Positions 1 through 42,401 of a stretch of 42,401 nt of DNA are shown here, piece by piece. The translations under genes and the position numbers were made by a program. This DNA comes from Thermoflexus hugenholtzii JAD2. Lineage in GTDB: Bacteria; Chloroflexota; Chloroflexia; Chloroflexales; Roseiflexaceae. The stretch is from positions 1-42,401 of the forward strand of contig CAMCVW010000032.1 in NCBI GenBank assembly GCA_945881915.1, written 5' to 3'. The notes under the pieces were generated by a model that saw only the letters and a program-made list of their open reading frames with translations, ran no database searches and was not told the origin of the DNA. How positions within the stretch are numbered: position 1 is the stretch's first letter; each line of letters opens with the position of its first letter.

Positions 1-19
1 TGAAATCAATAAACTCGAC

Positions 20-1543
20 GTGAGGTACTGTGAATCGTGCGGTGCCCGGCTAGAAGCTTCTATTGTCGAAGTAACAGCCAACGCAGTTCCTTCCATCTCA
101 GCATTGACTTGTAGTCAATGTAGTGCTGTCGTCTTGCCCGGTGAATCCAACTGTGAGCAGTGTGGTGCAGCGGTCAATCCGGTCAGTCCGGATGCTTCAG
201 GGATGAGCGGCGAATTGCGTGTGTCAGATTTGCCGAGCGGTGGATTTGCAGACACTGCGACAGATATGAATTCTTTCCATGCCCCAACGCCGTCAAACAT
301 GTCCGGTCCATTGCATTACACCATTGAATCTGATGTAGCCGATTCATTTTCAGCTAAACAAGCTGATGCACAACATAATATTGCGAATGACGCTGCAGGT
401 ATTCCAGAAGGCAGTGTGCTGTCCGACGAGGAAGTACCGCAATCTCACGGTTCAGTTGCAGTTGTGGCCGTGGATGGAGTCTATGAAGTTGCTGACACAA
501 TCGAAGCTGTTGCACCGTCTCCTGCTGACATTCAGGCACTCAAACGACAACGTGCGGTGCTCGAGCAAGAAATCAAACGGCACCAGGACCTCATTCATCA
601 GCTTGATGCCATGCGAACAACCTTCCGCGAAGTAACTCCACAAGCTGTCTTGATGGGGATAAGCGAAGCTGAACAAATGCTGATCACCCTAAAAGCGGAT
701 CTTGATGCTTTGCCACTCCCCCCCGAAATCGATCCCATGCTCATCGAACGCCTCAAAAAAGATATGGCGCGGCAGATAGAGATCATCGAACAATTCGAAC
801 AAATTCAACGTACATTTGGTTCAGCAACACCACGTGCAGTGGTCCAGGGCATCATTGATGCGCGCACGAGCGCAACACAGATCAACGCAGATTTGATTGC
901 GTACGGTGTGGATTCTGCGATTCCGCGCGTGTCGAATCCTGACGAAGTACCGTTCCCCCATGTGGTTGCTCCTGCGCCCGTAGCACCACGCGTCGTTGCT
1001 ACTCCAGAAGAGCCGCTCCCTTCTGCTGCGTTGGCACCGCTGCACAATTCCTTTGCATCGGCGCCGTTGATCGTGCCGCAGGCAGGGGCTGTCGCTCCCG
1101 CAATCCCCGATGATCTCCTCGCAATGGCACCACGATCGGGTCCTTTAGCCCCCATTACCGCTACCGATGTTCCAACATTGGCAGAACGTTCCGTTGGTCA
1201 GGTCGTCAATCCCGTCGCCCCGAATGCTCGCCTACAGCTCGAATCGGGTACAGTCTTGACGTTGCCCAGTGGTCGCCGCGAAATCATCATCGGTCGCGAT
1301 GATCCCATTAGTGGGGTTCATCCCGAAGTCGATATGACTCCGTATGGTGCCGAGAGCGGTGGTGTGAGCAGACGCCACGTACGCTTGACGGTGCTTGAGG
1401 GACAATGGATGATTACCGATTTGCAATCAACAAATCATACCCGTGTGAACGGTGTCCGTATTGATCCTGGAGTTCCAACCCAACTCCCCGATGGGGCGCA
1501 GGTTGTGCTCGGGCGAATTGGTTTCATTTTTCGCTGCTCCTGA
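20..1543 (+). CDS. Zinc-ribbon / FHA domain protein, 507 aa
   Basis: The N terminus carries Cys pairs at residues 4/7, 31/34 and 45/48; the last two pairs look like a complete zinc ribbon and the first like half of another. A Pro/Ala/Val-rich linker precedes a helical region of two similar units at about 173-230 and 240-296, which share a pattern ending in T-P-x-A-V then several residues before an I-x-x-A segment. A second low-complexity linker leads to a C-terminal FHA domain at about 408-507, with GRDD, SRRH, STNHT and VNG signatures, so it probably binds phosphothreonine peptides. No signal peptide or membrane segment is seen, so it is likely cytoplasmic. The GTG start fits the usual M-x-Y-C-x-x-C-G beginning of such proteins, but the frame is open to the window edge and the start could lie outside. 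The partner kinase is unknown. Confidence 0.8.
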   Translation: MRYCESCGARLEASIVEVTANAVPSISALTCSQCSAVVLPGESNCEQCGAAVNPVSPDASGMSGELRVSDLPSGGFADTATDMNSFHAPTPSNMSGPLHYTIESDVADSFSAKQADAQHNIANDAAGIPEGSVLSDEEVPQSHGSVAVVAVDGVYEVADTIEAVAPSPADIQALKRQRAVLEQEIKRHQDLIHQLDAMRTTFREVTPQAVLMGISEAEQMLITLKADLDALPLPPEIDPMLIERLKKDMARQIEIIEQFEQIQRTFGSATPRAVVQGIIDARTSATQINADLIAYGVDSAIPRVSNPDEVPFPHVVAPAPVAPRVVATPEEPLPSAALAPLHNSFASAPLIVPQAGAVAPAIPDDLLAMAPRSGPLAPITATDVPTLAERSVGQVVNPVAPNARLQLESGTVLTLPSGRREIIIGRDDPISGVHPEVDMTPYGAESGGVSRRHVRLTVLEGQWMITDLQSTNHTRVNGVRIDPGVPTQLPDGAQVVLGRIGFIFRCS

Positions 1544-1560
1544 GATATTTGGTATGCTGT

Positions 1561-1592
1561 GGGAGAGACGTTCGTACGTCTCTCCCTTTTTT
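1561..1592 (+). terminator. Hairpin plus T-run after the FHA gene
   Basis: A perfect 11-bp inverted repeat (1561-1571 with 1576-1586) has a 4-base loop and six T residues directly after it. This is a typical rho-independent terminator for the FHA gene. It ends only about 30 bases before the helicase start, so a helicase promoter must overlap it, lie upstream of it, or be absent. A TATGCT preceded by TGG at 1550-1558 could be an extended -10 that starts a transcript at the hairpin. Confidence 0.85.
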
Positions 1593-1621
1593 CATATGAA
1601 TCGACCACGGAAGGAATCCTG

Positions 1622-3838
1622 ATGTTGGATTTGCTCGCAGGACTAAACGATGCACAACGAACGGCGGTCACAACCATTGATGGGCCAGTGCTCACGTTGG
1701 CTGGGCCGGGATCGGGCAAGACGAGAGTTCTGACACATCGCATCGCATTCCTTCTGCAGCACGGCATCGCACCGAGTGAAATTTTGGCTGTCACGTTCAC
1801 GAATAAAGCAGCGCGCGAAATGCGGGAACGCATGCAACATCTCGTAGGTGTTGACCTAGCAGGCAAAGTGGATATCGGCACATTCCACAGTTTGGCAGCA
1901 CGTTGGCTTCGTCGTGATGGTCGCGCGATTGGATTAGCAGACGGGTGGCTCATCTATGACGATGATGATCAGCAGCGCCTCATCAAACGTGTCAGCAAAG
2001 AACTCAAGCTGCCAGACAAGCCATTCACACCACGGGCTATTTCGAGCGCGATATCGAGCGCCAAAAACGAACTTCTCGATCCTGAAGCGTATGCAGCCGC
2101 GAGTCGCAGCCCCGAAGGCCGTATCTATGCTGCGGCATACACCCGCTACAGTGAGCTGCTCAAGATTGCGGCAGCCGTCGATTTCGACGATTTACTGCTC
2201 CTGACCATAGATTTGTTCCAAACGTCAATCCTTACTCGCTACCACCGCCGGTATCGCTATATTCTTGTTGACGAATATCAGGATACGAATCGGGCGCAAT
2301 ACGAAATGGTCCGCGCACTCGCCCGCGGCTCTGGCAACATATTTGTTGTAGGTGATGACGATCAGTCCATTTATGGCTGGCGTGGTGCTGATGTGCGCAA
2401 CATACGCCGATTTGAATCAGATTTTGCCGGTGCACAGGTCATTATTTTGGCCGAGAACTACCGAAGTACCCAAGCAATCCTTGATGTTGCACAAGTACTC
2501 ATCGACGCTGCCCCGAAAAGAGTCCATCGCAAACTGTTGCGTGGGCAAACTCCGGGTGGTGAACCGGCCACGTGGCGTGAATGCAGCGACCAAAACGAAG
2601 AGTCGCAGCGGGTGTGTGATGCCATCGAGACCATCGTAAAAAAAGGAATCGGCCTCTATGCCGACTGCGCCATTATGTACCGTACGAATGCCCAGAGTCG
2701 TGCGTTCGAAGAAGCACTCAGTCGACGGCGCATTCCGTATGTCGTCATCGGTGGTATGCGCTTTTATGAACGACGCGAAATAAAAGATGTCCTCGCGTGG
2801 TTACGACTCCTCTCTAACCCAAACGATGATATTTCTATGGTACGGGCAATTGAATTCCCAGCACAGGGCATCGGGGCTGGGAGCATTGCGCATTTGAGTG
2901 ACTGGGCAAGTCAACACAATACCTCGCTGTATAAGGCATTGCTCGACGCTGCAGCGGACAGCACGACCGTCCCTGCGCTGCGTGGCGCTGCACGGCAGCG
3001 TGTGATGACATTTGGGGCACGACTGTACCGGCTCGTCAAGCGCGCCCCGACACTGTCGCTATTGGATGCATTCGATGAGATGCTCACTGAATCACAGTTT
3101 ATTGCAGGGTTGGTAAACGAATACGGTGGTAGCGATGCGGAATCACGGGTCGAAAACGTCAATGAATTGCGGCGGGTTGCCGGTGAGTACACTGCATTAC
3201 CCATCGATGAACAGTTACTCCGATTCCTCGAAGAAATTGCCTTGGTAGCCGATGTCGATCGACTCGCTGCAGTTGATAATCACGTCGTGTGCATTACCCT
3301 TCATCAGGCCAAAGGCCTCGAATACGACAATGTCTTTTTGGTGGGGCTCGAAGATGAATTGATTCCGCATGCTCGGACCCATAGTGACCCCATACAAATT
3401 GAAGAAGAACGACGAATTCTGTATGTCGGGGTCACTCGCGCACGCAAACGGTTGGCACTGTCGCGGGTCCTCCGGCGCATGAATTATGGGAGATATGATC
3501 AGACGCTCCCATCACGATTTTTGGGCGATATTCCGAAAGGGATGCTTGCGCATGCGACGGCACTGGGAACGGTGAGTCCTGTTTCGTCGGGCACGCGCAG
3601 TACCACAGCATTTCTAGGTTGGGGGACTGCTTCTGCCCACAAACCGCCAGTCGTGCTCGTGCAGTATGAAGTTGGCGATGTCGTCCGGCACCAACGATTT
3701 GGCGAAGGTGTCGTTTTGGCAGCCAAAGCGGTAGATGATGATATAGAGGTCGTTGTGCGATTCGCCGACAGTGCGGTTGGTGAAAAACGTCTGATTGCGA
3801 GTTTTGCCCGGCTCGAAAAAGTCATCGCTCCACAGTAA
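1622..3838 (+). CDS. pcrA: ATP-dependent DNA helicase, PcrA/UvrD type, 738 aa
   Basis: Superfamily 1A 3'-5' DNA helicase acting in nucleotide-excision and mismatch repair, replication restart and removal of recombinase filaments. The motifs appear in order: Walker A AGPGSGKTR near residue 27, motif II DEYQDT, motif III GDDDQSIYGWRGA, motif IV ENYRST, motif V LHQAKGLEYDNVFLVG, and motif VI RRILYVGVTRARKRL. The last ~55 residues (YEVGDVVRHQRFGEGVV...) form the small Tudor-like domain at the end of PcrA, which contacts RNA polymerase in that family. The ATG at 1622 is preferred over an in-frame codon at 1559 because GGAAGG lies just upstream and MLDLLAGLNDAQ matches family N termini. The length is normal for PcrA. 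It overlaps the convergent rnhA by 17 bp at the 3' end. Confidence 0.95.
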   Translation: MLDLLAGLNDAQRTAVTTIDGPVLTLAGPGSGKTRVLTHRIAFLLQHGIAPSEILAVTFTNKAAREMRERMQHLVGVDLAGKVDIGTFHSLAARWLRRDGRAIGLADGWLIYDDDDQQRLIKRVSKELKLPDKPFTPRAISSAISSAKNELLDPEAYAAASRSPEGRIYAAAYTRYSELLKIAAAVDFDDLLLLTIDLFQTSILTRYHRRYRYILVDEYQDTNRAQYEMVRALARGSGNIFVVGDDDQSIYGWRGADVRNIRRFESDFAGAQVIILAENYRSTQAILDVAQVLIDAAPKRVHRKLLRGQTPGGEPATWRECSDQNEESQRVCDAIETIVKKGIGLYADCAIMYRTNAQSRAFEEALSRRRIPYVVIGGMRFYERREIKDVLAWLRLLSNPNDDISMVRAIEFPAQGIGAGSIAHLSDWASQHNTSLYKALLDAAADSTTVPALRGAARQRVMTFGARLYRLVKRAPTLSLLDAFDEMLTESQFIAGLVNEYGGSDAESRVENVNELRRVAGEYTALPIDEQLLRFLEEIALVADVDRLAAVDNHVVCITLHQAKGLEYDNVFLVGLEDELIPHARTHSDPIQIEEERRILYVGVTRARKRLALSRVLRRMNYGRYDQTLPSRFLGDIPKGMLAHATALGTVSPVSSGTRSTTAFLGWGTASAHKPPVVLVQYEVGDVVRHQRFGEGVVLAAKAVDDDIEVVVRFADSAVGEKRLIASFARLEKVIAPQ

Positions 3839-4484
3839 TTCCCCAACTGCGCAATTGTGCCTGGTATTCGGCCAATGACGCAACTTTTTTGAACTTCGCA
3901 CCGGATATCCCATGGGTGGCTTCTTTGCACTCGTCCCAGGTTTCGTGGCGTTCCAAAACACCCGTGACCAAGCTGACATAACAGGGAAAACGGAGTTCGC
4001 TCGTAGGTCCTGTAGCTGTCCGTACCCGTGGTGCTGTCACGATGCTACTTTTTGCAGTGCGAGAGCCTGCTTGTTGCTGTGCGAGAAGATTGGCGCGTTC
4101 ATTGTGGATATGCCCCGCATGCCCTTTGACATGATGCCAGTGGACCCCGACGTGCGTCTGTGTGATGAGCGCCTCCCACAGATCTTTGTTTTCGACCGGA
4201 TCACCGGTTCGGGTCTTCCACCCGTTTTTCTGCCAGCCCTTGACCCACTTGGTGATGCCATTGATGAGATATTGACTATCGGTGTAGAGATGAATTTCTT
4301 GATCGATGGGTGTATTTTGTAAACCGATGAGTGCGGCAGTCAACTCCATCCGATTATTGGTGGTGTCGGGAGCAGTCCCCGAGTATTCTTGTATTTTGTT
4401 GTCCTGTATGACAATGGTTGCCCAGCCGCCACGCCCCGGGTTGCCGGAACAGGCGCCGTCAGTGATAATGTCTATGTGGTTCAT
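3822..4484 (-). CDS. rnhA: Ribonuclease HI with C-terminal viroplasmin/hybrid-binding-like domain, 220 aa
   Basis: Cleaves the RNA strand of RNA:DNA hybrids. The catalytic domain fills residues 1-140: Asp9 in TDGACSGNPG, Glu47 in MELTAAL, and Asp69 in TDSQ are present, with the loop KGHAGH at 120-125. The fourth carboxylate, normally Asp in NERxDxLA, is Asn132 here (NERANLLA). Residues ~165-220 (FPCYVSLVTG, TWDECK, GAKFKK) resemble the hybrid-binding or caulimovirus viroplasmin-like domain that usually sits at the N terminus of RNase HI, so the order is reversed. The ATG has AAGGA 7 bases upstream. The gene is convergent with pcrA (17-bp overlap) and divergent from the next lipoprotein gene with only 23 bp between them. 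Activity despite the Asn is likely but not certain. Confidence 0.92.
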   Translation of the reverse strand: MNHIDIITDGACSGNPGRGGWATIVIQDNKIQEYSGTAPDTTNNRMELTAALIGLQNTPIDQEIHLYTDSQYLINGITKWVKGWQKNGWKTRTGDPVENKDLWEALITQTHVGVHWHHVKGHAGHIHNERANLLAQQQAGSRTAKSSIVTAPRVRTATGPTSELRFPCYVSLVTGVLERHETWDECKEATHGISGAKFKKVASLAEYQAQLRSWGITVER

Positions 4485-4507
4485 ACGATTCCTTGTGTGA
4501 GGGCCTG

Positions 4508-4933
4508 ATGCGACGAGTACTCATCCTGATACTATCATGTTTTGTCGTAGTGGCGTGTACAACGACTCCGGTTGATAATAGCATTCCAGACCCCGTAGAT
4601 GCCCTTCCGTACAAGGTGTCGAACACATCGAGCCTCCCCGATGTCATGCTTGCGTACGACAATAACATGCACGCCATGTTACGTGCGAAGGGTTTTCGTG
4701 TGACTGTCGATACAACCTATGTCCGTGTTTTGCGCCCTATCAACGAGGTAGCCCTGAGTTATGATCAGTCCGCACTGGCGAATGGATGGAGTATTGATCC
4801 TTCTTTGCCTCCACGAGACTCGCGCATATTGCGGACCTACCGGCTAGGAACCGAGCTATCTGTTGTGACGCTCTTTGCCGAAGCAAACAGTCGTGATGGG
4901 ATTGTTGCGATGCGTATCAGCGCAGACCGCTAA
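4508..4933 (+). CDS. Small predicted lipoprotein, 141 aa
   Basis: The function is not recognised. The N terminus MRRVLILILSCFVVVAC is a lipoprotein signal peptide with a VVAC lipobox, so the mature protein should be lipidated on Cys17 and face the outside of the membrane. The mature part is about 125 residues of mixed alpha/beta character, with no Cys cluster or known catalytic motif. It shares a pattern with the following lipoprotein: a Tyr, then an L-x(3)-GW segment, then Y-x(2)-GT followed by a hydrophobic strand. The start at 4508 is chosen because the signal peptide begins there and GAGG lies upstream; an in-frame start at 4493 would only add five residues. It is divergent from rnhA. Confidence 0.8.
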   Translation: MRRVLILILSCFVVVACTTTPVDNSIPDPVDALPYKVSNTSSLPDVMLAYDNNMHAMLRAKGFRVTVDTTYVRVLRPINEVALSYDQSALANGWSIDPSLPPRDSRILRTYRLGTELSVVTLFAEANSRDGIVAMRISADR

Positions 4934-4949
4934 TTCCATCACGGTCAGG

Positions 4950-4955
4950 TATAAT
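4950..4955 (+). promoter_or_regulatory. Candidate -10 box for the second lipoprotein gene
   Basis: A consensus TATAAT lies 31 bases before the start codon of the next gene. No convincing -35 hexamer is seen at 16-18 bases spacing, so the call rests on the -10 alone. A GAAGGA ribosome binding site follows at 4975-4980. Confidence 0.5.
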
Positions 4956-4986
4956 ACTGTTATCTTGTCGTTATGAAGGAACCATC

Positions 4987-5427
4987 ATGAACTCTGTGCG
5001 AAATGTGCTTCTGGTCTTCTGTGCACTTGCTTTTCTTGTTTCCTGTGGTGGCAGTGCCGCAGTCGTCCCAACTGCACTCGCGAAAAACGATACGGCTGCA
5101 CCCGCTGACCCTGCACTCGAGGCCATCATCGCCGGATGGAAGGCTGAAGCAAAAGTGGGTCTCGAACTGGGCAGTGTAAAACCAGAAACTATCGTTGAGG
5201 AGTCCTATACGAGCACTGCAGAGTTGAGTGCCGTGGCCGATTATTACAACAAACAACTCGGGACGAGTGGCTGGACCTTTCGTAATCGGACGCCAGGCCT
5301 CAACAATGACGGCTTCTTCCTTGCGGGCTACGAGCAAGGTACACAGTCTCTGATTATTGGTGCAATCGATCTAGCCAAATTTGGTGGGAAAGGTGCATAC
5401 GTGTACCTCCTCCACGGTACCAAGTAG
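4987..5427 (+). CDS. Small predicted lipoprotein, 146 aa
   Basis: The function is not recognised. MNSVRNVLLVFCALAFLVSC is a lipoprotein signal peptide with lipobox LVSC (Cys20), followed by a short Ala/Pro/Asp-rich tether to about residue 45. The globular part contains YYNKQLGTSGW, a G-Y-x(2)-GT segment and a C-terminal beta strand, a layout parallel to the preceding lipoprotein, so the two may be diverged tandem paralogues. The ATG has GAAGGA at a good spacing, and the gene is closed by a strong terminator at 5441-5472. A role in binding at the cell surface is possible but unsupported. Confidence 0.82.
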   Translation: MNSVRNVLLVFCALAFLVSCGGSAAVVPTALAKNDTAAPADPALEAIIAGWKAEAKVGLELGSVKPETIVEESYTSTAELSAVADYYNKQLGTSGWTFRNRTPGLNNDGFFLAGYEQGTQSLIIGAIDLAKFGGKGAYVYLLHGTK

Positions 5428-5440
5428 ACCGCTCTGTTAG

Positions 5441-5472
5441 GCGCTTCGGCAGTTATGCCGAGGCGCTTTTTT
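5441..5472 (+). terminator. Rho-independent terminator of the lipoprotein gene
   Basis: An 11-bp stem (5441-5451 with 5456-5466, one G-T pair) with a 4-base loop is followed by a run of T residues to 5472. It lies 14 bases after the stop codon. Confidence 0.92.
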
Positions 5473-5829
5473 GTTGCTCTATTCTGACTTCGCTGGGCCG
5501 CTGGTTGCTGCGTGTCGCACGACAGAGTAGGGAGGATTGGCGAACCGCAATTCGTTCATCAAACGGTTTACTAAAGGTACGGCTGCAAATAGAATCTACA
5601 GCGTACTTCTATCTGGACCGAACAACCCACGCAATATGCATGTTCCGTTATCACACACGACCGTGGTTTGCAGGGCATTGTTGTGGGCGGTGTCGCCTCT
5701 ATGTGCTGGCTCGTTCATCCAATGTGGGTAGGGAGAATGTGTTCCGCCGATGCTGTTTGTTTTCATTGGAGGATTGTACGTGTAGGAACGTGAAAAAAGC
5801 AATGGCAAAACTCGAACCTGTGTGGAGAC
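5473..5829. other. Gene-poor interval between convergent transcription units
   Basis: About 360 bases without a convincing gene. A plus-strand frame (5505-5879) and a TTG-start frame (5537-5731) exist, but their proteins are rich in Arg, Cys and Trp, lack a recognisable domain, and have poor starts. Several GGAGG-like tracts (5530, 5779) are not followed by usable frames. I see no tRNA T-loop, tmRNA, RNase P or SRP signature. It may be a decayed gene or hold an unrecognised small RNA. Confidence 0.5.
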
Positions 5830-5864
5830 AAAAAAACACCCTCCTGCTATGGCAGGAGGGTGTT
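5830..5864 (-). terminator. Terminator of the nuo operon
   Basis: A perfect 13-bp stem (5835-5847 with 5852-5864) has loop TATG. Read on the minus strand it is followed by seven T residues (plus-strand A-run from 5836 down to 5830). It sits 12 bases past the nuoN stop codon. Confidence 0.95.
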
Positions 5865-5875
5865 GGTGTGATTCG

Positions 5876-7306
5876 TTAGCTGCCAGCTAAGGCAATGGCG
5901 TTGATGCTCCAGGGCATGAGTCCGACGGCAATAATCCCGACTGCGACGATGAGTAATGCCAGACTCGAACGTGCATCGAGAGTCATTCGCGGTCTGTCTG
6001 TCGTTCCCGAGAACATCGAAAGGAGAGCTCGTACATAGAAGAAAGCTGCAAATGCTGAAGCAAAGGCAGCAATGATTGCCATCCACATATAGCCGCTCTG
6101 CCAGACGGCGCTGATGACCAGGAATTTTCCGAGGAAACCGACGGTCGGCGGGACGCCGGCGAGTGACAAGAGTGCCAGCGCCATGATACCGGTCAACCAA
6201 GGGTTGCGCGTCCAGAGCCCAGTCAAATCGGCGAGCGTGAGATCACGTTCTTCGGAGCCTTCGAGTACCATGATGACTCCGAATGCTGCCAAGTTTGTCA
6301 ACGTGTATGCGGCCAAATAGAATATCGGTGCACGCAGACCGGTCGCCTGTGTGCTGCCGAGGACTCCCAGCAAGACAAATCCCGCATGACTGATGCTTGA
6401 ATATGCCAACATTCGTTTGAGACTGGTCTGATTAATGGCGACAATTGAGCCGACAAGCATCGTGAGGACTGCTATACCCATGAGGACCGGTGTAATCACT
6501 TGTGCTTCTGCACCGAGCATTTGGACCAGGGCTATGATGGCGATGAACCCGGCAACCTTGCTCCCGACTGCCATGAATGATGTAATCGAGGTAGGTGCGC
6601 CTTGGTAGACGTCTGGAGTCCACATGTGGAACGGTACCAGGGATACTTTGTACCCAAAGCCCACCAACATCAACCCAATCCCTGTGAAAAACAGGCTGCG
6701 CTCGATACCTGTGACCGGGATACGAGTAGCTATTTCGCTCAATACTAACGAACCGGTTGCACCGAAAGTCAGCGCGATCCCAAAAACGAGAAATCCCGCA
6801 CCGAATGCACCGATGATGAGGTACTTCAGTCCGGCTTCTTCCGAAGCAATGCGTGGATACGCTATTGCCGTGAGAATGTACAACGCGATGGAAAGAAGCT
6901 CGAGGCCGAGGAACAAGGTAATCAAGCTCGCACCCTGTGCAAGCAACAGCATACCGCCTGTTGCGAGCAACATGAGGACGTATGTTTCGCCGCGCTCGAT
7001 ACCCTGCTTGTGCATAGCATCGCTGGCAAACAAAATACTGATGGCTGTGGCAAACAGAATGATGCTGTTCACGATGAGGGTCGAAGAGCCAAACGCCACT
7101 GCATTGGCCATGGTGACACCGCTGTTGCTGTACGGACCAGCAACGAGCGCTCCAATAGTCGCTCCGAGTGCCAGTAATGCAGTGATTTTCTTTTGGTTTG
7201 CAGGGATAAAGAGGTCGATCAGCAAGAGTGCTGTGGCTGATCCAAATATGATGAGTATCTGGAGGATGACCATGTAATCTATGCTTGGCAACGCAATCTG
7301 TGCCAT
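5876..7306 (-). CDS. nuoN: NADH-quinone oxidoreductase subunit N, 476 aa
   Basis: Antiporter-like membrane subunit of complex I, one of the three proton-pumping modules of the membrane arm. The protein is hydrophobic throughout with about 13-14 predicted helices. It shows the conserved Glu in LGLELLSIALYIL (helix 5) and the Lys in YKVSLVPFHMWTPDVYQGAP (helix 7), both part of the proton path in this family. GGAG lies 8 bases before the ATG. It is the last gene of the operon: 35 bases after nuoM, and followed directly by a strong terminator. The length is typical. Confidence 0.96.
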   Translation of the reverse strand: MAQIALPSIDYMVILQILIIFGSATALLLIDLFIPANQKKITALLALGATIGALVAGPYSNSGVTMANAVAFGSSTLIVNSIILFATAISILFASDAMHKQGIERGETYVLMLLATGGMLLLAQGASLITLFLGLELLSIALYILTAIAYPRIASEEAGLKYLIIGAFGAGFLVFGIALTFGATGSLVLSEIATRIPVTGIERSLFFTGIGLMLVGFGYKVSLVPFHMWTPDVYQGAPTSITSFMAVGSKVAGFIAIIALVQMLGAEAQVITPVLMGIAVLTMLVGSIVAINQTSLKRMLAYSSISHAGFVLLGVLGSTQATGLRAPIFYLAAYTLTNLAAFGVIMVLEGSEERDLTLADLTGLWTRNPWLTGIMALALLSLAGVPPTVGFLGKFLVISAVWQSGYMWMAIIAAFASAFAAFFYVRALLSMFSGTTDRPRMTLDARSSLALLIVAVGIIAVGLMPWSINAIALAGS

Positions 7307-7341
7307 AGTGGTTACTCCATTACAAAGGGCCGGCGTACCGC

Positions 7342-8856
7342 TTACTGTGAATTGGCGTTGAGACTGTTGACGAGATCGGTGACACTCGCGTTGCTGATAG
7401 AAGTGATGATGTTTGGGTACAAACCAATGACAATCATCGCCACGATAAGCAAACCGAGGACTGCGAGCTCTCCGGTTGAAGGCTCATGGATGGCGTTCTC
7501 TTCTGGAGCTGCCCCCATGAACACGCCACGATACATGCGCAGCAGGTACGCAGCCGAAAGGACAATCCCAATGACCGCAAATACCACGTAAGAATACCCT
7601 AGTTGCGGTGCCAACCATGCACCTTGCATACTGAGGAATTCACCGACAAAACCGTTCAAGCCTGGAACACCAATAGAAGCAAAAACGGTAATGAGCGTCA
7701 ATGTACCGAAGGTCGGCGCTGTGAGCCAAACCCCCGAGAAATCATCACGGTTGCGGCTGCCACGTTGCGCAGCAAGGATACCCACAATGAGGAATAACGC
7801 TCCAGTGGTCAATCCGCTATTGATCATTGTAATCAATGCGCCGGTCACACCTTCAACCGTCTGTGAGTAAATGCCCAGCATCACAAAGCCTAAATGGCTT
7901 ATTGTTGCATAGGAGAGCAATACTTTCATATCCTTTTGGCCGAAAGCAATCACGGCACTATAAAGAATGCTGATGACTGCCAAAACGCCGATTGCAGGAG
8001 CTGCCCACACGGCTGCATGTGGGAAGAACGGCAACGCAAACCGCAACATGCCATATGCTCCAATTTTAAGGAGGATACCGGCGATGTCAACGGAACCATT
8101 TGATGGTGTACTCGCTTGTGCTTGTGGCATCCAAGTGTGGAATGGCCAGATTGGTGTCTTGATTGCGAATGCCAAAAAGAACCCCGCAAACAGCGCACGT
8201 TCCAGGTTTTGGTCAAGTACGAGCGTCCCGTTGAGGACCGCACCACTCAATATGACACTGTCGAATGTCATCAAACCGGTTTGTTGGTAGTGATTGATGA
8301 CCAAACCAGCAATGCTTGCCAACATAAACACAGAGCCGATGAATGGGTAGACAAAAAACTTGATTGCGGCTGCCTTGGCATCTCCGCTTCCGTGTGTTGC
8401 AATGAGTACTGCAGTCGGGACTAGTGTCAACTCAAAGAAGACATAGAACAGCAGTAGGTCCGTTGCAACGAATGCGCCAATCAGACTAGCTGACAAGACG
8501 AGAATCAACGCATGGAATGACTTCTGGTGCGTGGATTCGTTGCGAGCGGCAAAGAGCGCGAGTGGGGTCAACAGGGTGGCCAAGACCACCATCCATACAT
8601 TGATCCCATCAAGGCCCACGGCATACTTCAGTCCGATGTCACTCAGCCACTCGACGGACTCGACGAATTGGTAGCCACCCAATGGTTGCATGGCGGTCAA
8701 CGCGTACACTACCAAGGCGGCATTTGCGATACTCACGATCCAGGCGATTGTGCGTTGCAACGAGCGTGCGCTCGCGGCAGTCAGACTAATCAACACGGCT
8801 CCAATGAGCGGTGTACCTATCAATAGTGAGAGTAGTGGAAAACCTAGCTGATTCAC
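7342..8856 (-). CDS. nuoM: NADH-quinone oxidoreductase subunit M, 504 aa
   Basis: Second antiporter-like proton-pumping subunit of complex I. Family residues are visible: Glu in the FFELTLVPTAVLI helix and Lys in AIKTPIWPFHTWMPQAQASTPSNGS, followed by the conserved SVDIAGILLKIGAYG helix. There are many transmembrane helices and no soluble domain. Two GTG codons compete; 8856 is preferred because it gives MNQLGFPLLSLL, the common NuoM beginning, and has GGGG about 6 bases upstream. The alternative at 8862 adds two residues. It lies between nuoL and nuoN in the usual order. Confidence 0.95.
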   Translation of the reverse strand: MNQLGFPLLSLLIGTPLIGAVLISLTAASARSLQRTIAWIVSIANAALVVYALTAMQPLGGYQFVESVEWLSDIGLKYAVGLDGINVWMVVLATLLTPLALFAARNESTHQKSFHALILVLSASLIGAFVATDLLLFYVFFELTLVPTAVLIATHGSGDAKAAAIKFFVYPFIGSVFMLASIAGLVINHYQQTGLMTFDSVILSGAVLNGTLVLDQNLERALFAGFFLAFAIKTPIWPFHTWMPQAQASTPSNGSVDIAGILLKIGAYGMLRFALPFFPHAAVWAAPAIGVLAVISILYSAVIAFGQKDMKVLLSYATISHLGFVMLGIYSQTVEGVTGALITMINSGLTTGALFLIVGILAAQRGSRNRDDFSGVWLTAPTFGTLTLITVFASIGVPGLNGFVGEFLSMQGAWLAPQLGYSYVVFAVIGIVLSAAYLLRMYRGVFMGAAPEENAIHEPSTGELAVLGLLIVAMIVIGLYPNIITSISNASVTDLVNSLNANSQ

Positions 8857-8898
8857 GAACACCCCACACCCAGGGACGACATTTCTGCCACTCCCTGA

Positions 8899-10866
8899 CT
8901 ACGCGCCGAATACCATGTATCCGACTACGAGGACGACGCCGATTAAAAAGACGAATGCATAGGTCCGGACACTGCCGTTCTGCGCTTGTGACTTGAGGCG
9001 AGCGAGTGCACCGACGGAACGAGCACTGCCTTCGACGAGAATCCCATCGATAGCCTGGACGTCAAAAACTTCGTAGACGTATTCCGAGAGGGCGCGATAT
9101 GGGCGCACAAAGAAGCGCTGATACACGAAATCAACACCCCAGCCCAGCTCAAACCCCTTCCAGATGTCACCGAGGTAATAATGTGCGGGATCTTCGGCAC
9201 CAGATTTGATACTTGCCAGAGCGGGACCGCTGTATATGCGGTATGCCAGGTATCCGCTCCCAGCTGCCAGCAGCGTCGTGATTGTAGCAAAGACACCCAT
9301 GCCGACGGTGTAGAGTTCGGTCGGTTCATGCAACACCGGACGCAACCAATCGTGCAACGTGTACAACCCAGGAAGATTGATCAAACCGCCTACTACTGCA
9401 CCAATAGCCAGCAGAATCAACGGCCACTTCATGGTGCCGAGGTGTTCGTGTGCGTGCAATTCGTTGTCTCGTGCTTCACCGGCGAAGGTCAATGCAATTT
9501 GACGACCCATGTAGAAGGCAGTTAGCAGTGAACTAAACAGCAAAACCACTGTCGTTGTGATTGATTGTGCATTGAACCAGCCGTGCACGAGAATCTCGTC
9601 TTTTGACCAGAAGCCAGCGAATGGGAATATTCCAGCGAGCGCAAATGCACCGACAAGATACACGCGGTAGATCGTCGGCATAGACTTGGCTAACCCACCC
9701 ATACGACGCATGTCTTGTACATCGTGGAGCCCGTGGATGATTGCACCGGCTGCCAAAAACAGGAGTGCTTTGAACAAACCATGGGTCAACAGATGGTACA
9801 TTGCTGCGGTATACGCCCCCATCCCTGTTGCAGCAATCATGAAGCCCAATTGAGAGATTGTTGAGTACGCGAGCACCCGTTTGATGTCGAATTGGGTCAA
9901 CGCTGCAGTAGCTCCGATGAGTGCCGTCATGGTGCCAATAATCGTGAGCCATGTCGCGGCGTCAGGAGCCAAATCAAACAACATGTGATTGCGAACGACT
10001 AAATAGACACCCGCGGTGACCATGGTAGCAGCGTGGATGAGTGCAGATACGGGTGTCGGACCTGCCATAGCGTCGGGGAGCCATACGAAGAGTGGGAGTT
10101 GAGCAGATTTACCTACTACAGCAAGTATCATTAGGAAGGCAATCCCACTGACGACCGAAACCGTTCCGAGTGAACCGAGGTTTACCATCGTGAAGGATGC
10201 TTCGGATAACTTGCTGAAAAAACCAGAATTGCCATCAGGGCCATAGAACGATAACGTCCCAAACCGTGACAGAATCAACATCATGGCCAATAACAAGCCG
10301 GCATCGCCGATTCGGTTGACCACAAATGCTTTGGCTGCTGCTTCACTGGGAACAATCCCTGGCTGGACGCTCTTGCGTTCGAACCAATGCCCGATGAGCA
10401 AGAATGAACACAAACCCACGCCTTCCCATCCGAGGAACAGCACCAACAAATTGTCAGACATCACCAGCATCAACATCGAAAAGACGAACAGGTTCAAATA
10501 GGCGAAGTACCGTCGTGGACGGGCATCGCCATGCATGTACGTGACCGAAAAGATGTGGATGAGCGTGCCTACGCCGGTGATGAGCAGTGTCATCACTGCT
10601 GTCAACGGGTCATAGTACAACCCGAATGCGACGTCGAGCTTCCCTACGGCAAGCCATTGCCACAGTGGAATGCTAATTTGGCGAGAAGCCTCGTCGAGGC
10701 CATTGAGGCCGAGTACTGCGGCAATTGCTGCGCCGAAGGCGCCTGCCACTGCAACACTGGCAATCAGACCGTTTGCCTTTTCGCCTTTGACGAAGAGGGC
10801 ATTCAGAAGAAAACCAAGCAGTGGAATTGCGGGTATTAACGCGATAAACCAAGAAAGTTGCGTCAT
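8899..10866 (-). CDS. nuoL: NADH-quinone oxidoreductase subunit L, 655 aa
   Basis: Distal antiporter-like subunit of complex I, which carries the long lateral helix that runs along the membrane arm. The sequence shows FLGWEGVGLCSFLLIGHWF (conserved Glu in the pump path) and VGKSAQLPLFVWLPDAMAGP with the conserved Lys, then SALIHAATMVTAG. The C-terminal ~120 residues, with YVYEVFDVQAIDG and a final hydrophobic segment, match the extension expected for the lateral helix and its anchor. The length is in the normal range. A GAG tract precedes the ATG at 10866. It is 45 bases downstream of nuoK. Confidence 0.96.
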   Translation of the reverse strand: MTQLSWFIALIPAIPLLGFLLNALFVKGEKANGLIASVAVAGAFGAAIAAVLGLNGLDEASRQISIPLWQWLAVGKLDVAFGLYYDPLTAVMTLLITGVGTLIHIFSVTYMHGDARPRRYFAYLNLFVFSMLMLVMSDNLLVLFLGWEGVGLCSFLLIGHWFERKSVQPGIVPSEAAAKAFVVNRIGDAGLLLAMMLILSRFGTLSFYGPDGNSGFFSKLSEASFTMVNLGSLGTVSVVSGIAFLMILAVVGKSAQLPLFVWLPDAMAGPTPVSALIHAATMVTAGVYLVVRNHMLFDLAPDAATWLTIIGTMTALIGATAALTQFDIKRVLAYSTISQLGFMIAATGMGAYTAAMYHLLTHGLFKALLFLAAGAIIHGLHDVQDMRRMGGLAKSMPTIYRVYLVGAFALAGIFPFAGFWSKDEILVHGWFNAQSITTTVVLLFSSLLTAFYMGRQIALTFAGEARDNELHAHEHLGTMKWPLILLAIGAVVGGLINLPGLYTLHDWLRPVLHEPTELYTVGMGVFATITTLLAAGSGYLAYRIYSGPALASIKSGAEDPAHYYLGDIWKGFELGWGVDFVYQRFFVRPYRALSEYVYEVFDVQAIDGILVEGSARSVGALARLKSQAQNGSVRTYAFVFLIGVVLVVGYMVFGA

Positions 10867-10911
10867 GAGCTGCTCTGCATTCGGTAGCCGTGCACGGCAC
10901 GGTATCGGATC

Positions 10912-11214
10912 CTAACCCCGGAGCGTATTCATCAAATCGATGTCGGTGGTGTTCTTGCGACGGAAAATCATCACCAACAAAGCCAACCCGACTGCGACTT
11001 CGGCAGCGGCAATGGTGATGACAAAAAACACCATAATCTGGGCATCGACGGATTTCCATTGATTGGCGAAAGCGACGAGCGTCAGGTTTGCTGCATTCAA
11101 CATCAACTCAACCGACATGAACACCATCAGTGCGCTTTTCCGTAACGTGACCCCGAGAACTCCGATGACAAAGAGGAATGCGCTCAGCGCGACATACATA
11201 AGTGTCGATACCAT
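10912..11214 (-). CDS. nuoK: NADH-quinone oxidoreductase subunit K, 100 aa
   Basis: Small three-helix membrane subunit of complex I that links the quinone chamber to the antiporter modules. The sequence shows the family pattern: a first helix ending in G-V-L-G-V, then [20 protein letters not shown] with the conserved membrane Glu, and [13 protein letters not shown] in helix 3 with the second conserved Glu. AAAGGAA lies 8 bases before the ATG. The length of 100 residues is exactly the usual size. It is 12 bases downstream of nuoJ. Confidence 0.97.
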
Positions 11215-11226
11215 GGCTGCGTTCCT

Positions 11227-11727
11227 TTAACTACGGCGCTGATGCAACACGACGACACCGATGAGAGCCGTCAGAAGCACAAACGAAGCGATTTCGAAGG
11301 GCAAAAGATGCGTTGTGAAGAGCGCCTTAGCAATCTCGGTCGGCGCAGCGAAGCCGTCGTCGAGGTTTGCCGCGATGGGAATCGTGCCGGGGTTATTCAC
11401 GTACAGCAGGGCAAGTTCAACGAGAAGCAACACACCACCGACGATGGCTCCTCGGTTTTGCCATGGATTGGCATGGGGTGTTTGTTCATCGCGTTCTGCA
11501 CCGAGGAGCATGACCACGAACAAGAACAGCACAATGATAGCGCCGGCGTAGATGATGAGTTGCGTTGCAAACAAAAACGGCGCTTGCAAGAGCAAATACA
11601 AAACGGAAATCGCAGCGAAGTTCAGGAGCAAGTACAACGCACTATGCACCGCATTACGGCTGAGGAGCATCGCGATCGCACCTACGATTGCAACAAGCGC
11701 AGGAATGCCAAATAGCAGTAAATCCAT
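11227..11727 (-). CDS. nuoJ: NADH-quinone oxidoreductase subunit J, 166 aa
   Basis: Membrane subunit of complex I with five helices, containing the flexible helix 3 that couples quinone reduction to proton movement. The region ATQLIIYAGAIIVLFLFVVMLLGAE matches the conserved signature with the Tyr and the pi-bulge segment, and AVHSALYLLLNFA precedes it. The ATG at 11727 is preferred over an in-frame start seven codons upstream because AAGGGGA lies just before it and MDLLLFGIPAL is a normal NuoJ start. It is 10 bases downstream of nuoI. Confidence 0.95.
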   Translation of the reverse strand: MDLLLFGIPALVAIVGAIAMLLSRNAVHSALYLLLNFAAISVLYLLLQAPFLFATQLIIYAGAIIVLFLFVVMLLGAERDEQTPHANPWQNRGAIVGGVLLLVELALLYVNNPGTIPIAANLDDGFAAPTEIAKALFTTHLLPFEIASFVLLTALIGVVVLHQRRS

Positions 11728-11737
11728 GCAGGTCCCC

Positions 11738-12235
11738 TTACAGGTCAATCTGAGCCGGCGGGCTTGGGCGCCGATTCATCTGAGTCAACACGGGTGGAAT
11801 GTCGCCGTGACCTTTGTCGATCGGGACCAACAACATTGTCTTGTCATAGATGGCCGATTTGCGGTCATAGAACGAAAGCTCGTAGTGGTGCTCGAGGGTG
11901 ATGGCGTTCGTTGGGCAGGCGTCTTCGCAGTATCCACAAAAGATACAGCGCAACATGTTGATTTCGTAGCGTGCTGCAAAGCGCTCACCGGGCGAATTTG
12001 GTGCAGTGGGGTTGTTTTCGGCTGGGATGACCAAGATTGCATCGGAAGGACACGCTGCAGAGCAGAGTGAGCAGCCGATACAGCGTTCCATCCCGTTTTC
12101 GAAGCGGTTGAGCTGATGGCGGCCACGGAAGCGCTCATGCACTTGCCGTTTTTCTTCCGGGTATTGCACCGTGACGGGCTTTTTAAACAGGTACTTGAAC
12201 GTCGTGCCCAAGCCTTTGAAGAATGCTCCTAGCAT
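11738..12235 (-). CDS. nuoI: NADH-quinone oxidoreductase subunit I, 165 aa
   Basis: Hydrophilic subunit that carries the two [4Fe-4S] clusters N6a and N6b, which pass electrons towards N2 near the quinone site. Two complete ferredoxin motifs are visible, CIGCSLCSAACP and CIFCGYCEDACP. The N-terminal amphipathic stretch GTTFKYLFKKPVTVQYPEE is the usual membrane-surface segment. The C terminus (after NRRPSPP) is short. GAGGG precedes the ATG. It lies 10 bases downstream of nuoH. Confidence 0.97.
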   Translation of the reverse strand: MLGAFFKGLGTTFKYLFKKPVTVQYPEEKRQVHERFRGRHQLNRFENGMERCIGCSLCSAACPSDAILVIPAENNPTAPNSPGERFAARYEINMLRCIFCGYCEDACPTNAITLEHHYELSFYDRKSAIYDKTMLLVPIDKGHGDIPPVLTQMNRRPSPPAQIDL

Positions 12236-12245
12236 GTGACCCTCT

Positions 12246-13454
12246 CTAGTTCCCTGCTGATGGATTGACCAGTGTCACACCACGCTTGGCATGTTTTGGT
12301 GTCGCGGTAGCAGATACGATAACGACGACTATGACGCCGACTACACACATGATGATTTTGGCGATGAGGCTATCTGCTGGGAATAGGACACCAAAAACCG
12401 CAGTCATGACGACGTTGAACAACCCGAGCGGAAGCAAAACCTTCCATCCGAGGTGCATCAATTGGTCGTAGCGTACCCGTGGTACAGATGCACGCACCCA
12501 GACTGACAAAAACGACAGCGCAGTTGTTTTGAGCAAAAATGCTCCCAGCGTGAGTGCGCCTTGTACTGCGTAGGCAATGGTATCGCCGTTGCTCGTTTTG
12601 ATCGCTGCAACCAGGGTGTCAATGCCGGGGAAGTTACCGCCACCTAAAAATAACGTCACTGCGATGGCATTCATTGCAATCAACTTGATGTACTCGGACA
12701 TAAAGAAGAGTGCGAACTTCATCGAGCCGTATTCGGTATTGTATCCACCGACGAGTTCTTGTTCTGCTTCGACGAGGTCGAAGGGTGAACGAACGACCTC
12801 TGCGGTACTCGCTATTAAGAAAATGATGAAACCCAAGAATTGCGGAATGATATTCCAAATCAGACCCTGGCTGGTGACTATTTCTTCAGTCCGAAAGGTA
12901 CTGTTTTGCATCACCACCGCGAGAATAGCAAAACCCAACGCGAGCTCGTACGAGATTACTTGGGCTGATGCACGCACGCCACCAATCATCGAGTATTTGT
13001 TGTTCGATGCCCAACCCGCAATGGCAATACCGTACACACCAATCGAAGTGACGGCGAGTAAGTACAACACGCCGACGTCAATGGGGGCATAGTGAAGCCA
13101 ATTACCACCCATCCCATCTGGCCATGTTCCCAAGGGAATAGCTACCCAGATGATGAGAGCCGGGACAACCGCAAAGCCTGGTGCCATGATGTAGACCCAC
13201 TTGTCCGCCATAGCTGGTACAACGTCCTCTTTCAAGAACAACTTGACCGCATCTGCAGCAGGTTGGAGCCAACCACCGAATAACTTCTTACCTCCAGGCA
13301 GGGGGATATACCCAGCCCGGTTTGGCCCGATGCGGTGTTGGAATTTGGCTAAGAGGCGGCGCTCGAACAATGTGAAGTAGGCGAACAATGTCGCAGAAGC
13401 GAGTGCAAGTACGAGACACCGTACTAGTAGGATGAGTATGTCTAACCAGGTCAT
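12246..13454 (-). CDS. nuoH: NADH-quinone oxidoreductase subunit H, 402 aa
   Basis: Eight-helix membrane subunit that forms much of the quinone-binding chamber and the first proton channel of complex I. Conserved segments seen: FERRLLAKFQHRIGPNRAG in the first cytoplasmic loop, and RSPFDLVEAEQELVGGYNTEYG, the acidic loop lining the E-channel. The protein ends with two hydrophobic segments and a short basic tail. It is slightly longer than proteobacterial NuoH. GAGGAGG lies just before the ATG at 13454, giving a strong ribosome binding site. It is 21 bases downstream of nuoG. Confidence 0.96.
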   Translation of the reverse strand: MTWLDILILLVRCLVLALASATLFAYFTLFERRLLAKFQHRIGPNRAGYIPLPGGKKLFGGWLQPAADAVKLFLKEDVVPAMADKWVYIMAPGFAVVPALIIWVAIPLGTWPDGMGGNWLHYAPIDVGVLYLLAVTSIGVYGIAIAGWASNNKYSMIGGVRASAQVISYELALGFAILAVVMQNSTFRTEEIVTSQGLIWNIIPQFLGFIIFLIASTAEVVRSPFDLVEAEQELVGGYNTEYGSMKFALFFMSEYIKLIAMNAIAVTLFLGGGNFPGIDTLVAAIKTSNGDTIAYAVQGALTLGAFLLKTTALSFLSVWVRASVPRVRYDQLMHLGWKVLLPLGLFNVVMTAVFGVLFPADSLIAKIIMCVVGVIVVVIVSATATPKHAKRGVTLVNPSAGN

Positions 13455-13475
13455 CGAATCCTCCTCAGCGTCCTG

Positions 13476-16154
13476 CTATTCGGCACGCCGTATGGCGACG
13501 CGGGTGTATGCACCGAGTGCGAGATGGACAGGGGCACCAGCGACGTCCGGCATCAGTACATGACCCGCTGCAATATTCTTATCGATTTGCGCCGGGAGTG
13601 TGCTTGATCCGATCGGGGATGCAACCGTAATCGCATCACCTGCGCTGATATTCCAACGCGATGCATCTGCGGATGAAATGAGCACGTGGGCTGCAACCTG
13701 GCGACTCCCGAGTTTTGAATCGATACTCCAGGTCCCGCCGTTATATGCACGTACCGGTGTCTGCATCAGTAAGCCAAATTCACCTTTAGGCTCAAATTCG
13801 ACCGGCGGACTGTAGACCACAGTGAGTGCAGCACCTGCATCGTCGGCGACAGTCTTAAGCTGGACACCATTGCCTTCGGTGTTTGTGTAGGAAGTGCCGT
13901 CATAGTACACCGACTCATTTGCCTGACGGCCCCATGAGTTGATACTGAGGTCGAGGCTCGTGTAGGTTACACCAGCGTAGCGCGGATTGTTCTGTGCGAC
14001 TTCGTCAGTGACATCGCTTGTCACTGCATAGTTCCAGTTGCTGAGTACCGCAGTCGCGTTTTTGGAGGCAGGGGTAGCCACCGTTGCTCGTTCTGCTATC
14101 TGTGCACATACTTGCCATGTTGGGTGCATGGCTGCGGGAGCAGCCATTGCGATGCGGAAGCGTTGGACTCGTCGTTCTGCATTGGTAATGGTACCGTCAG
14201 TTTCGGCGATAGCCATTTGCGGTAACACCACATCGGCGAGTTCGGCAGTTTCGTTCATGAACATCGTTTGCACTGCCAAGAAGCCGTGTTTTGCGATGGT
14301 TTGGAGCCCCTCGACTGCTGCTGGGTTATTGGCGGCTGGGTTGAGCCCGACGACCAACAAACCACGCAGTGTACCTGCTTCGGCGCGGGCCCAGAATTCA
14401 TTTGCTGCTGCGCCGTCTTTGCCAGGTCGGACACCGAGTGAGACAGCCCCAAAGGTATTTGCTCCCGTGGTCAAGGCAATCAAGCCGTTGTTTGCTTTGC
14501 CGCATTTACCGGTTGCCATTGCAGCATTTGCCATTGTCTGTGTCACACTTGCACCGATTTGGAGGGCTGTGCGACCGTAGACGATGATTGCATTGCTGGC
14601 GGCCATGTATGCATCAACGACCTTTTGCAACTGCGCGCGGCTGACGCCAGCGTGTTCGAGGAGCGTGTCGAGTAACAGTTTTGAGAGTTGATTGCGCACA
14701 TCGTCGAGGTTACGAACGCGGCGATCGAAGCCACTGGCGACCTGTGCTTCGAGGACCAACTTGAGAAATGCGTTGGCATAGGCAGCTTCGCTACCAGCTT
14801 TGATACGCGTATCTGAGGATGCACTAGTGCCTAATTTGGTGGCAAATGAATTGACCACATGCACGACACCACCGCGATTTTTGATTCCGCGGAGCCGCAA
14901 CACGTACAGTGGCGCTTCTTCTTCTACATCAGCTGCCAGAACAACAACGGCTGTTCCCTTCCCGAGTGACAGCAGGCTCGTGCCCATACCGACACCTGCG
15001 GTGATGATGGCTTCATCGATGGCGACATCGGTGACGGCACCGGGTCTGTGGTCGAGGGAGGTGGACTGGAATGTATCGGTAATGAGTTTGCGGAATGCAT
15101 ACAGGTCTTCGTTGGAGGCGGAGTCACTCATCATGCCGGCGACTTGTCCATTGCCTTTGGCGGCGATTTGAGACAAGTTTGACGCAATGCGGGTCAACGC
15201 TTCGTCCCACGATGCGGCAACGAGTTTGCCGTGTTGGCGCACGAGCGGGGTGGTAACGCGAGTTGCGCTCTCGACGAAGCGCATACCCATACGTCCCTTA
15301 TCGCACAACCAGATTTCGTTCACGTCGTCGTTTTCACGAGGCATGACACGCATCAGCGAATTATGACGGGCGTCGAGGCTGAGGTTACAACCCACCGAAC
15401 AATGGGTACAAATGCTCGGTGTGCTGCGCACTTCCCACACACGTGATCGGAAGCGGAAGTCTGCGTTGGTCAATGCCCCCACTGGGCAGATGTCTGTCGT
15501 GTTGCCTGAGAATTTCGAATCGAAGCCGGGTTCGGATTTCGAAATGATTTCCCATGAGCGACCGCGATTGTCAAATCCCAGAACTTCATCACCGGCGATG
15601 TCGTCTTGGAATCGGACGCAGCGTGAACAGAGGATGCAGCGTTCGCGGTCAAGATAGATCACATCACTGAGTTTGATTGGTTTTTCGAAGTGGACTTTGT
15701 CACTGTAGTCAAAGCGACTCACTTCTGGTCCCCACTGCATGGTCAAGTTTTGCAACGGGCATTCGCCGCCTTTGTCACAGACAGGGCAGTCGAGGGGGTG
15801 CGACGTCAACAAAAATTCGAGCACACCACGCTGGGCGAACTTGACTTTTTCGGTAGTGGTTTTGACAACCATGCCTTCACTGACTGGCGTCACGCAGGCG
15901 GGTTGCAGTTTGTTCATCATCAGAGCGAGTTGTGGCAATCCATCCGGGCCCATGACGACTTGGCGTGTGGCAGGGTCGATGCGGGCGGTATACACCTCGA
16001 CCAAACACATTCGACACATGCCGACGGGCTTGAGTTTGGGGTGATAACAGAAAACTGGTATCGCGACTTCGACAGTCCGCGCTGCATCGACGAGATTGGT
16101 CCCGGCTGGAACCGAGACCGCTTGACCGTCGATGATGAGATTAACGTCTGGCAT
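13476..16154 (-). CDS. nuoG: NADH-quinone oxidoreductase subunit G, 892 aa
   Basis: Large soluble subunit of the electron-input arm. Iron-sulfur ligands can be read in order: a [2Fe-2S] set at Cys36, 47, 50 and 87 (N1b); His119 with Cys123, 126 and 132 (N5); Cys173, 176, 179 and 223 (N4); and Cys249, 252, 256 and 284. The last set has the CxxCxxxC-x27-C spacing of the off-path N7 cluster found in some bacterial NuoG proteins. The remainder is the molybdopterin-oxidoreductase-like fold, which carries no cofactor in complex I, and ends in a molydopterin-dinucleotide-binding-like barrel (about 780-892). GGGAG precedes the ATG. It lies 36 bases downstream of nuoF. Confidence 0.96.
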   Translation of the reverse strand: MPDVNLIIDGQAVSVPAGTNLVDAARTVEVAIPVFCYHPKLKPVGMCRMCLVEVYTARIDPATRQVVMGPDGLPQLALMMNKLQPACVTPVSEGMVVKTTTEKVKFAQRGVLEFLLTSHPLDCPVCDKGGECPLQNLTMQWGPEVSRFDYSDKVHFEKPIKLSDVIYLDRERCILCSRCVRFQDDIAGDEVLGFDNRGRSWEIISKSEPGFDSKFSGNTTDICPVGALTNADFRFRSRVWEVRSTPSICTHCSVGCNLSLDARHNSLMRVMPRENDDVNEIWLCDKGRMGMRFVESATRVTTPLVRQHGKLVAASWDEALTRIASNLSQIAAKGNGQVAGMMSDSASNEDLYAFRKLITDTFQSTSLDHRPGAVTDVAIDEAIITAGVGMGTSLLSLGKGTAVVVLAADVEEEAPLYVLRLRGIKNRGGVVHVVNSFATKLGTSASSDTRIKAGSEAAYANAFLKLVLEAQVASGFDRRVRNLDDVRNQLSKLLLDTLLEHAGVSRAQLQKVVDAYMAASNAIIVYGRTALQIGASVTQTMANAAMATGKCGKANNGLIALTTGANTFGAVSLGVRPGKDGAAANEFWARAEAGTLRGLLVVGLNPAANNPAAVEGLQTIAKHGFLAVQTMFMNETAELADVVLPQMAIAETDGTITNAERRVQRFRIAMAAPAAMHPTWQVCAQIAERATVATPASKNATAVLSNWNYAVTSDVTDEVAQNNPRYAGVTYTSLDLSINSWGRQANESVYYDGTSYTNTEGNGVQLKTVADDAGAALTVVYSPPVEFEPKGEFGLLMQTPVRAYNGGTWSIDSKLGSRQVAAHVLISSADASRWNISAGDAITVASPIGSSTLPAQIDKNIAAGHVLMPDVAGAPVHLALGAYTRVAIRRAE

Positions 16155-16190
16155 TGAATTACTACTCCCGGCTCACCGTGGGCGGTGGCG

Positions 16191-17483
16191 CTAGTGTGCT
16201 AACGTGAGTGGAATGGCATGACGTGCGGGTGACTTGGCCAACGCGGCTTCGAATTCTTCGGGGAACAGCCGCAATGCGGTTCGAATCGGTACCACGGCGC
16301 TTTCTCCAAGCAAACAGAAGCAGTTCCCAGCCATCTGATTGTAGACATCGTGCAGCTTGTTGATGTCGTTCTTTACCGCACCACCATGTGTGAATTTGTG
16401 CAGTGTTTTGACCAGATAATGCGTTCCCTCGCGGCAGGGGGTGCACTTGCCACAGGATTCGTGCTTGAAGAATTCATCCATCTTGTAGGCGAGTTCTACC
16501 GCAGAAACGGTCTCGTCGAGGATGATAATGCCGCCGGAACCGAGCATGGTGCCAGCTGCAGCCAGTGATTCATAGTCCATGGCGACATCCAGGTTTGCCT
16601 CGGTCAACCATGCAGATGAAGCGCCCCCGGGGACGATGATTTTGACTTTTTTGTCGTCGCGCATGCCGCCGGCGTAGTCATAAATGAGTTCACGCATGGT
16701 GACACCGAAGGGGACTTCGTAGTTGCCAGGTTTATTGACATGACCAGAAAGACTAAATACTTTGGTGCCGGGGCTCTTCTCGGTGCCGTTTTTGCGGTAC
16801 CATTCGACACCCTTGAGAACGATGCGTGGAACGTTCGTCAATGTTTCGACGTTGTTAACGATGGTTGGTTTGCCATACAACCCAGCAACGGCGGGGAATG
16901 GAGGCTTGAGTCGCGGATGACCAACTTTGCCCTCGAGCGATTCGAGCAGTGCAGTTTCTTCGCCGCAGATGTACGCCCCGGCACCGCGATGCACGATTAT
17001 TTCGATGGATGTGTTGGTACCGAAGACGTTTTTGCCCAGGAAGCCGCGGGCAGTCGCGTCGGCAATTGCCTTTTCGAGCCGTAATGCTCCTGCCGCAAAT
17101 TCTCCACGGATATAGATGAAGGCCTTTTGGCACTCGATTGCATACGCAGCGAGAGCTACACCTTCGATGAGTTGATGAGGATTCCGATCAATGATTTGGT
17201 GATTGTTGAAGGTTCCCGGCTCGGATTCATCTGCGTTGCAGCAGAGGTAGCGCGGGTACACGTCTTTGGGCAAAAAGCCCCACTTCACCCCTGCAGGGAA
17301 TCCTGCACCGCCACGACCACGTAACCCAGCGTCTTTGACGACGTTGATGATGTCTTGTGGGGATTTTTCTTTGACGGCATTGCGGAGGGCTTCGTACCCT
17401 TCGTGCTGAATGTACACATCGAGATCAGCAATGTTTGGTACATCGAGATCACGGAGCACGACATGTTCTGTAATTGGAGGCAT
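16191..17483 (-). CDS. nuoF: NADH-quinone oxidoreductase subunit F, 430 aa
   Basis: NADH-binding subunit carrying FMN and the N3 [4Fe-4S] cluster, where electrons enter complex I. The glycine-rich GLRGRGGAGFPAGVKW and the CNADESEPGTF, HRGAGAYICGEETAL segments bind NADH and FMN. N3 is seen as ESCGKCTPCREGT plus the later Cys in GNCFCLLG. The ATG at 17483 (MPPITEHVVL) is preferred over an in-frame codon at 17579, because the upstream stretch overlaps the predicted promoter and does not resemble NuoF. It is the first gene of the operon. NuoE, its usual partner, is not encoded next to it. Confidence 0.96.
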   Translation of the reverse strand: MPPITEHVVLRDLDVPNIADLDVYIQHEGYEALRNAVKEKSPQDIINVVKDAGLRGRGGAGFPAGVKWGFLPKDVYPRYLCCNADESEPGTFNNHQIIDRNPHQLIEGVALAAYAIECQKAFIYIRGEFAAGALRLEKAIADATARGFLGKNVFGTNTSIEIIVHRGAGAYICGEETALLESLEGKVGHPRLKPPFPAVAGLYGKPTIVNNVETLTNVPRIVLKGVEWYRKNGTEKSPGTKVFSLSGHVNKPGNYEVPFGVTMRELIYDYAGGMRDDKKVKIIVPGGASSAWLTEANLDVAMDYESLAAAGTMLGSGGIIILDETVSAVELAYKMDEFFKHESCGKCTPCREGTHYLVKTLHKFTHGGAVKNDINKLHDVYNQMAGNCFCLLGESAVVPIRTALRLFPEEFEAALAKSPARHAIPLTLAH

Positions 17484-17541
17484 TGATAACCTACTTGCTT
17501 TCCAAATCGCTGGTATTGAGTACGCGCCAATGACGCGCACC

Positions 17542-17570
17542 ATACTAGCACTAGGAGGAGTTTGTGTCAA
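17542..17570 (-). promoter_or_regulatory. Sigma70-type promoter of the nuo operon
   Basis: Read on the minus strand: a consensus TTGACA (-35, plus coordinates 17565-17570), an exact 17-base spacer, and TAGTAT (-10, 17542-17547) with an upstream TG giving an extended -10. It lies about 60 bases before the nuoF start codon and downstream of gatB, so the operon can be transcribed independently of gatB. Confidence 0.85.
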
Positions 17571-17640
17571 ACCGCACAAACGATGCGGACCGTGTTACGG
17601 CGGTGTCAAAAACAGCGCAGCATACATCCTGGGAACCGGA

Positions 17641-19092
17641 CTAGACTTCCGCAAGTGCAGCAACCACTGCTGATTCTGCCGCTTGTGGGCTTGCTTGCCC
17701 ACGGGACTGGCGCATTATTTGGCCTACCAAGAATTTGACTGCGGCTTCCTTGCCTGCCTTGAAATCTGCCACCGCCTTGGGGTTCGCCGCAACCGCATCA
17801 CGTGCCATTTTGAGCAGGGCATCGCTATCGCCAATGACCGCCATACCGCGTGCGGCGACGATTGACTCGGGGGCTGTTCCTTCGCGGTAACAAATCTCGA
17901 AGACCTCCTTCGCAGAGGCCCGCGTGATGGTTCCGTTGTTGAGCAACCCGATGAGCTCAGCGATGTGCGCAGGGGTCATTCTGGTGGCTGCTTCGGTGAG
18001 TGACTCGCCCTGATCATTGAGCAACCGGAAAAATTCACCCAAAATCCATACCGATGCGTCACGAGCCGTACCGTTGTTTTTGACGACTGCGGCAACGGTG
18101 GTCTCGTAGAATGCAGCGACCGTGGTGTTTGTGGTCAATAGTTCTGCATCTGCAATACTCACGGCATACTGTTCAATGAAGCGGTTCCGCCGGACCGTTG
18201 GCAGCTCGGGCAGCGTGGTAGCGATCTGATCGACCAGTGAGCGTTCCATATGAAAAGGTGGGATGTCAGGATCGGGGAAGTAGCGATAGTCGTGTGCAAA
18301 TTCTTTGGACCGTTGTTCGACGGTCTTGCCGGTCGCATCGTTCCAGCCACGCGTGGACTGGGTGATTTTGCCGCCGTCGGTGAGCACTTGGGTCTGTCGC
18401 TCTATTTCGAAGTTGATGGCACGTTCTACGTTGCGGAACGAATTGACGTTTTTAATTTCGACTTTCGAGCCGAATTCCTTTTGCCCTTCGGGACGAACCG
18501 ATACGTTTGCGTCGCAGCGCAAGGCTCCTTCTTCGAGGTTGCCACTGTTGACCCCAATCCAGCTGAGCAGTTGATGCAGCGATTGGAAGTAGAGTCGCGC
18601 CTCTTCGGCGCTCTCGATTTCGGGTTCCGAGACAATCTCCATCAGTGGCACGCCCGCACGATTGTAATCAACTAACGACGTGCCGTCAGGCATGTGGTTG
18701 AGCTTTCCAGTATCTTCTTCGATGTGGATGCGTGTCAGATTGATTCGGCGATCGATCCCGTTTACCACAATGTCGACATGGCCGCCAATACACAGCGGAT
18801 CTTCGAATTGGCTCCGTTGGTAGGAAGACGGGAGGTCAGGATAAAAATAGTTCTTGCGGCTCATCGTGCTGTCTGCGGCAATCGTCGAGTGGAGTGCGAT
18901 ACCGGTCTTGACAATTTGTTCAATTGCAGATCGGTTTGGCACCGGTAACGCGCCGGGCAGCCCGAGACATGTCGGACAGACATTGGTGTTGGGTGCAGCA
19001 TGGGCAGCGTCGGTACGACACCCACAGAACATCTTGGAGGACGTGCGGATCTGTGCGTGGACTTCTAGTCCGATGGTAGCGATATACTTCAT
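17641..19092 (-). CDS. gatB: Asp-tRNA(Asn)/Glu-tRNA(Gln) amidotransferase subunit B, 483 aa
   Basis: Kinase-like subunit of the GatCAB enzyme, which phosphorylates and amidates Glu-tRNA(Gln) or Asp-tRNA(Asn) for indirect aminoacylation. Seen: IGLEVHAQI at the start, the zinc-site pattern FCGCR followed by VCPTC, YPDLPSSYQRSQ, RIHIEEDTGKL, and DYNRAGVPLMEIVSEPE, then the C-terminal helical YqeY-like tRNA-binding domain (about 330-483). The length is typical. GAAGG precedes the ATG. GatA and GatC are not adjacent. It is divergent from the reductase gene at 19254, and a separate promoter follows it for nuo, so it is probably monocistronic. Confidence 0.96.
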   Translation of the reverse strand: MKYIATIGLEVHAQIRTSSKMFCGCRTDAAHAAPNTNVCPTCLGLPGALPVPNRSAIEQIVKTGIALHSTIAADSTMSRKNYFYPDLPSSYQRSQFEDPLCIGGHVDIVVNGIDRRINLTRIHIEEDTGKLNHMPDGTSLVDYNRAGVPLMEIVSEPEIESAEEARLYFQSLHQLLSWIGVNSGNLEEGALRCDANVSVRPEGQKEFGSKVEIKNVNSFRNVERAINFEIERQTQVLTDGGKITQSTRGWNDATGKTVEQRSKEFAHDYRYFPDPDIPPFHMERSLVDQIATTLPELPTVRRNRFIEQYAVSIADAELLTTNTTVAAFYETTVAAVVKNNGTARDASVWILGEFFRLLNDQGESLTEAATRMTPAHIAELIGLLNNGTITRASAKEVFEICYREGTAPESIVAARGMAVIGDSDALLKMARDAVAANPKAVADFKAGKEAAVKFLVGQIMRQSRGQASPQAAESAVVAALAEV

Positions 19093-19130
19093 GGGGATGC
19101 CTTCTACCGCAATGGCTCGAATATGCCTGC

Positions 19131-19136
19131 ATTATA
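19131..19136 (-). promoter_or_regulatory. Candidate -10 box for gatB
   Basis: A consensus TATAAT on the minus strand lies about 40 bases upstream of the gatB start codon. No good -35 is seen at normal spacing. It shares the intergenic region with the divergent promoter at 19193-19221. Confidence 0.5.
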
Positions 19137-19192
19137 CCGTATGCATGTTGACTGTGGTGATACAACGCTCTGTATTTGTTTGACATAACATT

Positions 19193-19221
19193 TTAACGGT
19201 ATGTATCGATTCTGGTAAAAT
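19193..19221 (+). promoter_or_regulatory. Promoter of the reductase gene
   Basis: TTAACG (19193-19198) and TAAAAT (19216-19221) are separated by 17 bases, with TG one base before the -10 (extended -10). It lies about 32 bases before the start codon at 19254. A consensus TTGACA at 19180-19185 is also present but lacks a -10 at proper distance. Confidence 0.6.
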
Positions 19222-19253
19222 AGACTAACATGCAGCATTGCCAAGGAGCAGGA

Positions 19254-20219
19254 ATGCCACGAGTACTCATCACCGGTGCAACCGGCCCCGTCGGCAGCAC
19301 ACTGGCAGCATACTTAGTGACACAACCGGGTATAGAATTGAGCGTTTTCAAGCGCTGGCGGAGCGACCCACGTGCACTGGCACCGATTATTGAACACATA
19401 CGCGTCTATGAAGGTGATATTGAAGATCCATATGCGGTCGCAGATGCTGTCTCAGATGCCCAGCCGGAGTATGTCTTCCATCTCGCGGCTCAGAGTTACC
19501 CTTCGGCCTCGTGGGGTGCGCCGGTTGCGACGATGCGGGCAAACATCGAAGGAACAGTCCACCTGCTCGAAGCAGTGCGTCGCCACGCACCAGCGGCTCG
19601 GGTACATATTGCGGGATCGAGTGCCCAGTACGGCATCGTCGCGCCTGAGGCAATTCCCATACAAGAGTCTCACCCGATGCGACCAGCGTCGCCATACGGC
19701 ATTAGCAAAGTCGGTCAAGAATTGCTCGGTTTGCAGTACTTCGATTCGTATGGTATCCAGACGGTTGTGACACGTTCATTCAACCATGTCGGGACGCGCC
19801 AGGGTGATCGGACTGCAATTCAGACGTTTTGTCGGCAGATGGCGCTTATCGAGGCAGGCCGTCAGGAGCCGCGTATACAGGTCGGGAATCTCGAACCCCA
19901 GCGTGACTATACCCACGTCGACGATGTCGCTCGTGCACTCTGGCCATTGCTGCAAAACGCACCGGGCGGCACGGTCTACAATATGTGCTCAGGAATTGCA
20001 ACCCGAATGGGTGACATTCTGGATATGGTCCTCGCACAGGGTACCGTCCCGGTGCAAATCGTGGTCGACCCTGCGAGACTTCGCCCGGTCGATGAACCGA
20101 TACTGCGCGGTGACAATACCAGATTAAAGGCAGTGACCGGTTGGGAACCACAAATCGGTATGGAGCAGATTGTCCGCGAATTGCTGGCATTTTGGCGTAG
20201 CCGGATGAACGAAGAATAG
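19254..20219 (+). CDS. rmd: GDP-6-deoxy-D-mannose reductase-like epimerase/dehydratase, 321 aa
   Basis: Extended short-chain dehydrogenase that probably reduces GDP-4-keto-6-deoxy-mannose to GDP-D-rhamnose for glycan synthesis. Seen: the NAD(P)-binding GATGPVGS near residue 8, HLAAQSY, GSSAQYG, the catalytic YGISK, and late segments typical of the Rmd branch (SFNHVG, VGNLEPQRDYTHVDDV, DPARLRPVDEPILRGDN, TGWEPQI). The ATG at 19254 is chosen over an in-frame codon at 19230 because AAGGAGCAGGA lies directly before it. A 4,6-dehydratase partner is not in the window, so a related epimerase activity on another nucleotide sugar cannot be excluded. Downstream genes follow closely. Confidence 0.85.
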   Translation: MPRVLITGATGPVGSTLAAYLVTQPGIELSVFKRWRSDPRALAPIIEHIRVYEGDIEDPYAVADAVSDAQPEYVFHLAAQSYPSASWGAPVATMRANIEGTVHLLEAVRRHAPAARVHIAGSSAQYGIVAPEAIPIQESHPMRPASPYGISKVGQELLGLQYFDSYGIQTVVTRSFNHVGTRQGDRTAIQTFCRQMALIEAGRQEPRIQVGNLEPQRDYTHVDDVARALWPLLQNAPGGTVYNMCSGIATRMGDILDMVLAQGTVPVQIVVDPARLRPVDEPILRGDNTRLKAVTGWEPQIGMEQIVRELLAFWRSRMNEE

Positions 20220-20232
20220 TTTTCTCGAGAAT

Positions 20233-20766
20233 ATGCAGATGTACGAAGACCCGCAAAACACCGAAGGCAGCGCTGACGAATCTCCTGTGCCGCCGTCGCG
20301 AGCAAATGGGATGTCGTATCGGTCGCCAACCGAAGACAATCGACGCACCACGCAGCAAGTACTCGTTGCACGACGAAGCGGGATACATGCCGTCATGCAG
20401 CCAGGTCCGCGCATGGGAATGATTGTGGCGGTGGTGATTGCGGTGATTCTATATCTCGCCACGGTGATTGCGCCACCGTCGGCAGATACGACGGATGCAT
20501 ATGACAGTGGTACGCTGCTTCCGACGCTGACCGGCGTTTCACCATACTCCGGCGAACGTCAGGTTGTGGTTAGTGGGACGGGCGATTCTGGACTGTATTT
20601 GCGTTCTGCCCCGTACCGTGACGCTGCAATACGAGGAACAATTCCCGACGGAACGACGTTGAACGTAGTCGGATCGTTGGTCATCGAAGACGGGAATTGG
20701 CTCCCTGTGCGTATGTTGGACGGAACCACCGGGTGGGTTGCTGCGGCATACACCCGAGAAAAGTAG
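20233..20766 (+). CDS. Membrane-anchored protein with bacterial SH3-like domain, 177 aa
   Basis: Residues 1-60 are polar and probably cytoplasmic. A single transmembrane helix is predicted at about 61-80 (MGMIVAVVIAVILYLATVI). Residues ~105-175 look like an SH3b domain: GLYLRSAP, G-x-I-P-D-G-T-x-L-x-V-V, then W-L-P-V-R and G-T-T-G-W-V-A, a fold that often binds cell-wall peptides. The domain should lie outside the membrane. The gene starts 13 bases after the reductase stop and ends 6 bases before the histidine kinase gene, so it is probably co-transcribed and might serve as an accessory to that sensor. The start could also be the second ATG at 20239. Confidence 0.82.
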   Translation: MQMYEDPQNTEGSADESPVPPSRANGMSYRSPTEDNRRTTQQVLVARRSGIHAVMQPGPRMGMIVAVVIAVILYLATVIAPPSADTTDAYDSGTLLPTLTGVSPYSGERQVVVSGTGDSGLYLRSAPYRDAAIRGTIPDGTTLNVVGSLVIEDGNWLPVRMLDGTTGWVAAAYTREK

Positions 20767-20772
20767 GAAATC

Positions 20773-22257
20773 ATGTCGCTACGCCTCCGGCTCACCCTGG
20801 CATATGTCGGCCTTTTTGCAATGGCTCTGACTGCTCTTGATGTGGGCCTGTACTTTGTGGTCAATAGAGCACTCATTAATGGGATAGACAATGAGCTCGA
20901 TCTCGGCTCTCAAGTGTTGATTCAGAGCTTCAATGATGCTGCGAACAAGCCTTCGTTGCGTACCGAGCGGTCAGATTTGCCCGCTTTTCTTGCCCAAGGA
21001 AGTGGCCTCGATAGCTTTGCCACGACGAGTCTGTTTGTTGTGGTCTATGACAATGATGGTAACCCGATTGAGTATTCTCCAAACCTCAATGGGCAACAAG
21101 CGCTCACGCAACGATTGACACTCAATCGTGAAACCGTCTATAGCGCGCTCCAATCAACCACGCAGCGCTCCACCATGGATCTTGGGTTTGTTCGTGTTCG
21201 CACACTACTCATGCCGCTGTTGTATACCAATACCATCACCGGTAGTGCACAGGTGCAAGGCCTCATCCAATTGTCCCGATCTATTTCCGAAACAGAACGG
21301 GCACTGCGGATATTTTTGTATGCTTTGGCATTTGGTGGTGTCGCGGCGATGATGTTTTCGGCGCAGGGTGGGGCCTGGTTGACGCGGGCGGTGTTCCGAC
21401 CCATCGACGTCATTGCGCGCACTGCACAGAGCATTGTCAGCGCCGCTGACCTGAGAAGACGCGTGCCTGTGCCGGTCGTACAAGACGAACTCCAACTGCT
21501 GACCGTGACAGTCAACGACCTGCTTGGTCGTATCGATGACCTGTTTGAGGCACAGCAGCGATTCCTCGCCGATGCATCGCACGAAATCCGCACGCCGCTC
21601 GCCGCAATGCAAGGGAATATCGAAATCCTGCAGCGCGGTGCCGCACGAGACAAGGAACTCCTCGAAGAATCACTCCGCGATATGCAGAATGAATCTGCCC
21701 GATTGATTCGATTGGTAAACGATTTGTTGATGCTGGCACGGAATGAATCCGCCGCAAATATGCGCTTTGTGCTCGTCGATATGGCGACACTGTTGCTCGA
21801 GGTCATCCGCGAACTCAAACCACTCGCAGGCGAGGTCGAATTGAAGCTCGAGGTGCGCCGAGTTGTGTTTGTCGAAGGCGATCGTGATCGTATCAAGCAA
21901 GCCCTCATCAATGTCTGCATGAATGCACTGCAGCACACTCCTGCTCCTGGTACGGTGATCTGCGCATTGCACGGTGACAACACACACGCCATCATTACGG
22001 TGCAAGACACCGGTACCGGCATGAGTCCCGAAGACCGCGAACATATCTTTGAGCGCTTCTATCGAGCCGATAGATCTCGTTCGCGTACCGCTGGAGCAGT
22101 CGGTGGAGGAGCGGGATTGGGCTTAGCAATCGTCAAGTACATTGTCGAAGCGCATCATGGAACGGTGTCGGTCCAGTCGACGTTGGGTGTGGGAACGACG
22201 TTTTGTCTGCGCCTGCCGTGTATCGAGGCAGGAAGTGACGAAGAAGACGAAGTCTAG
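20773..22257 (+). CDS. Sensor histidine kinase, 494 aa
   Basis: Two transmembrane helices (about 9-31 and 178-200) flank an extracytoplasmic sensor region of ~145 residues. Then come HAMP (about 205-255), a HisKA dimerisation domain with the phosphoacceptor His270 in DASHEIRTPLAA, and a HATPase domain: N box NVCMNALQH, G1 DTGTGMSPE, F box IFERFYRADRS and G2 GGGAGLGLAIVKYIVEAHHG. All catalytic motifs are intact. No response regulator gene is adjacent on either side, which makes it an orphan kinase in this window. It is preceded by the SH3-domain gene at 6 bases. The stimulus is unknown. Confidence 0.94.
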   Translation: MSLRLRLTLAYVGLFAMALTALDVGLYFVVNRALINGIDNELDLGSQVLIQSFNDAANKPSLRTERSDLPAFLAQGSGLDSFATTSLFVVVYDNDGNPIEYSPNLNGQQALTQRLTLNRETVYSALQSTTQRSTMDLGFVRVRTLLMPLLYTNTITGSAQVQGLIQLSRSISETERALRIFLYALAFGGVAAMMFSAQGGAWLTRAVFRPIDVIARTAQSIVSAADLRRRVPVPVVQDELQLLTVTVNDLLGRIDDLFEAQQRFLADASHEIRTPLAAMQGNIEILQRGAARDKELLEESLRDMQNESARLIRLVNDLLMLARNESAANMRFVLVDMATLLLEVIRELKPLAGEVELKLEVRRVVFVEGDRDRIKQALINVCMNALQHTPAPGTVICALHGDNTHAIITVQDTGTGMSPEDREHIFERFYRADRSRSRTAGAVGGGAGLGLAIVKYIVEAHHGTVSVQSTLGVGTTFCLRLPCIEAGSDEEDEV

Positions 22258-22294
22258 TTGCTACGGGAGCCTGGTGTACCGTCTCAGCATGCGG

Positions 22295-22300
22295 TATACT
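22295..22300 (+). promoter_or_regulatory. Candidate -10 box for the phosphoesterase gene
   Basis: TATACT lies 37 bases before the start codon in the 80-base gap after the kinase gene. The -35 region is poor, so this is a weak call. Confidence 0.35.
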
Positions 22301-22337
22301 CTGCAAACCCACCTGTGAGCAGATGACTGGAGCCACG

Positions 22338-23006
22338 ATGCGCGTATTGACGCTCAGTGATGAGGTCGTGCCGGTGGTCTACAGCATGCAAATCAAAGAA
22401 CGATTTGCAGACGTAGACCTCATTTTGGCGTGTGGTGATTTGCCGTACTACTATCTCGAATATTGTGTCTCGCTGTTGAATATCCCGTGTGTCTATGTCG
22501 CAGGGAATCACGACAAAGACGAATGGACGGGTGATGGTGAATTACTCACATATCCACGTGGCTGTACGTCTGTGGAAGATCGGATTGTCACGTCGCAGGG
22601 ATTGTCCATCGCAGGGTTGGGCGGTTCAATGCGCTATAACAATGAATCTGGGGCACAGTATACCGAATCGCAGATGCTGTTGCGCATGCTTCGGCTGGCG
22701 ACGCGGGTACGGCTGTACACCGCCCTGACGCGACGTCGCTTAGATGTCATGCTGTCGCATGCGCCACTCGCAGGTATCCACGACGCAGCGGATCGGCCGC
22801 ATCGAGGTTCACATGCATTTGTCACATTCCAACGCTGGTTCCGGCCAGCGTATTGGATCCACGGACATGTGCACCGAAACTACTCATACGGCGTACCCAC
22901 CGAAACTTACTATAATCAGACAATGGTACTCAATACCGCTGGATATCGGCATATGACGATTGATCGGCAGGCAAACACAGGAAAAACAGGAAAAACAGAT
23001 GTCTGA
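22338..23006 (+). CDS. Calcineurin-like metallophosphoesterase, 222 aa
   Basis: Metal-dependent phosphoesterase fold. Motifs in order: an N-terminal LSDEV (Asp8, where many relatives have D-x-H), CGDLPYYYLEY, AGNHDKDEW, SHAPLAGIHD and the final HGHVH. The CGDLPYYYLEY variant marks a branch that I associate with Chloroflexota and some other phyla; its substrate is not known to me. No signal peptide or membrane segment is seen, so it is probably cytoplasmic. The ATG at 22338 is preferred over 22323 because GGAG lies just upstream. Its last 8 bases overlap the next gene, suggesting translational coupling. Confidence 0.9.
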   Translation: MRVLTLSDEVVPVVYSMQIKERFADVDLILACGDLPYYYLEYCVSLLNIPCVYVAGNHDKDEWTGDGELLTYPRGCTSVEDRIVTSQGLSIAGLGGSMRYNNESGAQYTESQMLLRMLRLATRVRLYTALTRRRLDVMLSHAPLAGIHDAADRPHRGSHAFVTFQRWFRPAYWIHGHVHRNYSYGVPTETYYNQTMVLNTAGYRHMTIDRQANTGKTGKTDV

Positions 23007-23928
23007 TCGACAATTCATGGATGCTGCAGCGCGCAGTCAGTTCGAAGATGCGCGTCGGCGTGAATGGTTTGCAGCGCTCACCGATGCCCTTCATCATGCA
23101 CCACACGATCTTTTGGCGTTCGAGGACGTCCGACTGCGCCTCCAAATTCATGCACAACGCAGTCTCGGACTCCAAACGATCCCGCTCGATCATATCGTCG
23201 GGAGCGAAGGTCGATACACCGATTTTGATCGGCATTTTTTGCCCAAAACGGATAACACGCGTGATCGGTGGATGAACATAAACAAAGCTGCCATGCAGTA
23301 TATAAATCTGCCGCCCATAGATGTGTATAAAGTGGGGGAAATATACTTTGTGCGCGACGGCAATCATCGCGTGTCGGTGGCACGTCGCGCTGGCCAGTCA
23401 TTTATCGATGCCAATATCATCGAGCTGGTTGTCGATGTGCCCATGACCAAAGCCCTGACAGCAGATGTGCTGCCACTCAAAGAGGAATACAGTGACTTCC
23501 TCGAATGGACGCAGTTGCACACGTTACGCCCCGAACAACGTATCGAATTTACGGAGTCGGGTGGATATCTCGAACTTATCCGCCATATCAATGGCCGCCG
23601 CTACTTCATGGGACTCGAGCAAAAACGACCGATCAAATCGGTTGCGGCAGTAGTGGATTGGTATGACAACATTTATATGCCTGCCATTGCCGTGATTCGC
23701 AGCCAAAAGATTCTCGATCACTTCCCTGGTCGTACCGAGGCTGATTTGTACCGTTGGATTATGGAACATCGTTGGTATATGTTGGAAAAATCGGGCGGAC
23801 AGGATCCTGGTCCCGAAGCTGCAACGAGTGATTTTGCACAGTCCTATGCGACGCAACGTTGGTACCATGGATTAGCCCAGCGAATCTCGTCGTTACTCAC
23901 TTTTCGGGCAGAGTCGGGTAGCGCATGA
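22999..23928 (+). CDS. ParB/sulfiredoxin-fold domain protein, 309 aa
   Basis: The central part (about 65-150) contains the ParB/Srx-like signature RDGNHRVSVARRAG preceded by a YKVGEIYFV strand, the nucleotide-binding motif of ParB-type NTPases and nucleases. The rest is helical and rich in Trp and Arg, with a C-terminal region (about 200-290) containing IRHINGRRYF and WYDNIYMPAIAVI, as seen in proteins annotated as DUF4032-like or as putative regulators. No helix-turn-helix or partner ParA is present, so chromosome partitioning is unlikely. The start codon overlaps the end of the phosphoesterase gene and is preceded by two CAGGAAAAA copies (direct repeat at about 22977-22997) that may act as ribosome binding sites. 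Confidence 0.8.
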   Translation: MSDRQFMDAAARSQFEDARRREWFAALTDALHHAPHDLLAFEDVRLRLQIHAQRSLGLQTIPLDHIVGSEGRYTDFDRHFLPKTDNTRDRWMNINKAAMQYINLPPIDVYKVGEIYFVRDGNHRVSVARRAGQSFIDANIIELVVDVPMTKALTADVLPLKEEYSDFLEWTQLHTLRPEQRIEFTESGGYLELIRHINGRRYFMGLEQKRPIKSVAAVVDWYDNIYMPAIAVIRSQKILDHFPGRTEADLYRWIMEHRWYMLEKSGGQDPGPEAATSDFAQSYATQRWYHGLAQRISSLLTFRAESGSA

Positions 23929-23995
23929 GTCGCTCATAACGGCTGTTTGGTCCACCAATCGTGATACGGCAAGAGTGCCGAGAGCGGAACAACAA

Positions 23996-24027
23996 CGTCG
24001 TGACTCAGGATTACCTGGGTCACGACG
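23996..24027. terminator. Shared hairpin between convergent genes
   Basis: A 14-bp stem (23996-24009 with 24014-24027, one T-G pair) has loop ATTA. It lies between the stop codons of the ParB-like gene and glgC. The downstream tract on the minus strand is TTGTTGTT, so it best fits termination of the glgC operon, and perhaps works both ways. Confidence 0.7.
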
Positions 24028-24037
24028 ATTATTACGA

Positions 24038-25291
24038 TTAGATGGTGCTGCCGCTCGCGATGTTTGTAAACGGGAATTGTGATTCGGTGCGCTCGGCATT
24101 GATGACCACATTGCGGCCGATGATGCTGTTCGCGGGGATGCGGGCACCTTTTCCGATGACGTTGATGCCGGTGTTTACCTTGTCGGGTTGAAGGGTATTG
24201 GGTGTGTCATAGTCTGTCCCCGTCCCGACCATGGCTTGAGCCCCGACAACCACGTTTTTGTCTATGATGCTCTTGTCGACGATTGCGCCCGGCCCTATCC
24301 AGCTATCGGTCATGATGACGCTGTCGCGCACGATTGCACCGGGAGCAATGTAGACTCCGGGCGATAGGATTGAGCGTTCGACGGTGCCGTGAATCGTACA
24401 GCCGTTGCACACCATGCTCTGGCTGATGGTCGCTTGTGGTCCGATTTTGGCGGGAGGGCGCTCCTCTGAGCGGGTGTGAATTATCCACGACGGATCATAC
24501 AGATTGAGTGTGTGATTGGGGTCAATCATCTCCATACTGGTCTTCCAGTATGAATCAATGGTGCCGACATCAACCCAGTAGCCCTCGAATGGGTATGCAT
24601 AGACGCTGTCATTGGCGACCATTGAGGGGATGACGTTTTTGCCAAAGTCAGTCCGGGTAACCCCGTCGTCTTGCGTCGTCACCGCGGTGATGAGCGCATC
24701 GGCATTGAATACATAGATGCCCATGCTGGCCAATGTTCCCTTGTCGCGCTTTTTTGGTTTTTCGGTGAATTCAACGACCTGCATACCTTCGTTGACGGTC
24801 ATGATGCCGAAGCGGTCTGTTTCGTCGAGTGCGACATGCATGACTCCGACGGTCAAATCGGCTTTTTGCTGCAGATGGAACTCAATCATCGGGGCATAAT
24901 CCATTTTGTAGATATGGTCGCCCGACAAAATGACCACCAAATCTGCCCGACGTTCACGGATGTAGTTCAGATTTTGCAAAACGGCATCGGAAGTCCCTTG
25001 ATACCAGCCTTGTTCGTTGCGCCCTTGGTATGGCTGGAGTAATTGAACCCCTCCATTACCCCGATCAAGGTCCCATGCACGACCATTGCCGATGTGACCG
25101 TTGAGCGAATGCGGTTGATACTGAGTGAGTACGGCGACATCGAAAATCCCCGAATTGACGCAGTTTGATAGTGGGAAGTCGATGATGCGGAATTTGCCAG
25201 CAAATGGAACCGAAGGTTTCGCGCGTTTTTCTGATAAAACGCTCAATCGTGCGCCTTCGCCGCCAGCCAAAATCAGTGCTACGACCCGCAT
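24038..25291 (-). CDS. glgC: Glucose-1-phosphate adenylyltransferase, 417 aa
   Basis: Makes ADP-glucose from glucose-1-phosphate and ATP, the committed step of bacterial glycogen synthesis. Seen: [27 protein letters not shown] at the start (nucleotide binding, with the Lys/Arg activator region), [13 protein letters not shown], the metal and substrate segment [17 protein letters not shown] (glucose-1-phosphate binding), and [12 protein letters not shown]. The C-terminal third is a left-handed beta helix with hexapeptide repeats ([10 protein letters not shown] and similar), ending in [13 protein letters not shown] precedes the ATG. It is the last gene of a hisC-hisN-glgC unit, 18 bases after hisN. 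GlgA and GlgB are not nearby. Confidence 0.96.
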
Positions 25292-25309
25292 GGGAGCCTC
25301 GCTTTCACA

Positions 25310-26089
25310 TCACGCTTCGTCGCGGATAGTCTTCATGACTTGCTCCAAGAGGACCCCATTGGTGCTGATAGCATTTCCGCCATATATGGTCGTGATGCCA
25401 TTCCAATCCGTAAAGGTGGCTCCGGCTTCTTGCAGGATTGGTACCAGTGCACCGCAGTCCCACGGGCTCATCAGTGCATCGAGCATCACATCGATGCGGC
25501 CCGTTGCGACCAACATGTGCCCATAGGCATCGCCCCAGCCACGCACCATCCGTGCCCGTGACCGCAGTCGATCGAAGGCTGGGCCCTTATCGTTTTCGTA
25601 CATGTGTTGGACATCGGTGGTCGAAATCACCGCCTGCGCCAAATCAGTCGTCCTACTTGCCCGGACGCTTCGTCCGTTCCAGAGACAACCCTGCCCGAGT
25701 GCTGCAGTGATGAGCTCGTTACTCGGAGGAATCGCGACTGCGCCAACCACCGGCACCCCTTCACGTTCGAGCCCCACGAGTACGGTGTACATGGGCACAC
25801 CAGCGACAAAAGATTTGGTGCCATCGATCGGGTCGAGAATCCAGCGAAAATTCGCACCAGGCCGTGTCTCGCCTTCTTCTTCGCCCAAAATACTATGGTG
25901 TGGGTAGCGTTGTTCGATGAGTTCACGCATGAGCCGCTCTGCTTGTCTGTCCGCAGTGGTGACCGGTGAATTGTCTTCTTTGAGTTCGACACCCACATCC
26001 GTTTGAAAGTACCGCAGGGTCACTCGGCCAGCAAGGTATGCAAGTTCGGCGGCAAAAGAACGTAGGCTCGAGAGGTCTTCGTGGCTCAT
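25310..26089 (-). CDS. hisN: Inositol-monophosphatase-family phosphatase, probable histidinol-phosphatase, 259 aa
   Basis: Mg-dependent phosphatase of the inositol monophosphatase family. Metal ligands are seen in GEEEGE (about residue 70), DPIDGTKSF (about 89) and WDCGALVPILQEAG (about 213). The family acts on several substrates; the location 9 bases downstream of hisC and the G-V-P-M-Y following the DGT motif favour histidinol-phosphate, the reaction after HisC in histidine synthesis. Inositol phosphatase or 3'-phosphoadenosine phosphatase activity cannot be ruled out from sequence alone. TAGGAA precedes the ATG at 26089. Confidence 0.88.
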   Translation of the reverse strand: MSHEDLSSLRSFAAELAYLAGRVTLRYFQTDVGVELKEDNSPVTTADRQAERLMRELIEQRYPHHSILGEEEGETRPGANFRWILDPIDGTKSFVAGVPMYTVLVGLEREGVPVVGAVAIPPSNELITAALGQGCLWNGRSVRASRTTDLAQAVISTTDVQHMYENDKGPAFDRLRSRARMVRGWGDAYGHMLVATGRIDVMLDALMSPWDCGALVPILQEAGATFTDWNGITTIYGGNAISTNGVLLEQVMKTIRDEA

Positions 26090-26098
26090 TATCTGTTC

Positions 26099-27223
26099 CT
26101 ATGCGCGAAAAAGCGATTCCAACACACCCAAGACACGTTCGTGCTGCGCCGGCGTCCCAATACTGATGCGGACGCAATCCGACAAGCGTGGCTTGGGGAA
26201 GTAGCGGATGAGAATACCTTCGTGCATCAGACCATCCCGTACCGCAGGAGCAGGGAGTGGAGTCCGCGCCAGGAGAAAATTCGCCACACTGGGGTAGACA
26301 TGACAACCGAGCGCCTGCAACGCTGTCGCAAAAGCATCTCGGTCGGCACATATTTGATCTAATACCGGCTGCATCGTCGCAAAATCGCGCACAGCAGCGG
26401 TGGCGGCGACGTCTGCGGCGACATTGACCGTGTATGGAGCTTTGATTTTGCGGAGTTCGTTGGCCAATGATTCGTGCATGACCCCATAGCCGACGCGTAA
26501 TCCTGCCAATCCGGCCCATTTACTGAATGTGCGCAAGACGACGAGGTTCGGGTGGTCATCAATCAGATCAATAAAACTGATGCCGCTGAATTCGGCATAT
26601 GCCTCGTCCGAAACGACAACGAGCGGCAGCGCCAGCAACGCCAGCAAATCTGTGCGGGTCAACGGATTCCCGGTCGGATTGTTGGGCGCAGCAAGAATGA
26701 CGATTTTGGCGTTGTGCTGTTGAATAGTCGTTACCATGCGGTCGATATCAAGACCAAATGCTGCGTCCCGCGGGACTTCGATGTACTGTCCTTGGTAGAG
26801 GTGCGTGCTATAGGCATACATGCCGAAGGTTGGCGTTGCATCCACCACGGCGTCGCCCGGCGTTATCGTTGCACGCATCAGGACATCGATGAGTTCATCA
26901 GAGCCGTTCCCGCAGATGATTCGTTCGGCTGAAACGTTCAGATGTGCGCCGATAGCATGGCGCAGGTTCGTGGTGTCTGGGTCAGGGTAGAGCGCGACCT
27001 GGTTGCGTGCACCTTCGGGGGAACTCAATGCAGCAAGTGCAGCGCGGGTGGCTGCGGTTGGGCCGTAGGGATTTTCGTTGGCATCGAGTTTGATGAGTTG
27101 CGACTGCGCAATCCCGAGCCTCTGTGCGAGGACATCAAGCGGAACAATCGGCGTGTAGGGAGCAAAGCCAGCGATGTCGCTTCGTAACAGAGAAGAGAGT
27201 GGGGGATTCATGGTGGTACTCAT
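26099..27223 (-). CDS. hisC: Histidinol-phosphate aminotransferase, 374 aa
   Basis: PLP-dependent class I/II aminotransferase that converts imidazole-acetol phosphate to histidinol phosphate. Seen: LDANENPYGP near the start (substrate binding), NGSDELID, PTFGMY, NNPTGNP, SDEAYAEF and the PLP lysine in RTFSKWAGLAGLRVGYG. The C-terminal R-x-S-I-G-T motif is present. The start is taken at the ATG at 27223; a TTG three codons upstream and an ATG at 27211 are alternatives, and no strong ribosome binding site decides between them. It is the first gene of a three-gene operon with hisN and glgC. The related phenylalanine or tyrosine transaminases are less likely given hisN beside it. Confidence 0.93.
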   Translation of the reverse strand: MSTTMNPPLSSLLRSDIAGFAPYTPIVPLDVLAQRLGIAQSQLIKLDANENPYGPTAATRAALAALSSPEGARNQVALYPDPDTTNLRHAIGAHLNVSAERIICGNGSDELIDVLMRATITPGDAVVDATPTFGMYAYSTHLYQGQYIEVPRDAAFGLDIDRMVTTIQQHNAKIVILAAPNNPTGNPLTRTDLLALLALPLVVVSDEAYAEFSGISFIDLIDDHPNLVVLRTFSKWAGLAGLRVGYGVMHESLANELRKIKAPYTVNVAADVAATAAVRDFATMQPVLDQICADRDAFATALQALGCHVYPSVANFLLARTPLPAPAVRDGLMHEGILIRYFPKPRLSDCVRISIGTPAQHERVLGVLESLFRA

Positions 27224-27293
27224 GTATGTCAATACTCAAATAATACCATAGCGACAACCGCACCGTCACACAGCTACTCCCATGGCACGGGGA

Positions 27294-27302
27294 TGGTATA
27301 CT
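27294..27302 (+). promoter_or_regulatory. Extended -10 promoter of the glycosyltransferase gene
   Basis: TGG followed by TATACT lies 30 bases before the start codon at 27332, in the 108-base divergent region shared with hisC. No -35 match is seen, as is common for extended -10 promoters. A TATTAT on the minus strand (plus 27240-27245) is a weak candidate for hisC. Confidence 0.55.
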
Positions 27303-27331
27303 GCCTACATTCGCACAAGACGGGGGTGGGT

Positions 27332-28051
27332 ATGACGACGCAGCGGCCGAGTATTTCTGCATTCTTTCCAGCGTACAACGACGGTGGAACGATTGGGAGT
27401 TTGGTCGTTACCACGCTCCAAACGCTCTCAGAAGTAAGCGACGATTACGAAGTCATCGTCATCGAAAACGGCAGTACGGATTTTACCGTCGATGTGCTTG
27501 CTCAATTGGCGACACAGTACCCGCGCTTTACCTATCAAGCGCATCGCGAACCGCTCGGGTATGGTGGTGCATTGCGGGCTGGGTTTGCTGCCTGTAGCAA
27601 AGAATTTGTCTTTTATACCGATGGTGATGCTCAATACGACCCACGAGAGCTCAAGTTGCTGTTGGCAGCGATGCGTCCCGACATCGACGTGGTCAACGGC
27701 TACAAAATAGACCGCAGCGATCCGTTCCATCGTAAAGTGATTGGCCGCGTGTACCATCACACGGTCAAATTGATGTTTGGATTCAAACTGCGCGACGTAG
27801 ACTGTGATTTCCGCTTGATACGACGCAGTGTCTTGTCTGCAATCAATCTCGCGTCAGACAGCGGCACAATCTGTCTCGAGTTGGTCAAAAAACTCCAGGA
27901 TGCCGGCAAAACATTTGCCGAAGTTCCCGTCCATCACTATCATCGCACCTACGGCAAAAGCCAATTTTTCAACTTCCCGCGGATCTGGCGCACATTACTG
28001 CAACTGATTGGGTTGTGGTGGACGTTGATGGTCCTTCGCAAAAAAACCTAG
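27332..28051 (+). CDS. Family 2 glycosyltransferase, 239 aa
   Basis: GT-A fold enzyme of the dolichyl-phosphate-mannose synthase-like group. Seen: the nucleotide-sugar binding start SAFFPAYNDGGTIG, ENGSTDFT, EPLGYGGALRAGF, the metal-binding DGDAQYDP (DxD-like), and VDCDFRLIRRSVL followed by the acceptor region. The C terminus (LLQLIGLWWTLMVL) is a single hydrophobic segment that may attach it to the membrane, where the acceptor is probably a lipid phosphate. The ATG at 27332 follows GGGGGTGGG; an in-frame codon at 27293 would start inside the -10 box, so it is rejected. It is probably transcribed alone. Confidence 0.9.
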   Translation: MTTQRPSISAFFPAYNDGGTIGSLVVTTLQTLSEVSDDYEVIVIENGSTDFTVDVLAQLATQYPRFTYQAHREPLGYGGALRAGFAACSKEFVFYTDGDAQYDPRELKLLLAAMRPDIDVVNGYKIDRSDPFHRKVIGRVYHHTVKLMFGFKLRDVDCDFRLIRRSVLSAINLASDSGTICLELVKKLQDAGKTFAEVPVHHYHRTYGKSQFFNFPRIWRTLLQLIGLWWTLMVLRKKT

Positions 28052-28069
28052 TCTGTGTCTTTTGGGTGC

Positions 28070-28103
28070 AGAAAAGCGGCAGGCGCAAGCCTGCCGCTTT
28101 TCT
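28070..28103. terminator. Bidirectional terminator hairpin
   Basis: A perfect 14-bp stem (28070-28083 with 28090-28103) has loop CGCAAG. The outer arms supply a T-run in both reading directions (CTTTTCT). It separates the convergent glycosyltransferase and oxidoreductase genes and probably serves both. Confidence 0.88.
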
Positions 28104-28120
28104 CTACTTAAGCAGCCTGT

Positions 28121-29089
28121 TTAGGTGGATTTAGCGTCTGCCATCGCTGCCACCAAAATCGCAGTCGCTTGCCGGCCATCGATTGCTGTCACGAGGAGTT
28201 CTGCGTCGCCGCGCACGCAGGCTGCAAAGTGGCGTACTTCGGCGGTGAAGCGATCCTCATCGCTGACGGGAAGGATGGTACTGACCCCGTCTGCATGCTG
28301 GTGGACCAGAAGCTTGGTGTCGTAGTCCATCGTCAATGCACCAGTCGTGCCATAGACCGTCACCGTCCAGACGCCTGGCGCTGTGCGCCAGCTCGCTTCG
28401 ATCACACCCAAGACGCCGTCGAGGCTCGTCAACGTCAGAATTGCCGAATCCTCTACTCGCAAGGCGGGACCGAGATCCGTCGCACGCGTCGTGGCGCTGG
28501 CTTGCACCCGGCGGACATCACCGAAGAAAAACCGAAACAAATCGACCGAATGGACACATGTATCCATGATGACGCCACCACCAGCCAACGCAGGATCACT
28601 GAACCAACGCTGATGGACATCTGGCATAACACCGGCAAACCGATTGCGGAACATCATTGGGGTGCCGATGAGCCCATCCTGCATTGCCTGCTTCATCGCT
28701 TGCATGTGCGGTTGGAATCGGTGACACAGCCCGACACTCAGCAACCGATGGGCGCGATCAGCAGCGGCAATCATCGTGTTACATTCTGCTACCGACGGAG
28801 CCATTGGTTTTTCGACCAGCACATGCACGTTGGCATCGAGTGCTTGCACAGCCAATACGCAATGAGTGCTCGGCGGCGTGCAGATACTGACGATGTCGAG
28901 CTGCGCTGCAGCCAAAAATGTCCCGACATCCTCGTATGCCTGTGCACCGCTGTCGCCGACCAACGCCGCGGCGGCGCCCGGCGTTGTATCACATAAGGCG
29001 ACTGGCGTATACCCAGCCGCTACCCATGCGTTCCTGTGTGTGCGGCCGATTCCACCGCAGCCGATAATTCCAATCCGAAGTGACGTCAT
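28121..29089 (-). CDS. Gfo/Idh/MocA family oxidoreductase, 322 aa
   Basis: NAD(P)-dependent sugar or inositol dehydrogenase family. An N-terminal Rossmann fold begins with RIGIIGCGGIGRTH; the family's EKP motif appears as VLVEKPMAPS (about residue 95), and the catalytic His region as DTCVHSVDLFRFF (about 185). The C-terminal GFO_IDH_MocA domain contains the substrate-binding sheet. The ATG at 29089 has AGAAGGAAA upstream, so it is preferred to a codon at 29116. It starts 16 bases after the stop of the aldolase/dehydrogenase gene, so the two are probably one operon, suggesting a shared sugar pathway. The exact substrate is not readable. Confidence 0.9.
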   Translation of the reverse strand: MTSLRIGIIGCGGIGRTHRNAWVAAGYTPVALCDTTPGAAAALVGDSGAQAYEDVGTFLAAAQLDIVSICTPPSTHCVLAVQALDANVHVLVEKPMAPSVAECNTMIAAADRAHRLLSVGLCHRFQPHMQAMKQAMQDGLIGTPMMFRNRFAGVMPDVHQRWFSDPALAGGGVIMDTCVHSVDLFRFFFGDVRRVQASATTRATDLGPALRVEDSAILTLTSLDGVLGVIEASWRTAPGVWTVTVYGTTGALTMDYDTKLLVHQHADGVSTILPVSDEDRFTAEVRHFAACVRGDAELLVTAIDGRQATAILVAAMADAKST

Positions 29090-29105
29090 ATGCTTTCCTT
29101 CTCTG

Positions 29106-31169
29106 TCAACGCGCATAGGCCGCAGTGACGCCGCCGTCGACGGTAATCATCCCGCCGGTCGTCCGACTGCCACGCGGGCCTGCAAAATAACTGACTGCTT
29201 CGGCGATGTCTTCGGGACGGACGTTGACCTTGAGCACCGTTCGTGCTTTGTAGAAATCTTCGAGCTCTTCCGGCTTTATCCCATATCCAGCCGCTCGCGC
29301 AGCGCGCCAGCCCTGATCCCAAATACCACTGCCTTCGAGGACTGCATCTGGGAGTACCGTATTGACACGGACGCCAATGGGACCACCTTCTTCGGCGAGA
29401 CAACGAGCCATGTGCAGTTCCGCTGCTTTGGCTGCACTGTAGGCAACGTTCCCTTTACTTGCCATAACGCTGTTTTTGCTGGCGATGACGACCAACGAGC
29501 CGCCTGCTTTCTGCTTCTGCCAGATTTTGAACGCCTCGCGTGCAATCAGGAAGTAGCCCTTTCCCAAGACATTGAGCATCTTGTCCCAATCGTCGACCGT
29601 TGTCTCGGTGACTGGCTTGGCAATGGCAAATCCTGCATTGTTGACGACGATATCGACGCCACCAAATGCCAGTATGACGTGCTCCATCGCTGCAATCACG
29701 GCCGCTTCGCTGGTCACATCACAGTGCACGGCAATGGCGCGGCGCATATTGTAGGTGTCATTGAGCTCTTGGGCGACTTTTTTTGCACCATCGAGGTTGA
29801 TATCGAAAATCGCGATATGAGCACCGTCCGCCGCCAACCGGCGAGCTGTTGCCCGACCAATTCCACTGGCCGCGCCGGTGACGATGGCGATTTTGCCAGC
29901 GAGCTCACGTGGCGCTGGTTTGAGTTTGAGTTTGTATTGCTCGAGCGGCCAGTATTCAATCGCAAATGCCTCTGCTGCGCTCAAGCTGGTGTATTCCCCC
30001 ACCGACATACAGCCGTTGATGACGGCAACGGCGCGGTGGTAGAGTTGATTACTGATGTCGGCAGCTTGGGCGTCTGCGCCGGCGGTTACTACCCCTAAAC
30101 CGGGAATCAGGATGATCCGTGGGAACGGATTCATCATGACGTCATCGGCACTTTTGTGCGCCTCGAAGTAGGCCGTATAGGCAGCCACATAGTCGTTGAC
30201 GCCGCTCTGCAACGCACTCAGGAGCGCGGGCACGCCGGCACTGGGCTGCCAATCGACAAACATGGGCAAGCGCTTGGTGTGCACCAAATGGTCGGGACAA
30301 GCAGCCCCAATCTGCGTGAACTGTGCAGCGCCTGCACTGCCGATACACGCCAAGACCTCAGGTGTGCTGTCGATCTGGACAATTTGGCTCCCCTGGGCGC
30401 ACAGCATGCCGCGCAACGCGGGGAGTACAGCCGTCCACGTGGCACTACGCTCTGCTTCGGCGATGGCCGGCACGGCGCTTCCTGCAAAAATCACGCGCCC
30501 ATTGCGGGTATGCGTGATGAATGCTTCTGCTTCGCCAATCACCTTGATGGTCTGGCTATAGACCTCTGCGCTGGTATCCCCCCACACGGTCAAGCCGTGC
30601 TTGCCCATGACCACCAAATCGGCTTTCGGGTTGCCAATGACACCTTCGCCGATTTGCTTGGACAGCGTGAATCCGGGCCGGATGTAATCCACCCACACCA
30701 TGCGATCGCCCCATAATTTGCGGCACAACGCCAAACCGTCGGCAGCACAAGCCAGGCTGATGACGGCATCAGGATGGGTGTGGTCGACGTGTGCGGCAGG
30801 AATGAATGCGTGCAACAACGTCTCGATGCTCTGGCGAGGGCGATCAACCAAGAAGGTGCTGCGATTCAGGAATGCGACCATTTCTTCGTCGCTCATTGCT
30901 GCACGCGCCATCAACGGTGCCATGTCGGGCATGCGCAAGGCCGCGAAGCCGCCTTCGGTAATCGTGGCGACATCGCTGCCGGAGGCTTTGACCCACAACA
31001 CTTGTCCTGATTTGCCGGTGTGATCGACCTCGTGGGTTTTGGCGCTCGTATTTCCGCCGAATATATTGACGACGCTGCGGTCGCTGCCGAGCAGTCGGCT
31101 CCGATAGACGAGTCCATCAATGGCTGGCATGGCCTGCGCGTCTGCGCTGTTCCAACGATGCTGTGGCAT
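29106..31169 (-). CDS. Bifunctional rhamnulose-1-phosphate aldolase / short-chain dehydrogenase, 687 aa
   Basis: A fusion of two enzymes. Residues ~1-400 are a class II (zinc) aldolase of the RhaD/FucA type, with NIFGGNTSAKT, KASGSD and the zinc ligands in DHTHPDAV. Residues ~430-687 are a short-chain dehydrogenase: VTGAASGIGRATARRLAADG, the NNAG motif VNNAGFAI, a catalytic Ser in VVIASKNS, YSAAKAAELH, and a C-terminal GGMITVDGG. Such fusions cleave rhamnulose-1-phosphate to dihydroxyacetone phosphate and lactaldehyde and then oxidise lactaldehyde. The start at 31169 (MPQHRWNS) has GGAG upstream; a codon at 31199 is less likely. No rhamnose isomerase or kinase is in the window. Confidence 0.92.
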   Translation of the reverse strand: MPQHRWNSADAQAMPAIDGLVYRSRLLGSDRSVVNIFGGNTSAKTHEVDHTGKSGQVLWVKASGSDVATITEGGFAALRMPDMAPLMARAAMSDEEMVAFLNRSTFLVDRPRQSIETLLHAFIPAAHVDHTHPDAVISLACAADGLALCRKLWGDRMVWVDYIRPGFTLSKQIGEGVIGNPKADLVVMGKHGLTVWGDTSAEVYSQTIKVIGEAEAFITHTRNGRVIFAGSAVPAIAEAERSATWTAVLPALRGMLCAQGSQIVQIDSTPEVLACIGSAGAAQFTQIGAACPDHLVHTKRLPMFVDWQPSAGVPALLSALQSGVNDYVAAYTAYFEAHKSADDVMMNPFPRIILIPGLGVVTAGADAQAADISNQLYHRAVAVINGCMSVGEYTSLSAAEAFAIEYWPLEQYKLKLKPAPRELAGKIAIVTGAASGIGRATARRLAADGAHIAIFDINLDGAKKVAQELNDTYNMRRAIAVHCDVTSEAAVIAAMEHVILAFGGVDIVVNNAGFAIAKPVTETTVDDWDKMLNVLGKGYFLIAREAFKIWQKQKAGGSLVVIASKNSVMASKGNVAYSAAKAAELHMARCLAEEGGPIGVRVNTVLPDAVLEGSGIWDQGWRAARAAGYGIKPEELEDFYKARTVLKVNVRPEDIAEAVSYFAGPRGSRTTGGMITVDGGVTAAYAR

Positions 31170-31201
31170 AGGGGTACTCCGCTCAATATGTATATGCAAG
31201 A

Positions 31202-31210
31202 ACTATACCA
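31202..31210 (-). promoter_or_regulatory. Extended -10 promoter of the aldolase/dehydrogenase operon
   Basis: On the minus strand TGG then TATAGT lies about 33 bases before the start codon at 31169. The -35 region is not convincing. Just upstream is an A/T-rich stretch with seven T residues (about 31246-31252). Confidence 0.5.
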
Positions 31211-31282
31211 CCGACCTGGATGCTGATTGTGATATTTCGATACCGAAAAAAACTGCGAATTCATAAATTCACAATGATCTAA

Positions 31283-31818
31283 TCAGCTGTGCAATGCTAC
31301 AAATGCGAGGATTGTCGCGACATTGGTCTCAACGGGTTGCAGTGCATCGACGTCTACGGTCGGGAATGCAAGGTCTACCGGTACCCATTCCAGCGCTATC
31401 GTTGCCTGCTGCTGCATGATATAGTCCTCGTCGCGATGAACCACATGCCGCAGAGGGTCACGCAATAGGCGGTTCTGCATACGTGCCAATGCGATTGCAT
31501 AAGGAATGTGGCAGCGCACGACAATCACGCTTGCATGCAGAGATGCAGTGGTCAGAGGTGGTTCCCAGCGCGGATGTTGGAACGCTGCTTCGACGATACA
31601 CGATACCTGGTATTGGAGCAATGTTGTCATACAGAGAAAAACGCCGCAGTGACGTTCTGATGCGGCAGACGTGTTCCCGGGCGGCGGTACACGTACCCTG
31701 CCATGCACGCATCGCGCTGAACGAAAGGCCAGCCGAGCTGCAGAGCCAGCGCTTGCGCAATGGTCGTTTTATCAACGCCTGGCCGACCGGTGATAGCCAG
31801 TAGAAGGGGTTTGGTCAT
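31283..31818 (-). pseudogene. Frameshifted AAA/zeta-like P-loop kinase
   Basis: Two overlapping reading frames together make one protein of ~178 residues. The first (from ATG at 31818, with GGAG upstream) reads MTKPLLLAITGRPGVDKTT and continues to VTAAFFSV, then stops at 31627-31629. The second frame picks up at TTLLQYQVSCIVEAAFQHPRW and runs to 31283. A missing base (or a two-base insertion) near 31625-31640, next to a run of five T residues, explains the break. The Walker A motif has Asp where the last Gly should be (GRPGVDKT instead of GxxGxGKT), which also suggests loss of function. The intact relatives are small ATP-dependent kinases. A sequencing error or programmed -1 frameshift is possible but less likely given the Walker A change. 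Confidence 0.8.
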
Positions 31819-31947
31819 CTCGGTTCTCCACTCCATCAACACGGAAGGCAAACGCGCTCTTTGAGGTTTCAGTTTCGGCCAAAGAGCATCTTCGCCGTAT
31901 CCACGCCGGAATGGGTGTGTGTTGTTCCGCAGGGGAGTGGAATTGAG

Positions 31948-31953
31948 TATAGT
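31948..31953 (+). promoter_or_regulatory. Candidate -10 box for the M24-like gene
   Basis: TATAGT lies 31 bases upstream of the start codon at 31985; the transcript would begin near 31960, just before the AAGGAG ribosome binding site. No clear -35 is present. Confidence 0.45.
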
Positions 31954-31984
31954 ACAAGCACACACAAACAGAAGGAGCACATAC

Positions 31985-33325
31985 ATGCTTGCCTATCGAC
32001 CAATGCCGACGTTCTTGAGCACAACTGCCCCACAGCCACTCTCTGCCGCGCTCTACGAAGCACGATGTGCTGCGCTGAAGGCCGCTGCCGGCTGTGATTG
32101 GGTGGTTGTCTATGGTGACCGTGAGCACAGCGCTGACCTCACCTTCCTGACGAATTTCGATCCGCGCTTCGAAGAAGCAATCCTCGTGCTCGGTCCCAAA
32201 CATGCGTTTATCGTGGGGAACGAAGGCGTCGGCTACGTGTCCATGTTTGGACCAATGCTCGAGGTGCATCTGTCACAGAGCCTTGGGCTGATGGGTCAAG
32301 ATCGCACGCAATATCCACGGCTGAGTGCCGTCTTGCAATCGATTGGGCTCAGCGCTGGCGCAACGGTCGGTGTGGTGGGCTGGAAGTACCTGGAACCCAT
32401 CGAACAAGACGAACCCGAACCCGCCTATGTGCCGGCAATGCTTCTGGCTGCCATCCGCAAGGCTTGTGGCGGTACGGCCAATATCCGTGATGTGACACAC
32501 TGCATGACGCACCCAACCCATGGCATGCGCAGCAACAACGATGCTGCACAGCTGGTTGCGTTTGCGTGGGGTGCACAGCGTGCCGCACTGGCTGTGGATC
32601 GCATCGTGCGCGGTGCACGCCCTGGCATGAGTGAACATCACGCGGTGGCGCAGATGCTCTATGAAGGCGACCCGCTGTCGTGCCACCTGATGATGTCGGG
32701 CAGTCAGACCCACGTGGTGGGATTGCGCTCCCCCAGCACGCGCATGCTGCAACTCAAAGACGCCGTCACCACCGCCGTCGGATTCCGCGGCGGCTTGTGC
32801 TGCCGTGCAGGGGTGTTGGCACCGACGGTCGACGCATCCTACCTGGATACCTACGTCGCTCCCTACATGCAGACCCAAAAAGCCTGGTACGAAGCGCTCC
32901 GCGTGGGGATCAGCGGTGGCGACGTCCATGCCATCGTCATGCAGAGCCTTGCCGGTGCCCCATACGAACCAGCGCTTAACCCAGGCCACCTCGGCAGTGT
33001 CGATGAGTGGTGTCACACGCCTATCCGTCCAGGGTCTGCCGATCCCATTCGCTCAGGAATGCTGATCCAGTGCGACATCATCCCCAGCCAGACCCCTGCT
33101 GGCACGGCGCTCAACTGTGAAGACACCGTTGCCATCGCCGATGCACCGTTGCGGGCTGCCATTGCCGCACAGGACCCCGAGTTGTGGAATGTGATTCAGG
33201 CACGGCGTGAATATCTGCACGACGCCATCGGGATTACGCTGGCTGCCGAGGTCCTGCCGCTGTCATTGGCCAACGCGCGCTACGCACCGGGCTGGTTGCA
33301 GCCGGATGTGGTGTGGGTGAGCTAA
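31985..33325 (+). CDS. M24 (creatinase/aminopeptidase P fold) family protein with degenerate metal site, 446 aa
   Basis: The N-terminal half (about 1-165) resembles the creatinase N domain (VVVYGDREHSADLTFLTNFDPRFEE). The C-terminal half has the pita-bread fold pattern. Of the five usual metal ligands (D-D-H-E-E), the His region GHLGSVDEW (about residue 335) and the final Glu in NCEDTVAI can be matched. The two Asp positions are replaced in TAVGFRGGLCCRAG, and the first Glu region reads IQCDIIP. It is therefore probably not a standard metallopeptidase. The ATG at 31985 follows AAGGAG at 8 bases; an in-frame codon at 31919 lies before the -10 box and is rejected. It is followed by a long hairpin. 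Confidence 0.82.
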   Translation: MLAYRPMPTFLSTTAPQPLSAALYEARCAALKAAAGCDWVVVYGDREHSADLTFLTNFDPRFEEAILVLGPKHAFIVGNEGVGYVSMFGPMLEVHLSQSLGLMGQDRTQYPRLSAVLQSIGLSAGATVGVVGWKYLEPIEQDEPEPAYVPAMLLAAIRKACGGTANIRDVTHCMTHPTHGMRSNNDAAQLVAFAWGAQRAALAVDRIVRGARPGMSEHHAVAQMLYEGDPLSCHLMMSGSQTHVVGLRSPSTRMLQLKDAVTTAVGFRGGLCCRAGVLAPTVDASYLDTYVAPYMQTQKAWYEALRVGISGGDVHAIVMQSLAGAPYEPALNPGHLGSVDEWCHTPIRPGSADPIRSGMLIQCDIIPSQTPAGTALNCEDTVAIADAPLRAAIAAQDPELWNVIQARREYLHDAIGITLAAEVLPLSLANARYAPGWLQPDVVWVS

Positions 33326-33357
33326 CTCCTCGATAGGTACCATTCTCTGCGAAATCA

Positions 33358-33396
33358 ACGCCGTTTTGTTTCACGTTCGGTGGGACAAAACGGCGT
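33358..33396. terminator. Long hairpin after the M24-like gene
   Basis: A 17-bp stem (33358-33374 with 33380-33396, two T-G pairs) has loop GTTCG. It lies 33 bases after the stop codon. There is no T-run, so it may act as a 3' stabiliser as much as a terminator. Confidence 0.65.
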
Positions 33397-33503
33397 ACTG
33401 TTATATGTGTAGAATCTGCATCAATCACGTCCGATTCACCATACGTACGTGCAAATGGGCAAAAGCATGCATACCACTTTGACCTGCATCGACACAAACA
33501 AAG

Positions 33504-33535
33504 CGACCTCCGAGCCTGGCAATGGAAGGAGGTCG
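33504..33535 (-). terminator. Hairpin after the alpha/beta hydrolase gene
   Basis: An 8-bp stem (33504-33511 with 33528-33535) has a 16-base loop. On the minus strand it is followed by CTTTGTTTG, a T-rich tract. It lies about 27 bases past the hydrolase stop codon, so termination of the 34.2-kb operon is likely. Between this and the previous hairpin (33397-33503) nothing else is seen. Confidence 0.6.
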
Positions 33536-33561
33536 GGTAAACGGATACGAAGCGTCAATGT

Positions 33562-34185
33562 TTACGCAATCAACGCATTCCACCAGCTCGCAGCCATTTC
33601 GATGTCGCTTTTGATGAGGCTATGGGATGCTTCTTGCCACGTGATACTGACTTGCGCACCTGCAGATTGCAGCGTGTCATACAGGCGTGTACTCTCGGCC
33701 ATGCTGATGAGTTGATCGTGTGTCGCCGCACTCAACAGCACCGCTTTGCCAGCCAGCGAAGGCAGAACCTCTGGCACGTACGTCAATTGACTGCGCAACA
33801 ACATCCCGCCCCGCAACGCGCGTGGCTGCGTCAGCAACACTGCATTGGCGATATTGGCACCATTGGAATACCCCAGCGCATAGACATTCTGTGCGGCAAA
33901 ACCGTATTCCGTCGCTGCACTGCCTACAAATGCAGCGAGTTCTGCGGCACGCAACTGCACATCTTCGAGGTCAAAAACACCTTCGGCGAATCTACGAAAA
34001 AACCGCGGCATCCCTCGCTCAGAGACGTTCCCACGGGGACTCAAGAGACCACAACCCGGTGCGATGTGCTGCGCTAAAGGGAGCAAATCGTTTTCGTCCC
34101 CGCCGGTACCATGAAGCACCAAAATGGTCGGTAAACCTGCCTCGGTCGGAGGGTGATACACGTGTTGGTACGATGCGAGCGACAT
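33562..34185 (-). CDS. Alpha/beta hydrolase, carboxylesterase/dienelactone-hydrolase-like, 207 aa
   Basis: Serine hydrolase of the small phospholipase/carboxylesterase type. Seen: LVLHGTGGDENDLLPLA (oxyanion region), the nucleophile elbow GYSNGAN (Ser about residue 107), the acid in ATHDQLIS and His in ASHSLIKSD near the C terminus. The length and LSPRGNVSERGMPRFFRRF segment match proteins annotated as MhqD-like hydrolases, which are linked to quinone or aromatic stress in Bacillus; this role here is only a guess. No signal peptide is seen, so it is cytoplasmic. It starts 12 bases after the DUF1684 gene stops, so they form one transcription unit. Confidence 0.9.
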   Translation of the reverse strand: MSLASYQHVYHPPTEAGLPTILVLHGTGGDENDLLPLAQHIAPGCGLLSPRGNVSERGMPRFFRRFAEGVFDLEDVQLRAAELAAFVGSAATEYGFAAQNVYALGYSNGANIANAVLLTQPRALRGGMLLRSQLTYVPEVLPSLAGKAVLLSAATHDQLISMAESTRLYDTLQSAGAQVSITWQEASHSLIKSDIEMAASWWNALIA

Positions 34186-34197
34186 ACCTGGTCCGTT

Positions 34198-35019
34198 CTA
34201 GTGGTGTTCGCCGACATACTGCTCACCAACGGGGACCGCTACCTGAAGATGATTTTCGGGTGGGGCCATTGGGCAGGTTGCGTACGGGGTAAATGCACAC
34301 GGGGGCGAAACGGCTTTGTTGAAGTCGAGCGTCGTCTTGCCATTCACTGCGGCAGCAGCAAACAAGAATCGGCCCGCTCCGTAGGTCTCGTGACCGCTGG
34401 TTTTGTCGCGCATGACGATGAACAACGAACCCTTGCCGTCGATTGCCTCGAGCGTCTGTGTCTGGCCATTGAGCATGAACGTTAATGTCCCGGCACACGG
34501 CGTGTCTTCGAAGTACCCCAATATATTCTGTATCGAAATCGTCCGGTTATTCGTTGCAGGCGTGAACGCCGCTTCGACGACATAAGCGGGATTGTACGCA
34601 TACCAGACACGACCGGTGAAGTCACGTCGAGCTTGACTGTCGTTGTCGCGCAAGCGAATCCCAATCCGCTCTTGACGGGTCACCACAAAAAAGCTCAGCA
34701 TCCCGTGCTCAATCGTGTCGGGCGTGTACTTCCCATCACCGTCGACCTGCAAGGCCCCAGATTTGGGCGTACTACCGTTGATCGTATATGCCACGCCTGG
34801 TGCAGCAACAAACGTCACGGTGCGGTCAGTGCGATGGAATGTCCCCAGTGTAGCAGGGCAAGAGCCGGCGGGGAAGACGATGTCGTTTCCTTCATCAGAA
34901 CCGACCGTGTTTGCCCCTTCATTGAGCCAAAAAAGACCAGCCACGGTCAACCAACTATTATCAGCACGCAGACTTTTCTCTTGCTCGTCACGCCAGGCTT
35001 GCATCGTCTCAGCAGTCAT
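34198..35019 (-). CDS. DUF1684 domain protein, 273 aa
   Basis: Single-domain protein of the DUF1684 family, function unknown. The family start SWLTVAGLFWLNEGANTVGSD (about 20-40) is clear, as are YAYNPAYVVEAAF, the DTPCAGTLTF segment and the C-terminal CxFTPYATCPMAPPEN (about 240-255). That last segment, with two Cys residues and a conserved pattern, resembles the end of all family members I know and could hold a metal or disulfide. The second ATG (35019) is chosen over that at 35025 because AGGA is at a normal distance. It is the first gene of a two-gene operon with the alpha/beta hydrolase. No signal peptide is seen. Confidence 0.88.
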   Translation of the reverse strand: MTAETMQAWRDEQEKSLRADNSWLTVAGLFWLNEGANTVGSDEGNDIVFPAGSCPATLGTFHRTDRTVTFVAAPGVAYTINGSTPKSGALQVDGDGKYTPDTIEHGMLSFFVVTRQERIGIRLRDNDSQARRDFTGRVWYAYNPAYVVEAAFTPATNNRTISIQNILGYFEDTPCAGTLTFMLNGQTQTLEAIDGKGSLFIVMRDKTSGHETYGAGRFLFAAAAVNGKTTLDFNKAVSPPCAFTPYATCPMAPPENHLQVAVPVGEQYVGEHH

Positions 35020-35071
35020 GTGCATATCCTATCAATATAACTTCATAAACTTACTCAACAAACTTAAGTAT

Positions 35072-35090
35072 TATGCCACAACATGGCATA
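35072..35090. promoter_or_regulatory. Palindromic operator candidate
   Basis: TATGCCA at 35072-35078 and its exact complement TGGCATA at 35084-35090 are separated by five bases. It lies in the 125-base divergent region between DUF1684 and the amidohydrolase, upstream of a TACAAT -10 candidate at 35105-35110, and could bind a dimeric regulator. No regulator gene is adjacent. Confidence 0.45.
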
Positions 35091-35144
35091 TGCTCGGATA
35101 CGATTACAATACCATATTGTTCCGCTGAGTCGAAAGGAACTCCT

Positions 35145-36002
35145 ATGCCACCGTGTGCTATTGTCGACACGCATCTGCACCTCTGGGACCCGACGCAATT
35201 CCGCATCTCGTGGCTCGATGACAATGCAACCTTGAATCACACATTCATGGCAGAGCAGTTTGCACAACACAGTACCGGCGTCGAAGTTGACGCGTGTGTC
35301 TACCTCGAAGTTGCCGTCGACGCACCGTACAGTTATCTCGAAGCGGTAGCGATAGATAGACTGGCTACGCGGATGCCACAACTACAGGGAATCGTTGCTG
35401 CTGCCCCGGTCGAGTTCGGACTGCAAGCACGTGCCTACTATGCGGCATTGCGGTCTATTGGACCACGCATCAAAGGCGTGCGGCGTTTGTTCCAAGGTGA
35501 GTCAGACGCCAACTATGCACTCCGGCCCAATGTCATCGCTGGGGTCCAGGCCTTGGCAGACTTCAATTTGAGCTTTGATATCTGTATTTTTCACCACCAG
35601 TTACCGGCGGTTGTGGGGCTCGTCGAACAATGCCCAGAGGTATCCTTTATCCTTGATCACGTCGGCAAACCAGACATAAAAAATCGCCTGCACGAACCAT
35701 GGAAAAAGGATATGCGTGCGCTCGCTGCACTTCCGAATGTCGTCTGCAAACTGAGCGGGATGACCACAGAAGCGGATCACCAGGGATGGCATATCGATGA
35801 TCTGCGACCCTATGCCGACCATGTGTTCGATGTGTTTGGCGAAGACCGCGTGTTGTTTGGCGGCGATTGGCCCGTATCGTTGCAGTCAACGACCTATCGC
35901 GCTTGGGTAGACACCGTCGATGCGTTGACCCGTCAATTGACGCCGTCCGCACAGCAGAAATTCTGGTCGAGCAATGCAAAGCGGGTCTATCGGTTGGGGT
36001 AA
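35145..36002 (+). CDS. Amidohydrolase, L-fuconolactonase-like, 285 aa
   Basis: TIM-barrel hydrolase of the amidohydrolase 2 family (COG3618-type lactonases). Seen: the first metal motif VDTHLHLWDP at residues 6-15, VYLEVAV, KGVRRLFQGE, ILDHVGKPDIK and the final VLFGGDWPVS, with the catalytic Asp. This set is characteristic of sugar lactonases such as L-fuconolactonase and related enzymes. It would hydrolyse a sugar-acid lactone in a non-phosphorylating pathway. The ATG at 35145 is preceded by AAAGGAA, and is preferred over a codon at 35073 that would begin inside the palindrome. It is convergent with the FAD oxidoreductase and probably monocistronic. Confidence 0.88.
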   Translation: MPPCAIVDTHLHLWDPTQFRISWLDDNATLNHTFMAEQFAQHSTGVEVDACVYLEVAVDAPYSYLEAVAIDRLATRMPQLQGIVAAAPVEFGLQARAYYAALRSIGPRIKGVRRLFQGESDANYALRPNVIAGVQALADFNLSFDICIFHHQLPAVVGLVEQCPEVSFILDHVGKPDIKNRLHEPWKKDMRALAALPNVVCKLSGMTTEADHQGWHIDDLRPYADHVFDVFGEDRVLFGGDWPVSLQSTTYRAWVDTVDALTRQLTPSAQQKFWSSNAKRVYRLG

Positions 36003-36028
36003 TCTGACATCATCCCGCGGCACAACGA

Positions 36029-36062
36029 AACAGAGCCCCACGGCATGCCGTGGGGCTCTGTT
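36029..36062. terminator. Perfect bidirectional hairpin
   Basis: A 17-base arm at 36029-36045 is exactly complementary to 36046-36062, giving a hairpin with the central bases as its loop. T-rich tracts follow on both strands (TTGATTTT, TTTCGTTG). It sits 26 bases after the amidohydrolase stop and 10 bases past the oxidoreductase stop. Confidence 0.85.
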
Positions 36063-36071
36063 GATTTTCGA

Positions 36072-37313
36072 TTATTTCTTGAGGGTTGGACGATTGAGGC
36101 TCAACGGGGCAACTTCGGCTGGGGTCTTCATTTCGACCGCAGCTTGGGCCAGGTATTTCCCGACCATTACCCCAAATGGCATGCCAGAGCCGCAGAACCC
36201 GCCAGCTGCCCAGACACCGGGCATGTCAGGCATGGCGTCGACCACGGGTATGTAATCTGGGGTAAATCCCATCATTCCTGCCCAGCGGCGGGCAATGGGT
36301 ACATCTTTTAACGCGGGGAACAACCGTGGCAACACCGTGTCGAGTGCATTTTGGACGTCGTCCGTGATTCCGATGTCGTACAGGTTTTCGTCGCGATTCT
36401 GCGCTACTGCACGCATACCGCCCACGACAATCGAACCATCCAGCGTCTGTTGCCAATACTCGCCCGTCGGAGTGAGGTCCGTGCCGATACCCTGGGCAAA
36501 GACCGGCTTCGTCGGTGCGGTGTTCATAATCTGACCGCGTACGGGCGTGATAATGCCATTGAGTGCCGGTGCAATCTGGCGACTCCACGCATTCAGTCCC
36601 AACACGACCGATTGCGCGATGATAGGTCCTTTGTCGGTAATGACAACGGGATGCCCGTCGCGTTGTTCGATGCGGTCAACCGTTGCGATCGATAACTTGG
36701 CACCGTGACGAATAGCGGCATCCACAATCCCACGCACCAGCCGACCAGAGTGAATCATGGCATGCCCGGGGAAGAACGCAGCCCCGACGATTTCTTCACC
36801 CAACGGCGTATTAATCATGCTCTGCACTGCAGCTCGGTCGAGAAGTTCGCCGGGGTAGCCGTCTGCGTTGCGGGCTGCAATACCTGCTGCTGCTTCGGCG
36901 TGATCTTGGGCCGATATCGAGAGGTTGATGGTGCCTGGTTCGCGGAAGTGTGCGTCTATGCCTTCTGAATAAATCAGTTCACGTGCCAGACGGGCATTCA
37001 GCAATGTCAACTCATGGATGTGTTGGGCGGCTTTTTTGCCCAGGCGAATCGTCGAACCGAGGTAACCTTCGGCGGCACCCGTCCCGATGAACCCGCCATT
37101 CCGACCCGTTGCGCCATGTGCGGGATGCACTCGCTCAATGAGTACAACATCGAGGCCTTGTTTGGCAAGATAATACGCTGTCGCAGAACCGACAATCCCG
37201 CCGCCAACCACGACATGCGCAGCCCGGCTCGGGAGCGGAACGGAAGGGACGTTCAAATCGGACGTCTCGTGCCAGTAGGAACGGTTACCAATGAGTGAAT
37301 GGTCGATGGTCAT
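36072..37313 (-). CDS. FAD-dependent oxidoreductase, DAO family, 413 aa
   Basis: Flavin amine oxidase or dehydrogenase of the D-amino-acid-oxidase superfamily. Seen: the dinucleotide-binding start HVVVGGGIVGSATAYYLAKQG (about 32-52), IERVHPAHGATGRNGGFIG (with the covalent-flavin or substrate-near GRNGG motif), and the C-terminal GMMGFTPDYIPVVDAMP and AAGGFCGSGMPFG, which close the FAD site. The GRNGG variant is common in gamma-glutamylputrescine oxidase-like proteins; the substrate here is unknown. The ATG at 37313 has AAAGGAG at six bases. The gene is divergent from the 37491 operon. Confidence 0.9.
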   Translation of the reverse strand: MTIDHSLIGNRSYWHETSDLNVPSVPLPSRAAHVVVGGGIVGSATAYYLAKQGLDVVLIERVHPAHGATGRNGGFIGTGAAEGYLGSTIRLGKKAAQHIHELTLLNARLARELIYSEGIDAHFREPGTINLSISAQDHAEAAAGIAARNADGYPGELLDRAAVQSMINTPLGEEIVGAAFFPGHAMIHSGRLVRGIVDAAIRHGAKLSIATVDRIEQRDGHPVVITDKGPIIAQSVVLGLNAWSRQIAPALNGIITPVRGQIMNTAPTKPVFAQGIGTDLTPTGEYWQQTLDGSIVVGGMRAVAQNRDENLYDIGITDDVQNALDTVLPRLFPALKDVPIARRWAGMMGFTPDYIPVVDAMPDMPGVWAAGGFCGSGMPFGVMVGKYLAQAAVEMKTPAEVAPLSLNRPTLKK

Positions 37314-37357
37314 ACAAACTCCTTTGTTCATGTACCGAAGGCATCGCAATCATAGAA

Positions 37358-37386
37358 TTGACACCCACCACGGTGACACCTATCAT
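37358..37386 (+). promoter_or_regulatory. Sigma70-type promoter of the envelope operon
   Basis: Consensus TTGACA (37358-37363), an exact 17-base spacer, and TATCAT (37381-37386). The transcript would begin near 37393, giving a leader of about 98 bases before the GTG at 37491, longer than other leaders in this window. Confidence 0.8.
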
Positions 37387-37490
37387 AGACGCACGTGATG
37401 TGAATCCGGGGTGCATAGTGATTCCAGTGATGCGCCATTTTAGCACGTACCGCACTATTCCAACCTCATGTTACCTAGAAAGCCAATTGC

Positions 37491-39536
37491 GTGCACCTAA
37501 TATCACTTCGGTCGCTCCTCAAAATGATTCCTTTGGCCGTGGCACTCTTATTCATCAGTGCATGTGGCAGTGAAGCAATCGCCCTCCGCGGAGTCGTCCG
37601 CGACGCATACACCGATGCCCCGATCCCTTCGGCAATCATCCAAGTCGGTTCGAGTAAAACTATGTCGGACGCACAGGGCGCCTACAGTGTAGATCAGTGG
37701 CTCCGTCGACAAACGCTGACGATCACCATGAGCGACTACGAAGCAAAGTCCATAGATTTGAGTAAACAAAAATTCCCCCAGACGCTGACCGCTGCCGATA
37801 CGGTCGTCGATGTGGTCCTACGCCCGAACGTCATCCGTGGCATGGTCGTCGATGCGTGGAGCAAACAGCCGTTGGCTGGTGTCCTCATTCAGGCAGGCAC
37901 GACGTTGTCGACCACCACAGGCCCAGATGGTTCTTACAGCATCACTGAGGTGCCGGAATCATTTGCCCTCCAGGTGCAGCTTGCTGACTATGTGACGCAG
38001 TCTCAGCAGATAGAGAAAAGAACCACTGCAGATATTGCACTCATCAACAGCACCCTGAGCGGGATCGTCAAGGACCAATACAGCGGGCAGGGGCTGGCAG
38101 GGGTAAAGGTAAGTGCCGGTGATATCACTGCAGTGACCGATGTCGCTGGAGCATTTGCGATCAAAAACGTCACCGCACGAACCGCAGTCACATTCGCAGT
38201 CGAAGGCTACGCCCTCGCGACTGTCGATGCAGCGACGACTGCCACACTCGATGTCGTCATGCGCCCTGACACCTTGAAGGGAACGCTGGTCGATGCGACA
38301 ACCGAAAAACCGATTCGGCATGCAACGATTATCGCGACCGAAGCGCTCGACAAATCCGCTTCGGGAACGGTGCGAATCGATGGCACCGACGGTGTCTTTA
38401 CCCTCAGTGGGATGCCGGCATCTGGCTTCATTCAAGTGCTCGCTCCGGGTTACCGCAAGTTGGTTGTCCCCATCGTCCAAGGCGAAATACCGGCAGTCAT
38501 GAAGCTCGAACCGTTCGAACCAAAAGCGGTCTACATCACCGCCGCAGTTGCGTCTAATCCACGACTCATCACGAAGTTTTTCGACCAAATCGAAGCCACC
38601 GAACTCAACGCCATCGTCATTGACCTGAAGTCAGACCTGCGCGACGATCTCGGCTTGATCTACTACGATTCACAAGTACCCATCGTTCGGGAATTAGGGA
38701 CGTATAGTGCAAATTACGACATTCACGCTATTCTCGCCGAAGCCAAAAAGCGCAATATTTATACCATTGCGCGAGTACACATGTTTAGCCACGATAATGT
38801 TTTGGCAGAAGCAAAACCAGAATGGGCTGCGCGAGATCTTCTCAAAGGCGGAATTTTCTACGATTATCCAACGTCGACCATCAAATACGCATGGCTCGAC
38901 CCATTCAACGAGAACGTCTGGGATTACAACATCGCGCTCTCTGTCGAAGCAGCTTCGTATGGCTTTGATGAGATTAATTTCGACTACATTCGTTTCCCAT
39001 CACTAGAATTTGGCCCGTCTGATGGCGAACGGCTCGGATTTTCCAAAGAAGTAACATCTCCCGAAATACGCTACGACACCATCAAAGCTGTCCTCAACCG
39101 GGCACAACCCGCCATCAACGCGGCAGGTGCGTTTCTCTCGGTAGATGTCTTTGGATTCACCACCGAAAGCCCCATCGATATCATCGGTCAGAGCTTACCC
39201 ATGATGGCGCAGACGACCGACTACATCTGCCCCATGGTCTATCCATCTCACTATGGGCTAGGCTATCTGGGCTTTGATAATCCCGCCAATCACCCCTATG
39301 ATGTCATCTTCCGTACCATGGAAATGGGTGCCAAACAGATAGGTGATAGTCGCGCGCGCCTGCGTCCTTGGCTCCAGGACTTCACCCTCATCTGGGTGCC
39401 GGATGACCAAATCGTCCAATACGGTGCCCAAGAAGTGCGTGAACAGATTCGTGCAGTCGATGAAGCCGGTACGGGTGCTGGATGGATGTTGTACAGCTCA
39501 GACAACTCCTATACCTACAGCGCTTTGGGGCAATAG
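37491..39536 (+). CDS. Lipoprotein with four regulatory-like repeats and a DUF4015-type glycoside-hydrolase domain, 681 aa
   Basis: The signal peptide ends in a lipobox ISAC (Cys about 25), so the protein is exported and membrane-anchored. Four carboxypeptidase-regulatory-like beta domains follow, starting near residues 32, 115, 190 and 262; each begins with L-x-G-x-V-x-D and has a D-x-x-G-x-Y/F-x-I/L turn. The C-terminal ~335 residues are a TIM-barrel domain of the DUF4015 putative glycoside hydrolase type, with FDEINFDYIRFPSLEF, LSVDVFGF, CPMVYPSHY and GWMLYSS. It probably acts on a cell-surface or extracellular polysaccharide. The start is GTG at 37491 with weak AGAAAG upstream; ATG at 37524 would remove part of the signal. 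It is the first gene of an operon with 39558 and 40652. Confidence 0.88.
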   Translation: MHLISLRSLLKMIPLAVALLFISACGSEAIALRGVVRDAYTDAPIPSAIIQVGSSKTMSDAQGAYSVDQWLRRQTLTITMSDYEAKSIDLSKQKFPQTLTAADTVVDVVLRPNVIRGMVVDAWSKQPLAGVLIQAGTTLSTTTGPDGSYSITEVPESFALQVQLADYVTQSQQIEKRTTADIALINSTLSGIVKDQYSGQGLAGVKVSAGDITAVTDVAGAFAIKNVTARTAVTFAVEGYALATVDAATTATLDVVMRPDTLKGTLVDATTEKPIRHATIIATEALDKSASGTVRIDGTDGVFTLSGMPASGFIQVLAPGYRKLVVPIVQGEIPAVMKLEPFEPKAVYITAAVASNPRLITKFFDQIEATELNAIVIDLKSDLRDDLGLIYYDSQVPIVRELGTYSANYDIHAILAEAKKRNIYTIARVHMFSHDNVLAEAKPEWAARDLLKGGIFYDYPTSTIKYAWLDPFNENVWDYNIALSVEAASYGFDEINFDYIRFPSLEFGPSDGERLGFSKEVTSPEIRYDTIKAVLNRAQPAINAAGAFLSVDVFGFTTESPIDIIGQSLPMMAQTTDYICPMVYPSHYGLGYLGFDNPANHPYDVIFRTMEMGAKQIGDSRARLRPWLQDFTLIWVPDDQIVQYGAQEVREQIRAVDEAGTGAGWMLYSSDNSYTYSALGQ

Positions 39537-39557
39537 CCAGAAGCGGGGAATTGGTTC

Positions 39558-40655
39558 ATGAACACTGCCCCGTCTAGTCATAGTTTCATCATCGGTTCAC
39601 GCTGGATTGGCGTATGCACGACGGCGCTGTTGCTACTCATGCAACAGCGCCCAGTCTCATCTTGGTGGGTCTGGTGCATTGCAGTAGGGATGAGTGCTGC
39701 GGTGACCATCGCTGTTCAGCCAGTGACGCGACTGTGTATCCGTCACCCGCTCCTGATGGGAATTGATATTGTCTGTGGTGCAGGGATGGTCGTTGTGACC
39801 GGAGGTTGGATCAGTCCCTTTTACCCCACGTTTGTCGCACTGCTGATGCTGCCTGCAATTCTCTATGGTATCCGCGGCGGAGTGATTGCAGGGTTCGCCA
39901 GCAGCACGTTGTGTGCCGTACTCTTTTTCTTGTATGGCATCTGGGATACCGAAGAAAGCCCTGCACTGCTTCATCGAATGCTATTTTTGGCAGCTCCGGT
40001 TGCGTTCGGAATGCTCTGTGCTGCTATTGCAGGATACACCCATAAATCACGCACGCACGAAAAGAGATTTACTGGAGTCTCTTCCGTCGAATTCCCGCAG
40101 TGGGTGGGCCGAGTGATGCGCCGTGTCGTCCCGCGATTCCCACGTGCGCTCACATCAATGCGATCTGCGCGGACAAACGGATTCCGAGTCACCCAGACGC
40201 GTTCTGCAGAAGTACGTCTGGCACTCTATGCTGCGCAACCACAAGATGTAACGCTCCCAGAAGAAGCACAATTACTCACGGATTCGTTTGAACGGACGAC
40301 ACATATTGCGGCGCGCTGTGTGATTCTCGGGCGACCGAAACCAATCCAATTGGTTCACTGCGACTCGATTCGGCGCCTCATCATCGAATCGCTCATCAAT
40401 GTAGAACAACACGCACAGGCCTCGAGTGTGTCGGTCCTGATACGATTCGATGATCGCACCGTCACCGTTGTTATCCAAGACGACGGGAATGGGCTTCCCG
40501 ATACGGGTATTCGTCGGGCAGGGCTTCATTCGTTGCAGATGTTAATCTATCGGGTGAGTGAAGTAGGCGGTCGACTCGAAGTATTCACCACGCCCGCGGG
40601 TGGAGTTGCGGTTCGCGCGGCGTTCCCACTGTCGGCGGAAGAGGTCATCGTATGA
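39558..40655 (+). CDS. Membrane protein with HATPase domain, kinase-like but lacking a visible DHp domain, 365 aa
   Basis: Four or five transmembrane helices lie in residues ~10-170 (including SWWVWCIAVGMSAAVTIAV and YPTFVALLMLPAILYGI). A ~90-residue linker and a C-terminal HATPase-like domain (about 265-365) follow. The N box ESLINVEQHAQA, G1 QDDGNGLPD and a G2-like AGLHSLQMLIYRVSEVGGRLEV resemble NarX/LiaS-type kinases. The expected HisKA_3 phosphoacceptor helix (E-R-x-R-I-A-R-E-L-H-D) before the ATPase domain is not present. It may therefore be a non-phosphorylating sensor or a kinase with another acceptor. GGGG precedes the ATG. Its stop overlaps the start of the PBP gene (ATGA). Confidence 0.83.
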   Translation: MNTAPSSHSFIIGSRWIGVCTTALLLLMQQRPVSSWWVWCIAVGMSAAVTIAVQPVTRLCIRHPLLMGIDIVCGAGMVVVTGGWISPFYPTFVALLMLPAILYGIRGGVIAGFASSTLCAVLFFLYGIWDTEESPALLHRMLFLAAPVAFGMLCAAIAGYTHKSRTHEKRFTGVSSVEFPQWVGRVMRRVVPRFPRALTSMRSARTNGFRVTQTRSAEVRLALYAAQPQDVTLPEEAQLLTDSFERTTHIAARCVILGRPKPIQLVHCDSIRRLIIESLINVEQHAQASSVSVLIRFDDRTVTVVIQDDGNGLPDTGIRRAGLHSLQMLIYRVSEVGGRLEVFTTPAGGVAVRAAFPLSAEEVIV

Positions 40656-42361
40656 CCAAGTTTATCCTCCATCGCATGGTCTTGTTTTTCACCGCCGGGA
40701 TGCTCATCTATGGGATGTCGCAACCTCCGGAGCGTGAATCGACCTGGCTGTGGTGCCTCTGGCTGGCAAGTATCCCAGCTGGCTATTTGGCGTTTAGCCA
40801 AATCCCACTCCGGCTACGCGTCAATACGATTCAACGTTCCCTCCAAGCACTGACGGTCATCATGGGCTTAGGGTTTGGCATGCTCTCACTCGAATTACTC
40901 CGACAACAAGTCATCTGGTCGCAGTATCTTGCAGATGCAGTGGCAGTCAATGCCGAATCGGGTGAAACGTCGAGCAATGTACGCCACGTCATGGCGGCCA
41001 ACCGCGTCCATCGCGGGAGCATGCGAGACCGCAACGGGACAATCATCGTCGACACGACCGTCGGCGCTGATGGACGAACCGCTCGGAGTTACCCAGTCGA
41101 TACCCCCGCAGCGTTTGCGCCGATTGTCGGGTTCGTCAGCCCACGCTACGGCGTTTCGGGGATTGAAGCAACCTATGCAGATTACCTCTCTGGTTCACGT
41201 AACCCGCTGGGCCAGATTTTTCGCATGTTTCGCCGCGACGCTGTTCGCGGTGACGATGTGGTGCTCACCATAGATGCGCAACTCCAACAAGCAGTCTATG
41301 CGTTTTTGGGTAATCGAGTCGGTTCGGTGGTTGTGCTCAATCCGCGCTCCGGTGCAATCCTCGCCATGGCGAGTTCACCGAGCTATGACCCGCGCGATAT
41401 GACTCCAGAGCTTGGTGCAGATCCCGTCGCTGATCAATTGCGACTCGATGCCGCATGGCAACGAATGCTCCAGAGTGATGCAAATGAACCGTTACTCAAT
41501 CGCGCCATCCAAGGACGATATCCACCAGGCTCGACCTTCAAAATTGTCACTGCTGCCGCTGTGCTCGAGCACGCTGGGATTGCCCAGCCCGACGACATTA
41601 CGTGCCCCGAAACATTCCAGAGCGAGCCGGGCGCACCCCCAGTCGTGAATGCAATACCAAATCTGAATGCCAAGACAGGGAACCCCGCCAGTCTGCGCAG
41701 TGTAGTGGCTTTTTCGTGTAATACGGCATTTGCCCAATACGCACTCCGACTCGGTGCAACACGGTTGGTATCGAGTGCAGAACGATTCGGTTTTGTGACT
41801 CCCGAAAAACAAAATGGTGCAGTGACCCTTTCGGACCTCCAGACGCTCAGTAGTCTGCTCTCTGTGGATGACGGATTCCTCGCTATCCCCGCAGCGATCG
41901 CCGACACGGGCTTTGGCCAGGGCCAGCTCTTGGTCACCCCACTGCAGATGGCACTCGTTGCCGCCACGATTGCCAATGACGGTGTGCTCATGCAACCGTA
42001 TGTGGTCGAGCGCGTCGTCAACCAACAAAACGCAGCTTTGTATAGCCACATCACCCGACCGATTCGCCGTGCGGTGAGTAGCCTCAACGCGATTCGCATA
42101 CGGGATTCTATGCGCTATGCCGTGACTGATGGTTTTGGCACGGCAGCCCAAAATCAGGGTGTCATCACCGTTGCCGGCAAATCCGGTACGGCAGAGAATC
42201 CAACCGGCATCCCGCACGCCTGGTTTATCGCCTACGCTCCTGCCGAAAATCCGCTCTATGCCGTCGCAGTCATGCTCGAGTATGGCGGAGAAGGCTCTAA
42301 TGCCGGTGCGACGTTGGCCGGGCAAGTCCTCGCAGCTGCCGCACAGACCGTACAACCCTAA
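40652..42361 (+). CDS. Class B penicillin-binding protein (peptidoglycan D,D-transpeptidase), 569 aa
   Basis: Cross-links peptidoglycan stem peptides outside the membrane. All three active-site motifs are present: the nucleophile Ser294-x-x-Lys297 in PPGSTFKIV, Ser355-Cys-Asn357 in FSCNTAFAQY, and Lys510-Ser-Gly in AGKSGTAENP. The preceding ~130 residues (AANRVHRGSMRDRNGTII) are the usual PBP dimerisation region. The N terminus has about three hydrophobic segments (near 8-22, 32-50 and 64-84), where most class B PBPs have one, which is unusual. The start overlaps the upstream gene by four bases (ATGA). The gene resembles PbpA/FtsI-like proteins of shape or division machinery, but no FtsW/RodA partner is in the window. 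Confidence 0.93.
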   Translation: MTKFILHRMVLFFTAGMLIYGMSQPPERESTWLWCLWLASIPAGYLAFSQIPLRLRVNTIQRSLQALTVIMGLGFGMLSLELLRQQVIWSQYLADAVAVNAESGETSSNVRHVMAANRVHRGSMRDRNGTIIVDTTVGADGRTARSYPVDTPAAFAPIVGFVSPRYGVSGIEATYADYLSGSRNPLGQIFRMFRRDAVRGDDVVLTIDAQLQQAVYAFLGNRVGSVVVLNPRSGAILAMASSPSYDPRDMTPELGADPVADQLRLDAAWQRMLQSDANEPLLNRAIQGRYPPGSTFKIVTAAAVLEHAGIAQPDDITCPETFQSEPGAPPVVNAIPNLNAKTGNPASLRSVVAFSCNTAFAQYALRLGATRLVSSAERFGFVTPEKQNGAVTLSDLQTLSSLLSVDDGFLAIPAAIADTGFGQGQLLVTPLQMALVAATIANDGVLMQPYVVERVVNQQNAALYSHITRPIRRAVSSLNAIRIRDSMRYAVTDGFGTAAQNQGVITVAGKSGTAENPTGIPHAWFIAYAPAENPLYAVAVMLEYGGEGSNAGATLAGQVLAAAAQTVQP

Positions 42362-42401
42362 CATTGCTATATTCCGCACAACGCAGAGATGTTTTTTTGG
42401 G
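42362..42401. other. Window end after the PBP gene
   Basis: Forty bases to the window edge. An ATG near 42389 followed by TTTTTTTGG could start a new gene, but there is too little sequence to tell. No terminator hairpin is seen in the bases available. Confidence 0.4.

Follow-up and report, generated by a model that had tools for sequence, protein, structure and literature searches.

A degenerate histidine kinase of the Chloroflexales without a phosphoacceptor is usually encoded directly before a class B penicillin-binding protein in two families

The occurrence of a gene for a kinase-like membrane protein that runs straight into the gene of a penicillin-binding protein (PBP) raised the question of whether the protein still works as a histidine kinase and whether it controls the PBP. 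We analysed this locus in a stretch of 42,401 nucleotides, here called the window, from a Chloroflexales genome of 3.09 Mb whose kin are Roseiflexaceae MAGs from lakes. The first of the two genes (39558..40655, plus strand, stop within the coordinates) is an open reading frame of 365 amino acids with an ATG start, which Pfam, AlphaFold and fold and profile comparison identify as a pseudo-histidine kinase. The second (40652..42361, plus strand), likewise starting with ATG, encodes a PbpA-type class B PBP of 569 amino acids, as judged from its reading frame, Pfam and motifs; its 3' side is the window end, where the downstream context at this locus also ends. Reading of the sequence upheld the stop/start overlap described in an earlier note on this DNA, since the pseudokinase end, ...GTA TGA, encloses the PBP start, ATG ACC, in a 4-base ATGA (40652..40655, plus strand). 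The upstream neighbour, 21 bp 5' of the pseudokinase gene, encodes a lipoprotein-like protein in which CarboxypepD_reg repeats are combined with a putative glycosyl hydrolase domain, DUF4015 (37491..39536, plus strand; reading frame and Pfam); this gene order is kept among genus relatives, and two further Roseiflexaceae genomes carry the gene close to the locus. In agreement with the earlier note, no response-regulator-like gene was seen beside the pseudokinase among the window's reading frames and their Pfam matches. A promoter-like site 5' of the three genes (37358..37386, plus strand), TTGACA-17-TATCAT, is a consensus match only (11/12), and as five such sites were observed versus 3.7 expected in shuffles, it is not evidence of function.

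The missing phosphoacceptor was examined in the window protein and 44 homologues. HisKA models of Pfam matched neither the window protein nor any homologue (0/44), while HATPase_c is present in 43 of the 44; with the same tool, a positive control, a Chloroflexota kinase with a related membrane domain and an adjoining response regulator gene, gave a HisKA_3 match at 2.4e-16. When aligned by HHalign to 38 intact HisKA_3 kinases, in which the ERxRIARxxHD helix occupies positions 1-24, the pseudokinase begins at template position 49 and has no counterpart of positions 1-48. A HisKA_3 search of the host genome found one kinase elsewhere and no match at the pseudokinase, and intact HisKA_3 kinases occur in most of the surveyed genomes, the window's own included. 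The histidine is absent in every homologue checked, in all four Chloroflexales families; its absence is thus a property of the family, not chance or misannotation. The earlier observation that no HisKA or HisKA_3 histidine is recognisable was borne out both by Pfam and by profile alignment, and a profile search for a DHp histidine, the result that could have overturned it, found none.

The anatomy of the protein shows what stands in place of the lost helix. An AlphaFold model built on a 44-sequence alignment (mean pLDDT 83) contains confident membrane helices over residues 7-165, in keeping with the transmembrane helices noted earlier, and the alignment and the model together define a membrane domain (residues 1-165; 39558..40052, plus strand) that has five to six helices and invariant R15, W16, P64, D70 and P99. 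Next comes a disordered, fast-evolving linker at the place of the DHp helix pair (residues 166-208; 40053..40181, plus strand), followed by a helix which AlphaFold and profile alignment mark as a remnant of the end of DHp helix 2, 'AEVRLALYA' (residues 209-224; 40182..40229, plus strand), and by the catalytic/ATP-binding (CA) domain (residues 233-358; 40254..40631, plus strand), defined by Pfam, AlphaFold, fold match and profile alignment. It is scarcely credible that the protein is an ordinary sensor kinase whose histidine was missed through divergence or frameshift: the one short, weak helix that the model places in the linker, at residues 181-190, speaks for it, but no part of the protein is less conserved than the linker, which varies from 42 to 75 amino acids and has no conserved His column across the 44 homologues, the reading frames are open, the positive control was detected, and the profile and alignment tests already contradict this reading. 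A missed DHp is ruled out by Pfam in 44 members, by profile-profile alignment and by the structure model, and a pseudogene or frameshift by the open frames together with dN/dS well below 1. As to the membrane domain, whose fold was barely probed by the fold search because the matches were taken up by the CA domain, we found a related domain on GAF-HisKA_3 kinases with an adjoining response regulator and on GGDEF proteins of other Chloroflexota families (L105:5105-6874; L110:5476-7647); across Chloroflexota it serves as a general input module.

The CA domain reveals the ancestry of the protein. HATPase_c was matched at residues 270-359 with an E-value of 3.5e-6, above the curated cut-off, and the fold matches VraS (4gt8, Z 16.7, 2.4 A over 132 residues) and DesK (Z about 16). 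By sequence, the solved structures most similar to it are those of DosS/DosT and VraS; NarX, NarQ, LiaS and UhpB are matched as well. In the window protein we could assign the N box (E277/N281/H285), the G1 box (D308-D-G310-N-G312) and G349 of the G3 box, while the G2 glycine is replaced by S325. N281, H285, D308, G310 and G312 are identical in 44/44 homologues, and N281, D308, G310 and G312 stay invariant across all families of the order surveyed. In contrast, the G2 position is A, S or T in 43 of the 44; it is Gly in Herpetosiphonaceae-type members and Q or H in the remaining, fourth family. Measured against HisKA_3 (NarL-type) kinases, a CA domain with N and G1 boxes is present but the lid glycine of the G2 box is absent, so that the ATPase, which had been called intact-looking, is intact in its N and G1 boxes only. 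Since the N and G1 residues are invariant, ATP binding is likely.

Retention of these boxes leaves room for kinase activity of another sort, as even without a DHp a CA domain could transfer phosphate to a partner in trans. Rhodobacter CheA4, which phosphorylates CheA3, is a precedent for such a split kinase, in which the CA domain would act on a histidine of a separate DHp or Hpt protein or of another kinase. The invariant boxes, a flexible linker that could let the CA domain reach a partner, and the intact HisKA_3 kinases of most genomes agree with this arrangement, but the G2 glycine is lost in nearly all homologues and no conserved DHp, Hpt or response regulator gene was seen in the conserved neighbourhoods, and we regard it as unlikely. 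We give slightly less credence still to a Ser/Thr protein kinase of the SpoIIAB/RsbW kind acting on a cytoplasmic partner: although HATPase_c_2, the Pfam family that covers RsbW-like ATPases, weakly matched 33 of the 44 members (best 6e-4), the best sequence and fold matches are CA domains of the HisKA_3 type, not RsbW, the G2 box is degenerate, and no STAS partner gene was seen in the conserved neighbourhoods. That the protein descends from a kinase and has lost its histidine is well supported.

Comparison across the order revealed that the decay is graded. Herpetosiphonaceae-type members align from kinase position 25, without the histidine but with the G2 glycine kept, and were modelled with a two-helix hairpin at moderate confidence; Roseiflexaceae and Chloroflexaceae members start at position 49 and almost all have A, S or T at G2, and those of the fourth family align from position 74 only. 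All degenerate members form one clade (100/94) versus the 38 canonical kinases in a tree on only 131 columns, and because they do so, a single loss of the histidine is consistent with the tree; convergent losses are countered by the same clade, though on only these columns. For close pairs (dS under about 1.3), more distant ones being saturated, dN/dS was about 0.06-0.12 in the CA domain, 0.04-0.19 in the membrane domain and 0.2-0.27 in the linker. The membrane and CA domains are under purifying selection, which is relaxed in the linker. The protein is thus a pseudo-histidine kinase in kind: derived from a histidine kinase, deprived of its phosphoacceptor and maintained by purifying selection.

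Whether the PBP is its partner was addressed by a survey of 82 Chloroflexales genomes, in which the family was matched in 75 genomes at E <= 1e-26 and the PBP is present in 79; one genome, 91% complete, has the PBP and no detectable pseudokinase (L194:4072-5823). The pseudokinase gene lies directly before the PBP gene in 55 of 63 Roseiflexaceae- and Chloroflexaceae-type genomes (22/24 and 33/39, respectively), whereas the two genes are linked in 0/12 genomes of the other two families, in one of which the pseudokinase is near glycine-cleavage genes. One of the two Roseiflexaceae-type exceptions is a fragmented MAG without any PBP match. In the six Chloroflexaceae-type exceptions the pseudokinase is still present, away from the PBP, and such retention without linkage is found in four separate genera. 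The gap between the two genes in Chloroflexaceae is roughly 13-280 bp, and the ATGA coupling is local. Conserved adjacency to the PBP stands for most genomes of two families; homologues away from the PBP, which the earlier note named as a result that would refute its proposal, do occur, in six Chloroflexaceae-type genomes, in one Roseiflexaceae genome and in all 12 of the other two families. Because the pseudokinase lies elsewhere in these genomes, control of the PBP cannot be its ancestral or its only function, and direct control read from synteny alone is weakened by the unlinked families and the several separations.

The PBP contains PBP_dimer_2 and transpeptidase domains by Pfam, with STFK at 294, SCN at 355 and KSG at 510; the presence of SxxK, SxN and KSG and the absence of a glycosyltransferase domain place it among class B PBPs of the PbpA type. 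At its N-terminus (window positions 40652-40910) there are three hydrophobic segments, a hairpin plus the usual anchor, and Herpetosiphon, which has its pseudokinase gene elsewhere, shares this three-segment form. The host encodes two further class B PBPs, each with a single main hydrophobic segment; by eye, one gene was placed in a dcw-type cluster and the other close to an mreB-like gene. SEDS genes are located elsewhere in the host genome. An S41 (tricorn/PDZ) peptidase gene lies 3' of the PBP gene in many genomes of all four families (L039:11848-13350; L063:12921-14255; L186:8481-9914), with an M20 peptidase gene between them in some, as in Herpetosiphon. From these arrangements the PBP-S41 pairing looks older and the pseudokinase looks to have joined later, as an addition to a cell-wall locus. 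In Chloroflexaceae, a gene for a DUF5656 membrane protein is often found 5' of the pseudokinase (e.g. L062:7411-8271), and because it stays there in three of the six genomes with the PBP elsewhere (L134:5006-5863; L154:4012-4932; L155:1534-2463), the DUF5656 protein may be a closer partner than the PBP.

The same distribution bears on the reading that the function is unrelated to the PBP, the two genes merely sharing a transcription unit and the ancestral role still being the sole one. The lack of linkage in 12 genomes, with glycine-cleavage genes as neighbours in one family, and the retention of the gene after separation in several lineages mean that the PBP link may be operon convenience and not physical interaction. 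Against this stand the gene order, which most genomes in two families keep with the genes overlapping or only a little apart, and the addition of the gene to an older cell-wall linkage, so that we consider the reading possible but rather doubtful.

We give about even credence to the explanation that the protein is an ancient pseudo-histidine kinase which probably serves envelope synthesis as a nucleotide-binding regulator or scaffold in the membrane. A membrane sensor kinase of the NarL family (HisKA_3 type) would have lost its phosphoacceptor histidine before the Chloroflexales families diverged; later, the Roseiflexaceae and Chloroflexaceae proteins would also have been stripped of the G2 glycine and of most of the DHp helix pair, the membrane domain and the nucleotide-binding-type CA domain meanwhile remaining under purifying selection. 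The membrane domain may sense an envelope signal, and the nucleotide-bound, flexibly tethered CA domain would bind a partner, the likeliest candidate in these two families being the adjacent envelope machinery, namely the PbpA-type PBP with its three TM segments and, in Chloroflexaceae, also the DUF5656 protein. Since the DHp and the G2 glycine are absent, the protein very probably neither autophosphorylates on histidine nor drives a response regulator, and a nucleotide-binding membrane regulator or scaffold working by protein contact is the best-supported mechanism. Direct control of the PBP, as the earlier note proposed, is plausible yet unproven because the linkage is neither universal nor ancestral. 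A further-reaching reading, in which an ATP-gated former kinase would touch a class B PBP and control it directly, with no response regulator between them, and so couple envelope sensing to peptidoglycan cross-linking free of phosphotransfer, we consider possible but rather doubtful.

Known systems offer partial parallels. In Actinobacteria, the PbpA-RodA-PknA/PknB-PstP cell-wall locus has an active Ser/Thr kinase as its regulator, accompanied by a phosphatase. By analogy only, the Chloroflexales locus likewise pairs a class B PBP of the PbpA type with a membrane protein that descends from a kinase, but its regulator would be a decayed histidine kinase, no phosphatase accompanies it and the SEDS genes lie elsewhere in the genome. 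The pseudokinase resembles HisKA_3/NarL-family kinases such as DesK, VraS, LiaS and NarX in the fold and sequence of its CA domain and in its polytopic membrane input domain, and differs from them in having no phosphoacceptor histidine or helix, no adjacent response regulator and no G2 glycine. DivL, whose core has been read as a sensor of a partner, is a precedent for a histidine kinase core reused without phosphotransfer; it keeps, however, the DHp, with Tyr replacing His, and all the other kinase boxes (PMC4211667). The pseudokinase instead has a disordered linker for the DHp and a gene linked to a PBP, and with a membrane domain, no DHp and no PAS match in Pfam it lacks the features of a DivL orthologue.

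In the open-licence literature we found no description of this family, nor of a protein derived from a histidine kinase that controls a PBP in Chloroflexota; the PBP link would be new, if physical. While known pseudo-histidine kinases such as DivL keep the DHp, the filamentous Chloroflexales, a whole order, present stages of a graded decay, from loss of the histidine with the helix pair kept to loss of the helix pair and the G2 glycine, with the nucleotide-binding residues invariant throughout, which makes the role of a CA domain after the loss of phosphotransfer directly testable. The conserved linkage of the gene to that of a cell-wall transpeptidase hints at a role in envelope control, and this in a phylum in which the peptidoglycan machinery has received little attention. 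Since the phosphate-accepting part has been lost, the nucleotide-binding residues have been kept and the PBP is usually adjacent in two families, our comparison suggests that a former sensor kinase has been reused in the Chloroflexales as a non-kinase regulator of the envelope.
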